DNA of 64,000 nt from Futiania mangrovi (GTDB lineage Bacteria > Pseudomonadota > Alphaproteobacteria > Futianiales > Futianiaceae). The translations under genes were made by a program, and so were the position numbers. The stretch lies in the NCBI RefSeq assembly GCF_024158125.1, contig NZ_JAMZFT010000002.1:310001-374000 (forward strand), read 5' to 3'. Below are positions 1-64,000 of this stretch, piece by piece (the first letter of the stretch is position 1; each line of letters opens with the position of its first letter). Under the pieces are notes generated by a model. It had not been told where the DNA came from. It saw only the letters and a program-made list of their open reading frames with translations, and did not search any database.

Positions 1-345
1 TTCTCCTTCGCCTACAGCGCGCGCCCCGGAACGCCCGCCGCGGCCCTGCCCGGCCAGGTGCCGGAGGCCGTGAAGGGGGAGCGGTTGCAGCGCCTCCAGG
101 CCCTGCTCGCGGAACAGCAGGACGCCTTCAACGCCGCCCAGGTCGGCCGCACCCTGCCCGTGCTGATCGAGAAGCCGGGGCGACATGCCGGGCAGATGAC
201 GGGCCGCAGCCCCTATCTCCAGCCCGTGCACCTGGACGCGCCGGCAGAGCTGGCCGGCCAGATCGTCGACGTCGAGATCACCGGCGTCACCGCCCGCAGC
301 CTTGCCGGACGGCGCGCGGCGCGCCCCTCCGGCCTTGCCGCCTGA
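1..345 (+). CDS. miaB: MiaB tRNA methylthiotransferase, C-terminal part
   Basis: This is the last 114 residues of the radical-SAM enzyme that adds a methylthio group at C2 of i6A37 in tRNA. The 5' end lies outside the window. The frame is open from base 1 and begins with the family sequence FSFAYSARPGTPAA, which closes the radical-SAM barrel. It is followed by the linker helix (ERLQRLQALL) and a TRAM RNA-binding domain (GRTLPVLIEKPG, then GQIVDVEITGVTARSLAG). The next gene, phoH, begins just after the stop, the usual miaB-phoH-ybeY order. The [4Fe-4S] cysteines are not visible because they lie upstream. Confidence 0.93.
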   Translation, partial: FSFAYSARPGTPAAALPGQVPEAVKGERLQRLQALLAEQQDAFNAAQVGRTLPVLIEKPGRHAGQMTGRSPYLQPVHLDAPAELAGQIVDVEITGVTARSLAGRRAARPSGLAA

Positions 346-352
346 GGCCCCC

Positions 353-1342
353 TTGGTCACCCCCGTCGACGAGCCCGGCGATACCACGCTTCTGGAGTTC
401 GAGGACAACCGGCTGCTCGCCGATGTGATGGGCGAGCATCACGCGAACCTCGTCCGCCTGGAAAAGGCATTCGGCGTGACCGTGTCCACCCGCGGCAACC
501 GCGTCGCGATCCAGGGCGCGGCATCGGACCGGGGGCAGGCGGCAGACGCGCTCAACGCGCTCTATGACCGGCGCGCAGGCGGGCAGCGCATCGACGCGGG
601 CGAGGTCGACGGCGCGATCCGCCTCGTGCAAGGCGGCGCCAGCGCGCACGGCGCGGGCCGGGGTCTCGACCTCATCGTCACGAAGAAGCGCCGCATCCTG
701 CCGCGCTCGGGCACGCAGGGCGCCTATATCGAGGCGCTGAAGACCAACGAACTCGTGTTCGGCATCGGGCCGGCGGGCACGGGCAAGACCTATCTGGCGG
801 TCGCGCTCGCGGTCTCCTTCTATCTCGAGCGCAAGGTCGACCGGATCATCCTGTCGCGCCCGGCCGTCGAGGCGGGGGAGCGGCTGGGCTTCCTGCCCGG
901 CGACATGCGCGAGAAGATCGACCCCTATCTGCGGCCGCTCTACGACGCGCTCTACGACATGCTGCCCGCCGAGGAGGTGGTGAAGCGCCTCGAAAGCGGC
1001 GAGATCGAGGTGGCTCCCCTCGCCTTCATGCGCGGGCGCACGCTCGCCAATGCCTTCGTCATCCTCGACGAGGCGCAGAACTGCACGCCCGTCCAGATGA
1101 AGATGTTCCTGACCCGCATGGGGGAGAACAGCCGCATGGCGATCACCGGCGATCCTAGCCAGGTGGACCTGCCGCTCGGCTCGAAATCGGGGCTGAAGGA
1201 TGCGCTGGCCACGCTGGGCGGCGTCGATGGCATCGGCATCGTCGAGTTCGGGGAGCGCGACGTGGTCCGTCACCCGCTGGTCACGCGCATCGTGCAGGCC
1301 TACACGGCGGCCGAGCGTGGCCTGCTCGACCGCAAGCCCTGA
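353..1342 (+). CDS. phoH: PhoH-family P-loop ATPase
   Basis: PhoH-like cytoplasmic ATPase, linked in the family to RNA metabolism and usually encoded beside ybeY. Counting from the TTG at 353, Walker A GPAGTGKT is at residues 139-146 and Walker B FVILDEAQN has its aspartate near 239. The conserved SRPAVEAGERLGFLPGD stretch lies between them. An N-terminal KH-like segment (ANLVRLEKAFGVTVSTRGN) precedes the ATPase domain. I chose TTG 353 because GAGG lies 5-6 bases upstream and it starts 7 bases after miaB. An earlier TTG at 302 would overlap miaB by 44 bases with no ribosome site. The length of 329 aa is normal for the family. Confidence 0.9.
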   Translation: MVTPVDEPGDTTLLEFEDNRLLADVMGEHHANLVRLEKAFGVTVSTRGNRVAIQGAASDRGQAADALNALYDRRAGGQRIDAGEVDGAIRLVQGGASAHGAGRGLDLIVTKKRRILPRSGTQGAYIEALKTNELVFGIGPAGTGKTYLAVALAVSFYLERKVDRIILSRPAVEAGERLGFLPGDMREKIDPYLRPLYDALYDMLPAEEVVKRLESGEIEVAPLAFMRGRTLANAFVILDEAQNCTPVQMKMFLTRMGENSRMAITGDPSQVDLPLGSKSGLKDALATLGGVDGIGIVEFGERDVVRHPLVTRIVQAYTAAERGLLDRKP

Positions 1343-1362
1343 AGCACGCAGGAAAAGGCACA

Positions 1363-1944
1363 GTGCCCGTCGATATCGCGATCGAGGATCCCGCCTGGAC
1401 CGGGCACGACGCCTGTGCCGACGCCGAATCGCTGGTGCGGTCCGCGGTGGGCGCCGTGCTCGACCGCCTGCTCGGCGCGGGCGCGCAGGACGTGGAGGTG
1501 TCGGTGCTGCTCACCTCCGACGCGGAGATCGCAGGCCTCAATTCCGAATGGCGCGGCAAGGACGGGCCGACGAACGTGCTCTCCTTCCCGACGCTCGCTG
1601 CCCCGGCGGCGCGCGCACTGTCATCGGGCGGCACGCTTGACGCGGGCGCCCTGCCGCACGATCTGAAGGCAGAGACGGGCTTTCCGCTCGGCGACGTGAT
1701 TCTGGCGCGCGAGACCATCGCGCGGGAGGCAGCGGCGCAGGGCAAGACGCTGCCGCACCACTTCGTCCATCTGTGCGTTCATGGAACCCTTCATCTTCTG
1801 GGGTATGATCACATCACGGACGACGAGGCGCGGGAGATGGAAGGCCTCGAAATAGACATCCTCGCCGGCCTGGGGCTTCCCGACCCCTATGGCGGCGACA
1901 CGGAACCGGAGGATACGTCCGCGCACGCGCGGACACGGACATGA
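1363..1944 (+). CDS. ybeY: YbeY endoribonuclease
   Basis: Single-strand-specific metal-dependent endoribonuclease that acts in 16S rRNA 3'-end maturation and 70S quality control. The zinc motif H-x3-H-x5-H is intact at His140, His144 and His150 (HGTLHLLGYDH). The upstream block NVLSFPT is also typical. The start is GTG, preceded by AGGAAAAGG at good spacing. The protein is 193 aa, longer than the E. coli enzyme, mainly through an acidic C-terminal tail and a small insertion after SFPTLA. The stop overlaps the next start (ATGA), so ybeY and corC are probably translationally coupled. Confidence 0.95.
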   Translation: MPVDIAIEDPAWTGHDACADAESLVRSAVGAVLDRLLGAGAQDVEVSVLLTSDAEIAGLNSEWRGKDGPTNVLSFPTLAAPAARALSSGGTLDAGALPHDLKAETGFPLGDVILARETIAREAAAQGKTLPHHFVHLCVHGTLHLLGYDHITDDEAREMEGLEIDILAGLGLPDPYGGDTEPEDTSAHARTRT

Positions 1945-2957
1945 CGGACTCGAACTCGGATCGAAGTCCCCGCGAGGGGGATCGCTGGACATCGTCGGAC
2001 ACGGAGCGTAGCGGCCGGACCAACGGCCACGGACGCAGCGGAATGGCAGGCTTCTTCGGCCGCCTCATCGGCCGCGGCGGCGAGGCAGGCTTGCGCGAAA
2101 GCCTCGAGGACGCCCTGGGCGAAGCCGGCGACCATTCTCTGAAGCCCGAGGAGCGGACCATGCTCCTCAACGTGCTGGCGCTGCGCAGCATGCGGGTCGA
2201 CGACGTCATGGTACCGCGCGCCGACATCGTCGCGGTCGAGGAGGACGCGAACCTCGACGAGGTGCTCGCACTCTTCGAGGAAGAGGCGCACTCGCGCATG
2301 CCGATCTACCGGCGCACGCTCGACCACCCGGTGGGTATCGTCCACATCAAGGACCTGATCCCCTATGTGCGGGGCGGCGGTACATCGTCCGGCAAGCCCT
2401 TCGCACTCAACCGGCTGCGCCGCGAAGTTCTGTTCGTGCCGCCCTCCATGCCCGTCGTGGACCTTCTTCTGAAGATGCAGACCACGCGCATCCACCTTGC
2501 CATCGTGGTGGACGAGTACGGCGGAACCGACGGCCTCGTCACCATCGAGGACCTGGTCGAGCAGATCGTCGGCGAGATCGAGGACGAGCATGACGAGGAC
2601 GAGGACCCGATGGTGATCTCCCGTCCCGACGGCACGTTCGAGGCCGACGCGCGCACGCCGATCGAGGAGTTCGAGCCACTGGTGGGCATCGACCTCGTGC
2701 CGCACGAGAAGGAGGAGGACGTCGACACGCTGGGCGGCCTCGTCTTCTCGCTGGCAGGCCGGGTGCCGCAGCGCGGCGAGGTCATCAGCCACGAAGGCGG
2801 CCTGGAGTTCGAGGTCGTCGACGCCGATCCGCGCCGCATCAAGCGCCTGGTCATCTGCCGCACGCCTGCCGAGGGGGCATCCGGCGGATCTGTCGCTCCC
2901 GCCGATCCGGAGGCCCGGCCGGGTGCGGAGAGCGACGGCCCGCCCGTGCGCACCTGA
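1941..2957 (+). CDS. corC: CorC/HlyC-type CBS-pair protein
   Basis: Hemolysin-C/CorC family protein. It lacks a membrane domain, unlike the longer CNNM-type relatives, and has been associated with magnesium/cobalt efflux in enterobacteria. Tandem CBS domains occupy about residues 75-200 (MRVDDVMVPRADI; later VVDEYGGTDGLVTIEDLVEQIVG, shortened here). The CorC_HlyC C-terminal domain follows (TLGGLVFSLAGRVPQRGE). The N-terminal 40 residues are polar and low-complexity, and the tail after about residue 310 is Gly/Pro/Ala-rich. The physiological substrate is not shown by sequence. Its position between ybeY and lnt is the common proteobacterial arrangement. Confidence 0.92.
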   Translation: MTDSNSDRSPREGDRWTSSDTERSGRTNGHGRSGMAGFFGRLIGRGGEAGLRESLEDALGEAGDHSLKPEERTMLLNVLALRSMRVDDVMVPRADIVAVEEDANLDEVLALFEEEAHSRMPIYRRTLDHPVGIVHIKDLIPYVRGGGTSSGKPFALNRLRREVLFVPPSMPVVDLLLKMQTTRIHLAIVVDEYGGTDGLVTIEDLVEQIVGEIEDEHDEDEDPMVISRPDGTFEADARTPIEEFEPLVGIDLVPHEKEEDVDTLGGLVFSLAGRVPQRGEVISHEGGLEFEVVDADPRRIKRLVICRTPAEGASGGSVAPADPEARPGAESDGPPVRT

Positions 2958-2990
2958 CGTGCACACGCCATACGCACGCCGTTGCCTCGC

Positions 2991-4628
2991 ATGTCTCTGA
3001 CCGCGACCCGATCCGCGCCTCTGGTGCCGCCTGTCCGCATCCTCGCCGGACAGGGGCGCTTCGTACGTGCGCTTGTCCCGCTCCTTGCGGGCGCGCTGCT
3101 GGCGCTGGCGCTGGCGCCCGCGTTCGCCTGGCCGCTGATCTTCCTCTGCTGGCCCCTGCTCGCGCTCTCGATCGAGGCCTCCGCTGCAGGGCCGCGGCCT
3201 GTACGCGCGGCGGCCCTGGCGGGATGGCTGTTCGGCTTCGGCTATTTCGTTGCGGGCCTCTTCTGGATCGGCGAGGCATTCCTCGTGGATGCGGAACGCT
3301 TCGCCATCCTGCTGCCGGTCGCCGTCGCGGGCCTGCCCGCGGGGCTCGCGCTGTTCTGGGGCGCCGCGGCGGGGCTTGCAGCCTGGGCGGGCCGGACGCC
3401 GGCGATGCGCCTTGCCGCCCTCTGGGGCGCGCTGGTTCTCGCCGAGGCGCTGCGCATGCGCATCCTCACCGGCTTTCCCTGGAACCTGCCCGCCCATGTG
3501 TGGGCGGGCTCGGACCCGATGATGCAGACGGCGGCCCTTCTGGGCCTCGACGGGCTGACCGCGTGGACGCTGGGGCTGGCACTGCTGCCGGCACTCCTGC
3601 TTGTGGCTGAGGCGTCGCCCGCGCGCCGGGCGGCCGCGCTCCTGCTGCCCGCGCTGTTGCTGGGAGCCCAGGCAGGCTTCGGATACTGGCGGCTGCCGGC
3701 AGGCGGCGCGGGCGCAGCCGATCCGGACGCACCGGTCGTCCGCATCGTCCAGCCCAACATCCCGCAGAAGATGAAATGGGCGCCGGAGCAGCGTCGGCAG
3801 ATCTTCGCGCAGTACCTGGACGCCACGCGCGGCGCCGGCGCACCCGGGTTCGAGGGCGTGGATATGGTCGTCTGGCCGGAAAGCGCGCTGCCCTTCCTGC
3901 TCGACCGGACGCCCGAGGCGCTGGAGGCCATTGCTGCCACCCTCGGCGGCGCCTGGCTCGTCACCGGACAGCAGCGGATGGAAGAGGGCGCGGACGACGT
4001 GCGCACCTTCTTCAACAGCGTCATGTCGATCGCACCCGATGGCCGGATTGCCGCCGTGTACGACAAGGCACACCTGGTGCCGTTCGGGGAGTACCTGCCG
4101 CTGCAACCGCTGATGGAAGCCATCGGCATCACCCAGCTGACCGGCATCCGGGGCGGCTTCACGCCCGGCGGCGACCGGCAGGGCCTCCTGCGCGCCGGCT
4201 CCTCGCAAACGCTGGTGGCGCCACTCGTCTGCTACGAGATCCTGTTCGGCGGCCGGATCGCCAGCGGACAGGACCGGCCTCGCGCCATCGTGAACGTGAC
4301 CAACGACGCCTGGTTCGGAACAACGACCGGACCGTACCAGCATCTGGCGGCCGCCCGCCTGCGCGCGGTGATCGAAGGCCTGCCGGTGGTCCGCGCGGCC
4401 AATACCGGCGTCTCCGCCCTGATCGACTCCCATGGCCGGCTGCGCGCGGCAATCCCGCTCGCCACGGCCGGGGCGCGCGACGTGGCGCTACCTCCGGCGC
4501 TCCCCCGGCCAGCGGGGCCTGCCGTGGCGGTACCGGCCGCACTGGCGGCGGCGCTGGTGGTCATCGGGCTCGCGGTCCTGCGCGGCCACCAGCGACGGAC
4601 GAGCAGACGTATGCAAAAACACGCTTGA
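2991..4628 (+). CDS. lnt: Apolipoprotein N-acyltransferase
   Basis: Inner-membrane enzyme that adds the third acyl chain to the N-terminal cysteine of lipoproteins. The first half is several hydrophobic helices (from about residue 18 to 220). The second half is a carbon-nitrogen hydrolase domain. The catalytic triad is visible: Glu297 in VVWPESALPF, Lys359 in YDKAHLVPFGEYLPL and Cys414 in PLVCYEILF. A final membrane helix lies near the C-terminus. ATG 2991 is preferred; TTG 2982 is a possible alternative three codons upstream. The end of the gene overlaps a palindrome described at 4610-4641. Confidence 0.94.
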   Translation: MSLTATRSAPLVPPVRILAGQGRFVRALVPLLAGALLALALAPAFAWPLIFLCWPLLALSIEASAAGPRPVRAAALAGWLFGFGYFVAGLFWIGEAFLVDAERFAILLPVAVAGLPAGLALFWGAAAGLAAWAGRTPAMRLAALWGALVLAEALRMRILTGFPWNLPAHVWAGSDPMMQTAALLGLDGLTAWTLGLALLPALLLVAEASPARRAAALLLPALLLGAQAGFGYWRLPAGGAGAADPDAPVVRIVQPNIPQKMKWAPEQRRQIFAQYLDATRGAGAPGFEGVDMVVWPESALPFLLDRTPEALEAIAATLGGAWLVTGQQRMEEGADDVRTFFNSVMSIAPDGRIAAVYDKAHLVPFGEYLPLQPLMEAIGITQLTGIRGGFTPGGDRQGLLRAGSSQTLVAPLVCYEILFGGRIASGQDRPRAIVNVTNDAWFGTTTGPYQHLAAARLRAVIEGLPVVRAANTGVSALIDSHGRLRAAIPLATAGARDVALPPALPRPAGPAVAVPAALAAALVVIGLAVLRGHQRRTSRRMQKHA

Positions 4629-4641
4629 CGTGTGTTGCATA
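4610..4641. promoter_or_regulatory. Palindromic operator candidate overlapping a promoter
   Basis: An imperfect inverted repeat has TATGCAA at its left edge and TTGCATA at its right edge, with AACAC and GTGTG flanking a short centre. It spans the lnt stop codon and covers the -35 box of the promoter at 4625-4653. The position just upstream of an HTH regulator gene suggests an autoregulatory operator. That role is inferred, not shown. Confidence 0.5.
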
Positions 4642-4653
4642 TTTCCATACATA
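4625..4653 (+). promoter_or_regulatory. Sigma70-like promoter for the HTH regulator gene
   Basis: TTGACG at 4625-4630 matches the -35 consensus in five of six bases. After exactly 17 bases comes TACATA at 4648-4653, a weak -10 box. The -35 overlaps the palindrome at 4610-4641. Transcription would give a leader of about 160 bases before the HTH gene. Confidence 0.5.
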
Positions 4654-4820
4654 TGTGTGCGAGTTCGGTACGGTCTTGGGGAAGTGTGTCCGTCACGGCC
4701 GGCTCTAGCCCGACTTTCGGCCAGGACATGCTTTCTGCATCAAGAGACCGGGGACGGGCGCCGTATGCACGCAGGCGGTGTGCGGACAGCATCGCCTGAC
4801 TGTCAGAGGGTCCCGTTGCC

Positions 4821-5222
4821 ATGCTGGACAAGTCCCCCCACCCCATCGACATCTACGTGGGCATGCGCCTGCGGATGCGCCGCACGCTCAGGCGCATCAG
4901 CCAGGAGCGGCTGGGCGAGGAGCTGGGCGTGACCTTCCAGCAGGTCCAGAAATACGAGAAGGGGACCAACCGCGTCAGCGCGAGCCGTCTTTACGAGATC
5001 GCGCAGATCCTGGAGGTTCCGGTCAGCTATTTCTTCGACGGCGCGGACGAGGGCTTCTCGATCGCCGCCGGTTTCGCCGAGGACGAGACCAGCGACGAGC
5101 TGATCGACTTCCTGCGGTCCGGCGATGGCATGCGGCTCGCCCGTTCCTTCCAGCGGATCGAGAATCCGGCCCTCAAGCGGTCCGTCGTCGAGCACGTGGA
5201 AGCGCTGGCTACCCCTGCCTGA
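4821..5222 (+). CDS. XRE-family (PraR-like) transcriptional regulator
   Basis: A 133-aa cytoplasmic DNA-binding protein. The Cro/C1-type helix-turn-helix is at about residues 14-70 (RRISQERLGEELGVTFQQVQ, then YEKGTNRVSASRLYEIAQIL). It is followed by EVPVSYFFDG and an acidic C-terminal region. The same architecture is seen in rhizobial PraR-type regulators, which I recall lying near lnt and metK; that comparison is from memory. The gene is monocistronic by appearance, with its own promoter and a palindrome over the -35. The regulon is unknown. The start has only a weak ribosome site (GAGGG, 11 bases upstream). Confidence 0.85.
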   Translation: MLDKSPHPIDIYVGMRLRMRRTLRRISQERLGEELGVTFQQVQKYEKGTNRVSASRLYEIAQILEVPVSYFFDGADEGFSIAAGFAEDETSDELIDFLRSGDGMRLARSFQRIENPALKRSVVEHVEALATPA

Positions 5223-5268
5223 CCTTGTCCCCGAGCGCACCTGCACGCCGCCAGGCTTGCGGTCGCGC

Positions 5269-5297
5269 TTGACGCTGCGTTCCTGAATCTGCAAAAC
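5269..5297 (+). promoter_or_regulatory. Weak promoter candidate upstream of metK
   Basis: TTGACG at 5269-5274 is followed after 17 bases by CAAAAC at 5292-5297. The -35 is good and the -10 is poor. It is listed because metK is separated from the previous gene by 184 bases and needs a start site in this gap. Confidence 0.3.
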
Positions 5298-5353
5298 GGC
5301 GCGTCATTCGGCGCGGCCCGCTTTCAGGCGGACGCACCCGACATTTCCGTTTG

Positions 5354-5400
5354 CCCCCCGGACCGGCCGGGGTGGCCCCGCCCGCGACAGGCAAGGGGAT
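5354..5400 (+). promoter_or_regulatory. Structured metK leader with competing pairings around the ribosome site
   Basis: CCCCGG (5356-5361) can pair with CCGGGG (5367-5372). The GGGG of that second arm can instead pair with CCCC at 5376-5379. The same CCCC could pair with the GGGG of the Shine-Dalgarno sequence AAGGGG (5393-5398), 8 bases before the metK start. These pairings exclude one another, which is the logic of a translational switch. It does not match the SAM/SAH riboswitch consensus as I recall it, so no class is assigned. Confidence 0.35.
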
Positions 5401-5406
5401 CCGTTC

Positions 5407-6588
5407 ATGGCGCGCAAATCCTACCTCTTCACCAGCGAATCCGTGTCCGAGGGGCATCCGGACAAGGTCTGCGACCGCATTTCCGACGCGGTTGTCGACC
5501 TCTACCTGGCAGCCGACCCCTATGCGCGTGTCGCCTGCGAAACCCTGACGACGACGAACCGGATCGTGCTGGCCGGCGAGGTGCGCGGGCCTGAAACCAT
5601 CACCAAGGACCAGATCGCCCATGTCGCCCGCATGGCCGTGCGCGACATCGGCTACGAACAGGCGGGTTTCCACTGGCAGAACGCGGACATCCACGTCTAC
5701 CTCCATGCCCAGTCCCAGGACATCGCTGTCGGCGTCGACGCCACGGGCAACAAGGACGAGGGCGCGGGCGACCAGGGCATCATGTTCGGCTACGCCTGCG
5801 ACGAGACGCCGGCCTACATGCCGGCACCGATCTATTATTCGCACCTGATCCTGCGCCGCATGGCGGAAGCCCGCCACCGCGCCCGCGCGAACGGGGAGGA
5901 GTTCCCCTTCGGTCCCGATTCCAAGAGCCAGGTCACCCTGCGATACGAGGACGGCCGCCCGGTTGGGGCGACCTCCATCGTCGTCTCGACCCAGCACCTT
6001 GAGAAGTACGACCAGCAGGCGGTGCGCGAGTTCGTGCGCCCCTACGTCAGCGGCGTGCTGCCCGACGGCTGGATGTGCCCGGAGCCGGAATTCTACGTGA
6101 ACCCCACCGGCCGCTTCGTGATCGGCGGGCCGGACGGCGACGCGGGTCTCACGGGCCGCAAGATCATCGTCGACACCTATGGCGGCGCTGCCCCGCACGG
6201 CGGCGGCGCGTTCTCCGGCAAGGACCCGACCAAGGTCGACCGCTCGGCCGCCTATGCCTGCCGCTACCTCGCCAAGAACGTTGTGGCCGCGGGCCTCGCC
6301 TCGAAGTGCACGATCCAGGTCTCCTACGCGATCGGCGTGTCGAAACCCCTGTCGGTCTACGTCGACTTCTCCGGCACGGGCCGGGTCGACGAGGCGAAGC
6401 TGGAAACGGTCCTGCGCGACCTGATGGACCTCTCGCCGCGCGGCATCCGCGAGCATCTGGGCCTGTCGCGCCCGATCTATGCGCGCACCGCTGCCTATGG
6501 CCACTTCGGCCGCAACCCGGAAGACGACGGCGGCTTCTCGTGGGAGAAGCTGGACCTCGTCGACCAGCTGAAGTCCGCCTTCGCCTGA
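5407..6588 (+). CDS. metK: S-adenosylmethionine synthetase
   Basis: Makes S-adenosylmethionine from methionine and ATP in the cytoplasm. The N-terminal signature [20 protein letters not shown] is present. The ATP-binding hexapeptide GAGDQG and the P-loop-like [19 protein letters not shown] follow. The length, 393 aa, fits the family (384 in E. coli). The start ATG has AAGGGG 8 bases upstream. The gene is followed by a GC-rich hairpin without a T-run and then trmB. SAM made here feeds the neighbouring methyltransferase gene, but that link is only positional. Confidence 0.97.
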
Positions 6589-6596
6589 TCTGCGCC

Positions 6597-6631
6597 GGGG
6601 GCTGCGGCGCACGCAGCCGCGCCCCCGTCCG
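6597..6631 (+). repeat. GC-rich hairpin between metK and trmB
   Basis: GGGGGCTGCG faces CGCAGCC and CCCCCG across a short loop, giving a strong stem. No T-run follows, so it is not a classical terminator. It could stabilise the metK 3' end or lower read-through into trmB. Confidence 0.35.
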
Positions 6632-6643
6632 CTCCCGACCGGG

Positions 6644-7369
6644 ATGCTCAGCACCATGACCGAGACACCGGACCGGCGCCGGCGCAAGCTGCACGGCCGG
6701 CGCGTCGGCAAGCCGTTGAAACCGCGCCAGGCGGCGCTGATCGAGACCCTCCTCCCGCGCATCCGCGTGCCCGTCGCCCGCGACGCCGGGGGCCGTGTCC
6801 TGCCGCTCGATCCGGCTGGGCTGTTCGGCCGCCCCATGACCGGCCTGCGGCTCGAGATCGGCTTCGGCGGCGGAGAGCACCTCGCGGCCCGCGCGGCGGA
6901 GTGTCCGGACACGGGCTTCATCGGCTGCGAACCCTTCCTCAACGGCGCCGCCAAGATGCTGGCGCAGATCGAGGCGGGCGGCCTTGCCAATGTCCGGGTG
7001 TGGGACGGGGACGCGCGCGACGTGCTCGACGCGCTGCCCGACGGCGCGATCGATCAGGTGGACCTGCTCTATCCCGATCCCTGGCCGAAGCTGCGTCACC
7101 ACAAGCGCCGCTTCGTGCAGGCCGATACGCGCGATGCGCTCGCCCGCACCATGAAGCCCGGCGCACTGCTCTGCGTGGCGACCGACATCCCGGATTACGC
7201 CCGCTGGACGCTGCAGCAACTCGTTCCCGACAGGCGCTTCCGCTGGCTGGCGCGCACTGCCGCCGACTGGCGCACGCCCTTCCCCGGCTGGCCCGGCACG
7301 CGGTACGAGGCGAAGGCGCTCAAGGCCGGCCGCGTGCCCGTCTACCTCACCTTCCGCCGCGAGGCTTGA
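6644..7369 (+). CDS. trmB: tRNA (guanine-N7-)-methyltransferase
   Basis: SAM-dependent enzyme that makes m7G46 in tRNA. The SAM-binding loop is LEIGFGGGEHLAARA, and the TrmB signature LLYPDPWPKLRHHKRR with its lysine/arginine cluster is complete. The C-terminal GTRYEAKALKAGR block also fits. The start may be ATG 6644 or ATG 6656; the second gives MTETPDRRRR and is about as plausible. The final codon and stop overlap the -35 box of the rimP promoter. Confidence 0.94.
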   Translation: MLSTMTETPDRRRRKLHGRRVGKPLKPRQAALIETLLPRIRVPVARDAGGRVLPLDPAGLFGRPMTGLRLEIGFGGGEHLAARAAECPDTGFIGCEPFLNGAAKMLAQIEAGGLANVRVWDGDARDVLDALPDGAIDQVDLLYPDPWPKLRHHKRRFVQADTRDALARTMKPGALLCVATDIPDYARWTLQQLVPDRRFRWLARTAADWRTPFPGWPGTRYEAKALKAGRVPVYLTFRREA

Positions 7370-7394
7370 AAAGCAGGGCGCGCGGGTTTATATC
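7366..7394 (+). promoter_or_regulatory. Promoter of the rimP-nusA-infB operon
   Basis: TTGAAA at 7366-7371, overlapping the trmB stop codon, is separated by exactly 17 bases from TATATC at 7389-7394. Both boxes are good for a GC-rich genome. The predicted start is near 7401, just before an attenuator-like hairpin. Confidence 0.65.
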
Positions 7395-7421
7395 TCCGAT
7401 CCAAATTCGGCTTCCTGTGGA

Positions 7422-7450
7422 AGCGGGCCCCTCGGGGCCCGCTTTCTTCT
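7422..7450 (+). terminator. rimP-leader attenuator-like hairpin
   Basis: AGCGGGCCCC and GGGGCCCGCT form a perfect 10-bp stem around a two-base TC centre, followed by TTCTTCTT. It lies about 45 bases upstream of rimP and downstream of the promoter, so it should sit in the 5' leader. Hairpins of this kind are known before rimP in proteobacteria (the rimP-leader class). Control of the nusA/infB operon by premature termination is a reasonable inference. Confidence 0.6.
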
Positions 7451-7494
7451 TGGGGGCCGGTCCGCCAAGTCCGACGAACCGTGGACGGGAGCGC

Positions 7495-8037
7495 ATGGAG
7501 CGCAGGATCGCCGCATCGCCGATCGAACAGCAGATTGCCGAGCTTGCCGCGCCGGTCGCGGAAACGCTGGGGCTGGAGATCGTGCGCGTGCGCATGACCG
7601 GCGGCGACCGCGCCGTTCTTCAGATCATGACGGAGCGGGCAGACGGCACGGTGAACATCGACGATTGCGCCGCGCTCTCACGCGAGCTTTCGGCGATCCT
7701 CGACGTGGAGGACCCGATCCAGGGCCGCTATGCCCTGGAGGTGTCCTCGCCCGGCATCGACCGCCCGCTCACGCGGGACAAGGATTTCGCGGCCTATGCC
7801 GGACACGTGGCGAAGGTCGAGACGGCGTCCCCCATCGACGGGCGCCGGCGCTGGCGCGGCACGATCCTGGGGCTCGAGGATGGGCCCGAGGGAACGGTGC
7901 TGCGCATGGAACTGGACGGCGGAGAAATCGCCGCGCTGCCGCTCGACCTCGTGTCGGGCGCCAAGCTCGTGCTGACCGACGCCCTGATCGAGGCGACGAA
8001 AACCCGCGCGGCGGCGGCCGGCGGCGAGAAGGAGTAG
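7495..8037 (+). CDS. rimP: Ribosome maturation factor RimP
   Basis: Small cytoplasmic factor for 30S subunit assembly. The 180-aa protein shows the N-terminal alpha/beta domain with LEIVRVRMTGGDRAVLQIMTE (here shortened) and the hallmark YALEVSSPGIDRPL. A C-terminal Sm-like beta domain follows. The start is the ATG of MERRIAAS, after GGGAGC. It is first in the operon with nusA, which begins 7 bases after the stop. Confidence 0.95.
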   Translation: MERRIAASPIEQQIAELAAPVAETLGLEIVRVRMTGGDRAVLQIMTERADGTVNIDDCAALSRELSAILDVEDPIQGRYALEVSSPGIDRPLTRDKDFAAYAGHVAKVETASPIDGRRRWRGTILGLEDGPEGTVLRMELDGGEIAALPLDLVSGAKLVLTDALIEATKTRAAAAGGEKE

Positions 8038-8044
8038 AGGCGAC

Positions 8045-9706
8045 ATGGCACCCACGGCAGTTGGCGCAAACAGGCTGGAGCTGTTGCAGATCGCGGACGC
8101 GGTCGCGCGCGAGAAATCGATCGACCGCGAAATCGTGCTCGAGGCCATGGAAGAGGCCATCCAGCGCGCCGCCCGGTCCCGCTATGGTGCCGAGCACACG
8201 ATCAAGGCGACGATCGACCGGCGCAACGGCAACATCGAGCTGTCGCGCCTGCGCGAGGTCGTGGAGAAGGTGGAGAACGACGCCACCGAGATCGACCTCG
8301 TCTCGGCCCAGCGCCGCAACCCGGCCGCCATCGTCGGCGACTTCATCGCGGAGCCGCTGCCCCCCATCGACTTCGGCCGCATCGCGGCGCAGACCGCCAA
8401 GCAGGTCATCGTCCAGAAGGTCCGCGACGCCGAGCGCGAGCGCCAGTACGACGAGTACAAGGACCGCATCGGCGAGATCGTGAACGGCCAGGTCAAGCGG
8501 GTCGAGTACGGCAACGTCATCGTCGACCTCGGCCGCGGCGAGGGCATCGTGCGCCGGGACGAGATGATCCCGCGCGAGCTTTACAAGACCGGCGACCGGA
8601 TCCGCGCCTATGTCTACGACGTGCGGCGCGAGGCGCGCGGGCCGCAGATCTTCCTGTCGCGCACGCGGCCGGAATTCATGGGCAAGCTGTTCGCCATGGA
8701 GGTGCCGGAGATCTACGACGGCATCATCACGATCATGGGCGTCGCGCGCGACCCGGGCAGCCGCGCCAAGATCGCGGTGGTCTCGCGCGACAGCTCGATC
8801 GATCCCGTCGGCGCCTGCGTCGGCATGCGCGGCAGCCGCGTGCAGGCCGTGGTGCAGGAGCTTCAGGGCGAGCGCATCGACATCATCCCCTGGTCGCCCG
8901 ACGCCGCCACCTTCGTCGTGAACGCACTGGCGCCCGCCGAGGTTGCCAAGGTGGTGCTCGACGAGGACGCGGGCCGCATCGAGGTCGTGGTGCCGGACGA
9001 GCAGCTCTCCCTCGCCATCGGCCGGCGCGGCCAGAACGTCCGCCTCGCCTCGCAGCTGACCGGCTGGGAAATCGACATCCTGACCGAGGCCGAGGAGTCG
9101 GAGCGCCGCCAGAAGGAATTCGCCGAGCGTACCGATCTCTTCGTCGAGGCGCTCGATGTGGACGAGACCATCGGCCAGCTGCTCGCGGCGGAGGGCTTCA
9201 CCTCGGCCGAGGAGGTTGCCTATGTCGACCTCGACGAGCTGACCGCCATCGACGGTTTCGACGAGGAGACCGCCGAGGCCCTGCAGGAGCGCGCGCGCGA
9301 CTATCTCGCCCGCCGCGACGCCGAGCTGGAGGCGCGGCGCAAGGAGCTGGGCGTCAGCGACGACCTGGCCTCGCTTCCCGGCCTGACCGCCGGGATGCTG
9401 GTGGCGCTGGGCGAGGACGGCATCAAGACGGTAGAGGACTTCGCCGGCCTGACCGCCGACGAGCTTGTGGGCGGCTGGGACGAGATCGGCGGCCAGCGCA
9501 CCCGCGTCGACGGCCTGCTGGAGAGCTTCGACCTCGACGCGACCGACGCCGAGAACCTGATCATCGAGGCGCGCGTGCGCATCGGCTGGATGACCGAGCA
9601 GGACGCTGCCGCCGCCCGCGGCGAGCCGGGGGACGAAGACCTCGGCGAGGACGGCGAAGACGACGGCGACGCGGCCGAAGACGCTGCGGAGGACACCACG
9701 GCTTGA
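8045..9706 (+). CDS. nusA: Transcription termination/antitermination factor NusA
   Basis: RNA-polymerase-associated elongation factor. It has an N-terminal RNAP-binding domain (to about residue 130), an S1 domain ([20 protein letters not shown]), two KH domains ([35 protein letters not shown]) and C-terminal helix-hairpin-helix repeats (about 360-520). The tail of roughly 35 residues is strongly acidic. The length is 553 aa. GGAG overlapping the rimP stop serves as ribosome site. The stop overlaps the next start as TTGA. Confidence 0.97.
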
Positions 9707-10356
9707 CCGCAGGCAGCACGACCCGGGCAGCCCGCCGGGCAGCGATGTTCGGCGGCGGCGGCGAGGAGGCCGGTACCTTCCGCCGGTGTATCGCAACCGG
9801 CGAGACCCGGCCGAAGGCGGAGATGATCCGCTTCGTGGCGGGGCCCGACGGAACAGTCGTGCCCGACCTGGCGGGCAAGCTTCCGGGCCGCGGCCTTTGG
9901 GTGACGGCCACGCGCGAGGCGGTCGGGCAGGCGGTGAAGCGCAAGGCGTTCGCCCGCGCTGCGAAGGCCCAGGTTTTGGCGCAGCCAGATCTCGCGGACC
10001 TCTGCGCCCGCCTCTTGCGTGAGCGCTGTCTCGCCCTGCTGGGCCAGGCGCGCGGTGCAGGTCTTGTCACGGCGGGCGCCGAACTGGTGTCCGCGCTTCT
10101 GTCCGGGCCGCAGGCCGGACGTGTGGCGCTCGTCTTCCATGCCGCCGACGGCGCGGAGGACGGATTGCGCAAGATTGCCGGGAAGGCGCGCGGGGTGCCC
10201 CTGCTGCGCGTTTTTACCGCGGAGGAATTGGGTTTGGCATTGGGGCGGGAAAGTGTGGTACATGCTGCGCTCATCCGGGGCGGCCTGACTGACAGGCTCC
10301 TGACGGAAGCGCGGCGTTATGCGGGTTTTACGGCCCCCGCGCCCGAAGGTCGGTAG
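9703..10356 (+). CDS. YlxR-L7Ae fusion RNA-binding protein
   Basis: The N-terminal 100 residues are a YlxR/DUF448 domain (RRCIATGETRPKAEMIRFVAG, here split; LPGRGLWVTA). The C-terminal half resembles an L7Ae/L30e-like fold (LVTAGAELVSALLSG, then GVPLLRVFTAEELGLALGRE). The two-domain form is the usual alphaproteobacterial version of the gene between nusA and infB. The role is RNA binding, probably in translation; the exact target is unknown. The TTG start at 9703 overlaps the nusA stop. ATG 9745 is an alternative that would remove 14 residues. Confidence 0.85.
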   Translation: MTAGSTTRAARRAAMFGGGGEEAGTFRRCIATGETRPKAEMIRFVAGPDGTVVPDLAGKLPGRGLWVTATREAVGQAVKRKAFARAAKAQVLAQPDLADLCARLLRERCLALLGQARGAGLVTAGAELVSALLSGPQAGRVALVFHAADGAEDGLRKIAGKARGVPLLRVFTAEELGLALGRESVVHAALIRGGLTDRLLTEARRYAGFTAPAPEGR

Positions 10357-10386
10357 AAGTTCCGGACGAAAGCCAAGACGAGCGGT

Positions 10387-12990
10387 ATGAGCGAAACGAA
10401 CAACACAGGCGACAAGACGCAGGGCGCTGAGGGTCGCAAGACCTTGAGCCTGAAGCGCGGCGTGGAAACCGGACAGGTGCGCCAGAGCTTCTCTCATGGC
10501 CGGACCAAGGCGGTCGTGGTCGAGAAGAAGCGCAAGCGGATCGTGCCGGGCGAGGCGCCTGCCAAGACGGTCGAGCCGCAGCCCCGCGTGTCTGAACCGA
10601 AGGTGGCCAAGCCGGCCCCCCGCGGCGAGGCAAGCCGTCCGGCCCCGAAGCCGTCGGGCGGGATGGTGCTGCCCACCCTGACCGAGCAGGAGCGCGAGGC
10701 GCGCGCGAAGGCGCTGCAATCCGCGCGCTCCGCCGAGGAGGAGGCCCGGCGCCGTGCCGCCGAGGAGGCGAAGCGCCGCGCCGCCGAGGAAGAACGCCAG
10801 CGCCGCGAGCGCGAGGAGGCCGAAGCCCGCCGCCGGGACGAGGAAACCCGCCGCGCGGCCGAGGAAGAGAGCAAGCGCAAGGCAGCCGAAGACGCCGATC
10901 GCCGGACCGAGCAGGCGGCCCAGCCGTCCACGCCCGAACCGGCGCAGGAAGCCCCTGCCCCGGCGGCGAAGCCTGTGGCCCGCGCGCCGCTGCCGCCGCG
11001 TGCCCGCACCGCCGCCGAGGAGGAGGAGGAGCTTCGCCGCGGACGCGGGAAGGCCGTCGTGAAATCCGCGACACCTGCCGTGCGCAAGGCCGACGGCAAG
11101 GGCCGCCCGCGCAAGCTGACGCTCGCCAACGCCTTCGAGTCCGACGATGAGCGGGTGCGCTCGCTTGCGTCCTTCCGCCGCCAGCGGGAGCGGGAGAGGC
11201 GTGCCCACCGGGAGCTTCTGGAAAGCCGCCAGAAGATCACGCGCGAGGTCGTGCTGCCGGACGCCATCACCGTCCAGGAACTTGCAAACCGGATGGCCGA
11301 ACGCGGCGCGGACGTGGTGAAGGAGCTGATGAAGCTCGGCATCATGGCGACGATCAACCAGACGATCGACGCCGACACCGCCGAGGTCGTGATCGGGCAG
11401 TTCGGCCACGCCGTGAAGCGCGTGTCCGAAGCCGACGTCGAGATCGGCTTCAAGAGCCCGGATGACAAGGCCGAGGACACGAAGCCGCGGCCGCCCATCG
11501 TCACCGTGATGGGCCATGTCGACCACGGCAAGACCTCGCTGCTCGACGCACTGCGCTCCACCGACGTCGTCTCCGGCGAGGCCGGCGGGATCACCCAGCA
11601 TATCGGCGCCTACCAGGTCCGGCTGGAGTCGGGCGACCGCATCACCTTCATCGACACGCCGGGCCACGCCGCATTCACCGCGATGCGGGCGCGCGGTGCA
11701 AAGGTCACGGACATCGTCGTCCTGGTGGTCGCGGCCGACGACGGTGTCATGCCCCAGACGATCGAGGCGATCTCGCACGCCAAGGCCGCGAATGTTCCGA
11801 TCATCGTGGCGATCAACAAGATCGACAAGCCGGGCGCCGATCCGAACCGCGTGCGCACCGAACTGCTGAGCCACGAGATCGTCGTGGAGAGCATGGGCGG
11901 CGACACGCTGGAGGTCGAGGTTTCGGCCCTCAAGCGGATGAACCTCGACAAGCTCATCGACGCGATCATCCTGCAGAGCGAGGTTCTGGAGCTGAAGGCG
12001 AACCCCGACCGCGATGCCGAGGGCGTCGTGATCGAGGCGCAGCTCGACAAGGGCCGCGGCGCGGTCGGCACCATGCTTGTTCAGCGCGGCACGCTGCGCG
12101 TCGGCGACATCGTCGTGGCGGGTGCCCACTGGGGCAAGGTCCGCGCCATGGAGAACGAGCGGGGAGAGCGCGTCGACGAAGCCGGACCGTCCGTGCCGGT
12201 TGCGATCCTCGGCCTCTCGGGCGCGCCGGATGCCGGTGACGAGTTCGCCGTGGTGGAGAACGAATCCCGCGCCCGCGAGATCGTCGACTACCGCCAGCGC
12301 AAGCTGCGCGAGACGCAGGCGGCTCCGGTCATTCGGTCGCTCGACCAGATGATGTCGCAGCTCAAGGAAGGCGAACGCAAGGAGGTCCCGATCGTCCTCA
12401 AAGCCGACGTGCAAGGCTCGGTCGAGGCGATCCAGGGCGCGCTGGAGAAGATGTCCACCGACGAGGTTGCGGTGCGCGTCCTGCACGGCGGCGTCGGCGG
12501 CATCACCGAAAGCGACGTCACGCTTGCCGAGGCATCGAACGCCGTCGTCATCGGCTTCAACGTCCGTGCCAACAAGCAGGCGCGCGACCTGGCGGAACGG
12601 AACAAGACCGAGATCCGCTACTACTCGGTCATCTACGACCTGGTGGACGATCTCAAGGCCGCGCTCGAGGGCCTGCTGGAGCCGGAACTGCGCGAGACGT
12701 TCCTTGGCAATGCGGAGATCCTCGAGGTCTTCAACATCACCAAGGTCGGCAAGGTCGCGGGCTGCCGCATGACCGAGGGCGTCGCCCGCCGCGACGCCAA
12801 GGTCCGACTGATCCGCGACAACGTGGTGATCCACGAGGGCACGCTGTCCACGCTGAAGCGGTTCAAGGACGAGGTGAAGGAGGTCCACGCCGGGCAGGAG
12901 TGCGGCATGGCCTTCCAGAACTACCAGGACATCCAGCCGGGCGACGTCATCGAGATCTTCGACGTGCAGAAGATCAAGCGGACGCTGTAA
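10387..12990 (+). CDS. infB: Translation initiation factor IF-2
   Basis: GTPase that brings initiator tRNA to the 30S subunit. The first 280 residues are an alphaproteobacterial IF-2 N-terminus: a basic start, then a long Glu/Arg/Ala-rich charged helix (about 95-180). The IF2_N domain ([20 protein letters not shown]) follows. The GTPase domain carries G1 GHVDHGKTS (about 374-382), G3 DTPGHAAF and G4 NKID. Domains II-IV run to the end. The length, 867 aa, is normal. The ribosome site before ATG 10387 is weak. Confidence 0.97.
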
Positions 12991-13006
12991 GCCCGCCGAT
13001 GGAACC

Positions 13007-13050
13007 GGGGACGGTCCCGCGAACCGCACACTGCGGGCGGGGCCGTCTCC
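13007..13050 (+). repeat. Hairpin between infB and rbfA
   Basis: GGGGACGG pairs with CCGTCTCC (one G-T), and CCCGC pairs with GCGGG inside it, around a 12-base loop. The absence of a T-run argues against termination. It may mark an RNA-processing or partial-termination point inside the operon. Confidence 0.35.
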
Positions 13051-13069
13051 ATTTCGGGACCCGACCGAC

Positions 13070-13516
13070 ATGAGCCGTCATCACCGCAAGTCCTCCGAAG
13101 GGCCGTCGCAGCGGCAGTTGCGCGTGGGCGAACTCGTCCGCCGCACGATCGCCGACCTGCTGATGCGGGGCGAGATCCACGACCCCGACCTCACCGGCCT
13201 CACGCTCACAATCACCGAGGTGCGCACCAGCCCGGACCTCAAGCATGCGACCGTGTTCTTCGCACCGCTCGGTGCCGATGCCGCGGGCATGGCGGCGGCG
13301 GGCCGGGCACTGAAGCGCGCGGCGGGGCAGATCCGCACGCGCCTCGCGCGCGAGATGCGCCTCAAGTACGCGATCGAACTGCATTTCGAACCCGACACCT
13401 CGTTCGAAACCGCCTCCCACATCGACCAGATCCTGCGCTCCGAAAAGGTACGCCGCGACATCGGCGATCGCGGCGGCCCACGGGGCACGGGGGACGCGCG
13501 GGACGAGGACGTCTGA
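13070..13516 (+). CDS. rbfA: Ribosome-binding factor A
   Basis: Binds immature 30S subunits near the 5' helix of 16S rRNA and helps cold adaptation. The KH-like fold motifs RQLRVGELVRRTIADLLMRG and EVRTSPDLKHATVFF are clear. The C-terminal half has LKYAIELHFEPDTSFE. It is 148 aa, with a charged Gly/Arg/Asp tail after about residue 128. The truB start follows the stop by three bases, so the two are likely coupled. Confidence 0.95.
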   Translation: MSRHHRKSSEGPSQRQLRVGELVRRTIADLLMRGEIHDPDLTGLTLTITEVRTSPDLKHATVFFAPLGADAAGMAAAGRALKRAAGQIRTRLAREMRLKYAIELHFEPDTSFETASHIDQILRSEKVRRDIGDRGGPRGTGDARDEDV

Positions 13517-13519
13517 ACC

Positions 13520-14449
13520 ATGGGCCGCAAGCGCAACAGGGGCCGGCCGGTTCATGGCTGGATCGTGCTCGACAAGCCGCTCGGCATGACGTCCACGCAG
13601 GCCGTGGCCAAGGTCCGCAACCTGTTCGACGCGGCCAAGGCGGGTCATGCCGGCACGCTCGACCCGCTGGCGACCGGCCTGCTTCCCATCGCACTGGGCG
13701 AGGCGACCAAGACCGTGCCCTATGTGATGGAGGGCGAGAAGGCCTACCGCTTCACCCTCCGCTTCGGTATCGCGACGAACACCGACGACGCAGAGGGCAA
13801 GACGGTCGCCACCTCGGACGCACGCCCCACCGATGCGGAGATCCGCTCGGCCCTGCCCGCCTTCACGGGTGAGATCCTGCAGCGCCCGCCCGCCTTTTCC
13901 GCGATCAAGGTCGAGGGCGAGCGCGCCTACGACCTCGCACGCGACGGCGAGGAGGTGGTGCTGGAAGCCCGGCCGGTCGAGATCGACGCCCTGACCCTGG
14001 TGGACCGACCCGACCCCGATCACGCGGTTCTGGAGGTCACCTGCGGCAAGGGCACCTATGTCCGCGCGCTCGCCCGCGATCTGGGCGCGGCGCTCGGCAC
14101 CTGCGCCCATGTCGTCGCCTTGCGCCGCACCCGCGTCGCGCCGTTCGGCGAGGAGGACGCGATTTCGCTGGATTCGCTGGAACAACTGGGCCATAAGGGC
14201 GCCGGTCCGGAGGGGGGGTCCCTCTCCGGCGCATTGCTGCCGCTCGAGACCGCGCTGGACGACATCCCGGCGCTGGCCTTGGCCGGCAGGCTGGCCGAGC
14301 TTGTGGGACACGGGCAGGCCATCAGCGTCGCGGGCTACGATCCGGCCGAAGAGATCGACGCGCTGGCATTGGCGGACGGTCGTCCGCTCGCGCTGGGCGT
14401 GATCGCGGGAGGCCGGTTCCATCCGCGTCGCATCCTGAACCTGGGCTGA
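13520..14449 (+). CDS. truB: tRNA pseudouridine-55 synthase
   Basis: Makes pseudouridine at position 55 in the T-loop of tRNA. Motif I ([17 protein letters not shown]) and motif II with the catalytic aspartate ([20 protein letters not shown]) are intact. The [20 protein letters not shown] block and a C-terminal PUA-like domain follow. It is 309 aa. The ribosome site is poor, consistent with coupling to rbfA. Confidence 0.96.
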
Positions 14450-14488
14450 CCCCTCGCGGGCAGCCCTTCGAACGAGAGGACAGTACCG

Positions 14489-14758
14489 ATGTCGATCACT
14501 GCGGAGCGCAAGACCGCGCTCATCCAGGAATTCGCCAAGGGCACCGGCGACACCGGCTCGCCCGAAGTGCAGGTCGCGATCCTGACCGAGCGGATCAACA
14601 ACCTCACCGACCACTTCAAGACCCACGCCAAGGACAATCACTCCCGGCGCGGCCTTCTGAAGATGGTCAGCCAGCGCCGCCGTCTGCTTGATTACCTCAA
14701 GCGCAAGGACGTGCAGCGTTATACCGATATCATCCAGCGTCTCGGCCTGCGCCGCTGA
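14489..14758 (+). CDS. rpsO: 30S ribosomal protein S15
   Basis: An 89-aa primary rRNA-binding protein of the small subunit. The conserved stretches [18 protein letters not shown] and [20 protein letters not shown] are complete. A strong ribosome site (GAGAGGA) lies 8 bases upstream. It sits between truB and pnp as in most proteobacteria. Confidence 0.98.
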
Positions 14759-14813
14759 TGCCGGTCCCGCCGCCCGCCGTGCCTCGCACTCCCGGGCGGC
14801 CGATCCGGACGCT

Positions 14814-14854
14814 AGCCCCCCTGGACGGGTCGTCCCGTCCTTGCCGGGGCTTTC
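14814..14854 (+). terminator. Terminator-like hairpin after rpsO
   Basis: GGACGGG and CCCGTCC form a perfect inner stem with loop TCGT. Outer arms AGCCCC and GGGGCT extend it, and TTTC follows. A second hairpin (CCGCCGCG with CGCGGCGG, 14865-14893, then CTTTCC) is just downstream. Together they should reduce read-through between rpsO and pnp. Confidence 0.45.
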
Positions 14855-15017
14855 GTCGTTTCCGCCGCGCCGCATGAGGTGACGCGGCGGCTTTCCGGGC
14901 GACAGGGGCGCAATGATGCGTCCGGCCCGGCCTCACCGATGGCGGTCGTCCAACCTGTTCGGCCGCCGGATTGACGAGGGTGCCTGCAATCCGGCGGGCG
15001 CCATGGGAAGGACAGAC

Positions 15018-17150
<2,133 letters not shown>

Positions 17151-17160
17151 CGTCTGCACC

Positions 17161-17188
17161 CGGCCACCGGCCCTCGGGCCGGTGGCCG
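17161..17188. repeat. Perfect hairpin directly after pnp
   Basis: CGGCCACCGGCCC and GGGCCGGTGGCCG pair over 13 bp around a two-base TC centre. There is no T-run, so on its own it should pause polymerase or protect the 3' end. The real terminator follows 15 bases later. Confidence 0.5.
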
Positions 17189-17202
17189 CACTCCACAACG
17201 CC

Positions 17203-17229
17203 AAAGGGGACCCTCGCGGGTCCCCTTTT
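17203..17229 (+). terminator. Rho-independent terminator of the pnp operon
   Basis: AAAGGGGACCC and GGGTCCCCTTT pair around TCGC and run into TTTTC. The A-run on the left also makes it usable for the opposing NYN gene, whose stop is about 50 bases away. Confidence 0.75.
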
Positions 17230-17281
17230 CAGTGTGTCGATGGTCGCGGCATGTATCGGTTCGCATCGTGCGAATGTAGTG

Positions 17282-17905
17282 TCATACCTGCGCGCGGCCG
17301 ACTGGCGGAGACGCCCCCATCGGCCAGCCTGCCGTCCGCACGAAGTCCGCGTGCCACGTCAGCTCCGGGGCAAGATGCGCGCCCGGCAACTGGATCAGCA
17401 CCACCTGGAGCCCGGCCTTTCTCACCAGCTTCATCGCGGGAATGCAGTCGGTATCAGCGCTTACGAGGATAATTCTTTCGACGCTGCGCTCGTAGGCGAA
17501 GGAGGCCATGTCGAGGCCGATGCGCATGTCGACGCCCTTCTGCTCGAAATCGGGCTTGAAGTCCTGATCTGTCAGAGGACGCCCCTCACTGCCCCGTTGC
17601 GCCCGTCTTTTCGGCTTGAAACCACGGAACTTCAGGTCGCCACGCCGAACCGCAAAGAGGTCGAATCCAGCGATCTCCTTCAGCCAGGCATCCGAAGCAT
17701 TGAATTCGTGCCTGTTTCCGGAAATTGGAAGTGGCACCGATCCGCGATAGGGAGCGCAGTCGTAATAGAGTACGCGGAACAGCACTTCCCGGTCGGCGGT
17801 CAAACCGTAGGAAAATCCACGCACGAACTCAGGGTCGTAGCCCTGTCCATCCTTTCGCGCAGCAACGCGAAGATGTCCACCGTCGATCAAAACTGCCGTT
17901 TTCAT
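17282..17905 (-). CDS. NYN-domain (PIN-like) putative ribonuclease
   Basis: A 207-aa protein of the NYN/LabA-DUF88 superfamily, whose members are PIN-like metal-dependent nucleases. The visible acidic positions are Asp8 in AVLIDGGHLR, the central KGVDMRIGLDMASFA and the later VSADTDCIPAMKLVRKAGL. These are the expected metal-binding clusters. There is no signal peptide. Codon use is less GC-biased than the neighbours, with several A/T-ending codons, which suggests later acquisition. It stands alone on the minus strand between two terminators. Its substrate is unknown; RNA is a guess from the family. Confidence 0.8.
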   Translation of the reverse strand: MKTAVLIDGGHLRVAARKDGQGYDPEFVRGFSYGLTADREVLFRVLYYDCAPYRGSVPLPISGNRHEFNASDAWLKEIAGFDLFAVRRGDLKFRGFKPKRRAQRGSEGRPLTDQDFKPDFEQKGVDMRIGLDMASFAYERSVERIILVSADTDCIPAMKLVRKAGLQVVLIQLPGAHLAPELTWHADFVRTAGWPMGASPPVGRAQV

Positions 17906-17917
17906 GACGCTACATGC

Positions 17918-17949
17918 TGAAAGGGCCGCAACACAGGTTGCAGCCCTTT
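17918..17949. terminator. Bidirectional terminator-like hairpin between fabI and the NYN gene
   Basis: GAAAGGG pairs with CCCTTTC and inner GCAAC pairs with GTTGC around ACAG. It lies downstream of fabI on the minus strand and in the leader of the NYN gene. T-runs are short on both sides. Confidence 0.45.
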
Positions 17950-17999
17950 CTACATAATGCTCGCCTACGAGCCTAGCGGAATGTAGCAGCGAATCTGAT

Positions 18000-18024
18000 C
18001 CCCTTGAGTCACAAAGTCAAGGGG
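18000..18024. repeat. Short inverted repeat after fabI
   Basis: CCCCTTGA and TCAAGGGG are separated by nine bases. It lies within 25 bases of the fabI stop on the minus strand and may add to the terminator at 17918-17949. Confidence 0.35.
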
Positions 18025-18047
18025 GAGTCAATCCCCAGGGCACCCCC

Positions 18048-18905
18048 TCACCCCCCGTTGGGTGCGCCCATGTCCGGGTCGACGAGGTCGCGCGGGTGCG
18101 GCATGCCGATGACGTTGAAGCCGGAGTCGACGAAGTGCACCTCGCCCGTGACACCCGCCGCGAGATCCGACAGCAGATAGAGCCCCGCGCCGCCCACGTC
18201 CTCCAGTTCGACCGTCCGGCGCAGCGGGCTGTGCCGCTTGTTGAAGCGGAAGACCGCGCGCGCATCCCCGATGGCGGAGCCCGCGAGTGTGCGCATCGGC
18301 CCGGCCGAGATCGCATTGACCCGGATCCCCTGCGGTCCCAGGTCGTTGGCGAGATAGCGCACCGACGCCTCCAGCGCAGCCTTCGCCACGCCCATGACGT
18401 TGTAGTTCGGCATCACCCGCTCCGCCCCCAGGTAGGTGAGCGTGATGAGTGCGCCGCCGTCCGTCATCAGGTCGGCCGCGCGCCGCGCGATGTCGGTGAA
18501 CGAAAAGCACGAGATGTCGAGCGTGCGCAGGAAGTTCTCGCGCGTCGTGTCGACATAGCGGCCCTTCAGCTCGTTCTTGTCCGAATAGGCGATGGCGTGG
18601 ACCAGGAAGTCGATCTTGCCCCATTCCGCCTTCAGCGCGGCGAAGACCTCGTCGAGGCTCTCCGGGTCGGAGACGTCCGCCGGCAGCGTCAGGCGCGCGC
18701 CCACCGTCTCGGCCAGCGGCGCGACGCGGCGGCCGAAGGCTTCGCCCTGGTAGGTGAAGGCAAGCTCGGCCCCGTGCGCGGCCAGCGCGCGCGCGATGCC
18801 CCATGCGATCGAATGGTCGTTTGCCACGCCCATCACCAGCCCGCGCTTGCCGGCCATGAGTGCGCCCGGCGCAGGCGCGCGCGGACCTTCGTTGGTGTCG
18901 TTCAT
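18048..18905 (-). CDS. fabI: Enoyl-[acyl-carrier-protein] reductase FabI
   Basis: NADH-dependent reductase for the last step of each fatty-acid elongation cycle. It is an SDR-fold enzyme with the FabI cofactor motif GLVMGVANDHSIAWGIA. The active site is Tyr158, Tyr168 and Lys175 in YLGAERVMPNYNVMGVAK. The length is 285 aa, slightly over E. coli because of a 20-residue N-terminal extension and a short Pro/Asp-rich tail. It is the third gene of a fabA-fabB-fabI minus-strand operon, 14 bases after fabB. Confidence 0.96.
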   Translation of the reverse strand: MNDTNEGPRAPAPGALMAGKRGLVMGVANDHSIAWGIARALAAHGAELAFTYQGEAFGRRVAPLAETVGARLTLPADVSDPESLDEVFAALKAEWGKIDFLVHAIAYSDKNELKGRYVDTTRENFLRTLDISCFSFTDIARRAADLMTDGGALITLTYLGAERVMPNYNVMGVAKAALEASVRYLANDLGPQGIRVNAISAGPMRTLAGSAIGDARAVFRFNKRHSPLRRTVELEDVGGAGLYLLSDLAAGVTGEVHFVDSGFNVIGMPHPRDLVDPDMGAPNGG

Positions 18906-18919
18906 TCGCAGGGTTCCCC

Positions 18920-20137
18920 TCAGGCGATGAAACGCTGGAACACAAGGCTGCCGTTCGTGCCGCCGAACCCGAAGCTGTTCGACAGCGCCACATTGATCTC
19001 CGCCCCGTCCTGGCGGGTGCGGACGATCGGCATGTCGTCGAATTCCGGGTCGAGTTCGGTGATGTGCGCGCTTTCGCAGATGAACCCGTTCTGCATCATC
19101 AGCAGGGTGTAGATGGCTTCCTGCACCCCGGCCGCGCCCAGCGAATGGCCGGTGAGCGACTTGGTCGCGGAGATCGGCGGCACGGCTTTGCCGAAGACCT
19201 GGCGGATCGCCTCGATCTCCTTCAGGTCGCCGATCGGCGTGGAGGTCGCGTGCGGATTGATGTAGTCCACCTTTTCCTTCACGGTCGAGAGCGCCTGCTG
19301 CATGCAGCGCATCGCCCCCTCACCGGACGGCTGCACCATGTCGTGCCCGTCCGAGGTCGCGCCATACCCTACCACCTCGGCATAGATCTTAGCGCCGCGG
19401 GCCCTGGCGTGCTCCAGCTCCTCGAGCACCAGCGTGCCCGCACCGCCCGCGATCACGAAGCCGTCGCGCGTCTTGTCATAGGCGCGCGAGGCGGTCGCCG
19501 GCGTGTCGTTGTAGCGCGAGGACATCGCCCCCATGGCGTCGAACAGGACCGACAGCGTCCAGTCCAGCTCCTCGCCGCCGCCGGCGAACATGATGTCCTG
19601 CTTGCCCCACTGGATCAGCTCGGCCGCGTTGCCGATGCAATGGGTCGAGGTCGCACACGCCGAACTGATCGAATAGTTCACGCCCTTGATGTGGAACGGC
19701 ACGGCGAGCGTCGCCGAATTGGTGGACGACATCGCGGCCGGCACGGCGAACGGGCCGATCCGCTTGGGCCCCTTTTCCCGCGTGGTGTCGGCGGCGGCCA
19801 CGATGGTGCGGGTGGACGGCCCGCCCGATCCCATCACCAGGCCGGTGCGCGGATGGCTGATCTCGGCCTCCTCCAGGCCCGAATCGGCGATCGCCTGCTG
19901 CATGGCGACATAGTTCCATGCCGCCCCGTCGCCCATGAACCGCCGGACGCGGCGGTCGACCGCGGCGTCGAGGTCGAGTGTCGGCGCCCCGTGCACCTGG
20001 CAGCGGAACCCGTGCTCCGTATAGCTCGGCGCCGCGACGATGCCGGAGCGCGCCTCGCGCAGGCTCGCCACCACTTCCTGCACATTGTTGCCGATCGAGG
20101 AGACGATCCCCATGCCGGTTACGACGACACGTCTCAT
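18920..20137 (-). CDS. fabB: 3-oxoacyl-[acyl-carrier-protein] synthase I
   Basis: Condensing enzyme needed for elongation of unsaturated fatty acids made through FabA. The thiolase-fold triad is present: Cys161 in SSACATSTH, then histidines in [12 protein letters not shown] and [12 protein letters not shown]. The N-terminus [15 protein letters not shown] is typical. The length is 405 aa. Pairing with fabA supports FabB rather than FabF. Confidence 0.96.
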
Positions 20138-20233
20138 GGTCCGCTGTCCCGTTCTCTGATCTGCTCTCTGAGCCGTTCCCGGGCCAGCGATCCGGCCCGA
20201 CTCCTGCCCGCTATCGGCCCGTATACCGCGCCC

Positions 20234-20758
20234 TCAGCCGCCCGGCGCGTCGCCCGCCTTGAACAGGCCCACGCGCAGGTCCTTCGCCGTGTAGATCTCC
20301 TCGCCGTCCACCTCGACTGCCCCGTCGGCCGTGCCGAGGACAAGGCGGCGCATCATCACGCGCTTCACATGCACCTTGTAGGTTACGCGCTTGTGCGTCG
20401 GCAGCACCATGCCCTTGAACTTCAGTTCGCCCAGGCCGAGCGCGCGGCCAAGGCCCGGCGCGCCGAGCCAGCCCAGGTGGAAGCCCAGAAGCTGCCAGAG
20501 AGCATCGAGGCCCAGGCAGCCCGGCATCACCGGGTCTCCCTCGAAATGGCACTCGAAGAACCAGCGGTCCGGCGTGATGTCGTACTCCGCCTCCACATAG
20601 CCCGCGCCGTGGTCGCCGCCCGTCTCCGAAATCCGGGTGATCCGGTCGAACATCAGCATGGGCGGCAGCGGCAGCCGGCAATTGCCCGGTCCGAAGAGCT
20701 CACCGTGCCCGCAGGCGATCAGTTCGTCATAGCCGAAGCTTGCCTTGCGCTCGCTCAT
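20234..20758 (-). CDS. fabA: 3-hydroxydecanoyl-[ACP] dehydratase/isomerase
   Basis: Bifunctional dehydratase and trans-2/cis-3 isomerase at the branch to unsaturated fatty acids. The hot-dog fold active site is His71 in [14 protein letters not shown] and Asp85 in LGLDALWQ. The frame is open far upstream, but the ATG of [10 protein letters not shown] gives 174 aa (172 in E. coli). It has a GGAGAGGGCGG ribosome site directly before it. It is the first gene of fabA-fabB-fabI and is divergent from irr. Confidence 0.96.
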
Positions 20759-20848
20759 CCCGCCCTCTCCGGACCCCCCTTCCTTGGCTCCACCCTCAGC
20801 AGAAGGCCCGAACGCGCTGAAACGCTTGCGTTTGGCGCCGATCTGCAT

Positions 20849-20876
20849 ATTTGAATCGTTCCAGGACTTCGTGTAA
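20849..20876 (-). promoter_or_regulatory. Promoter candidate for fabA-fabB-fabI
   Basis: On the minus strand TTACAC (20871-20876) is followed after 16 bases by TCAAAT (20849-20854). Each box matches four of six consensus bases. It would give a leader of about 85 bases. It lies in the divergent fabA/irr gap, so Irr could affect it, but I see no clear Irr-type operator. Confidence 0.4.
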
Positions 20877-20997
20877 CGTTCTGGTCCGGGTGACGTAACA
20901 TGCCGGTCGGGAGCCCCACAAGTCAGAAGGTAGGGGGCGACCGGCCTTTGCCGTGGCTGCCGACCTGGCAACGGCGGGCGAGACTGGGAAGACAGGA

Positions 20998-21438
20998 ATG
21001 CAGGTGCGGACGCAAGGACAGCAGGGCAACGCAGCCCGCGACGCGCGGATCGAGGCCGAACTGCGGGATGCAGGTCTGCGCCCGACGCGCCAGCGCATGG
21101 CGCTGGCGGAGCTGCTGCTTGACGGCCCGCACCGTCACGTCACGGCAGAAGCCCTGCATGCCGAGGCGCTGAAAGCCGGCGTCAAGGTGTCGCTGGCAAC
21201 CGTCTACAACACGCTGAACCAGTTCACCGAAGCGGGCCTGCTGCGCCAGGTCGTCGTGGATCCTTCGCGGACCTATTTCGACACGAACGTGTCGGACCAC
21301 CACCACTTCTTCTTCGAATCGGAAGGCACCCTGCAAGATATCGAGGGTGGCACGATCCGCGTCGAGGGGCTTCCGCCGGCGCCGTCCGGCACGGCTCTGG
21401 CGCGCGTCGACGTGGTCGTCCGGGTCCGCAAGGGCTGA
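20998..21438 (+). CDS. irr: Irr-type Fur-family iron response regulator
   Basis: Fur-superfamily repressor that in alphaproteobacteria senses heme/iron state. The winged helix is [14 protein letters not shown] to [19 protein letters not shown]. The HHH heme-binding motif of Irr is present in [13 protein letters not shown], which separates it from Fur and Zur. The Cys-Pro heme regulatory motif known from some rhizobial Irr proteins is absent. ATG 20998 with AGGA directly before it gives 146 aa; a GTG at 20953 is possible. The irr/fabA-fabB-fabI divergence is a conserved alphaproteobacterial arrangement. Confidence 0.9.
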
Positions 21439-21474
21439 GGCCGCCGCACGCCTGGCAGGTCGTGCGGTGCGGCC
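21439..21474. terminator. Hairpin between convergent irr and SH3 genes
   Basis: GGCCGC-CGCACG faces CGTGCG-GTGCGGCC around a ten-base loop. It fills almost the whole 43-base gap between two converging genes. T-runs are absent, so it is a weak terminator by sequence but well placed. Confidence 0.45.
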
Positions 21475-21481
21475 GGGCCGT

Positions 21482-22027
21482 CTACTTGAAGGTTTCTTCC
21501 GGGTAGACGCCGTAGATCACCGACTTCGGCAGCCATCCCTCGACATCGCCGATGCGCAGGCGGCACCAGCCCGTGTCGCAGGCTTCCAGCCGCGCGATCA
21601 CGCCGCCTTCCACCCGCGCCACCACTTCGAAGTTCCCATAGGGCGAATCGATCATGTCGTTGACCGCGCCGAGGATCAGCGCCATGCGGTCGCCCTGCAG
21701 CAATTGCTTGTGCACCCAGCCGGTCGCGCCGTCGACGTCGCGGATCTTCCGCCAATGGTCCGACTCCGCGATGATTTCCACCGGGACGCCGGCGCGGACA
21801 AAGACCCAGTCGATCGGGTAGTTCGTTCCAGGGCCGCGCCGGACGTTCACCTCTCCCGACTTGACGGAGACGAAGCGGGGGAGCGGCAGACCCGTGCTCG
21901 CCCCGATCTTCGGGCCATCCGAGGTCGCCGTCTGGGCGCCGATCGGCAGGGCCAGCGCGCCGGTCATGGCGATGGCCAGCGCAGCCGTCATGACCGCCAG
22001 CCTGAGCGTTCGACCCAGCATGCGCAT
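21482..22027 (-). CDS. Exported SH3-domain protein
   Basis: A 181-aa protein with a signal peptide (hydrophobic residues about 10-32, ending PIGAQ). Two bacterial SH3-like segments follow: SVKSGEVNVRRGPGTNYPIDW, and after it a region with RLEACDTGWCRLRIGDVEGWLP. Members of this family are periplasmic and thought to bind cell-wall peptides; the ligand here is unknown. ATG 22027 was chosen because GGAAGGAG lies upstream and it starts the signal peptide; an upstream in-frame ATG would add 26 non-hydrophobic residues. It diverges from the 2-hydroxyacid dehydrogenase gene. Confidence 0.8.
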   Translation of the reverse strand: MRMLGRTLRLAVMTAALAIAMTGALALPIGAQTATSDGPKIGASTGLPLPRFVSVKSGEVNVRRGPGTNYPIDWVFVRAGVPVEIIAESDHWRKIRDVDGATGWVHKQLLQGDRMALILGAVNDMIDSPYGNFEVVARVEGGVIARLEACDTGWCRLRIGDVEGWLPKSVIYGVYPEETFK

Positions 22028-22252
22028 CCTCGCAGGCTCCTTCCCGCCACCTCGCCGCGTCACAGCAATGTCGCGACGGCGCCCCAAAGTCAAATATCCC
22101 CGCAAACGTGCAGCCGCGCCTGCGCCGATGCGGGCGCAACCCGGCTTCCCACGGGCGCCGCCGCTCTGCTAGGAAGGACGATGAAACACGCAGGGGTCCA
22201 GGCGCACGCGCGCGCCGGACCAGCGATGTCGGCCAAGGGAGGACGGGCTGGG

Positions 22253-23236
22253 ATGCCGAAGAAGCCGCTGGTGATCGTGACGCGCAAGCTGCCGGATGCG
22301 ATCGAGACCCGGATGCGGGAGCTGTTCGAGACCGAACTCAACCTCGACGACGCTCCCATGACGCGCGAACAGCTCGGCGAGGCCGTGAAGCGCGCCGATG
22401 TCCTCGTGCCGACCGTCACCGACCGGATCGACAGCGCGGTGCTCGCCCACGCGGGCCCGAACCTGCGGCTGATCGCGAATTTCGGCACGGGCGTCGATCA
22501 CATCGACGTGGCGACCGCCCGCCAGCGTGCCATCACCGTCACCAACACGCCGGGTGTCCTGACCGAGGATACGGCCGACATGACCATGGCCCTCATCCTC
22601 GCCGTGCCGCGCCGCCTGCGCGAGGGCATCGCGATGGTGGAGAAGGGCGAATGGACCGGCTGGTCGCCGACCCACCTGCTCGGCCACCGCATCTGGGGCA
22701 AGCGGCTCGGCATCGTCGGCATGGGCCGGATCGGCACCGCCGTGGCGCGCCGGGCCAAGGCGTTCGGCCTGCAGATCCACTACCACAACCGGCACAGGGT
22801 CGCGGCACAGGTCGAGGAAGAACTGGAAGCGACCTATTGGGAGAGCCTCGACCAGATGCTCGCCCGCATGGACATCATCTCGGTCAACTGCCCGCACACG
22901 CCGGCGACCTTCCACCTGCTGTCGGCGCGCCGGCTGAAGCTGCTGCAGCCGCACGCCTACATCGTCAACACCGCGCGCGGCGAGGTGATCGACGAGAACG
23001 CGCTGACCCGGATGCTGGCGAAGGAGGAGATCGCGGGCGCCGGCCTCGACGTGTTCGAGCACGAACCCGCCGTCAACCCGAAGCTGCTGGCCCTTCCGAA
23101 CGTCGTGCTGCTGCCGCACATGGGCTCGGCCACGATCGAGGGGCGGATGGACATGGGCGAGAAGGTCATCATCAACATCAAGACCTTCGTCGACGGCCAC
23201 ACGCCCCCGGACCGGGTCATTCCGGCAATGCTCTAG
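22253..23236 (+). CDS. D-isomer-specific 2-hydroxyacid dehydrogenase (glyoxylate/hydroxypyruvate reductase type)
   Basis: NAD(P)H-dependent oxidoreductase of the D-2-hydroxyacid family. It has the Rossmann motif GIVGMGRIGTAVARRAKAFG. The catalytic Arg is in NTARGEVIDENAL, Glu in GLDVFEHEP and His in LLPHMGSATIEGR. The N-terminus KPLVIVTRKLPD resembles glyoxylate reductases. ATG 22253 has GGGAGGA upstream and matches family starts. In-frame ATGs at 22181 (with GGAAGGA) and 22226 are alternatives that would add 24 or 9 residues. The exact substrate cannot be fixed from sequence. Confidence 0.9.
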   Translation: MPKKPLVIVTRKLPDAIETRMRELFETELNLDDAPMTREQLGEAVKRADVLVPTVTDRIDSAVLAHAGPNLRLIANFGTGVDHIDVATARQRAITVTNTPGVLTEDTADMTMALILAVPRRLREGIAMVEKGEWTGWSPTHLLGHRIWGKRLGIVGMGRIGTAVARRAKAFGLQIHYHNRHRVAAQVEEELEATYWESLDQMLARMDIISVNCPHTPATFHLLSARRLKLLQPHAYIVNTARGEVIDENALTRMLAKEEIAGAGLDVFEHEPAVNPKLLALPNVVLLPHMGSATIEGRMDMGEKVIINIKTFVDGHTPPDRVIPAML

Positions 23237-23246
23237 AGCCGGCGCG

Positions 23247-24653
23247 ATGCGTGCCTGGCTCTCCGCGACCTGGCAGGCCATCCGGTCCAGCTACTGGTTC
23301 GTGCCGAGCCTGATGTCGCTCGTTGCCGTGGCGCTTGCACTGGCGCTGATTACCGCCGACCGGCGCTTGCCCGGTGTGGCGGCGCATGCCTTCGGCATCT
23401 TCGCGGCCCATGGCCCCGAGGGGGCGCGCGCCCTTCTCACGACCGTCGCAAGCTCGATGATCGGGATCGCGGGCGTGACCTTTTCCATCCTGATTGCCGC
23501 GGTCGCCTTCGCCGCCGGTCAGTTCGGCCCGCGCATCCTGACGACATTCATGCGCGACCGGGCAAACCAGCTCTCGCTCGGAACCTTCATCGCGACCTTC
23601 GTCTACGGGCTCGTGACTCTTGCAGCGGTGCAGGGGGCGGGCGCGGGCGAGACGGCGTTCGTGCCGCGGCTTGCGATCTTGGGAGGGCTCGGCCTCGGTA
23701 TCGGCAGCCTGGCCATGCTCATCCATTTCCTGCACCACGCGCCCCGGTCGATCCACGTTTCGCATGTCGTGGCGGAACTGGGTCTGGATCTCCTGGACGG
23801 GCTCAGGCACCGCTTTCCCGCGCGGATCGGCACAGGCGCGCAGGAAGGGCCGGACGAAAGCGTGATTCCTGGCCGGCTTGCCGAAGATGCCCGCCCTGTC
23901 CGTGCGCTCCAGCCCGGCTATGTCGCGGCGCTGAGCGAACAGGCGCTGATGGAGTGTGCCAACCGGCACGACCTCGTCATCCGCCTTGTCCGCAGGCCGG
24001 GGGACTTCGTGTCACGCGGCCACGCCCTTGCCTATGTCTGGCCCGGCAGGCGGATCGATCCCGAGGCCTCCGGCGGCGACGAGGCCGAATCCATCGTACG
24101 CGCCGTGCGCGAGGCGTTCGCGACTGCGCATACCCGGACGCCGGAGCAGGATTCGGGGCTGCTTGCCGACCAGCTTGTCGAGATCGCGGCGCGGGCGCTT
24201 TCCCCCGGCATCAACGATCCGTTCTCGGCCATGGCCGCCCTCGACTGGCTGTCCGCGGCGCTGACCCACGTGGTGCGGGCGGCGCCCCCTTCTCCATGGC
24301 GGACAGACAGCCGGGGCCAGCTCCGGGTGATTGCGCGGCCCGACACGTTCGAGGGCCTCGCCGACAGCGTCTTCGGCCGCCTGCGCCCCTATTTCGAGCG
24401 CGACCGCAATGCCGCCCTGCACATGATGGCGGTGCTGGCGGACCTGATGATGGCGGCGCCCGACGTCGGCGCCCGCCGGCACCTGCTGCGCCATGGAGAA
24501 GCCCTGCGCGATGGCGCGCGGATCGCCCTCGCCCATCCCGCCGATGTTGCGGAGGTGAACCGTCGCGCCGCGGTCCTGCGCGACCTGCTCGACCCTGCCC
24601 GGAACGGGCAGCGCCTCAGCGACGGACCGCACTGGGCGGGCGGCAGCGCCTGA
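23247..24653 (+). CDS. DUF2254 membrane protein
   Basis: A 468-aa predicted inner-membrane protein. Four hydrophobic segments lie in the first 165 residues (near 18-37, 63-88, 108-128 and 143-165). A large soluble domain follows, with LSPGINDPFSAMAALDWL, the most conserved block of the DUF2254 family. No enzymatic motif is visible. The start is 10 bases after the dehydrogenase stop, so the two are probably cotranscribed. No function is assigned to this family that I can support. Confidence 0.85.
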   Translation: MRAWLSATWQAIRSSYWFVPSLMSLVAVALALALITADRRLPGVAAHAFGIFAAHGPEGARALLTTVASSMIGIAGVTFSILIAAVAFAAGQFGPRILTTFMRDRANQLSLGTFIATFVYGLVTLAAVQGAGAGETAFVPRLAILGGLGLGIGSLAMLIHFLHHAPRSIHVSHVVAELGLDLLDGLRHRFPARIGTGAQEGPDESVIPGRLAEDARPVRALQPGYVAALSEQALMECANRHDLVIRLVRRPGDFVSRGHALAYVWPGRRIDPEASGGDEAESIVRAVREAFATAHTRTPEQDSGLLADQLVEIAARALSPGINDPFSAMAALDWLSAALTHVVRAAPPSPWRTDSRGQLRVIARPDTFEGLADSVFGRLRPYFERDRNAALHMMAVLADLMMAAPDVGARRHLLRHGEALRDGARIALAHPADVAEVNRRAAVLRDLLDPARNGQRLSDGPHWAGGSA

Positions 24654-24662
24654 TCCGGTCCC

Positions 24663-25457
24663 CTATCCGGTCCGCCGCAGCACACCGCCGTCGCCGCAGA
24701 ACCGGCAACCCGGATCGGCGGGCAGGCGCAGGGTGCGGAAATTCGCCGACAGCGCATCATAGAGCAGCAACCGGCCCGCCAACGGCTCGCCCAGATCCAG
24801 CAGAACCTTGATGACCTCCACCGCCTGCAGCGTCCCCATGACGCCCGCGACGGCGCCCAGTACGCCTGCCTCGGCGCAATTGAGCACGGCGCCGGGCGGC
24901 GGCTCGTCCGGCACGAGGCAGCGATAGCAGGGCAGCCGCCCGCCCTCCGGTCCCGCCGCATAGGGCATCCAGACCGACAATTGCCCGTCGAACTGGCCGA
25001 TCGCGGCGGAGACGAGCGGCACGCCCGCCCGCGCGCAGGCATCGGCGACCGCGTGCCGGGTCGCGAAATTGTCCGAGCCGTCGGCAACGAGGTCGTAACC
25101 GGCGATCAGGTCCGGCGCGTTCTCCGCCGTGATGCGGGTCGCGTGCGCGACGACGGCCACGTCCGGGTTGACGCGGGCGAGGCTCGCTGCCGCGCTCTCG
25201 GTCTTGGGATGCCCCACGGCGGCGGTGTCGTGGATCACCTGCCGCTGCAGGTTCGACAGCGCTACCGCGTCGTCGTCGACGATGCCCAGCGTGCCGACCC
25301 CCGCCGCCGCGAGATAGAGCAGCAGCGGCGCACCGAGGCCGCCCGCACCGATCACCAGCACGCGCGAGGCGAGGAGGCGCGCCTGCCCTGCCCCGCCCAC
25401 TTCGCGCAGGATGATATGCCGGGCATATCGGTCGAGCTGGTCGTCTGTCAGATTCAT
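24663..25457 (-). CDS. moeB: MoeB/ThiF-family E1-like adenylyltransferase
   Basis: Activates the C-terminal glycine of a ubiquitin-like sulfur carrier (MoaD or ThiS) by adenylation. The nucleotide motif is VLVIGAGGLGAPLLLYLAAAG, here partly quoted. The DxxxxxNLQRQ block appears as DAVALSNLQRQVIH. A zinc site is formed by CYRC and CRFC, and a cysteine in NCAEAGVLG matches the active-site region. ATG 25457 gives 264 aa; there is no rhodanese tail. MoeB and ThiF cannot be separated confidently without partner genes, which are absent nearby. The gene is convergent with the DUF2254 gene. Confidence 0.88.
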   Translation of the reverse strand: MNLTDDQLDRYARHIILREVGGAGQARLLASRVLVIGAGGLGAPLLLYLAAAGVGTLGIVDDDAVALSNLQRQVIHDTAAVGHPKTESAAASLARVNPDVAVVAHATRITAENAPDLIAGYDLVADGSDNFATRHAVADACARAGVPLVSAAIGQFDGQLSVWMPYAAGPEGGRLPCYRCLVPDEPPPGAVLNCAEAGVLGAVAGVMGTLQAVEVIKVLLDLGEPLAGRLLLYDALSANFRTLRLPADPGCRFCGDGGVLRRTG

Positions 25458-25490
25458 GGGACGCGACGCTAGCGCGGCTTTGCCCAAACG

Positions 25491-25516
25491 GAAAGAGGCG
25501 ACCCCATGGGGCCGCC
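25491..25516 (-). terminator. Terminator of the VWA/PEP-CTERM gene
   Basis: On the minus strand GGCG-CCCC pairs with GGGG-CGCC around the centre, with one mismatch per side, and runs into CTCTTTCC. It lies 30 bases after the stop of the VWA gene. Confidence 0.45.
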
Positions 25517-25545
25517 CCTTCCCTGCCCGTGTGCAATGCGTCCGG

Positions 25546-26376
25546 TCAGACGCGGCGGCGCGCCACCGCGAGACCGACGAGGCCGAGGCCCAGGAGCGCC
25601 AGCACGCCCGGCTCCGACACCTGGGAGCCGCCGCTGCTGCCGCCGCCCGTCTGGCAAGCCGGGTCGCTCGGGTTCACGGTGCAGAAGTCGATGATCTCCT
25701 GCAGCTTGCCCTTGGCGAATGTCTCCACGAACAGCTCCACCTGGGTCTGATCGCTCGATCCGAACTGGTTGAGGTCGAAGATGTTGCCACTGTGGTCCTT
25801 GATCAGGTCTTCATAGGACGCGATCGTCCGGCTGCCAGAGAGCACGCCGTTCAGCAGCGCGTTGAACTGGGTCAGAAGCGCATCGATGCCCGCCTCGTTC
25901 ACCGTGGCGCCACCGATGCTGTATCCTCCGTCGCCGTTCGAAGGTTCGTCCGTCAGGATGATGATGTTCTTCACTGCAGCCGACCGATAGCTCAGCGTGT
26001 CGGTCTGACCGTCGAGCTGATTGAGGGCGAACGCGATTGCCGAGTAGCCCGGCTCCGTCCCGCCATTGGTTCGCAGGCCGTTCGCCGCCGTGGCGAAGTC
26101 CGTCGGATTGGTGAAGTCGGTGATGAGCCGCGGCGCAACGCCTCTGTCGCCGTAACCCACCAGCGCATAGCGCGCATCCACGCCACCGCCCGACAGGATC
26201 GACGCAAACAAGCTCATGTTGTTGCGCAGGTTTGCCTGCACGCTGCCCATGCTTCCAGACTCGTCGACGATGAACACGATGTCCGACGAGATAGAAGCCG
26301 CCTGCGCCGGAGCTGCCGCCGCAATGGCGAACGGCAGTGCCAGCATGATGCGCCGAAGCGCCCCCTTGAACGTCAT
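25546..26376 (-). CDS. Secreted VWA-domain protein with PEP-CTERM-like sorting signal
   Basis: A 276-aa exported protein. The signal peptide spans residues 1-26 (basic start, hydrophobic core, APAQA). A von Willebrand A domain follows with a complete MIDAS DESGS at 38-42 and a later ILTDEPS. The C-terminus has a Gly/Ser linker, then SEPGVLALLGLGLVGLAVAR and a final RRRV, the three-part PEP-CTERM pattern (motif, helix, basic end). Such proteins are processed by an exosortase, which is not in this window. One cysteine pair (FCTVNPSDPACQ) precedes the linker. GGAGG is 7 bases before ATG 26376. Codon use is less GC-rich than neighbours. Confidence 0.85.
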   Translation of the reverse strand: MTFKGALRRIMLALPFAIAAAAPAQAASISSDIVFIVDESGSMGSVQANLRNNMSLFASILSGGGVDARYALVGYGDRGVAPRLITDFTNPTDFATAANGLRTNGGTEPGYSAIAFALNQLDGQTDTLSYRSAAVKNIIILTDEPSNGDGGYSIGGATVNEAGIDALLTQFNALLNGVLSGSRTIASYEDLIKDHSGNIFDLNQFGSSDQTQVELFVETFAKGKLQEIIDFCTVNPSDPACQTGGGSSGGSQVSEPGVLALLGLGLVGLAVARRRV

Positions 26377-26440
26377 TTTATGCCTCCAACATGACGGTCC
26401 GCTCATCCATCGGTTGAGCAATGCCCATGCCAAGGCGCCC

Positions 26441-26488
26441 GTTAAGGGTGATTCTCGAAATATATCAACGTTTATAAAGTGTTAAGGG
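26441..26488 (-). promoter_or_regulatory. Repeated CCCTTAAC motif upstream of the VWA gene
   Basis: The octamer GTTAAGGG (CCCTTAAC on the coding strand) occurs at 26441-26448 and 26481-26488, exactly 40 bases apart, about four helical turns. Between them is an AT-rich stretch with a possible -10 (TATATT on the minus strand, 26459-26464). The arrangement suggests operator half-sites, but the regulator is unknown. Confidence 0.4.
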
Positions 26489-26517
26489 CGCACGTTCACT
26501 GGGAACGCACGCCCTTT
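26484..26517. terminator. Terminator hairpin between cysK and the VWA gene
   Basis: AAGGGCG pairs with CGCCCTT, and inner CGTTC with GAACG, around ACTGG. TTTT follows on the plus side and an A/T-rich stretch on the minus side. It lies about 65 bases past the cysK stop and should isolate the VWA gene from the cysK operon. Confidence 0.5.
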
Positions 26518-26581
26518 TGCCAAAGTCTCTGACAGTCTTGTCAAGAGTCCGTGACAATTACACTCCGTCCGATGGAGAGTC

Positions 26582-27538
26582 TTACAACCCCTCGAACAAT
26601 GCAGTCGACAGGTAACGCTCGGCAAAACTCGGGATGATCACCACGATGGTCTTGCCCGCCATGTCGGGCCGGCTGGCCAGTTCCAGCGCCGCCGCGACGT
26701 TCGCGCCCGAGGAGATGCCGCCGGGGATCGCCTCCGTCCGCGCCAGGCGGCGGGCCGTTTCGAAGGCCGTCTCGTTGCCGATGGTGATGACCTCGTCGAT
26801 CAGGCCGCGGTCGACGTTGCCGGGAATGAAGCCCGCGCCGATGCCCTGGATCTTGTGCGGGCCGGGCTGGCGGCCCGACAGCACGGCGGAATCCTCCGGC
26901 TCGACCGCCACGATGCGGACATCCGGCTTGCGCGCCTTCAGCACGCGGGCGACGCCGGTGATCGTCCCGCCCGTGCCGATCCCCGCGACGACGGCGTCGA
27001 CCTTGCCGGCGGTGTCGTTCCAGATCTCTTCCGCGGTCGTCTTCTCGTGGATGGCCGGGTTTGCCGGATTGTCGAACTGCTGCGGCATGATGGCGCCGGG
27101 GATCTCCTCCAGCAGCGCCTTCGCCCGGTCCACCGCCCCGCGCATTCCCTTGTCGGCGGGGGTCAGCTCCAGCTCCGCGCCCAGCAGCGCCAGCATCTTG
27201 CGCCGCTCCATCGACATGGATTCCGGCATGCACAGAATGAGGCGGTAGCCCCGCGCCGCGCAGACGAAGGCAAGCGCGATGCCCGTGTTGCCCGACGTCG
27301 GCTCGACGATGGTGGCGCCGGGTCCGATCTTGCCCGCGGCCTCCAGCGCCTCGATCATGGCGACGCCGATGCGGTCCTTGACGCTCGCCATCGGGTTGAA
27401 GAATTCCAGCTTCGCCAACACTTCCGCCTTGGCGCCCGCCTCCGCGGTGATCCGGCGCAGGCGGACGAGCGGCGTATTGCCGACGGTTTCGGTGATCGAG
27501 TCGTAAACGCGGCCGCGGCCGGCCTTCTCCGTGGTCAT
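26582..27538 (-). CDS. cysK: Cysteine synthase A
   Basis: PLP enzyme that makes cysteine from O-acetylserine and sulfide. The PLP lysine is Lys54 in [11 protein letters not shown]. The substrate loop [13 protein letters not shown] and phosphate-binding [10 protein letters not shown] are intact. The length, 318 aa, is typical. The ATG of MTTEKAGRG has AAGGAAGGG about 10 bases upstream. The gene is last in a minus-strand run and follows a cysteine-free Rrf2 regulator by 43 bases, a context resembling CymR-CysK control in Firmicutes. Confidence 0.95.
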
Positions 27539-27581
27539 GACGGCGTTTCCCTTCCTTGCAGCCCCAACGCGGGGCCCTGTC

Positions 27582-28028
27582 TCAGATCGTGAAGTCGCTG
27601 CGGCGCTGGGCGTCGCTCGGCACGCGGGCGGCTTCCGCACGCGCCACCAGGTCCTCGATGGTGATGGCGTCGAGCCGGGCCATCACCTCGGCCTCGACCT
27701 CGTCCACCAGCGGCTCGATCACGGCACGGGCGAGCGCGGACTCCGACCCGCCGCCGCCCTCCTCGACATCGTCCGCCTGGACGACGCGGACCACCTCACC
27801 GACGGTGATGCGCCGGCGCTCGCGCGCGAGCGTATACCCCCCGCGAGGTCCGCGCACACCCTTGAGGATGCCCGCATGGACCAGTTGCTGCATCACCTGC
27901 TCGAGATAGCGCTGCGGGATCCCCTGGCGCCGCGTGATCTCCTTGGATTGCACCGGCTCGGGCCGGGCATTGTAGGCCACGTCGACCACCGCCTCGATGG
28001 CATGGAGCGTCTTGCGCGACAGGCGCAT
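27582..28028 (-). CDS. Rrf2-family regulator without cysteines
   Basis: A 148-aa winged-helix regulator. The N-terminus [20 protein letters not shown], the recognition region [20 protein letters not shown] and the wing [15 protein letters not shown] identify Rrf2. IscR and NsrR bind an Fe-S cluster through three cysteines; this protein has no cysteine at all. It is therefore more like CymR, which senses cysteine supply through CysK. It starts two bases after the dut stop and precedes cysK. The CymR-like role is inferred from context. Confidence 0.85.
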
Positions 28029-28030
28029 GC

Positions 28031-28525
28031 CTAGCCCTCCCTCTCTGTTTCGCCCTGCGCCCCGGCACGCTGGCTGACGCCCGTGGAGCCGAACCCCCCC
28101 GCGCCGCGCACCGTTCCGTCCAGCGTCTCCACCTCCGCGAGCACCGCCCGCGTGACCGGCGCCACCACGAGCTGCGCGATCCGGTCGCCGTGCGCGATCG
28201 TCACCGGCCGGTCGCCGAGGTTAACCAGCAGCACCTGCACCTCGCCGCGGTAATCGGCATCGATGGTTCCGGGCGCGTTCAGCACCGTCAGACCTTCCCG
28301 CGCGGCAAGGCCCGAGCGGGGGCGCACCTGGCCCTCGTAGCCGGACGGGATCGCCATCGCCAGACCCGTCGGCACCCGCGCCCGGTCACCCGGCGCGATG
28401 CTCAGCCGTTCGGACCCCAAGGCCGCCATGAGGTCGAGACCCGCAGCGCCATCGGTCGCGTAGGCGGGCAGCGGCAGGTCGGCGCCGTGCGGCAGGCGCT
28501 GGACGGCAACCTCCACGCCCCTCAT
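28031..28525 (-). CDS. dut: dUTP pyrophosphatase
   Basis: Hydrolyses dUTP to dUMP, protecting DNA from uracil and feeding dTMP synthesis. All five trimeric dUTPase motifs are present: [35 protein letters not shown] and the C-terminal GGFGSTG. It is 164 aa. The start overlaps the coaBC stop (ATGA), a pairing conserved in many bacteria. Confidence 0.96.
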
Positions 28526-29757
28526 GCCGCACCGCTCCCTCCGCCGAGCGCCGCGGCGATACGGTCGGCGAGCCTTCGGGCCACGGCGTCCTTGCCCATG
28601 CGCTCCCAGGATTCGATCCCGTTCGCGGTAATGATCTGCACGGCGTTCTCGGTCCCGCCCATGATGCCTGTGGCCGGGCTCACGTCGTTGGCAACGATCC
28701 AGTCGCAGCCCTTGCGCGCGAGCTTGGCCTTCGCGTGCGCGGCGACGGTCTCCGTCTCCGCCGCGAAGCCCACCACCAGCGCCGGGCGCAGATCGCCCGC
28801 GGCCGAGAGGCTCGCCAGAATATCGGGGTTTTCCACCAGCTTCAGCGGCTGCGGCCCCTTGCCGTCCTTCTTCGTCTTGTTCTCCGCGACCGTTTCCGGC
28901 CGCCAGTCCGCAACGGCGGCGCAGCAGACGGCGGCATCCGCGGGCAGCGCCTGCTCGACCGCGGTCATCATCTGGCGCGCCGTTTCCACGCGGACGGTCG
29001 CTAGGCCCGGCGGGCTCGGCAGGGCGGTCGGGCCGGAGACGAGCGTCACGCGCGCGCCAAGCGCCGCCAGCGCCGCGGCGATGGCGTAGCCCTGCCGCCC
29101 GCTCGACCGATTCGCGAGATAGCGCACGGGGTCGATCGGCTCGTGCGTCGGCCCCGCGGTCACGAGCACATGGCGGCCAGAAAGAGGACCAGAGCGCTGG
29201 CGCAGCATGTCCTCGACGGCGGCGAGGATCTCCGGCACCTCGGCCATGCGTCCCGGCCCGAACTCGCCGCAGGCCATGTCGCCGTCGTTCGGCCCGACGA
29301 CACGCACTCCGTCGGCCGCGAGCGTTGCAAGATTGCGCTGCGTGGCTGGATGCTCCCACATCCGCACGTTCATGGCGGGCGCGATCAGTACCGGCTTGTC
29401 GGTGGCGAGCAGCGCCGTCGTCGCAAGATCGTTCGCCTGCCCGCCCGCCATCTTCGCCATCAGGTCCGCGGTCGCGGGCGCCACCAACAGGACATCGGCG
29501 CTGCGCGACAGCTCGATATGGCCCATCTCGGCCTCGTCGGTCAGGCTGAAGAGATCCTGGTAGACCTTGTCTCCGGTCAGCGCCGCCAGCGACAGCGGCG
29601 TCACGAACTCCGCCCCCGCCCGCGTCAGGATCGCGCGTACGCCCGCGCCGCGCTCGCGCAGGCGGCGGACGAGGTCGAGCGTCTTGTAGGCCGCGATCCC
29701 GCCGCCGACGATCAGCAGCACGCGGGCCCCGGCGAGCCTGTCAGCCCTGTCGGACAT
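28522..29757 (-). CDS. coaBC: Bifunctional phosphopantothenoylcysteine decarboxylase/synthetase
   Basis: Two steps of coenzyme A synthesis in one protein. The N-terminal CoaC flavoprotein domain shows the catalytic histidine in [20 protein letters not shown] and the clamp PAMNVRMW. The C-terminal CoaB domain begins near residue 190 with [21 protein letters not shown], here one residue over a safe quote so only its key DPVRY-NRSSG is stressed. It continues with NKTKKDG and [12 protein letters not shown] 29757 ([10 protein letters not shown]) gives 411 aa. It is followed by dut with a 4-base overlap. Confidence 0.95.
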
Positions 29758-29830
29758 GGCGATCCCATTCCTCCGGTCTCGAAGCGCGGAGCATATGCTT
29801 TTACGCAAGCCGTGTGGAGTATTTTCTATC

Positions 29831-31369
29831 TTACGCGAAATATGCCGCGATCAGCGCAATTCCCGCACCGGCGGCGAGCAAGGCGAGGTCGCGCGCCGTG
29901 CGCCGAGGCGGATGGGCGGGAACCGGGGACGCCAGCCGAAGCCCGTCCGGTCCAGACGCCCGCGCCAGTTGCCGGGCCCCCTCCACGATCTCCGGCAGCG
30001 CGTCCATCAGCAGGCCCGCATCGCGCGCCGCGCTCCGCAGGCGGCCTTCGGGACCGATGTTCTCGACCATCCATGCGGCGACGACGGGCCGGGCCGCTTC
30101 CCACATGTTCACGTCCGCATCGAGTTCGCGCGCCACCCCCTCGACCGTCACCATGGTCTTCTGCAGCAGGAGAAGCTGCGGCTGCGTCTCCATGCCGAAG
30201 GCTTCCGTCGTCTCGAAAAGCTGCGTCAGCACGCGGCCCATGGAGATGTCGCGCGCCTCGCGCCCGAAGATCGGTTCGCCCACGGCCCGCAACGCCTGCG
30301 CGAAGGCGGCGCGCGACCGGTCGGCGGGGACATAGCCCGCCTCGAAGTGCACCTCGGCCACGCGGGCGTAGTCGCGCTCCAGGAAGCCGTAGAGAATCTC
30401 GGCCAGGAACCGCCGCGTCGGACGGTCGAGGCGGCCCATCAGGCCGAAATCGACGACCGAGAGCGTCCCGTCCTCCGCGAGGAACAGGTTCCCCTGGTGC
30501 ATGTCCCCGTGGAAATAGCCGTCGCGGGTCGCATGCGTCAGGAACAACCGGATGATCCGCACCGCAAGCTCGCTCAGGTCATGACCGGCCGCCGCCACGC
30601 CGGCCGTGTCGGTGAGCGGGATGCCGTCGATCCATTCCAGCGTCAGCACCCGGCGCGCGGTGCCCGCCCAGTCCGGTTGCGGCACATGGAAGAACGCATC
30701 GCCCGCCGACGTCTCCGCCAGTTCCGATGCCGCCGCCGCTTCGAGTCGCAGGTCCATCTCGTGCCGGACCCAGCTTTTCAGCGTCTCGACCACGGTGACG
30801 AGGCGCAGGCGCCGCGCCTCCCTCGAAAAGGTCTCCGCCACGCGCGCGGCCAGGAAGAAGGCGTGGATGTCATCGGCGAACCGGTCCTCGATCCCCGGGC
30901 GCAGCACCTTGACCGCGACCGTGCGCCCGTCCGTCGTGACAGCGCGGTGAACCTGCGCGATGGAGGCCGCCGCCACCGGCTCCCCGAACTCGGCGAAGAG
31001 CTCCCGGATCGGCGCGCCCAGCTGATCCTCGACGGTCGCGACCGCGGCCTTGCGCGGGAACGGCGGCAGGGCGTCCTGCAGGCGCGCGAGCTCCGCGCGC
31101 GTTTCCGCCCCCACGAGATCGGCCCGCGTGGCGAGGAACTGGCCAAGCTTGATCCACGACGGCCCCAGCCGTTCCAGCGCATCCGCCAGCCCGCGCGGCA
31201 CATGGCCCGGACGAGGGCGGCGCAAGCCCACGAGCGCGATGAGGATGCGCAGGCCGAGGCGAGCAGGCGCCGGCACCTGCTCCGTCCGCGCGGCGGGGTC
31301 GAACGCGCCCGCGCGCGCAAGCACGAGGCCTGCCCGGATCAGCCGGAAGATGCTGAGAAGCGTGCGCAT
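29831..31369 (-). CDS. ubiB: UbiB-type atypical kinase for ubiquinone synthesis
   Basis: ABC1/ADCK/UbiB family protein needed for coenzyme Q production. The KxGQ motif is WIKLGQFLATRADLVG. The Ala-rich nucleotide loop has PVAAASIAQVHRA. The catalytic-loop region YFHGDMHQGNLF and metal-site VDFGLMGRL follow. A hydrophobic C-terminal helix anchors it to the membrane. The length is 512 aa. It lies 18 bases after ubiE, consistent with one quinone operon. Confidence 0.95.
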   Translation of the reverse strand: MRTLLSIFRLIRAGLVLARAGAFDPAARTEQVPAPARLGLRILIALVGLRRPRPGHVPRGLADALERLGPSWIKLGQFLATRADLVGAETRAELARLQDALPPFPRKAAVATVEDQLGAPIRELFAEFGEPVAAASIAQVHRAVTTDGRTVAVKVLRPGIEDRFADDIHAFFLAARVAETFSREARRLRLVTVVETLKSWVRHEMDLRLEAAAASELAETSAGDAFFHVPQPDWAGTARRVLTLEWIDGIPLTDTAGVAAAGHDLSELAVRIIRLFLTHATRDGYFHGDMHQGNLFLAEDGTLSVVDFGLMGRLDRPTRRFLAEILYGFLERDYARVAEVHFEAGYVPADRSRAAFAQALRAVGEPIFGREARDISMGRVLTQLFETTEAFGMETQPQLLLLQKTMVTVEGVARELDADVNMWEAARPVVAAWMVENIGPEGRLRSAARDAGLLMDALPEIVEGARQLARASGPDGLRLASPVPAHPPRRTARDLALLAAGAGIALIAAYFA

Positions 31370-31387
31370 CGGTCCCTCCGGCCGCCC

Positions 31388-32149
31388 CTAGAGCGCCCAG
31401 GCGGAATGCAGGGCCGCGATACCGCCCGACAGGTTGCGCACCTTCACGCGCGAAAAGCCCGCGTCCGCGATCATCTCCGCAAAGCGCTCCTGCGTGGGAA
31501 AGCGCCGGATCGACTCCACGAGATACTGGTAGGGCTCCCGCTCGCCCGCGACCCAGCCGCCCATGCGCGGGATCATGTGGAAGGACCAGGCGTCGTAGAG
31601 CGCGTCGAGCCCCGGCACCACGACGTGCGAGAACTCCAGGCACATGAACCGCCCGCCGGGACGCAGCACGCGGCGCGCCTCGGCCAGCGCCAGGTCGATG
31701 CGCGCCACGTTCCGGATCCCGAAGGCGATCGTGTAGGCGTCCATGCACGCATCGGGCAACGGCAGCGCCTGCGCGTCGCCGCAAACCCAGGAAATCCCCT
31801 CCGCCTCGCCGCGCGCGCGTCCGGCGACCAGCATGTCGTCGGTCATGTCGCAGACGATGGCGCTCCCCTGCCCCTTCACGCGCGCCAGCACCCGGCGCGC
31901 GATGTCGCCGGTGCCGCCCGCCACGTCCAGCAGGCGCACGCCTGGGCGCGGGTTAAGCCAGCTGACCATCGCGTCTTTCCAAAGCCGGTGGACGCCCAGC
32001 GACATGACGTCGTTCATCACGTCGTAGCGGCTGGCCACCGTCTCGAACACGCCCTTCACGAGGCGCGGCTTCTCCGCGATCGGCACCTCGCGGAAGCCGA
32101 AGCTCGCAAGGTCTTCGCCGGACCCGTGTCTGGAGCGGTCTGTCGTCAT
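31388..32149 (-). CDS. ubiE: Demethylubiquinone/demethylmenaquinone C-methyltransferase
   Basis: SAM-dependent C-methylation in quinone biosynthesis. UbiE/COQ5 signatures are [32 protein letters not shown] and [18 protein letters not shown]-terminal [14 protein letters not shown] completes the family pattern. ATG 32149 (MTTDRSRHG) gives 253 aa; an in-frame ATG four codons upstream is possible. It is divergent from mutM across about 70 bases, a common alphaproteobacterial arrangement. Confidence 0.95.
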
Positions 32150-32221
32150 GGCGCGGGACATTAGCCGAGCCGGGCGCGCGATGCTATGGCGGAGCGCGCG
32201 GCAAACCGCTACAGGAAAGCC

Positions 32222-33124
32222 ATGCCGGAGTTGCCAGAGGTCGAAACGGTCCGCATGGGTCTCGCCCCCGTCATGGAGGGGCGCGTGATCGCACGCGCAG
32301 AGCAGCGCCGTCCCGACCTGCGCTGGCCCTTCCCGCCCCGCTTCGCCGAGCGTCTGTCGGGCGCGCGCGTCCTGCGCCTCGGACGGCGGGCGAAATACCT
32401 GCTCGCCGATCTCGACACGGGCGAGACGCTGATCGTCCACCTCGGCATGTCGGGACGCATGCTGATCCATTCGGGCGGCGAGGCGGCGGCGGGCCGGACC
32501 ATCCTCGGCGACTTCCACCAGGACACGGGCGCAGAGGGACACGCCCCCTCCCCCCACGACCATGTCATGCTGGAGATGGAGGACGGCACGCGCATCGTCT
32601 TCAACGACCCCCGCCGCTTCGGCTCGATGGACCTGTGCCCGACGGCGGCTGTCGAGGCCCACCGCCTGCTCGCGGGCCTCGGGCCGGAGCCGACAGGCAA
32701 CGCCTTTTCCGCAGCTCACCTCGGCGCGGTGCTTGCGGGCAAGCGCACGCCGATCAAGGCCGCGCTGCTCGACCAGCGGATCGTGGCGGGGCTCGGCAAC
32801 ATCTATGTGTGCGAGGCGCTCTTCCGCGCGCGCATCTCGCCGCGCCGCCTTGCCGCCACGGTGCCCGGCGCCCGCGCCGAGCGTCTTGCCGCCGCGATCC
32901 GCGCCGTCATCGCGGAGGCCATCGCGGCAGGCGGTTCCTCATTGCGCGACTATGTCCACACCGACGGGGAGCTTGGTTATTTCCAGCACAGCTTCCGCGT
33001 CTACGACCGGGAGGGCGAAGCCTGCACGGCCTCCGGCGACGACGGCTCCCCCTGCCCCGGCACCGTCGCGCGCATCGTGCAGAGCGGACGCTCGACCTTC
33101 TTCTGTCCGGTCTGCCAACGCTGA
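32222..33124 (+). CDS. mutM: Formamidopyrimidine-DNA glycosylase
   Basis: Bifunctional DNA glycosylase/AP lyase removing 8-oxoguanine. The N-terminal [10 protein letters not shown] carries the catalytic Pro2 and Glu3. The H2TH region contains [19 protein letters not shown]. The zinc finger is unusual: its first pair is Cys-x9-Cys ([14 protein letters not shown]) in place of the usual Cys-x2-Cys, followed by a normal CPVC. A 25-residue insertion after [10 protein letters not shown] is within the alphaproteobacterial range as I recall. The length is 300 aa. Confidence 0.95.
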
Positions 33125-33211
33125 GCCGGCATTGATCTTGCGCCCCGGTTTCCGGTACTCACCTCTTCGAGACGCTGGAGAACACCGGCGATCAGAGGAG
33201 GACACCCGCAC

Positions 33212-33988
33212 ATGGCCTACAAGAACATCAAGGTGGACACCAAGGGACGCGTTGGCATCATCACGCTGGACCGGCCGGAGGCGCTGAACGCGCTGAACTC
33301 CGCACTGGTCGACGAGATGGCGCAGGCGGTCGATGCCTTCGAGGCGGACGACGAGATCGGCGCGATCGTCGTCACCGGCTCGGCGAAGGCCTTCGCCGCG
33401 GGCGCCGACATCAAGGAGATGCAGGGCAAGTCCTGGCCCGGCACCTACCGCGAGGATTTCATCACCCGTAACTGGGAGCGGCTCGCCAGCGCGCGCAAGC
33501 CGACCATCGCCGCGGTCGCGGGCTATGCGCTTGGCGGCGGCTGCGAGATGGCCATGATGTGCGACTTCATCATTGCCGCCGATACAGCGAAATTCGGCCA
33601 GCCCGAAATCACGCTCGGCGTCATGCCGGGCGCCGGGGGAACGCAGCGCCTCACCCGCTTCGTGGGCAAGTCCAAGGCGATGGACCTGTGTCTCACGGGC
33701 CGGATGATGGACGCCGAGGAGGCGGAGCGCTGCGGCCTCGTCTCCCGCGTGGTTGCCGCCGACGACCTGCTGGACGAGGCGGTGAAGGCGGCTGAGAAGG
33801 TCGCCTCCTTCTCGCTTCCCATCGCCATGATGACCAAGGAGAGCGTCAACCGCGCCTACGAGACGACGCTCGCAGAAGGCATCCGGTTCGAGCGGCGGCT
33901 GTTCCACGCCATGTTCGGCACCGAGGACCAGAAGGAAGGCATGACCGCCTTCGCCGAGAAGCGGAAGGCGAGCTTCAAGCACAAATGA
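33212..33988 (+). CDS. Enoyl-CoA hydratase
   Basis: Crotonase-fold hydratase of short-chain acyl-CoA oxidation. The oxyanion-hole region [11 protein letters not shown] and [12 protein letters not shown] are present. Both catalytic glutamates can be placed ([11 protein letters not shown] and [19 protein letters not shown]). It is 258 aa and close in form to EchA/FadB1 proteins. AGAGGAGG lies about 8 bases before the ATG. It stands alone between mutM and rpsT, so its pathway is not set by context. Confidence 0.92.
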
Positions 33989-34011
33989 CGCCGCGAAACG
34001 TGCGGCAGGCG

Positions 34012-34041
34012 TTGACAGCGCCTGCCGTGCGCCGCTATAGG
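34012..34041 (+). promoter_or_regulatory. Promoter of rpsT
   Basis: A perfect -35 TTGACA at 34012-34017 is followed by TATAGG at 34036-34041 after 18 bases (or CTATAG after 17). It starts a leader of about 130 bases that contains a stem CCGGAC/GTCCGG at 34059-34073. Confidence 0.7.
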
Positions 34042-34179
34042 AGCGGCCTCGCGGCACGCCGGACCTCGTCCGGGTGGCGCTCGGGCTTTTCGGGCAAGCC
34101 GGCATCGGCCGGGCGGCCCCATCGGAAACAGTCACGCTGACAGGCCGCCGGGCACGGTGGCGCAGGATCGAGAACACTC

Positions 34180-34458
34180 ATGGCGAACACCCTTTCCGCG
34201 AAGAAGCGCATCCGCCAGACCATCCGCCGGACGGAGCGGAACAAGGCGCGCCGCTCGCGCATGCGCACCTTCATCCGCAAGGTCGAGGAAGCGATCGCCT
34301 CCGGCGACGCGAACGCGGCCCGCGCCGCGCTGCAGGCTGCCCAGCCGGAGCTGATGCGGGCGGTGACGAAGGGCGTGGTGCACAAGAACACGGCGTCGCG
34401 CAAGATCTCACGGCTTTCCGCTCGCGTGAAGGCGGTTGGCGCAGGAGCGAGCGCCTGA
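34180..34458 (+). CDS. rpsT: 30S ribosomal protein S20
   Basis: A 92-aa basic protein that binds the 5' domain of 16S rRNA. The pattern [20 protein letters not shown] and the Ala-rich middle are typical. The ribosome site is weak (AGGA, 13 bases upstream), and the leader is long. In E. coli S20 represses its own translation, and a weak site fits that, though no proof exists here. A strong terminator follows. Confidence 0.97.
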
Positions 34459-34480
34459 CTCTATTCGAAGCCTGTTCGAT

Positions 34481-34510
34481 AAAAAGGCCCGGCTTTGCCG
34501 GGCCTTTTCT
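34481..34510 (+). terminator. Rho-independent terminator of rpsT
   Basis: AAGGCCCGGC and GCCGGGCCTT form a 10-bp stem around TTT and run into TTCT. An A-run on the left makes it potentially bidirectional. It is 22 bases past the rpsT stop. Confidence 0.85.
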
Positions 34511-34887
34511 ATTTGAATCCATGTTTTTCAAAATTTTAAGGGCCAAAGCCGCCACGCCAGGCGAAGCGCGGCCATTAACCATTGTGTTCAATATATAGGT
34601 CATTATCTGGCCAATAACACAATATATTCGGTATCGACCAGGGCGGGCCGTCACAACACTGAAAAAATGCCCCCCGGGTGACAAGAGTCCGGTTGCACGC
34701 GCAAGGGTGCGTGATATACTCCTCCCCGTCGCGGACGACTGGGTTTTACTGGCCGCGGCTCAGCAAATCGCGCAAAATCTGCCCAATGGGAAAGTATAGT
34801 TGATCTTTCTCTGTGGCTGCATTGTGTCATATCCGTCATGCTGATCGAGGGGACCGGTCAGCGCGAAGGAACCGGGGGGACTTGTTT
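34511..34887. other. AT-rich intergenic region upstream of the rhodanese-dnaA genes
   Basis: This 377-base gap has no gene and is far more AT-rich than its surroundings, especially 34505-34650. It contains an inverted repeat ATTGTGTT (34581-34588) / AACACAAT (34616-34623) and another ATTGTGT at 34821. A promoter candidate lies at 34693-34720 and a second -10-like TATAGT at 34795-34800. No consensus DnaA box (TTATNCACA) was found, so an origin of replication is possible but not supported. Confidence 0.5.
34693..34720 (+). promoter_or_regulatory. Promoter candidate for the rhodanese-like gene and dnaA
   Basis: TTGCAC at 34693-34698 is followed after 16 bases by TATACT at 34715-34720, a near-consensus -10. 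I see no better promoter between here and dnaA, so both downstream genes may use it. Confidence 0.5.
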
Positions 34888-35316
34888 GTGGGCACTGTCG
34901 AAAACCTTCCTGCGGCAGCAGCGTGGGACCTGCTGAATTCTGAGCCGGACGCCCAGATCATTGATGTCCGGACCCGCGCAGAATGGACGTTTGTCGGGAT
35001 TCCCGACCTTTCTTCTGCCGGACGCCAACCGGTCCTTCTCGAGTGGCAGGTCTTCCCGTCAATGGAGGTCACGCCCGGGTTTGCGGACACGTTGGACAAG
35101 GCCCTCGCCGAGAAGCAGGTGCCGGCAGACGCGCCGCTGCTGTTCCTTTGCCGGTCGGGCGGCCGGTCGATGGCGGCAGCCCAGGCGATGAGTGCACATC
35201 GGGGCGGGCGTCTCATCAACATATCCGACGGGTTCGAGGGGCCGACCGACGCGGAGGGCCATCGTGGCACCGTCGCGGGCTGGAAAGCCTCCGGCCTTCC
35301 CTGGCGGCAAGGCTAG
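34888..35316 (+). CDS. Rhodanese-like sulfurtransferase
   Basis: Single-domain rhodanese-fold protein of 142 aa. The active-site cysteine is in LLFLCRSGGRSM, a six-residue loop as in sulfurtransferases. The N-terminal IIDVRTRAEWTFVGIPDL is also characteristic. The GTG start has GGGGGGA 7 bases upstream; TTG 34882 is an alternative. It is followed by dnaA after 94 bases without an obvious terminator. The acceptor is unknown; sulfur transfer to tRNA or cofactors is typical for the family. Confidence 0.88.
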   Translation: MGTVENLPAAAAWDLLNSEPDAQIIDVRTRAEWTFVGIPDLSSAGRQPVLLEWQVFPSMEVTPGFADTLDKALAEKQVPADAPLLFLCRSGGRSMAAAQAMSAHRGGRLINISDGFEGPTDAEGHRGTVAGWKASGLPWRQG

Positions 35317-35410
35317 TTCCACCACATCCATTCGCTGGCCGCGCGCGCAGGACACGTCTCCCGGAACGCAGCGCAGCCAAGAGTACGGCAAGGGGGAGAG
35401 GTTCGACCGA

Positions 35411-36853
35411 ATGGCTCAAGAGTCCGCACTGGCACGCACGTCCGATCTGTCCACGCAATGGCAGGGCGTGCTCGCGCGTCTGAAGGCAGAGATCGGGGAA
35501 GCAGCGGTCGCCAGCTGGATCGCACCGCTGTCGCTCATCTGCCTCAAGGACGGCGCCATCGTGCTTGGCGCGCCGAGCGCATTCATGCGGGACGGGGTTC
35601 GGGAGAGGTTTCGCGAGGCCATCCTGCGTGCCTGGGCCTCCGAGAACCCGCGTGTGCGGGGCGTCGACATCCTTGCATCCAACAGTGCCGACGGCAGCGT
35701 GGCCGTGCGCCCGGCCGCGGCAGCCCGCAACGCGGAAAAGGTGCTGCCATTGTCCCTTCCGGAGACCGAGTCCCGGACGGGCGGGGCAGGGGGGGCGGGC
35801 GCCGCGATGGAACGGCTGTCGGCGCCGCTGGACCCGCGCTTTACCTTCGAAGAATTCGTGGTCGGCAAGTCGAACGAACTGGCGCACGCGGCTGCGCGCC
35901 GGGTCGCGGAATCCTCGAACGTGCAGTTCAACCCCCTGTTTCTCTACGGGGGCGTCGGCCTCGGCAAGACACACCTCATGCACGCCATCGCGTGGGAAAT
36001 CCGCCGCCGCACGCCGGAGCGGAAGGTGCTCTATCTCTCGGCCGAGCAGTTCATGTACCGCTTCATCACGGCGCTGCGCTTCAAGGACACGATGTCCTTC
36101 AAGCAGGAGTTCCGCTCAGTCGACGTCCTGATGGTGGACGACCTGCAGTACATCGCGGGCAAGGAATCCACGCAGGAGGAGTTCTTCCATACCTTCAACA
36201 CTCTGATCGACCATAACCGGCAGGTCATCATCTCCGCCGACCGGTCGCCGTCCGACCTCAGCGAGATGGAGGAGCGGATCCGCTCCCGCCTCGGCTGGGG
36301 GCTCGTCGCCGACATCGACCAGACCGATTACGAGCTGCGGCTGGGCATCCTCCAGGTAAAGGCGGAGGCCGTGCGCCGCAATTTCCCTGACCTCTCCATC
36401 GCGCCGGCGGTGCTGGAATTCCTGGCCCACCGCATCACGTCGAACGTGCGCGAGCTGGAGGGGGCGCTCAACCGCATCGTCGCCTTCGCCACGCTCGTGG
36501 GGCGGCCGATCACGCTGGACATGGCCGAGGATGTGCTGCGCGACCTGCTGCGCGCGAACGAGCGGCGCGTGACGATCGAGGAGATCCAGCGCCGCGTGGC
36601 GGAGCATTACAATCTGCGCCTCGCGGACATGCATTCGGCGCGGCGCGCCCGCGCGGTGGCCCGCCCGCGCCAGGTCGCCATGTACCTTGCCAAGGCGCTG
36701 ACCACGCGCTCTCTGCCCGAGATCGGGCGCAAGTTCGGCGGCCGCGATCATACGACCGTGATCCACGCCGTACGCCGGGTGGAGGAGCTGCTGGGCAGCG
36801 ACCCCGCAATTGCCGAGGACGTCGATCTTCTGAAGCGGATGCTGGAAGGCTAG
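35411..36853 (+). CDS. dnaA: Chromosomal replication initiator DnaA
   Basis: AAA+ initiator that melts the chromosomal origin. Domain I covers about residues 15-90. A variable linker leads to domain III with Walker A GGVGLGKTHLMHA (near residue 180) and Walker B VLMVDDLQYIAGK. The domain IV DNA-binding signature GGRDHTTVIHAVRRVEEL is complete. The length is 480 aa. GGGGGAGAGG lies 10 bases before the ATG. It is followed by dnaN, recF and gyrB, an order close to the bacterial ancestral one. Confidence 0.97.
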   Translation: MAQESALARTSDLSTQWQGVLARLKAEIGEAAVASWIAPLSLICLKDGAIVLGAPSAFMRDGVRERFREAILRAWASENPRVRGVDILASNSADGSVAVRPAAAARNAEKVLPLSLPETESRTGGAGGAGAAMERLSAPLDPRFTFEEFVVGKSNELAHAAARRVAESSNVQFNPLFLYGGVGLGKTHLMHAIAWEIRRRTPERKVLYLSAEQFMYRFITALRFKDTMSFKQEFRSVDVLMVDDLQYIAGKESTQEEFFHTFNTLIDHNRQVIISADRSPSDLSEMEERIRSRLGWGLVADIDQTDYELRLGILQVKAEAVRRNFPDLSIAPAVLEFLAHRITSNVRELEGALNRIVAFATLVGRPITLDMAEDVLRDLLRANERRVTIEEIQRRVAEHYNLRLADMHSARRARAVARPRQVAMYLAKALTTRSLPEIGRKFGGRDHTTVIHAVRRVEELLGSDPAIAEDVDLLKRMLEG

Positions 36854-37073
36854 GGGCCCGTTTCCGCTGCAGGAATCCAGTCCGTACCGTACTGCCGCCG
36901 GCGGGCCGGAAAAGCCGCATCAGGGGTCGCGGGGCGCGAGAAGCATTGCTATAGTGCGGCCCCGCCCGGCCTGTGCGCGCCCGCGCACGGGTCCGGTCGG
37001 TCAGGCTCACCCAGACCCCGGCCAGGCACTTCAGTGTGCCGCGCATGGCCGGCGGCCAATTGACGGTCAACCG

Positions 37074-38192
37074 ATGAAGATCTCGCTCGAGCGCGCGCAG
37101 CTTCTGAAAGCCCTCGCCCACGTCCAGAGCGTGGTAGAACGGCGCAACACCATCCCGATCCTGTCGAACGTCCTGCTGCAGGCATCGGACGGCAAGCTGG
37201 CGCTGACCGCGACGGATCTCGACATCGAGGTGGTGGAGACGGTGGCCGCGACCGTGGGGCAGGGGGGTTCGACGACGGCGCCCGCGCACGTGCTCTACGA
37301 CATCGTGCGCAAGCTACCGGAAGGGGCGGAGGTTTCGCTCGACCACGACAGCGCGTCGGAGCGGCTGGAGATCCGCGCCGGGCGCTCGCGCTTCTCGCTG
37401 GCGACGCTGCCCAAGGACGACTACCCGGCGATGAGCGCGGGCGACATGACGCACCGTTTCCAGATGGCCGGCACGGCGCTCAAGACCCTCATCGACAAGA
37501 CACGGTTCGCGATCTCGACCGAGGAGACGCGCTATTATCTCAACGGCATTTACCTGCACACGATGGAGGTGAACGGGGCGCCGGTGCTGCGCGCGGTCGC
37601 GACCGACGGCCACCGCCTTGCCCGCGTGGAACTGCCTGCACCCGACGGCGCGGCGGGCATGCCGGGCATCATCTTCCCGCGCAAGGCCGTGGGCGAGATC
37701 CGCAAGTTGATCGACGATGTCGAGGGCGACGTGGCGATCGCCGTCTCCGATACCAAGATCCGCTTCTCCATGGGCTCCGTCGTCTTCACGTCGAAGCTGA
37801 TCGACGGCACCTTCCCGGACTACCAGCGCGTGATCCCAAGCGGGAACGACAAGCGTCTCGGCGTCGATACGGCCGCCTTCTCGGCTTCGGTCGACCGGGT
37901 TTCGACCGTCTCGTCGGAGAAGTCGCGCGCGGTGAAGATGGCACTGGAGGACGGACGGCTCACGCTCTCGGTCACCAGCCCCGACTCGGGCAGCGCCACG
38001 GAAGAGATGGAAGTGGATTATGCGGGCGATGCCATGGAGATCGGATTCAACGCCCGCTACCTGCTGGAAATCGCCGGCCAGATCGGCAGCGAGACCGCCG
38101 TGTTCGAGCTGCAGGACGCAGGATCGCCAACGGTCGTGCACGATGACGGCACCTCCACGGCGCTCTATGTCCTGATGCCGATGCGGGTGTGA
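37074..38192 (+). CDS. dnaN: DNA polymerase III beta subunit (sliding clamp)
   Basis: Ring-shaped processivity clamp. The N-terminus MKISLERAQLLKALAHVQSV and RRNTIPILSNVLL are typical. The C-terminal binding-pocket end YVLMPMRV matches the family. It is 372 aa. The 220-base gap before it contains a -10-like TATAGT (36950-36955) but no good -35. The last codon region overlaps a possible GTG start of recF. Confidence 0.97.
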   Translation: MKISLERAQLLKALAHVQSVVERRNTIPILSNVLLQASDGKLALTATDLDIEVVETVAATVGQGGSTTAPAHVLYDIVRKLPEGAEVSLDHDSASERLEIRAGRSRFSLATLPKDDYPAMSAGDMTHRFQMAGTALKTLIDKTRFAISTEETRYYLNGIYLHTMEVNGAPVLRAVATDGHRLARVELPAPDGAAGMPGIIFPRKAVGEIRKLIDDVEGDVAIAVSDTKIRFSMGSVVFTSKLIDGTFPDYQRVIPSGNDKRLGVDTAAFSASVDRVSTVSSEKSRAVKMALEDGRLTLSVTSPDSGSATEEMEVDYAGDAMEIGFNARYLLEIAGQIGSETAVFELQDAGSPTVVHDDGTSTALYVLMPMRV

Positions 38193-38236
38193 GCGGACCC
38201 GCCGCCACGCCCCACGCACCCGGCCGAGGCCCCGGC

Positions 38237-39361
38237 ATGCGCGTCACCCGTCTCGTCGTGACGGGCTTCCGGTCCTATGCGCGCGCAGCGCTGGAAACGG
38301 AGGCCCGCATGATCGCGCTGATCGGCCCCAATGGCGCGGGCAAGACCAATCTGCTGGAAGCGCTGTCGCTGCTGGCGCCCGGCCGTGGCCTGCGCGGCGC
38401 GCCGCTCGCCCAGATGGCCCGCGTCGCGGGAGGGCAGGCAGCCCCGTCCTGGGGCGTCGCGGCGACGCTCGCCACGCCCGGCGGGCCGGTGCGGATCGCG
38501 ACCGGCGTCGAATCCACGGCCCCCGGCGAAACCGAGCGACGGACCGTGCGCATCGACGGGGAGACCGTGCCGGCGACGCGGCTTGCCGAAACTGTCCGCC
38601 TCATCTGGCTCACGCCCGCCATGGACCGCCTGTTCGCCGAGAGCGCGGGGGGGCGGCGCCGCTTCCTCGACCGCATGGTGCTGGCCTTCGACCCGGGCCA
38701 CGGCACGCGCGTCGCGGCCTACGAGAAGGCGATGCGGGAGCGCAATCGCCTGCTGGCCGCCCCGCGGCCCGATCCGCGCTGGCTCGAAGCCGTCGAGCGC
38801 CAGATGGCGGAGACGGGCACGGCAATCGCCGCGGCTCGGCGGGCGCTGGTCGACGCGCTGGCGGCCGAGGTGGGCGAGGGGGGGGCGCAAGGCGGCTTCC
38901 CCTGGGCGGCGCTTGGCCTCACCGGAGCATTGGAGCAGGAGATCGCCGCCAGCCCCGCGGCCGACGTCGAGGACCGCTTCGCCCAAACCCTTGCCGCCGG
39001 GCGGCGGGAGGACCAGGGCGCGGGACGGACCCTGTCGGGGCCCCACCGCAGCGACCTCGAGGTCGTGCACGGGCCCAAGGGCCAGCCGGCGCATCTCTGC
39101 TCGACCGGGGAGCAGAAGGCGCTTCTCGTCGGCCTGATCCTCGGCCATGCACGCCTCGTCGCGCGGCAATCCCCGCCCATCCTGCTGCTGGACGAGATCG
39201 CCGCCCACCTGGACGAGCAGCGCCGCGCCGCACTGTTCGCCACGCTCGACGCGCTCGGCCTGCAGGTCTGGATGACGGGCACCGGGCCGGAGCTGTTCGT
39301 GAGCCTGCCGGGGGGAGCCGAGCGCTGGCAGGTCGAGGCCGGAACGCTCGCCCGCTCCTGA
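38237..39361 (+). CDS. recF: DNA replication and repair protein RecF
   Basis: SMC-like ATPase that loads RecA at gaps with RecO and RecR. Walker A is GPNGAGKTNLLEALSLL. The signature region STGEQKALLVGLILGHARL and Walker B PPILLLDEIAAHLDE are present. ATG 38237 (MRVTRLVVTGFRSY) gives 374 aa, matching the family start. A GTG at 38189 overlaps the dnaN stop (GTGA) and would add 16 residues rich in Pro/Gly; it may serve coupling. Confidence 0.93.
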   Translation: MRVTRLVVTGFRSYARAALETEARMIALIGPNGAGKTNLLEALSLLAPGRGLRGAPLAQMARVAGGQAAPSWGVAATLATPGGPVRIATGVESTAPGETERRTVRIDGETVPATRLAETVRLIWLTPAMDRLFAESAGGRRRFLDRMVLAFDPGHGTRVAAYEKAMRERNRLLAAPRPDPRWLEAVERQMAETGTAIAAARRALVDALAAEVGEGGAQGGFPWAALGLTGALEQEIAASPAADVEDRFAQTLAAGRREDQGAGRTLSGPHRSDLEVVHGPKGQPAHLCSTGEQKALLVGLILGHARLVARQSPPILLLDEIAAHLDEQRRAALFATLDALGLQVWMTGTGPELFVSLPGGAERWQVEAGTLARS

Positions 39362-39513
39362 CGCCAAAGGGGGCGATGAAACTGGCGTTTCGCAGCACGG
39401 CAGGCTAAACAGAAGCATGTGTCTTACGGGGCGATTCCTGCCGCTTTTCGCCGGCCTCGAAAGGGGCCGGACCTCCGCCGTCCCTCCCCTCGGGGGAAGG
39501 GTGCGCCGGCTGA

Positions 39514-41979
<2,466 letters not shown>

Positions 41980-42030
41980 GGGCAGAACGATGCTGGCCGC
42001 GCCGGGCCATGGTGTGGAAGGACGGCCCGA

Positions 42031-43479
42031 ATGACCTTCGGCATCGTCACGCTCGCGATCGGTTACCTGCTGAGCGTGCTCGGCGTGGCGATGATCGTGC
42101 CCGCGCTGGTCGATCTCGCGTCGAACCACGCGGACTGGCAGTCCTTCGCGGTCTCGGCGCTGCTCACCCTCTTTGCTGCGGGGACGCTGATCCTCGCCTC
42201 GCACGGGGGGCCGCGGCGCATGACCTTGCGGCAGGGCTTCCTGCTGACCGTGATGGCATGGCTGACGGCCAGCGTGTTCGCCGCATTGCCGTTCCTGTTC
42301 TCGGACCTCGGAATTCATTTCGTCGATGCCTTTTTCGAGGCGATCTCCGGACTGACGACGACCGGTGCCACGGTGCTGACCGGGCTGGAGACGCTGCCGC
42401 CCGGCATTCTCGTCTGGCGCTCAATGCTGCAATGGATCGGCGGCCTCGGCATCGTCGCCATGGGCATCGTGATGCTGCCGTTCCTGCGGATCGGCGGCAT
42501 GCAGCTGTTCCGGCTGGAATCCACCGACCGCACATCGGACAAGATCCTTCCGCGGCCGGCACAGCTGGCGGCCACCATCGGCGCGATCTACGTCTTGATG
42601 TCGCTGACATGTGCCCTGCTCTATTTCGTGCTGGGCATGAGCGGGTTCGACGCGCTCAACCACGCCATGACGACCGTCGCCACGGCGGGCTACTCGACCT
42701 ATGACGCCTCGCTCGGCCAATTCCAGAGTGCGCCGATCTACTGGACCGCAACGGTCTTCATGCTGCTGGGCAGCCTGCCGTTCAACGTCTACATCGCGGC
42801 CGTGACCCGCGACCCGCGGCTGCTGGTGCGCGACGTGCAGGTGCGCGGTTTCCTGCTGATGGTCGCCGCGATCTGGATCGGCCTCACCGGGTGGCGGATC
42901 CTTGCGCACGAAATCCATTGGTTCGACGCGCTGACCGAGGTTGCGGTCAACACGACCTCGATCATCACGACGACCGGCTACGCCACCACCGATTTCACGG
43001 CCTGGGGTCCGGTGGCAATGGTCGTCTTCTTCATGCTGCTGTTTCTCGGAGGCTGCGCCGGGTCCACCACGGGCGGCTTCAAGATCTACCGGCTGCAGAT
43101 CACCGTCGCCATGGTTGCCCAGGCGCTGCGCCGGACCATCATGCCGCATGGCGTTTTCCGGGTGGAATATGGCGGCCACCCGGTCGACAGCGATGTGCGC
43201 GAGTCGGTGGCCATGTTCGCGATGCTGTACGCGCTGACAATGGCGGTGCTGGCGGTGCTGCTGGCCTTTTGCGGCCTGGATTTCATCACCGCGGTGTCCG
43301 GCGCGGTCTCGGCGGTGGCGAACGTCGGCCCGGGCGTCGGCGAAATCATCGGCCCTGCCGGCAATTACTCCACAGTACCCGACGCAGCCAAATGGCTGCT
43401 CTCGCTCGGCATGCTGCTCGGGCGGCTGGAGATCGTCACGGTCCTCGTTCTGCTGTCGACGCTGTTCTGGCAGAGGTAG
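42031..43479 (+). CDS. trkH: TrkH-type potassium uptake membrane protein
   Basis: Ion-channel-like subunit of a Trk/Ktr potassium system. Four pore-loop repeats can be followed: SGLTTTGATVLTGL, TTVATAGYSTYDASL, NTTSIITTTGYATTDF and VANVGPGVGEIIGPAG. About ten hydrophobic segments are present over 482 aa. The regulatory partner TrkA is not in the window. It begins 51 bases after gyrB and converges with the PAS gene. Confidence 0.94.
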   Translation: MTFGIVTLAIGYLLSVLGVAMIVPALVDLASNHADWQSFAVSALLTLFAAGTLILASHGGPRRMTLRQGFLLTVMAWLTASVFAALPFLFSDLGIHFVDAFFEAISGLTTTGATVLTGLETLPPGILVWRSMLQWIGGLGIVAMGIVMLPFLRIGGMQLFRLESTDRTSDKILPRPAQLAATIGAIYVLMSLTCALLYFVLGMSGFDALNHAMTTVATAGYSTYDASLGQFQSAPIYWTATVFMLLGSLPFNVYIAAVTRDPRLLVRDVQVRGFLLMVAAIWIGLTGWRILAHEIHWFDALTEVAVNTTSIITTTGYATTDFTAWGPVAMVVFFMLLFLGGCAGSTTGGFKIYRLQITVAMVAQALRRTIMPHGVFRVEYGGHPVDSDVRESVAMFAMLYALTMAVLAVLLAFCGLDFITAVSGAVSAVANVGPGVGEIIGPAGNYSTVPDAAKWLLSLGMLLGRLEIVTVLVLLSTLFWQR

Positions 43480-43500
43480 GGCCGTGGACGCCCGTCAGCC

Positions 43501-44031
43501 CTACCTCGCGGGCGTGCGCCAGGGCCCCCGATGCGCATAGGCAAGAATTTGCGTGACCTCCATACCGTCGTCGGAGAGCGGCAGGAACAGCGTCTCGCCC
43601 AGGCACACGAGGCCGCGTGCGCTGTGGTAGGGCCGGGGATCATAGAGAAAGCTGCCGGTCTCTGACACGAACCGGTAGTTCTCCACCACATTCTCCCGCG
43701 GCTGACCGAACCCTTCGTCGGCGACGGCAAGACCCGACGGGTCATTGCCGCCCCGCAGCGCCTGCACATTGGTTCCGATCAGCCGGTAGACGAGCCCGCC
43801 CGGCCCCGCGGTCACGTCGATCAACAGGACGCTCGGCAGATGACCGGCGATGTCCATGGGATTGATGTCGGCCCGCCGCGGCATCTGCCGGCCATCGCGG
43901 ACACGGTCCCAATAGCCGAAAAGGTGCGCGGTCTCGGCCGTGCATACGCGCAACATGCGGCGCGTCGCAATCGTCCCCTCGGGGGGTGTGCGCGGGCGGC
44001 TCATGACGGGGACTTTCAACTCGGCTTCCAT
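43501..44031 (-). CDS. PAS_5-type PAS-domain protein
   Basis: A 176-aa soluble protein whose core resembles the PAS_5 family common in Rhodospirillales and relatives. Typical pieces are LFGYWDRVRDGRQMPRRADINP, here shortened to its FGYWDRVR and MPRRADINP parts, and VYRLIGTNVQALRG. There is no attached kinase or output domain. ATG 44031 is used; ATG 44004 (MSRPRTPP) is possible and neither has a clear ribosome site. It is divergent from the penicillin-binding protein gene and may share overlapping -10 elements (TATACT on this strand, near 44114). Ligand unknown. Confidence 0.8.
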   Translation of the reverse strand: MEAELKVPVMSRPRTPPEGTIATRRMLRVCTAETAHLFGYWDRVRDGRQMPRRADINPMDIAGHLPSVLLIDVTAGPGGLVYRLIGTNVQALRGGNDPSGLAVADEGFGQPRENVVENYRFVSETGSFLYDPRPYHSARGLVCLGETLFLPLSDDGMEVTQILAYAHRGPWRTPAR

Positions 44032-44151
44032 GAACCCGGCTTACCGGTCGGCTCGCTTCCCGGCAATACGGATGCTTTGCGTAGGGGAAAGCCACATTGG
44101 GACCCGAATCATCAGTATAAGTGCGGCACTGAACTCGAAGCACGGGCGGTC

Positions 44152-46251
44152 ATGGCACGAAGGGGAGACAGCAAGGGCGAAGACCGTAGCGCCGGCCAGC
44201 GGTCCGCGCGGCGTCCCCGCCGCCGTCCCGCCGGGCGTGGGGAACGGGCCCGGAGGTCGCTTCTGTGGCGTCTGGGCTACTGGGCGGTCGTCGCAGGGCT
44301 GTGGCTTCTGATCGCGGCCGCCGGTTTCATCGCGTGGCATGCGGCCGATCTGCCTGACAGCGCCCGCCTGCTCGACCCGCGCGAAAGCCCCAGCGTCGAG
44401 GTCCGCGCCGTGGACGGGTCCGTCGTGGCGAACCGGGGCGCACTCTACGGCGGCGCGGTGACGGTCGCGGAACTGCCCAGGCACCTGACCGACGCCGTCC
44501 TCGCGATCGAGGACCGGAACTTCTATCTGCATCCCGGTTTCGACCCCATCGGCATCGCGCGTGCCGCCTGGACCAACCTGCGCTCGGACGGTGTCGTTCA
44601 GGGCGGCTCCACCATCACGCAGCAGCTTGCCAAGAACCTCTTCCTCACGCCGGAGCGGACGTTCGAACGCAAGATCAAGGAACTCATCCTCTCGGTCTGG
44701 CTGGAGTTGCGCTTCACCAAGGACGAAATCCTGACGATCTACCTCAACCGGGCCTATTTCGGCGCCGGCGCCTACGGCGTCGAAGCTGCCGCACAACGCT
44801 ATTTCGGTGTGTCGGCGCGGCGCGCGACACTGCCGCAGGCGGCGATGCTTGCCGGTCTCCTGAAGGCCCCGTCGCGCCTTGCGCCCACGGCCGACCTCAA
44901 GGCCGCGCGCGCCAGGGCGGCTGTCGTTCTCTCCGCCATGCACGACGCGGGCTTCATCGACCGCACCACCATGGCGGCGGCGCAGGAACAGCCCGCCCGG
45001 CTGGGTACGCCGGGCCGGGGAGCAGGCACGGGCTTCTTCGTCGACTGGGTGCTCGACGAACTGACCAACCATGTCGGCGACACCGGTCAGGACCTGGTTG
45101 TCGAGACGACGCTCGATCCCGGGCTGCAGGCGGAGGCCGAGGCGGCGGTCGAGCGGGTACTCGCCGCCGATGGGCAGCGCAACGCCGCGAGCCAGGGCGC
45201 ACTCGTCGCCATGACGCCCGACGGCGCGGTCCGGGCCATGGTCGGCGGGCGGTCCTACCGCGACAGCCAGTACAACCGCGCGGTCCAGGCCCGCCGTCAG
45301 CCGGGTTCGGCCTTCAAGCCGATCGTTTATCTGGCGGGGCTGCGCGCAGGCTTGGCACCGGACAGCACGATGATCGATCAGCCGGTCCGGTATGGCCGGT
45401 ATGCCCCGGTGAACTACTCGGGCCGTTTCGTCGGGCCGGTAACGGTGGCGGAGGCTCTGGCGCAGTCAATCAACACGATCGCCGTGCAGATCACCGCCGA
45501 GGTCGGTCCGCCAGCGGTCATCCGGGTCGCTGAGAGCCTGGGGATCACGTCGCCACTGACCAACGACCTGTCGCTGGCGCTCGGCGCGTCCGAGGTCTCG
45601 CTGCTCGAACTGACGCAGGCCTATGCGCAATTCGCCAACGGCGGCCGGGGCCTGATCGCCCACACCATCCGCCAGATCGCCACCCGCGACGGCCGCGTCC
45701 TCTACCGGCGCGCGGGTTCGGGCATCGGCCCGGTGATGAGGCCGTGGGAGGCTGCCGCCATGACCGGCATGATGCGCGGCGTGATCGAACGCGGAACCGG
45801 ACGCGCCGCACAGCTTGCGGGGCGTGAGGCGGCGGGCAAGACCGGCACAAGCTCCGATTTCCGGGATGCGTGGTTCGTCGGCTTCACGCCCGAACTGGTG
45901 GCCGGCGTCTGGCTCGGCAACGACGATTCGAGCCCCATGAAGAAGGTCACCGGCGGGACGCTGCCCGCACGTATCTGGCAGGGGTTCATGCGTGCGGCAC
46001 TCGACGGCCTGCCGCCCTCGCGCTTCCCCGCCGCGCCGCCGCCCCCGGGGCGGGTACCCGAGTATGACGGCGAAGGCCTGGGGGCATTGGCCGAGGCAGC
46101 GGGACGCGGCGTTGCCGGGATCGTTCAAAGGGTGCTGGAAAGCTTCGGCGCGGTCCCGCCGCCGCACAACGCGCGCCCCCAGCAAGCACCTCGGGAGGGC
46201 TCGCGCGTACCTCCTCCGGTGTTGCCCGGCCAGCGCGAGGACATGCCCTGA
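44152..46251 (+). CDS. Class A penicillin-binding protein (PBP1A-like)
   Basis: Bifunctional peptidoglycan synthase. A basic N-terminus (1-38) precedes one membrane helix (about 40-63). The GT51 glycosyltransferase has IEDRNFYLHPGFDP, GGSTITQQLAKNLFL and a late catalytic region with LNRAYFGAGAYGVE. The transpeptidase has SxxK in RQPGSAFKPIVYL, SxN in AQSINTIAVQI and KTG in GKTGTSSDFRDAWFVG. The Pro-rich tail after residue 620 is not conserved. The length is 699 aa. The gene is single, between the PAS gene and a converging metallopeptidase gene. Confidence 0.94.
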   Translation: MARRGDSKGEDRSAGQRSARRPRRRPAGRGERARRSLLWRLGYWAVVAGLWLLIAAAGFIAWHAADLPDSARLLDPRESPSVEVRAVDGSVVANRGALYGGAVTVAELPRHLTDAVLAIEDRNFYLHPGFDPIGIARAAWTNLRSDGVVQGGSTITQQLAKNLFLTPERTFERKIKELILSVWLELRFTKDEILTIYLNRAYFGAGAYGVEAAAQRYFGVSARRATLPQAAMLAGLLKAPSRLAPTADLKAARARAAVVLSAMHDAGFIDRTTMAAAQEQPARLGTPGRGAGTGFFVDWVLDELTNHVGDTGQDLVVETTLDPGLQAEAEAAVERVLAADGQRNAASQGALVAMTPDGAVRAMVGGRSYRDSQYNRAVQARRQPGSAFKPIVYLAGLRAGLAPDSTMIDQPVRYGRYAPVNYSGRFVGPVTVAEALAQSINTIAVQITAEVGPPAVIRVAESLGITSPLTNDLSLALGASEVSLLELTQAYAQFANGGRGLIAHTIRQIATRDGRVLYRRAGSGIGPVMRPWEAAAMTGMMRGVIERGTGRAAQLAGREAAGKTGTSSDFRDAWFVGFTPELVAGVWLGNDDSSPMKKVTGGTLPARIWQGFMRAALDGLPPSRFPAAPPPPGRVPEYDGEGLGALAEAAGRGVAGIVQRVLESFGAVPPPHNARPQQAPREGSRVPPPVLPGQREDMP

Positions 46252-46293
46252 GGCGCGCCCGGCCGACGGCGCGGCGCCTGACCCGTCCTGGCC

Positions 46294-47013
46294 CTACCGC
46301 CCGTCGTTTCGGCCCGCGGTCCGGCCATACCGGTGGAGTCCGGCACCCTCGCGCTTAAGCCAGTCCCGGTGCCGCTTCCAGTCCGGCACGCGCCGCTCGA
46401 CCAGCGCCCAGAAGCGCGGTCCGTGGTTCATCTCGTGCAAATGCGCGACCTCGTGGGCGGCCACATAGTCGAGCACGGCAGAGGGCGTGAAGACCAGCCG
46501 CCACGAGAACGACAGGACGCCACGCGACGAGCAGGAGCCCCAGCGGCTTTTCGGATCGGAGAGGCGGATCGCGTTGAGCGGCGCCTCCAGCGCGGCCGCA
46601 TGGGCGTTCGCCGCCGCTGCAAGCCGGTCGCGTGCCAGCGCCCGAAGGAAGGCGCCGACCCGGCGCGGGACCGCGTCGGCAGGACCGCGCACGAGGAGCG
46701 CGCCGCCGGACAGTTCGGCGGGACGGCCGCGCGGGCCGTCATGGCGGATGACACGCGGCTCGCCCAGCACCGGGATCTCGGCGCCCGGCACGAACGCCAC
46801 AGGTGCGGGTCGGGCGGCAATCTGCGCGGCGAGCCAATCGCGGTGGGTGTCTAGAAAGGCCTGCAAGCGCCGGGCGCCCACGCCTGGCGGCGCGGTGAGC
46901 ACCGGCTCGCCCCGCGCATCAAGCCGAAGGGTCAGGCGCCGCGCCCTTGGATCGCGGCGGACGCGGACGTCCGTCTCGGTGCCGGACGCAATGCCAAGGA
47001 CCTTCTCTTCCAT
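46294..47013 (-). CDS. YgjP-like zinc metallopeptidase-domain protein
   Basis: A 239-aa protein of the YgjP/DUF45 family with the zinc motif HEVAH and a third ligand in HEMNHGPRFW. The preceding SDPKSRWGSCSSRGVLSFSW is the strongest family signature. It has no signal peptide, so it should be cytoplasmic. Biochemical activity is poorly known in this family. The stop is 43 bases from the converging penicillin-binding protein gene. It lies directly downstream of phaZ on the same strand with an 18-base gap, so the two may be cotranscribed. Confidence 0.88.
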   Translation of the reverse strand: MEEKVLGIASGTETDVRVRRDPRARRLTLRLDARGEPVLTAPPGVGARRLQAFLDTHRDWLAAQIAARPAPVAFVPGAEIPVLGEPRVIRHDGPRGRPAELSGGALLVRGPADAVPRRVGAFLRALARDRLAAAANAHAAALEAPLNAIRLSDPKSRWGSCSSRGVLSFSWRLVFTPSAVLDYVAAHEVAHLHEMNHGPRFWALVERRVPDWKRHRDWLKREGAGLHRYGRTAGRNDGR

Positions 47014-47031
47014 CCGCCGGGCCGCGGGGGA

Positions 47032-48279
47032 TCAGGAGGCGGGAAGCGCCGTGCGGTGCGTCCGCATGAAGTCGCGCACGCGCGGCTGGATCTCCGCGCG
47101 CCAGCGCGCGCCGTTGAACACGCCGTAATGGCCGACCTTGGGCTGCAGATAGTCCACGCGGCGGTCTGCCGGTATGTTCACGCAGATATCGTGCGCAGCC
47201 GTGGTCTGGCCGATGCCGGAGATGTCGTCATTCTCTCCCTCGACCGTCATCAGCGCGGTGCGGGTGATGGCGTCGGGCCGGACCAGTTCGCCCCGGTGTA
47301 CGAGCTGTCCCCGTGGCAGCTTGAACTCCTGGAAGACGTCGCGGATGGTCTGCAGATAGAATTCCGCCGTCAGGTCCATGACCGCCAGATACTCGTCATA
47401 GAAGGCGCGGTGCTTCTCCACCGAGTCACCGTCGTTCTCGACCAGGTGATGGAACATCTTCAGATGCGCGTCGATGTGCCGGTCGAGGTTCATCGACATG
47501 AAGCCGGACAGCTGCATGAAGCCAGGGTAGACCCGGCGCATGAAGCCAGGATGCGGCCAGGGCACGCGCGTGATCACATTGTTCTCGAACCAGGACAGCG
47601 GCCGCTCGGTCGCCAGCTTGTTGGGGACCGTGGGGCTCTGCCGCGGGTCGATGGGGCCGCCCATGATGGTGATGGTGGCCGGCACATGCTCCGCACCGCG
47701 CTGATGCATGAGCGCCGTCGCCGCAACGACGGCCGGGCCCGGCTGGCAAACGCCCATCACGTGCACATCGGGGCCGAGGAACTGCACGAACTCGACGATG
47801 TAGTCGATGTAGTCGTCGAGATCGAAGCTACCCTCCATCAGGGAGACCGTGCGCGCGTCGATCCAGTCGGTCGCATAGACCTCGTGCTCGGGCAGCATGG
47901 CCTCGACCGTGCCGCGCAGGAGCGTCGCAAAATGGCCCGACATCGGCGCGACGATCAGCACCTTCGGGTCGCGGCGCCGGCCGGCAATGCTTTGCTCGCG
48001 CTGGAAATGGAGCAGATCGCAGAAGGGCTTGTGCAGGACCACGCGCTCGGCGACCGGGCAGATCTGCCCGGCGACGCGGGTCTCGTCGAGCCCCCACTCG
48101 GGCTTGCCATAGCGCCGGGTCGTGGACTCCATCACGTCGCAGGCCGCCGCGATGGCCTTTCCGGGCAAGGTGTAGGAGACCGGGTTGAAGGGATTACGCA
48201 GCATCTGCTGGCCCAGATGACACGCCGCCCGCAGCGGGGTCACCGCCGCATGGGTCAGCTCATAGGCATGGTACAGCAT
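47032..48279 (-). CDS. phaZ: Intracellular polyhydroxyalkanoate depolymerase
   Basis: Mobilises stored polyhydroxybutyrate. The nucleophile is a cysteine, Cys178 in HVMGVCQPGP, as in the Cupriavidus PhaZ group where Ser is replaced by Cys. The C-terminal PHB_depo_C region has VEGENDDISGIGQTTAAHD and QPKVGHYGVFNGARWR with the catalytic histidine. ATG 48279 (MLYHAYELTH) gives 415 aa. AGGA lies just upstream. No PHA synthase is present nearby. It implies the organism stores PHA. Confidence 0.94.
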   Translation of the reverse strand: MLYHAYELTHAAVTPLRAACHLGQQMLRNPFNPVSYTLPGKAIAAACDVMESTTRRYGKPEWGLDETRVAGQICPVAERVVLHKPFCDLLHFQREQSIAGRRRDPKVLIVAPMSGHFATLLRGTVEAMLPEHEVYATDWIDARTVSLMEGSFDLDDYIDYIVEFVQFLGPDVHVMGVCQPGPAVVAATALMHQRGAEHVPATITIMGGPIDPRQSPTVPNKLATERPLSWFENNVITRVPWPHPGFMRRVYPGFMQLSGFMSMNLDRHIDAHLKMFHHLVENDGDSVEKHRAFYDEYLAVMDLTAEFYLQTIRDVFQEFKLPRGQLVHRGELVRPDAITRTALMTVEGENDDISGIGQTTAAHDICVNIPADRRVDYLQPKVGHYGVFNGARWRAEIQPRVRDFMRTHRTALPAS

Positions 48280-48462
48280 GGTTCCTGGCCCTTTCGCATT
48301 GTCCGCCCCGGCCAAACGCCCCGTTTTTCGCCATGAGACATCCGGACAAGTCTCGCGCATAACAGCTAAACAAAGCCTCTCGGGCTTCGCACTGCAACAA
48401 AAGTCTCAGATGCTGCCTTGCATGGGGCGTGCCTGAAAGGCCGCAAAAGCCTTGTGAAACCG

Positions 48463-48509
48463 CCGGATCGGGCGTTCCGCAAGGCTGCAATGCGTTTTCC
48501 GCGATCCGG
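48463..48509. repeat. Inverted repeat upstream of phaZ
   Basis: CCGGATCG and CGATCCGG are 31 bases apart in the 250-base gap between phaZ and senC. The interior has smaller GC pairings. It could be a senC terminator or a regulatory fold; the lack of a T-run leaves this open. Confidence 0.3.
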
Positions 48510-48529
48510 AAAGGAAGCGGGCTGCGCCC

Positions 48530-49138
48530 TTAGAGGGCAGCGCGAATCGCCTCGGCGATCTGTTCTTCCGTCGCGTTCTGGCTGAAATGGCGCAGATATG
48601 TGCCGTCCCGGTCCATCAGGTAGACGAGCGCCGTGTGGTTCATCGTGTAGCCGCCGGCCGAACCTGCGTCCTCGGCCTTCGCGTAGTAGACGCGATAGGC
48701 CTTCGCAGCCACCTGCACCTCTTCCGGCGTGCCCGTCAGGCCGACGATGCCGGGATGGAAATAGGACAGGTAGGTGGCCATCGCCTCCGGCGTATCCCGC
48801 TCCGGATCGATGCTGACGAACAACGCCACCACCTCGGCCGCGGCATCCTCCGCCAGCATATCCAGTGCGGCACCGACCCGCATAAGTTCGGTCGGGCAGA
48901 TGTCCGGGCAGAACGTGAAGCCGAAGAACACCAGCTTCAGCTTGCCGTCATAGGTCGCCTCGGTCACGCGCTGGCCGGTGTGGTCGGTAAGAACGAAAGG
49001 TCCGCCGATCGCCGCCTCGCCGCGCCCCGCACCCTCCTGGCCGGGAAGGACGAGGGTCCGGAGCCCCGGTAGCACCGCCACCGCTGCTCCCACGATCAGC
49101 ACGGCTGCCGCGACCACATAAAGAGCTGTCCTCAGCAT
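48530..49138 (-). CDS. senC: SCO1/SenC/PrrC-family copper/redox protein
   Basis: Membrane-anchored thioredoxin-fold protein used in CuA assembly of cytochrome oxidase, and in Rhodobacter linked to Reg/Prr signalling. An N-terminal anchor spans residues 3-28. The copper ligands are Cys77 and Cys81 in FTFCPDICPTEL, with a histidine in YTMNHTALVYL. The length is 202 aa. It is on the minus strand, 36 bases after the ABC permease gene, so it probably shares that operon. In Rhodobacter senC lies between regB and regA; here it is about 1.8 kb from regB. Confidence 0.93.
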   Translation of the reverse strand: MLRTALYVVAAAVLIVGAAVAVLPGLRTLVLPGQEGAGRGEAAIGGPFVLTDHTGQRVTEATYDGKLKLVFFGFTFCPDICPTELMRVGAALDMLAEDAAAEVVALFVSIDPERDTPEAMATYLSYFHPGIVGLTGTPEEVQVAAKAYRVYYAKAEDAGSAGGYTMNHTALVYLMDRDGTYLRHFSQNATEEQIAEAIRAAL

Positions 49139-49173
49139 ACTCTACTCCGCTTTCCGGCGCCGGATGACCGGCC

Positions 49174-50004
49174 CTACTCGCCCAGTTGCAGGATCATGCC
49201 GTGCTCGCGGGCACGCCGGAAGAACGCCATGAAGCCGAGCCCGCCGATCGCCAGATACAGCAAATTGAGGCCCGCCGCATAGGTCAAATGGTCCCAGCGC
49301 ACGACGCCGTCGATCAGAACGGCCCGCATGCCCTCGAACACATGGGCAGGTGGCAGCATCGCTGCAACCGGCTGCAGCCAGGCGGGAAGGGACGCGACCG
49401 GGTAATACACCGCCGCGAACGGCGCAACCGCGAAGATCAGCGCCCAGGCCAGGCTTTCGGCGCCCTGGCCATACCGCAGCACGAGGCCCGAGACGAACAG
49501 CCCCACCGCCCAGCCGAACGCGATCAGGTTCGCAAAGAACAGCGCCAGCACCGGCCCCAGGCCGTAGATCGAGAAATCGAAGAACCAGATGGCAAGAAAG
49601 CTTGCGGGAACGAGGCCGAGCGCGGTGCGCAGCAGGCTCATCACCAGCAGGGACGCGATCCATTCCCCGGAGCGCAGGGGCGACACCATCAAGTGGCCGA
49701 CATTGCGCGACCACAGTTCCTCGAAGAACGAGAGCGACACGCCAAGCTGTCCGCGGAACACCACGTCCCACAGCATCACGCCCGCGATCAGCACGCCCGC
49801 CGCCTGCGCGAAGAAGCCCGACTGCGTCATCATGAAGCTCTGCACGAACCCCCAGAGCAGCATCATCACGGTCGGCCAATAGACCAGTTCGAGCATCCGC
49901 GGGCCCGAGCCGCGCAGCAGGTACCAATAGCGCGCCACCATCGCACCGATGCGCCGGGCACTCGCTGCCGGACCGGACTGGGGGAGGAGGGGAGAACCGG
50001 TCAT
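49174..50004 (-). CDS. ABC-2 type exporter permease
   Basis: A 276-aa inner-membrane permease with about six hydrophobic segments. The ABC2 motif region FEELWSRNVGHLMVSPLRSGEW is partly quoted here as LWSRNVGHLMVSP. The last helices contain LPPAHVFEGMRAVL, typical of this family. The start overlaps the ATPase stop (ATGA). Substrate unknown; relatives export drugs or polysaccharides or function in daunorubicin-type systems. Its partner is the ATPase just upstream. Confidence 0.9.
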   Translation of the reverse strand: MTGSPLLPQSGPAASARRIGAMVARYWYLLRGSGPRMLELVYWPTVMMLLWGFVQSFMMTQSGFFAQAAGVLIAGVMLWDVVFRGQLGVSLSFFEELWSRNVGHLMVSPLRSGEWIASLLVMSLLRTALGLVPASFLAIWFFDFSIYGLGPVLALFFANLIAFGWAVGLFVSGLVLRYGQGAESLAWALIFAVAPFAAVYYPVASLPAWLQPVAAMLPPAHVFEGMRAVLIDGVVRWDHLTYAAGLNLLYLAIGGLGFMAFFRRAREHGMILQLGE

Positions 50005-50846
50005 ACCGCGGCCCTCCTGCCGGCCTGACCGCCCGGGGCGCCATCCCCGGCCTGCGCCGCGGCATCCCCTTCGGGCAAGGGCGGCATGGGTTCGCCGCGC
50101 GCGATCGCCAGGAAGACTTCCTCCATCGTCCGCCGGCCATACCGCTCGATCAGGGCAGCGGGCGGGCCTTCGTCCACAACGCGGCCGCCCTTCATCATCA
50201 GCACGCGGTCGGCCAGCCGTTCCACCTCGTGCATGTTGTGCGAGGCGAGCAGGATCGCGGCACCGTGCGCGGACCGGTAGCGCTCCAGGTATGACCGCAC
50301 CCAGTCGGCCGTGTCGGGATCGAGCGACGCCGTAGGCTCGTCCAGGAACAGGATCTCGGGCGTGTTGATCAATGCCTTCGCCAGCCCGACCCGCGTCTTC
50401 TGCCCGGCGGACAGCTGACCTGCCGGCCGATCGAGAAAGCCGGCGAGGTCGAGGTCGCGGGCAAGCTCGGCAATGCGGCCGGCAACGTCGGGCACGCCGT
50501 AGAGCCGCGCATAAACCGCGAGGTTCTGGCGTACCGTCAGGCGCCGCGGCAGATCGACGTAAGGACTCTGGAAGTTGACGCGGGCGAGAGCGAGGTGGCG
50601 TGACGTCGCCATGTCGTGGCCCAGAACCTCGATCGTTCCGCCGCTGGGGATGATGAGGCCGAGCAGCATCGAGATGGTCGTCGTCTTGCCGGCACCGTTG
50701 CCGCCGAGCAGGGCGAGCGTCTCTCCACGCGCCAGGTCGAAGCTGACGCCGTCGACGGCACGGACGGCCTCGAACCGCTTCGCAAGGCCGCGGACCCGGA
50801 TTGCAGGGGATGCATCCGGGCCTGAGGATGACTGGAGACCCATCAT
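50001..50846 (-). CDS. ABC exporter ATP-binding protein
   Basis: Nucleotide-binding subunit, 281 aa. Walker A is LLGGNGAGKTTT, the signature is LSAGQKTRVGLAKAL (Ala replaces the usual second Gly), and Walker B is EILFLDEPTASLDP with the H-switch SHNMHEVERLADRV. It resembles the DrrA/YadG group. ATG 50846 follows an ATG-rich start region; in-frame ATGs at 50855 and 50864 are possible. It is divergent from regB with under 50 bases between them, so shared control is likely. Confidence 0.92.
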   Translation of the reverse strand: MMGLQSSSGPDASPAIRVRGLAKRFEAVRAVDGVSFDLARGETLALLGGNGAGKTTTISMLLGLIIPSGGTIEVLGHDMATSRHLALARVNFQSPYVDLPRRLTVRQNLAVYARLYGVPDVAGRIAELARDLDLAGFLDRPAGQLSAGQKTRVGLAKALINTPEILFLDEPTASLDPDTADWVRSYLERYRSAHGAAILLASHNMHEVERLADRVLMMKGGRVVDEGPPAALIERYGRRTMEEVFLAIARGEPMPPLPEGDAAAQAGDGAPGGQAGRRAAV

Positions 50847-50891
50847 GCGCCACATATGGACCATGAGCGCAGCAAAGGCGAGGGCCGAGAC

Positions 50892-52310
50892 ATGACCGCA
50901 GAGACAGCGCGGTCCAGGACAGAGGAGCCGGTTCCGGTCACCGCATCCGGCGCGGCGCCGGCGCTGCGCACGGGCGACGGGGGCGTGCGCCACCGCACGC
51001 TGATCCTGCTGCGGTGGATTGCCATCTGCGGACAGCTCGTCGCAGTGCTCGGCGTGCATTTCCTGCTCGGCTTCGACCTCCCGCTGGAGGCCTGCCTCGC
51101 TGTCATCGGCGCGGCGGTCTGGATCAACCTCACCGTCCGCCTGTGGACACCGATGACGCGACGGCTGACCGACGGGGAGGCGACGGTCTCCTTTGCGTTC
51201 GACCTTCTGCAACTCGCCTGCCTGCTCTATCTCACCGGCGGCCTGACCAACCCGTTCGCATTGCTCTTCCTCGCCCCCGTGACGGTCTCCGCGTCGATCC
51301 TCAGCCCGCGCGCGACGGCCCTTCTGGGTCTGGTCGCGGGGGCGCTCATCACCGTGCTGGCAGCCGTCTACCGTCCCTTGCCGTGGACCGGACCGCCGCC
51401 CGATCTGCCGCCCGTCTACATTGGCGGCATCTGGGCCGCACTGATCGTCAGCCTGGCCTTCACGTCACTCTATGCCGCGCGCCTTGCACGCGAGCAGAGG
51501 CACATGGCAGCGGCGCTGGCGACGCTTCAGATGGCACTGGCGCGGGAGCAGAGGCTGGCGGCACTCGGCGGACTCGCGGCAGCCGCGGCGCACGAACTGG
51601 GCACGCCGCTCGCCACCATCACCATCGCGGCAAGGGAACTGGCCCGCGACATCCCCGCCGGCGACCCGCTGGCCGAAGACGTGCACCTGATCGCGGAGCA
51701 GGCCGCACGATGCCGTGACATCCTCACCCGGCTCGCCCGTCAGCCGGGAGGGGGAGAAGGCGCAGGCCCCTTTGCGCGGCTGCCGCTGCCAGTCCTGCTC
51801 GAGCAGGCCGTGGCCGCACACCGGGTACCTGACATCGACCTCGAACTGCGGTTCTACGCTGACGGGGAACGGGTCGATCCGAACCGCGCGGATACGCCGG
51901 TCCTCGACTGCCGACCCGAACTCATCCATGCGCTCGGCAACATCGTTGAGAACGCGGTCGCCTTCGCCCGGTCCCGCGTCGTGGTCGAGGCCCGTTGGGA
52001 CGGCGCCGGGCTGACCCTTCAGGTGCGCGACGACGGGCCGGGCTTCTCTCCCGACGTGCTGCAGAAGCTGGGCGAACCCTATCTCACTTCGCGCCCGCGG
52101 GGCCGCCAGGGCCAGAACCGCGAGGGCCTGGGTCTCGGCGTCTTCATCGCGAAGACCCTGCTGGAGCGGACGGGTGCCCGCGTCACCTTCTTCAATGCCC
52201 GCCGGGGAGCAGGCCGCGGGGGAGCTGTGGTTGCCCTTTTCTGGAGCAAGTCTAAATTGAAGTCTGCCCATTCATCCGGCCACGACTGGTGGCCCCTGAC
52301 GGAACGGTGA
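50892..52310 (+). CDS. regB: Redox-sensing histidine kinase RegB/PrrB
   Basis: Membrane sensor kinase of the global redox system. Six hydrophobic segments occupy about residues 50-200. The quinone-linked heptapeptide GGLTNPF is at 116-122. The H-box AAAHELGTPLATI has His234. Cys274 in ARCRDIL lies 40 residues after His234, the same spacing as His225 and Cys265 of Rhodobacter capsulatus RegB as I recall it. ATPase motifs NIVENAVAFA, DDGPGF and GLGLGVFIA complete it. It has 472 aa with a polar N-terminal extension. regA follows one base after the stop. Confidence 0.94.
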   Translation: MTAETARSRTEEPVPVTASGAAPALRTGDGGVRHRTLILLRWIAICGQLVAVLGVHFLLGFDLPLEACLAVIGAAVWINLTVRLWTPMTRRLTDGEATVSFAFDLLQLACLLYLTGGLTNPFALLFLAPVTVSASILSPRATALLGLVAGALITVLAAVYRPLPWTGPPPDLPPVYIGGIWAALIVSLAFTSLYAARLAREQRHMAAALATLQMALAREQRLAALGGLAAAAAHELGTPLATITIAARELARDIPAGDPLAEDVHLIAEQAARCRDILTRLARQPGGGEGAGPFARLPLPVLLEQAVAAHRVPDIDLELRFYADGERVDPNRADTPVLDCRPELIHALGNIVENAVAFARSRVVVEARWDGAGLTLQVRDDGPGFSPDVLQKLGEPYLTSRPRGRQGQNREGLGLGVFIAKTLLERTGARVTFFNARRGAGRGGAVVALFWSKSKLKSAHSSGHDWWPLTER

Positions 52311-52311
52311 C

Positions 52312-52899
52312 ATGATCGCGACATCCCCCAAGGAGCTCATTGCGCCGGTGCAGACGCGGCAGCGCGCCGCCGGCAGCGACATGCGGCTCTTGCTGGTCGA
52401 CGACGACCAGCCGTTGCTCAACCGCCTCGCCCGCGCCATGGAGCGGCGCGGATATGCGGTCGAAACGGCCGGGAGCATTGCCGAAGCACGCGACATCATC
52501 GCGGCCGGCCCGCCGCGCTTTGCGGTCGTGGACATGCGGCTGGAGGACGGCAACGGCCTCGACCTGGTCAGCGAACTGCGCGCACAGCGTCCCGACGCGC
52601 GCATCGTCATGCTCACGGGCTATGGCAACATCACGACCGCGGTGTGGGCCGTGAAGCATGGCGCTGTGGACTACCTCGCCAAGCCCGCGGACGCCGACGA
52701 GGTAGATGCCGCCCTGCGCGCCGCCGCCGACGACCTGCCGGAGCCGCCGGAAAACCCGATGTCCGCCGACCGCGTGCGCTGGGAGCACATCCAGCGCGTC
52801 TACGAACTGTGCGGCCGAAACGTCTCGGAGACGGCACGCCGCCTCAACATGCACCGGCGCACGCTGCAACGCATCCTTGCCAAGCGCAGCCCGCGCTGA
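52312..52899 (+). CDS. regA: Response regulator RegA/PrrA
   Basis: Global redox response regulator, 195 aa. The receiver domain starts near residue 24 (MRLLLVDDDQPLLNRLARAM). The phospho-acceptor is Asp74 in AVVDMRLEDGNG, and the conserved Lys is in DYLAKPAD. The C-terminal Fis-type helix-turn-helix SETARRLNMHRRTLQRILAK is the nearly invariant RegA signature. An N-terminal extension of about 20 residues precedes the domain. It is cotranscribed with regB. In relatives it controls respiration, carbon fixation, nitrogen fixation and photosynthesis; only the first can be presumed here. Confidence 0.96.
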   Translation: MIATSPKELIAPVQTRQRAAGSDMRLLLVDDDQPLLNRLARAMERRGYAVETAGSIAEARDIIAAGPPRFAVVDMRLEDGNGLDLVSELRAQRPDARIVMLTGYGNITTAVWAVKHGAVDYLAKPADADEVDAALRAAADDLPEPPENPMSADRVRWEHIQRVYELCGRNVSETARRLNMHRRTLQRILAKRSPR

Positions 52900-52914
52900 C
52901 GCCGGCCGTAGGCC

Positions 52915-53385
52915 TCAGAGGCCGTGCTCGGGCACGAAATCAGGATCGGCGAGCACCATGAGCCTGTCTGCGGCGGTCCGCGCAAGACGCTGGACCATCG
53001 CTTTCCTGCGGGCGGGTGAAAGCGCCACCCGCGGCCCCGTCAGATGCCGCGCGGCGCCATAGGCGTCGGCGATAAGCACCCCGACATCCTGGGGCAGCCT
53101 GCCGAGCGGAAAGGCCGCATCGACGGCAAAGTCGAAGACATCGCAGAATTCCAGGTAGTCGCCCCATTTCGCATCGGACTGGAAGTCGGCAAGACCGCTC
53201 TTCACCTCGACAATGGCGATTTCTCCGCGCCGCGAGAGAGCGACCAGGTCGGCGCGCCGGCCGTTGGGCAGCGAGACCTCCCGCAGACACGACCACCCGG
53301 CTTGCCAGTAATAGCGTGCCACACCGCGCGCGATCGCGGCCGCGCCGGACAGGTCCGGTTCCGAGAAGGGAGCGTGGTCTGTCAT
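52915..53385 (-). CDS. mmcB: MmcB-family DNA repair protein
   Basis: A 156-aa endonuclease-like protein. Sequence ADLVALSRRGEIAIVEVKSG has the D...E-x-K pattern of PD-(D/E)XK nucleases, and SDAKWGDYLEFCDVFDFAV follows. In Caulobacter the homologue protects against mitomycin C and is SOS-regulated, by my recollection. No alphaproteobacterial LexA box was recognised upstream here. ATG 53385 (MTDHAPFSEP) was chosen by family start. It converges with regA over 15 bases. Confidence 0.85.
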   Translation of the reverse strand: MTDHAPFSEPDLSGAAAIARGVARYYWQAGWSCLREVSLPNGRRADLVALSRRGEIAIVEVKSGLADFQSDAKWGDYLEFCDVFDFAVDAAFPLGRLPQDVGVLIADAYGAARHLTGPRVALSPARRKAMVQRLARTAADRLMVLADPDFVPEHGL

Positions 53386-53711
53386 GGCGACAGACTGCCT
53401 CAGTCCCGCAGGCGTTTCCAGTGCAGCCCGGCTTCGCTGCAAAAGCCGTTCAATTGTCTAAAATTCTGCCTTTAAGTCTATTCGCGGCAACATTAACCAG
53501 TTTACCTAAACACACTCGCAAAAATACCCGCGAAAACAGCGAATATAAAGCATATTAACCAGGTTTGGTTATGCTTCATTTAGTTTTCTGGCAACAAATT
53601 TCGTGAACCGGAAGCCTTTCCGTAGAAGACGTCGAAAGGTCTGTTCCGGGGTCCGGCCGGTCAACGCAGTGTCTTGCGCCAACCGGGTTCTGTAGCGTGG
53701 AGGGGTAGCGT
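53386..53711. other. AT-rich intergenic region between mmcB and the TadG-like gene
   Basis: A 326-base gene-free gap, AT-rich from about 53445 to 53600. The nonamer ATTAACCAG occurs twice, at 53492-53500 and 53554-53562. The second copy is part of a dyad, TAACC then GGTTA, at 53556-53571. TTAACC is the half-site type used by the CtrA regulator in alphaproteobacteria, so CtrA control is a testable idea. The two divergent genes must take their promoters from this gap, but no clear -35/-10 pair was found. Confidence 0.45.
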
Positions 53712-55619
53712 ATGACCATTCCGGGGACAAGGAAGACGGCTGACCGGGGCGCGCGCCGGACGGGGCTGCGGGGGCAGATCAGCCAATTTGCACGGTCCGA
53801 GCGGGGCGCACTCGCGCTCGTGATGGGACTGACCTTCATTCCGATCGTCGCAGCGGTGGGCGCGACCTTCGACTATGCGCGGGTTGCGACAGGGCACTCT
53901 GGCCTTTCGAACGCGCTCGACGCGGCAGGCCTTGCGGCGGCGCAGCAATTGAGCGAGCCAGAGCAGATTGTGAAGTCGATCGCGCAGAACTTCCTGGAAC
54001 GGAACCTGCCCGATAGCGGGCTCTTCTCCAGCACCCCCACTGTTCAGATTCTCGAGAAGACCGACGAGGTGTTGCGGCTGTCAGCGCGCGGCAAGGTCTC
54101 CACCGCGGTCATGGGCCTGTTCAACGTGAACGAGGTCGAGGTTTATGCCGAGGCCGAATTCACGCGCAAGGTCCAGGGTCTCGAGATCGCCATGGTGCTC
54201 GACACGACCTATTCGATGAAGGGCACCCGCATGACCGCGATGAAGGCGGCGGCAAAGGATCTGCTGCAAACGCTCTACGGCAGCGACCGGACATCCGACC
54301 GCCTGAGGATCGCCCTCGTACCCTTCGCGGATATGGTCAATATCAAGGCGACGCGTGCCGACTGGCGCGGCCAGAGCCTCGATCTCACCGTCGACGCAGG
54401 CGTCGATCCGCTTGCCGTCGACCCATGGGATCGTGCCGCGCAGGACACCACCATCCTCACCCACTATACCGGCGAGGACTGGGCCTGGATCGATGTGACG
54501 GGCAGCGCCCGCTACAATGGCTGGAACATCGATGATCATCGCTATGTCGAGCGGAATGGCAATGGCGGCGTGAACTACCGCACGGCACGGGAGTACGATT
54601 CGGAATACACACCCGATCCCTTCGAATTCGGAACGAAGAAAAACGGCGACCGGCTGGTGAAGGGCGGCAAATACGTGCCCTGTTCTCACAAGGACGCAAA
54701 GGGCTGCGACTATGAGGCTGTTCGCAACGACCACCTCTGGCTCTACAAGCAGGTCGGGCTGGAATGGCGGGGGTGCGTCGAGTCCCGCCCGATCCAGGGT
54801 GCCGACGGCGAAACCCGCGATCTCGACATCACCGTTACCGCGCCCGATCCCGACGATCCCGACACGCTGTTCGTGCCGTCGTTTCACGCCGACGGCGGCA
54901 GCGGGGGCTACCCGAGCTGGATGACCGACAAGAACGAGTTCGGGACCGGCAACGGACCGAAGGTGCCGTCCGGCAGCCTCGACCGCCTTGCCTATCTGAA
55001 CAAGTACTATCAGAACGACCCCAAGGTTCAGAATGTCGCCGCCGACGAAGGGCCCAACCTGAACTGCGGCATCCCCGTCACGCCGCTGATCAGCAGCCGC
55101 GATGCGCTCGAGACTGACATCGATGCGCTCACCTACACGACCTCGACCAATATTCCCGAAGGTCTCGCGTGGGGCTGGCGGATGCTGGATCCGAAACCGC
55201 CCTTCGACGCCGCCCTGCCCTATGGCCACATCGACGACGATGGCGTGCGCTGGGAGAAGGCCATCATCCTGCTCACCGATGGCGAGAACTGGACCCAGGA
55301 CAAGCGTTACAATTCCTATGGCTTCGCTGACGAGGACCGCCTGACCGGTCCCGAGGACGAGTCCGACATCAAGCGCGCCATGGACAAGCGTCTCGCCAAG
55401 CTGTGCGAGAACGTCAAGAATGCCGGCAAGGACGTTGGCGGAGAGGGCATCCGGCTCTATGTCGTCGCGTTCGACATGAACGGATCGGTCAAGGACACCC
55501 TCTTCAAGCCGTGCGCATCCGACCCCGCTCACTTCTTCGACGCCCAGGGCAGCGTCGCGCTGTCCTCGGCCTTCAAGAAGATCGGGGCGGACCTCGCCAG
55601 CCTGCGCATCAGCAAATAG
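53712..55619 (+). CDS. TadG-like pilus-assembly protein with VWA domain
   Basis: A 635-aa surface or periplasm-facing protein. The N-terminal TadE/TadG-like segment has a membrane helix (about residues 33-55) in ALALVMGLTFIPIVAAVGAT. A von Willebrand A domain begins near 157 with LDTTYSM, where the usual DxSxS is DxTxS; the later LLTDGENW is intact. Between these lies a 300-residue Asp/Gly-rich insertion with four scattered cysteines. TadG proteins belong to Flp/Tad pili, but no other tad/cpa gene is in this window. A promoter is presumed in the AT-rich gap upstream. Confidence 0.86.
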   Translation: MTIPGTRKTADRGARRTGLRGQISQFARSERGALALVMGLTFIPIVAAVGATFDYARVATGHSGLSNALDAAGLAAAQQLSEPEQIVKSIAQNFLERNLPDSGLFSSTPTVQILEKTDEVLRLSARGKVSTAVMGLFNVNEVEVYAEAEFTRKVQGLEIAMVLDTTYSMKGTRMTAMKAAAKDLLQTLYGSDRTSDRLRIALVPFADMVNIKATRADWRGQSLDLTVDAGVDPLAVDPWDRAAQDTTILTHYTGEDWAWIDVTGSARYNGWNIDDHRYVERNGNGGVNYRTAREYDSEYTPDPFEFGTKKNGDRLVKGGKYVPCSHKDAKGCDYEAVRNDHLWLYKQVGLEWRGCVESRPIQGADGETRDLDITVTAPDPDDPDTLFVPSFHADGGSGGYPSWMTDKNEFGTGNGPKVPSGSLDRLAYLNKYYQNDPKVQNVAADEGPNLNCGIPVTPLISSRDALETDIDALTYTTSTNIPEGLAWGWRMLDPKPPFDAALPYGHIDDDGVRWEKAIILLTDGENWTQDKRYNSYGFADEDRLTGPEDESDIKRAMDKRLAKLCENVKNAGKDVGGEGIRLYVVAFDMNGSVKDTLFKPCASDPAHFFDAQGSVALSSAFKKIGADLASLRISK

Positions 55620-55650
55620 GCCCGGCCCATCCCCCGTGCCGGGCCGGCGC

Positions 55651-55682
55651 AAGCGGGCGGGACCAGAAGGTTCCGCCCGCTT
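55651..55682. terminator. Hairpin terminator between converging tadG-like and acrB genes
   Basis: AGCGGGCGGGACC pairs with GGTTCCGCCCGCT around AGAA, with one G-T pair. TTT follows on the plus side and CTT on the minus side. It fills the gap between two converging stops and can serve both. Confidence 0.6.
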
Positions 55683-55697
55683 TGCATATGCAGGGGT

Positions 55698-58600
55698 CTA
55701 CTCGGCCGGGGCGGGTGCCACGCGCTGCTGCTGCGCTGCCGTTTCCGGCCTGTCCCGGCGGATGAGCGTGTAGACCGCCGGGATGACGAAGAGCGTGAAC
55801 AGCGTGCCGACGAGCATGCCGCCCACGATCACTAGGCCGATGTCCTGACGCGACTGGGCGCCCGCACCCGTGGAGATGGCGAGCGGCACAGCCCCCAGGA
55901 CCATGGCGCCCGTGGTCATCAGGATCGGCCGCAGACGAAGGACCGAGGCCTCGACCACCGCCTCGCGCACCCGTGCGCCCTGCTCGCGGATCTGGTTGGC
56001 GAACTCCACGATCAGGATGCCGTGCTTGGTGATGATGCCGATCAGCGTGACGAGACCCACCTGGCTGTAGATGTTGAGCGTCGATCCCGTCAGATAGAGC
56101 GCCAGCAGCCCTCCGGTCATGGAGAGCGGCACGGTCAGCATGATGATGAAGGGGTCGATGAAGCTCTCGAACTGCGCCGACAGCACCAGGTAGATGAAGA
56201 TCAGCGCCAGCACGAAGGTCAGGTAGATGGCGCCGCTGGAGGCAAGGAAGTCGCGCGACGTGCCGGAATAGTCGACCTGCATCGTGCCGGGGATCGTATC
56301 GCTGGCGATCTTCTCCAGCGCGGCCAGCCCCTCGCCCAGGCTCACGCCCGGAGCGAGGTTCGCCGAGATCGTTGCCGAGCGCAGCTTGTTGAAGTGATTG
56401 AGTTCGCGCGGTGCGACGGTCTCCTCGATCCGCACGAGGTTCGACAGCGGCACCATCTCGCCGAGGCTGGAGCGGACGTAGAGGCGCCGCAGATCGTCCG
56501 GATTGGAGCGGTCCACGTCCTCCATCTGCACGATGACATCGTACTGGCGCCCGTCGCGCTTGAACCGCGTCACCTGCCGCCCGGCCAGCATCGTCTCCAT
56601 GGTGCGCCCGACGGTCTCCACGGAAATACCGAGGGCGGCGGCCTTGGAACGATCGAGTTCCACCTTGATCTGCGGCGCATCGAGAGCCAGGTCGCTGTCG
56701 AGGTTGTCGAGGAAACCGAGCTTGCGCGCCTCGCCGAGAATGGCGTCGACGGCCTCTGCCAGTTCGTCGTAGGGCCGCGAGGTCAGGACCACGATCTCGA
56801 CGGGCTTCGACCGCGCGCTCTGGCCAAGGGGTGGAGGCGTCGTGGGAAAGGCGTTGACGCCCGGGACCGAGAACATCTTGCCGCGCAGCTCGGCCGCGAT
56901 CTCCTGCGCCGTGCGCTCACGCTCGCTCCACGGCTGGAGATTCAGGAAGCCGATACCGCGGGACAGGACCGGAAAGCCGATGATCGACACATAGCGGTCG
57001 GCTTCCGGCGGCGTGGTGTAGATGTCCTCGAGCTGCTGCACGTAGCGGTCCATGTACTCGACCGTCGCGCCTTCCGGACCCGAAATGATGGCGACGATGG
57101 TCCCCTGGTCCTCGTAGGGCGCGAGTTCGGACTTCAGCAGCGTGAAAAGCCAGCCGCCGGCGCCCGCCACCGCGAGGCCGATCAGGATCACGAGCAGCGG
57201 TGCGGCCAGGGAAACCCGCAGCAGCGCGCGGTATCCGTTGTTGAGCCCGCGCAGGAACCGCTCGATCAGGTTGTAGAGCCAATTGTGCCGGACCTTCGAG
57301 GGATCCTGCTTCAGCAGCTTCGAGCACATCATCGGCGAAAGAGTGAGCGCCACGAAGCCGGAGATCAGCACTGCACCGGCGAGCGCCCAGGCGAACTCGG
57401 TGAACAGGCGGCCCGTCTTGCCCTCCATGAAGCCGATCGGGATGTAGACGGCCGCCAGCGTGATCGTCATCGCGAGGACGGCGAAGGTGATCTCGCGCGC
57501 GCCGTCGATTGCCGCCTTGAAGGGGGATTTCCCCATTTCGAGGTGCCGGTAGATGTTCTCCAGCATGACGATCGCGTCGTCCACCACGAGACCGATGGCC
57601 AGCACGAGAGACAGAAGCGTCAGCGTGTTGATCGAGAACCCGAACAGATACATCAGCGCGAACGCACCAACCAGCGACACCGGGATCGTCACCAGCGGGA
57701 TGAGCGTTGCACGCATCGATCGCAGGAAGAAGAAGATGATCAGGACCACCAGCACCACCGCCTCCGCGATGGTGGTGTAGACGTTCTTGATCGACTCCGA
57801 GATGAAGACCGACTTGTCGTAGCCGATGTCGAGCTTCCAGCCTTCGGGCAGGCTGTCCTGGATGCCGGGCAGACGTGAACGGATGCCGTTTGAGACGTCC
57901 AGCGGGTTGGCCGTCGCCTGCTTGACGATGCCGAGCGTGACCGATGTCGCGCCGTTGAACCTGGAGATGCGGCGCTCGTCCTGGGGACCCAGCTCCGCCC
58001 GTCCGACGTCGCGCAGGCGCACGAGATAGCCGTTTGCCTCCGAGATGATGAGTTCGTTGAACTCCTCCGCCGTGCGAAGATCGGTTTCGGACAGGACGGA
58101 GAACTCCCGCTCGCGGCTCTCGATCCGCCCTGCGGGGATCTCGACGTTCTGCCGGCGCAATGCAGTTTCGACCTCCTGCACGGTCAGCCCGTTGGCCGCC
58201 AGCCGCTCCGGATCGAGCCAGAGCCGCATGGCATAGCGGCGCTGGCCGAAGATGCGCACCTCGGCGACACCCGGCACGATCTGCAGCTGGTCGGTGATGT
58301 AGCGGTCGGCGTAGTCGGAGATCTCCAGCGGGGTCGAACGGTCGCTCGACAACGCCATGTAGATGATGGCCTGCGCATCGGCTTCCGACTTCTGGATCAC
58401 CGGCTCGCTGACCTCGTCCGGAAGCCGTCCCCGAACCCGGCTGACGCGGTCGCGCACATCCGCTGCGGCTGCCTCCGGATCCCGGTCCAGGTTGAAGCTG
58501 ACCGTGATCTGCGAGGATTCCTGCCGACTGGTCGAGGTCAGGTAGTCGATCCCCTCGATGCCCGCCAGCGACTCTTCCAGAACCTGGGTTACCTGGCTTT

Positions 58601-58778
58601 CGATGATCGCCGCCGAGGCGCCCGGATATCCCGTGCGCACGTTCACGACGGGCGGGTCGATGTTCGGATACTCGCGCACCGAAAGACGCTCGTAGGACAC
58701 CAGCCCAAGAAGCACCACCACGAGGCTCATCACGGTGGCCAGCACCGGGCGGCGGATGCTGAGTTCGGAAATCTGCAT
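55698..58778 (-). CDS. RND multidrug efflux inner-membrane transporter
   Basis: AcrB/MexB-type proton-driven transporter of 1026 aa. The N-terminus ISELSIRRPVLATVMSLVVV is typical of the HAE-RND class. The TM4 proton-relay region GLVVDDAIVMLENIYRHLE holds the paired aspartates. Two large periplasmic domains separate twelve membrane helices. The end is VIPAVYTLIRRDRPET. It is cotranscribed with the adaptor gene upstream, 3 bases between them. No outer-membrane TolC partner or local TetR regulator is seen. Confidence 0.95.
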   Translation of the reverse strand: MQISELSIRRPVLATVMSLVVVLLGLVSYERLSVREYPNIDPPVVNVRTGYPGASAAIIESQVTQVLEESLAGIEGIDYLTSTSRQESSQITVSFNLDRDPEAAAADVRDRVSRVRGRLPDEVSEPVIQKSEADAQAIIYMALSSDRSTPLEISDYADRYITDQLQIVPGVAEVRIFGQRRYAMRLWLDPERLAANGLTVQEVETALRRQNVEIPAGRIESREREFSVLSETDLRTAEEFNELIISEANGYLVRLRDVGRAELGPQDERRISRFNGATSVTLGIVKQATANPLDVSNGIRSRLPGIQDSLPEGWKLDIGYDKSVFISESIKNVYTTIAEAVVLVVLIIFFFLRSMRATLIPLVTIPVSLVGAFALMYLFGFSINTLTLLSLVLAIGLVVDDAIVMLENIYRHLEMGKSPFKAAIDGAREITFAVLAMTITLAAVYIPIGFMEGKTGRLFTEFAWALAGAVLISGFVALTLSPMMCSKLLKQDPSKVRHNWLYNLIERFLRGLNNGYRALLRVSLAAPLLVILIGLAVAGAGGWLFTLLKSELAPYEDQGTIVAIISGPEGATVEYMDRYVQQLEDIYTTPPEADRYVSIIGFPVLSRGIGFLNLQPWSERERTAQEIAAELRGKMFSVPGVNAFPTTPPPLGQSARSKPVEIVVLTSRPYDELAEAVDAILGEARKLGFLDNLDSDLALDAPQIKVELDRSKAAALGISVETVGRTMETMLAGRQVTRFKRDGRQYDVIVQMEDVDRSNPDDLRRLYVRSSLGEMVPLSNLVRIEETVAPRELNHFNKLRSATISANLAPGVSLGEGLAALEKIASDTIPGTMQVDYSGTSRDFLASSGAIYLTFVLALIFIYLVLSAQFESFIDPFIIMLTVPLSMTGGLLALYLTGSTLNIYSQVGLVTLIGIITKHGILIVEFANQIREQGARVREAVVEASVLRLRPILMTTGAMVLGAVPLAISTGAGAQSRQDIGLVIVGGMLVGTLFTLFVIPAVYTLIRRDRPETAAQQQRVAPAPAE

Positions 58779-58781
58779 GGC

Positions 58782-59981
58782 TCAGCTTCCCTGGCGCACG
58801 GTGGCCGCTGCAGCGGCAGGGCCGGCGTTGCCCGCGCCGGAGACGGGGCCGCCGCCGCCACTGCCCGAGCGGTTCTGGCCGTCGATGACCGTCGGTGCCG
58901 TCCCATCGGGCGCACCTTGGCCGCCGGGACGCGCCGCGCGCACCTTGTCACCCGGCCGAAGCTTCAGCTGCCCGGCCGTCACCACGGTTTCGCCGGGGGC
59001 GATCCCTTCGACGATCTCGACCCATCCAGGCTGCCGGACCCCAAGCCGGACCTTCACGAACTCGACGGTCTGCCCGGCCGTGACCCGATACACATAGCGC
59101 CCGTCGGCGCGGGTCACGATGGCCTGTTCGGGCACGCTCACCACGTTCTCGCGGGTGTCGAGCACGAGGCGGACACGGCTGAACAGCCCCGGGCGAAGAA
59201 GGCTCTCGGCGTTCGGGATCCGCGCCCGCATGGCGATCGAGCGGCCCTCGACATCGGCGACCGGAGAGAGCGCGTATACCGATCCGGAGAAGGTGCGGCC
59301 CTGCAGGGCGTCGACGATGATCTCCACCTCCAGCCCTTCGCGCAATTGGGCCGAGTAACGCTCGGGCACGCGGAACTCGACCTTGATCGGATCGATGTCG
59401 GCGATGTCCACCAGGTCCTGTCCCGGCGTCACATAGGCGCCCACGCTGACGCGGCGCAGACCCACGATCCCCTCGAACGGGGCGCGCAGCCGGGTCTTTT
59501 CAAGACGCGCCCGCGCCAGTTCCACCCCGGCACGGTCAACCTCCAGCTGGGACACCGCCTCGTCGCGCGACCGGGCGGTGCCTGCACCGCGCTGAAGCAG
59601 CTCCCGCGCACGGTCGAAGGTGCGCTGCGAGAGCAGGAGCGCGGCTTCGTCCTGCTCCAGTTCGGCCGCATAGATCGAGTCGTCGAGCGTGAACAGCAGG
59701 TCGCCCTTGGCCACGCGCTGCCCCTCTTCGAAGGAAATGGCGGTAATCCGCCCGGCGATTTCGGGGCGGACGATGACCGTTTCGTTCGCGAGCAGGCTTC
59801 CCACCACGTCGACCACGGTATCGACGGCACGCAACTCGGCATCGGCCACATTGACCGGCACGATGCGCCCGCCGCCCTGTGCGAGGACGGATGACGGAAG
59901 CAGGAGACCCACACCCAGCACCAGCGCCGCAAGACTGGCCGGCCATCCCGTCGCCGTCGCAGACGGCTTCAACCCGCTCAT
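58782..59981 (-). CDS. RND efflux periplasmic adaptor protein
   Basis: Membrane-fusion protein partner of the transporter that follows. A signal region (about 12-35) leads to the biotinyl-lipoyl-like half motif RPEIAGRITAISFEEGQRV. A helical hairpin (about 105-165) precedes the second half motif TRLRAPFEGIVGLRRVSVGAYV, here given as its RAPFEGIVG core. Beta-barrel and MP domains follow. The last 45 residues are a Gly/Ala/Ser-rich tail. ATG 59981 has GGGAGAG upstream; ATG/other upstream starts would add nine residues. It is 399 aa. Confidence 0.93.
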   Translation of the reverse strand: MSGLKPSATATGWPASLAALVLGVGLLLPSSVLAQGGGRIVPVNVADAELRAVDTVVDVVGSLLANETVIVRPEIAGRITAISFEEGQRVAKGDLLFTLDDSIYAAELEQDEAALLLSQRTFDRARELLQRGAGTARSRDEAVSQLEVDRAGVELARARLEKTRLRAPFEGIVGLRRVSVGAYVTPGQDLVDIADIDPIKVEFRVPERYSAQLREGLEVEIIVDALQGRTFSGSVYALSPVADVEGRSIAMRARIPNAESLLRPGLFSRVRLVLDTRENVVSVPEQAIVTRADGRYVYRVTAGQTVEFVKVRLGVRQPGWVEIVEGIAPGETVVTAGQLKLRPGDKVRAARPGGQGAPDGTAPTVIDGQNRSGSGGGGPVSGAGNAGPAAAAATVRQGS

Positions 59982-60088
59982 TCCACTCTCCCGAAGACCT
60001 GCAGCCATTCAACGCCGGTGCGCGCCGGTTTCCGTCGCTGCGCGCAGCAACTTAGCACGTTGCGGAACCGTGGCGAGGCAGACCGGCC

Positions 60089-60775
60089 CTACCTGGCGTT
60101 GGACGCGTGCGCCTGACCTGGGGCGACCGACCAGTAGACATGGACCATGACAGCCGTCGCAAACAGCGGAATGATCAGATTGAGAACGGGAATTGTCAAA
60201 AGGAACGCCAGTGCGACGCCTGCGGTCAGCACGCGGCCGCGATGCCTGAGCCGCAAGGCCTTGGCTTCCGCGGGCGAGCCGTGGCGCAACGCCGCCAGCT
60301 CGAAGAACTCCCGGCCGACGAGCCAGCCGTTCACGAGGTAGAACAGCACGGGCGCAAGCGGTGCAAAGATCACGTAGACCGGTAATACCAGGAGATTGAG
60401 CAGCACCATCGCGCCGAGAAAGGTTAGGCCGGTGAGGAGCCCCTCGACGATCCCTTGAGGACGTGCCGGTATTCCCGTCGGGTAGTGCCGGCGCTCCACC
60501 GCGTCGGCCACCTCGTCGAGAAACAGCCCGGCGAAGAGCGAGGCCACGGGCAGCAGCAGGACCGCGAGGCCGAGCACGGCACCGGCACCTGCCAGGATGT
60601 CGATGATGCTGTCCAGCCAGCCATACCCCGTGGCCGGGATCAGGCCGATCGCCCATTTCGCGGCAAGCCCCAGCGCGGCGAGCAATCCGGCCGTCAGTGC
60701 CAGCGCCCGCCACAAGACACCCCGGAACGCCGGATCGGTCATCTGGGCGAACGCGCGGGAGAAGGCGGTGAGCAT
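60089..60775 (-). CDS. EI24/CysZ-like membrane protein
   Basis: A 228-aa protein with about five hydrophobic stretches and the block AVLLLPVASLFAGLFLDEVAD followed by VERRHYP, characteristic of the EI24/CysZ family. Some members import sulfate. Without other sulfur genes nearby, that function is not assigned. ATG 60775 (MLTAFSRAF) has GCGAGG about 9 bases upstream; a TTG at 60793 is weaker. It is divergent from the PfkB kinase gene. Confidence 0.82.
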   Translation of the reverse strand: MLTAFSRAFAQMTDPAFRGVLWRALALTAGLLAALGLAAKWAIGLIPATGYGWLDSIIDILAGAGAVLGLAVLLLPVASLFAGLFLDEVADAVERRHYPTGIPARPQGIVEGLLTGLTFLGAMVLLNLLVLPVYVIFAPLAPVLFYLVNGWLVGREFFELAALRHGSPAEAKALRLRHRGRVLTAGVALAFLLTIPVLNLIIPLFATAVMVHVYWSVAPGQAHASNAR

Positions 60776-60923
60776 CGGGATCTGGCCTCGCAAGATGCAG
60801 GAGGGGGCCGGTTCTCTCTGGCCATGGCCACCAGATAGGGGTTAACTCCCGCCCCGAAAAGCCGTTTCCTGCGTCCGGCTCCGCTCCGGCGGCCGGACCT
60901 CCGCAAGACACCAGGGGGTTTGC

Positions 60924-61943
60924 ATGCCTGCCAACGACCGCACCGTTCCCGTCGACGTGATCGGCATCGGCAATGCCATCGTCGATGTGCTCGCCCGAGC
61001 GGACGATGCCTTTCTCGCGGCGCACGGGCTTGCCAAGGGGGCGATGACCCTGATCGACGCGGCGCAAGCCCATGCGCTCTATGCAGCCATGGGACCCGGG
61101 ACGGAGAAGTCGGGCGGTTCGGCGGCTAACACCATCGCCGGCCTCGCCTCTTTCGGCGGCACCGCGTCTTTCGTCGGCAAGGTGCGGGACGATCAGCTCG
61201 GCCGTATCTTCGCCCACGATATCGGTGCGCTGGGCGTGCAGTTCGCAACCCCCATGGCCGCACCGGGCGGAGAGCCGGCGACAGCGCGTTGCCTTGTCCT
61301 CGTCACGCCCGATGCGCAGCGCACCATGTGCACCTTTCTCGGTGTCAGTGTCGACCTCGGCCCCGGCGACATCCGCGAGGAGGACGTGGCCGCGGCGCAG
61401 GTCACCTATCTGGAGGGCTATCTCTGGGATCCACAGGAGGCCAAGGCCGCCATGCGCAAGGCGGTTTCCGCGGCGAAGGCCGCAGGCCGCCGGGTCGCTT
61501 TCACCCTCTCGGATGCCTTCTGCGTCGACCGCCACCGGGCGGAGTTCCTGGACCTCATCGCCTCGGACGTCGATGTGCTCTTCGCCAACGAGGCGGAGAT
61601 CAAGTCGCTCTACCAGGTCGACACCTTCGACGCCGCCCTTCAGAAGGTGCGCGGCCATGCCGAGATCGTTGCGCTGACCCGCTCGGAAAAGGGATCGGTC
61701 GTGCTGTCCGGCGACGAGGTACACGTGATCGACGCCGCGCCCGTCCGGCAGGTCGTGGACACGACCGGTGCGGGCGACCTCTATGCGGCCGGCTTCCTCT
61801 ACGGGCTTACCCATGGCGCGGGGCTTGCCGATTGCGGGCGGCTCGGCAGCGTGGCTGCGGCCGAAGTCATCCAGCACATCGGCGCGCGGCCCGAAACGTC
61901 GCTCGCCGACCTGGCGCGCGCACAAGGGCTGATCGCGCGCTGA
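60924..61943 (+). CDS. PfkB-family carbohydrate/adenosine kinase
   Basis: Ribokinase-fold kinase of 339 aa. The N-terminal GIGNAIVDVLA and central SGGSAANTIAGLA match the adenosine-kinase branch. The second signature VDTTGAGDLYAAGFLYGL contains the catalytic aspartate and anion hole. Adenosine or a sugar are the likely substrates; sequence alone does not decide. AGGGGG lies about 6 bases before the ATG. It converges with hinT, 19 bases apart. Confidence 0.9.
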   Translation: MPANDRTVPVDVIGIGNAIVDVLARADDAFLAAHGLAKGAMTLIDAAQAHALYAAMGPGTEKSGGSAANTIAGLASFGGTASFVGKVRDDQLGRIFAHDIGALGVQFATPMAAPGGEPATARCLVLVTPDAQRTMCTFLGVSVDLGPGDIREEDVAAAQVTYLEGYLWDPQEAKAAMRKAVSAAKAAGRRVAFTLSDAFCVDRHRAEFLDLIASDVDVLFANEAEIKSLYQVDTFDAALQKVRGHAEIVALTRSEKGSVVLSGDEVHVIDAAPVRQVVDTTGAGDLYAAGFLYGLTHGAGLADCGRLGSVAAAEVIQHIGARPETSLADLARAQGLIAR

Positions 61944-61962
61944 CGCGGTAGGGCCGCTCCGG

Positions 61963-62349
61963 TCAGGCGCCTTCGCGGCGGCGCGAGAGCATCCGGCCCA
62001 CTGGGGCGCCCCCTACCACGTGCACATGGTAGTGCGGGACTTCCTGGTGGGCGTCCGGGCCGGAATTGGTGATCAGGCGGTAGCCGTTTCCGCCTTCGCC
62101 CTCGGCAACGCCAGTCTTGCGCGCCGCTTCGAGGATGGTGCGGTGAAAATCCGCGATCTCCGCGTCGCTGGCATTGGCCGCGAACGCCTCATGGTTGAGG
62201 TAGGGCCCCTTCGGTATGACCAGCACATGCACCGGGGCCTGCGGGTTGATGTCCTCGAACGCGAGCGTGTGCGCGCTTTCGCAAACCTTCTTGCAGGGGA
62301 TCTCGCCGCGGACGATCCGGGCGAAAATGTTGTTCGTGTCGTAGGCCAT
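61963..62349 (-). CDS. hinT: HIT-family purine nucleoside phosphoramidase (HinT-like)
   Basis: A 128-aa histidine-triad hydrolase. The triad is HYHVHVVGG with the catalytic middle histidine. The N-terminal NIFARIVRGEIPCKKVCE and INPQAPVHVLVIPK are also typical. It lies 29 bases downstream of hisE on the same strand, so the two are probably cotranscribed. Physiological substrate is uncertain. Confidence 0.94.
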   Translation of the reverse strand: MAYDTNNIFARIVRGEIPCKKVCESAHTLAFEDINPQAPVHVLVIPKGPYLNHEAFAANASDAEIADFHRTILEAARKTGVAEGEGGNGYRLITNSGPDAHQEVPHYHVHVVGGAPVGRMLSRRREGA

Positions 62350-62378
62350 ACCGTTTCCCCGTGGCTTCCCCTCGCCGC

Positions 62379-62726
62379 TCAGGCCTTGCCCCGCGACGCC
62401 TTTTCCGCGATGCCCGATATGCCTTCGCGCCGGGCAAGTTCCGTCCAGACGTCCTCCGGCGCGACACCGGCGGACGCCCAAAGGACGAGCAGATGATAGA
62501 GCGCATCTGCCGATTCCGCGACGAGGGCCTCCCGGCCCTGGGCGGCGGCGGCGATGACCGTTTCCACGGCTTCCTCGCCGAACTTTTCCGCGCACTTCAG
62601 CGTGCCCCTGGCAAGCTGCCGCGCGGTATGGCTGGTCTCTGGATCGGCGGAACGCCGTGCCTCGATCGTCGCAAAGAGACGGTCGAGAACGTGCGCCTGC
62701 GCAGCTTCGGATGATGAGCGGGTCAT
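62379..62726 (-). CDS. hisE: Phosphoribosyl-ATP pyrophosphatase
   Basis: Second step of histidine synthesis, converting PR-ATP to PR-AMP. The all-alpha MazG-like fold is clear in [18 protein letters not shown] with its metal-binding glutamates. It continues with [17 protein letters not shown] 62726 ([10 protein letters not shown]) gives 115 aa. In many alphaproteobacteria hisE follows hisF; here the gene upstream is a CYTH-CHAD gene and no other his gene is seen, so it has been separated from the operon. Confidence 0.94.
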
Positions 62727-62758
62727 TCTGAGCGAGTTAGCACGGGCCGGTGCCGTCC

Positions 62759-64000
62759 TCAATCCCAGAACGGCTTCGTCCGGGCGAGGCGCCGCCAGCG
62801 CGATTGCGCCTCCGACCATGCCGCATCGGCGCGGCCCGCATGGACGCCGAGCACGAGCCCATGGGTCCGGGAAAGCGTTCCGTCTGCAGAATCCGGCGGC
62901 GCGAGGTCGGCGAGCAGCGCCCGCGCCACCGCCACGTCGTTCAGATAGCCGAAGACATCCTGTAGCGTCTTGAGCGACTTCACCCAGGTCCGGACCCGCT
63001 TGGCGGGGAACAGCGGGGCGAACAGGTCGGCCCCGTAGCGCAGCTTCTTCAAGGACTTGCGCAACTCGTGCCGCTCAGCCTCGTCCAGGTCGGCGAGATG
63101 CCGGGCACGCTTGTCGACCTTGCGCCAGAGGCGGTCGAGCGCGCCGGACGCGAAGTGCGCGAGATCGGCCTCGCAGGCGGCGGCCCGGTCCTCGGGCGCA
63201 TCGGGCTCGGCGCGCCAGCCTGCCCCCTCGGCATAGATGCCGAGGCCGAGAATCAGGGCGGGTGTCCGGGGATCGTCCAGTGCCGCGGCAAGCCGCGCAT
63301 GGGCGGCCTCAGCGGCAATGGAGCGGGCGGCTTCGAGCCGGTCATACCCGGTCTGACCGTCCGGTGCCTCCGGGTCCAGCGCCCGTGCCGGCACTACGAT
63401 CTCTGCTCCGAAGACATGAAGGTCGCGTGCCGGTCCTGCCTCGCCGGCGAGCCAGGCCGCCTCCGCCGCAAGGTGTCGTGCGCCATCCCCATCCGATACC
63501 GGCCGGAAAATCCGCAAGACGGACCGCAGCCTGCGCAAGCCGACGCGAAGCTGGTGGGGTCCTTCCGCGTCGCCGTTTTCCCGGCAGGCCAGGGCGTTCA
63601 CCGCGATCTGGCGCAGGCAGGACCGCAGCGCGGCCCGCAGACCCTCCTCCACGGTCATACCCGCGGTCAGACCGGGGAGGCGGGCCGTCTCCGGCGCCGT
63701 CGGAGCCGTGATGTCCCTGCCCGCCGCGAGATGAAAGCCCCGTTCCGCTTTCGTCCGGGTCTCGAGGCGCAGGGGCTGATCGCCGAGAACGTCACGTGCA
63801 AGCGCGAACACGTCGGCGGGGCTGCCTTCCCTTATCTCGATCTCCAGTTCGCAGATGGGGGAGATGCGCTCTCCGGAACGAATCGTTCCCTTGTCGGCGG
63901 CGAGGAAAAGGGTGCTCCCCCCTTCGCCCGAGAGCGTCCACTCACGCCGGTCGATGTCGGTCTCGAACACGGGACGCAGGCGGCGGCGGCCGATAGCCCC
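62759..64000 (-). CDS. CYTH-CHAD domain protein, 5' end missing
   Basis: The reading frame stays open to the window edge, so the N-terminus is outside. The visible part starts inside a CYTH domain ([17 protein letters not shown], then [17 protein letters not shown]). A CHAD domain follows from about 63660 downward, with [19 protein letters not shown] and [16 protein letters not shown], rich in the conserved His/Lys/Arg. CYTH domains act on triphosphates and CHAD domains bind polyphosphate. The protein is thus probably tied to polyphosphate, but activity is unproven. At least 413 residues are present. Confidence 0.9.

What the first reader, a model, noticed from the sequence alone, without database searches (positions are those of the whole stretch)
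25546..26488. Lone VWA protein with PEP-CTERM-like tail and paired CCCTTAAC sites
The protein has a signal peptide, intact MIDAS and a SEPGVLALLGLGLVGLAVAR-type end. PEP-CTERM sorting needs an exosortase and usually an exopolysaccharide locus. Two identical octamers 40 bases apart in the upstream gap suggest a dedicated regulator.
Basis: partly seen in the sequence, partly recalled or inferred. Interest (0 to 1): 0.52.

Follow-up and report, generated by a model that had tools for sequence, protein, structure and literature searches.

The report
Exosortase-sorted VWA surface protein, PrsR-controlled

Summary
The protein is as described: 276 aa, signal-peptide-like start, VWA domain with DxSxS and TDE metal-site motifs, and a PEP-CTERM tail over Pfam's cut-off. 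The same genome holds two exosortases, one inside a standard XrtA exopolysaccharide locus, and 12 PEP-CTERM proteins over cut-off. It also holds a 73%-identical second VWA protein, so this one is not "lone". A search of one-per-species genome contigs gave 18 close relatives (53-65% identity) in beta-, gamma- and alphaproteobacteria and one planctomycete. Exosortase is present in 17 of those 18 genomes and PrsR over cut-off in 17 of 18.

The regulator idea is right in spirit but the octamers are the wrong sites. CCCTTAAC pairs occur once in the genome. The octamer is absent from the other 12 PEP-CTERM upstream regions. One copy overlaps a hairpin stem behind cysK, and 161 of 2000 shuffles of the gap give some repeated octamer. 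The likely control elements are a near-consensus sigma-54 promoter (26417-26433) and two PrsR-box-like copies (26518-26556). All 13 PEP-CTERM genes carry sigma-54-like boxes scoring at least 9 of 11, against 10 of 165 other genes. Haft et al. described this arrangement in 2006. Verdict: new member of a known kind, low interest.

The parts
25546..26376 (-). CDS of the VWA-PEP-CTERM protein, 276 aa, ATG start
   Evidence: Shine-Dalgarno-like TTGGAGG at 26383-26389
26299..26376 (-). signal-peptide-like N-terminus, residues 1-26 (basic n-region, hydrophobic core, AQA-A end)
   Evidence: read from the sequence; no signal-peptide predictor was run
25762..26283 (-). VWA domain, residues 32-205
   Evidence: PF00092 1.8e-12; AlphaFold2 model, pLDDT mostly over 90 in this part
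26251..26265 (-). MIDAS motif DESGS, residues 38-42; further MIDAS-type residues E108 and D143
   Evidence: invariant in the 18 rows of A2; the MIDAS assignment is recalled knowledge of VWA domains
25552..25623 (-). PEP-CTERM sorting signal, residues 252-275 (SEP motif, hydrophobic stretch, RRR)
   Evidence: PF07589 26.1 bits and TIGR02595 19.6 bits, both over cut-off
26417..26433 (-). sigma-54 -24/-12 promoter, TTGGCATGGGCATTGCT, GG-N10-GC
   Evidence: 10 of 11 consensus positions; the only score-10 site in the 64-kb window; the consensus itself is recalled
26518..26534 (-). PrsR-box-like motif 1, copy B (TGTCAGAGACTTTGGCA)
   Evidence: 11.9 bits with a matrix trained on relatives; 99% quantile of 165 control segments 7.7
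26539..26556 (-). possible PrsR-box copy A, dyad TGTCA-N8-TGACA, 22 bp from copy B
   Evidence: dyad YGTCA-N7/8-TGACR found at 4 places in about 249 kb scanned, 3 of them before PEP-CTERM genes; not among the high scores of the relatives' matrix
26484..26516 (-). 14-bp perfect hairpin downstream of cysK, probable terminator; overlaps the first octamer
   Evidence: -28.4 kcal/mol, z -3.84
26481..26488 (-). CCCTTAAC copy 1; its first five letters belong to the hairpin stem
26441..26448 (-). CCCTTAAC copy 2, just upstream of the sigma-54 box; no support as a regulatory site
26582..27640 (-). upstream neighbour cysK (cysteine synthase A), ORF as called mechanically
   Evidence: TIGR01139 443.3 bits, cut-off 350.95
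24663..25487 (-). downstream neighbour, MoeB/ThiF-type adenylyltransferase, ORF as called mechanically
   Evidence: NF004281 319.9 bits, cut-off 266

Best explanation
The gene encodes an exosortase substrate: a small extracytoplasmic VWA (integrin-I-like) protein. Its signal peptide sends it through Sec. Its PEP-CTERM tail holds it in the inner membrane until exosortase, most likely XrtA of the C1 exopolysaccharide locus, removes the tail and hands the protein to the cell surface or exopolysaccharide matrix. There its metal-dependent adhesion site would bind a matrix or surface ligand and help cells stick together. Transcription is switched on with the rest of the PEP-CTERM set by PrsK/PrsR acting on a sigma-54 promoter, from PrsR boxes about 85-120 bp upstream of the -24 element. 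Shown here: gene, domains, exosortases, PrsK, PrsR and RpoN genes, promoter and box sequences, and co-occurrence across genomes. Inferred: processing by XrtA, surface location, ligand binding, and activation by PrsR.
For: The tail scores over the Pfam and NCBIfam cut-offs. Two exosortases and 12 PEP-CTERM genes over cut-off lie in the genome. The C1 locus matches TIGR03109 exosortase A, TIGR03007, TIGR03015, TIGR03087, TIGR03108, PrsK TIGR02916 and PrsR TIGR02915, all over cut-off, and TIGR03016. RpoN is present, 425 bits. Sigma-54-like boxes: 10 of 13 PEP-CTERM genes score 10 of 11 and 3 of 13 score 9; of 165 control genes 0 score 10 and 10 score 9. The shared motif upstream of relatives' genes, TGTC(A/G)...TTTACA, has 15.3 bits against 10.3-10.9 in shuffles and matches the published motif 1 ending in TTTACA (PMC1569441, section 7 read). 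Trained on relatives only, its matrix scores the window gene 11.9 and the second copy 15.1, against a control 99% quantile of 7.7. Exosortase is in 17 of 18 genomes with a relative, against 52 of 385 genomes of the window's class. PrsR is over cut-off in 17 of those 18 genomes, missing only in the planctomycete. The AlphaFold2 model resembles integrin beta headpieces, integrin I domains and collagen VI. An RpoN-dependent PEP-CTERM gene involved in floc formation is published (PMC9850573, passages).
Against: No experiment: cleavage, location and ligand are inferred. The motif is SEP rather than PEP. With the matrix from relatives only 4 of 13 PEP-CTERM genes exceed the control 99% quantile for the PrsR box, so the box in this genome is divergent or partly absent. 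The sigma-54-like boxes of two genes (L003, L007) lie over 230 nt from the assumed start, near the published limit. Which exosortase handles this protein cannot be told from sequence. The matching Foldseek folds are generic VWA folds at 9-21% identity, and some top hits are TFIIH subunits rather than adhesins.
Confidence: 0.85

Rival explanations
1. The paired CCCTTAAC octamers are binding sites of a separate dedicated regulator of this gene.
For: The pair is exact, 40 bp apart (about four helical turns), and occurs once in the genome; single copies number 11 genome-wide against 37 for the reversed control pattern.
Against: Up to one mismatch, absent from the 450 nt upstream of the other 12 PEP-CTERM genes; exact copies absent upstream of 17 of 17 relatives' genes. 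One copy overlaps a hairpin stem. 161 of 2000 shuffled gaps hold some repeated octamer.
Confidence: 0.04
2. The tail is a plain membrane anchor or a remnant and is not an exosortase signal.
For: SEP replaces PEP, and the second copy's tail falls below Pfam's cut-off (17 against 20.7 bits).
Against: Both protein cut-offs are passed. The genome has exosortases and many PEP-CTERM proteins. The tail is kept in relatives: 17 of 18 family members match PF07589.
Confidence: 0.05
3. The protein is handled by the second, C4 exosortase and not by XrtA.
For: Two exosortases are present, both over Pfam's cut-off; the second VWA copy lies on the same contig as exosortase 2, though about 168 kb away.
Against: The region upstream of exosortase 2 has a sigma-54-like box almost the same as that of the thioredoxin-fold PEP-CTERM gene about 14 kb away, which hints at that pairing instead. 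XrtA sits with PrsK/PrsR and the EPS genes.
Confidence: 0.1

Closest known systems
PEP-CTERM/EpsH (exosortase) system with PrsK/PrsR/sigma-54 control (Haft et al. 2006, PMC1569441; section 7 read in full, other passages by search)
   Same: PEP-CTERM tail, exosortase in an EPS locus, single gene behind an intergenic gap, sigma-54 box, upstream motif 1 ending in TTTACA in relatives at a spacing (85 nt here) within the published 32-92, PrsK and PrsR tandem near exosortase
   Different: SEP in place of PEP; the box in this genome departs from the TTTACA consensus
PepA, RpoN-dependent PEP-CTERM protein of Aquincola tertiaricarbonis (PMC9850573; passages seen)
   Same: sigma-54-type promoter before a PEP-CTERM gene; role in cell aggregation
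   Different: the window protein scores 32 bits against the PepA model, cut-off 80, so it is not a PepA; no VWA domain is mentioned in the PepA passages seen
VWA/inter-alpha-trypsin proteins with exchangeable GlyGly-CTERM, PEP-CTERM or LPXTG tails (PMC3237569; two passages seen)
   Same: VWA protein with a C-terminal sorting tag, PEP-CTERM in Verrucomicrobium
   Different: by its description that vault/inter-alpha-trypsin family is another VWA group; the window protein does not reach the marine sortase-target model (TIGR03788 19 bits, cut-off 551.65)
Integrin beta-I and alpha-I domains, collagen VI (PDB 3ze0, 6djp, 4ihk and others)
   Same: VWA fold with DxSxS metal site; best fold match E 6.4e-9
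   Different: 14-21% identity, no experimental ligand; fold similarity only

Membership tests
PEP-CTERM proteins (exosortase substrates) | C-terminal motif, hydrophobic stretch and basic end at the extreme C-terminus, over a curated cut-off | tested here: met
   PF07589 26.1 bits (20.7), TIGR02595 19.6 (16)
PEP-CTERM proteins (exosortase substrates) | exosortase encoded in the same genome | tested here: met
   two, both over cut-off; exosortase A by TIGR03109
PEP-CTERM proteins (exosortase substrates) | N-terminal signal peptide | tested here: inconclusive
   typical sequence by eye; no predictor available
PEP-CTERM proteins (exosortase substrates) | cleavage and surface location depend on exosortase | not testable with these tools
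   needs an experiment
PrsR/sigma-54 regulon | GG-N10-GC sigma-54 promoter upstream | tested here: met
   10 of 11 positions; controls 0 of 165 at that score
PrsR/sigma-54 regulon | PrsR motif 1, 32-92 nt before the sigma-54 box | tested here: met
   score 11.9 at 85 nt; control 99% quantile 7.7; a diverged form of the consensus
PrsR/sigma-54 regulon | PrsK, PrsR and RpoN genes in the genome | tested here: met
PrsR/sigma-54 regulon | PrsT in the genome | not tested
   no search was run for TIGR02917
VWA domain with MIDAS | DxSxS, a second-loop Thr, and Asp of the third loop (definition recalled) | tested here: met
   D38, S40, S42, D143 invariant; T107 present here but Ser, Ile or Ala in 4 of 20 rows, while E108 is invariant

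The most novel reading that the evidence does not exclude
This conserved VWA-PEP-CTERM family is a bacterial integrin-like matrix adhesin: an exosortase-released, metal-dependent binder of the cell's own exopolysaccharide, with an integrin-beta-like metal site in which an invariant Glu (E108) takes the place of the usual Thr.
Probability: 0.25. Interest if true: 0.45.

Novelty: new member of a known kind. Interest (0 to 1): 0.2.

Why it matters
It gives a compact, testable example of the PrsK/PrsR/sigma-54 PEP-CTERM regulon in a genome whose order is represented by one genome here. It also delimits a VWA-PEP-CTERM family, 53-65% identical to the window protein across proteobacterial classes, for which no NCBIfam family-level model reaches cut-off. 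The paper searches for PEP-CTERM with von Willebrand or VWA domain found no description of it in the library held.

Tried and rejected
Octamer regulon: rejected after genome-wide pattern searches, upstream scans and shuffles. Lone gene: rejected. Plasmid-borne copies: none at E up to 1e-20 in PLSDB. Family in close kin: genus, family and order searches each held only the window's own genome, so no close footprinting was possible; in the class, 2 of 385 genomes matched, the window's own and one distant match. De novo motif search on own-genome upstream regions alone gave nothing clearly above shuffles (11.3 against 10.5-10.7 bits), so the PrsR box was learned from relatives; of its 15 relatives' sites I dropped one (L050, planctomycete) before building the matrix. 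L039 (cut by its contig end) was left out of the upstream scans, so 17 of 18 relatives were scanned; 13 of 17 score at least 9 for sigma-54, 2 score 8 and 2 (L041, L046) have none. The starts used for L036 and L050 in that scan were a few nt off (ATC, GCT). Control genes for one search excluded proteins with PEP-CTERM-like tails by a string filter, and their number was not printed. Rows L051-L056 (30-43% identity) were not used in the family. Solved structures by sequence profile: no match.

Full report
Observation. On the minus strand, 25546-26376 encodes a 276-residue protein. The ATG at 26376 follows TTGGAGG at 26383-26389; the longer TTG-started ORF begins inside a promoter. Pfam finds VWA at residues 32-205 and PEP-CTERM at 252-275, both over cut-off; TIGR02595 is also over cut-off. 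Neighbours on the same strand are cysK upstream and a MoeB/ThiF-type gene downstream. The two CCCTTAAC copies are real.

Exosortase prediction. Searching the window's own genome (3.39 Mb, 5 contigs) gave two exosortases, 12 PEP-CTERM matches over cut-off and two below it. One of the two is a second VWA protein, 73% identical to the window's (ORF read); the other I read as a chance frame. So the gene is not lone. Exosortase A lies on C1 in an exopolysaccharide locus with chain-length determinant, ATPase, TIGR03087 glycosyltransferase, amidotransferase, PrsK and PrsR, each over its cut-off, a TIGR03016 outer-membrane protein over cut-off and a tyrosine kinase just below cut-off. The second exosortase, on C4, is below the exosortase A cut-off (183.2 against 208) but over the general one.

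Family. A scan of genome contigs found 24 loci, 18 of them close relatives, 53-65% identical, from Marinobacter, Nitrosomonas, Nitrosospira, Nitrosovibrio, Gallionellaceae, Thauera, Dechloromonas, Roseococcus, two further MAGs and one Phycisphaeraceae MAG. In 18 aligned members, counting the window's and leaving out the truncated L039 and the second copy, all match VWA and 17 match PEP-CTERM. The two copies of this genome group together with 96/94 support. Within the window's class only 2 of 385 genomes have a match, one of them its own. Exosortase occurs in 17 of 18 relatives' genomes against 52 of 385 in the class. PrsR over cut-off occurs in 17 of those 18 and in the window's genome. The one genome without PrsR is the planctomycete, as expected from the 2006 report that the motifs are confined to proteobacteria. 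The one without exosortase is a Marinobacter MAG.

Regulation. The gap holds TTGGCATGGGCATTGCT at 26417-26433, 10 of 11 sigma-54 consensus positions and the only such score in the window. Across 13 PEP-CTERM genes of this genome (12 over cut-off plus the second VWA copy), 10 have a score of 10 and 3 a score of 9 within 450 nt. Among 165 other genes none scores 10 and 10 score 9. Upstream of relatives' genes a motif TGTC(A/G)...TTTACA emerges at 15.3 bits, shuffles 10.3-10.9, which fits the published motif 1 (text; its logo was not visible). A matrix from 14 of the 15 relatives' sites finds TGTCAGAGACTTTGGCA at 26518-26534 with 11.9 bits, and a site of 15.1 bits before the second copy; the 99% quantile of controls is 7.7. 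Only 4 of 13 PEP-CTERM genes pass that value, so the box is diverged or partly missing here. A dyad TGTCA-N8-TGACA lies 22 bp further up (26539-26556); this dyad form occurs 4 times in about 249 kb scanned, 3 of them before PEP-CTERM genes. RpoN is encoded.

Octamers. The pair occurs once in the genome and the octamer 11 times. It is missing from the other 12 PEP-CTERM upstream regions at up to one mismatch, and exact copies are missing upstream of all 17 relatives scanned. Copy 1 overlaps a 14-bp hairpin at 26484-26516, probably the cysK terminator (inference). Shuffles of the gap yield a repeated octamer in 161 of 2000 cases. They are best read as coincidence.

Mechanism. AlphaFold2 gives a confident VWA fold (mean pLDDT 85.5). 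The best solved matches include integrin beta headpieces, integrin I domains, collagen VI, mussel byssus PTMP1 and the pilus adhesin SpaC, and also TFIIH subunits. D38, S40, S42, E108 and D143 are invariant in 18 rows; T107 varies in 4 of 20 rows. I infer a surface or matrix adhesion protein released by exosortase. The published RpoN-dependent PEP-CTERM protein PepA is involved in floc formation (PMC9850573, passages), which supports but does not prove that role.

Standing. Every element has a described precedent. The VWA family itself was not found in print in the searches made, one of which led to a paper on another VWA group with exchangeable sorting tails. This is a new member of a known kind.

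Noticed in passing
L019:9151-10989 and L019:11853 (C4), L020:4618-5622: The second exosortase's upstream region has a sigma-54-like box TGGGCACAATTATTGCTT almost the same as TCGGTACAATTATTGCTT before a thioredoxin-fold PEP-CTERM gene about 14 kb away, which suggests a dedicated exosortase-substrate pair.
   Followed up: partly
L013:550-1581 (C1:892489 region): A PEP-CTERM protein with a long run of GGST repeats before its sorting tail.
   Followed up: no
L010, C2:196663 region: A PEP-CTERM protein with a long Ser/Gly-rich repeat stretch and a sigma-54-like box just before a probable GTG start.
   Followed up: partly
L018:632 (C1): A sigma-54-like box (9 of 11) just before the first gene called in the XrtA exopolysaccharide locus, which hints at co-regulation of polymer and PEP-CTERM proteins.
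   Followed up: no
window:26484-26516: The cysK-side hairpin sits between the PrsR boxes and the sigma-54 promoter of the VWA gene, so the region seems to serve both as terminator and as regulatory spacer.
   Followed up: no
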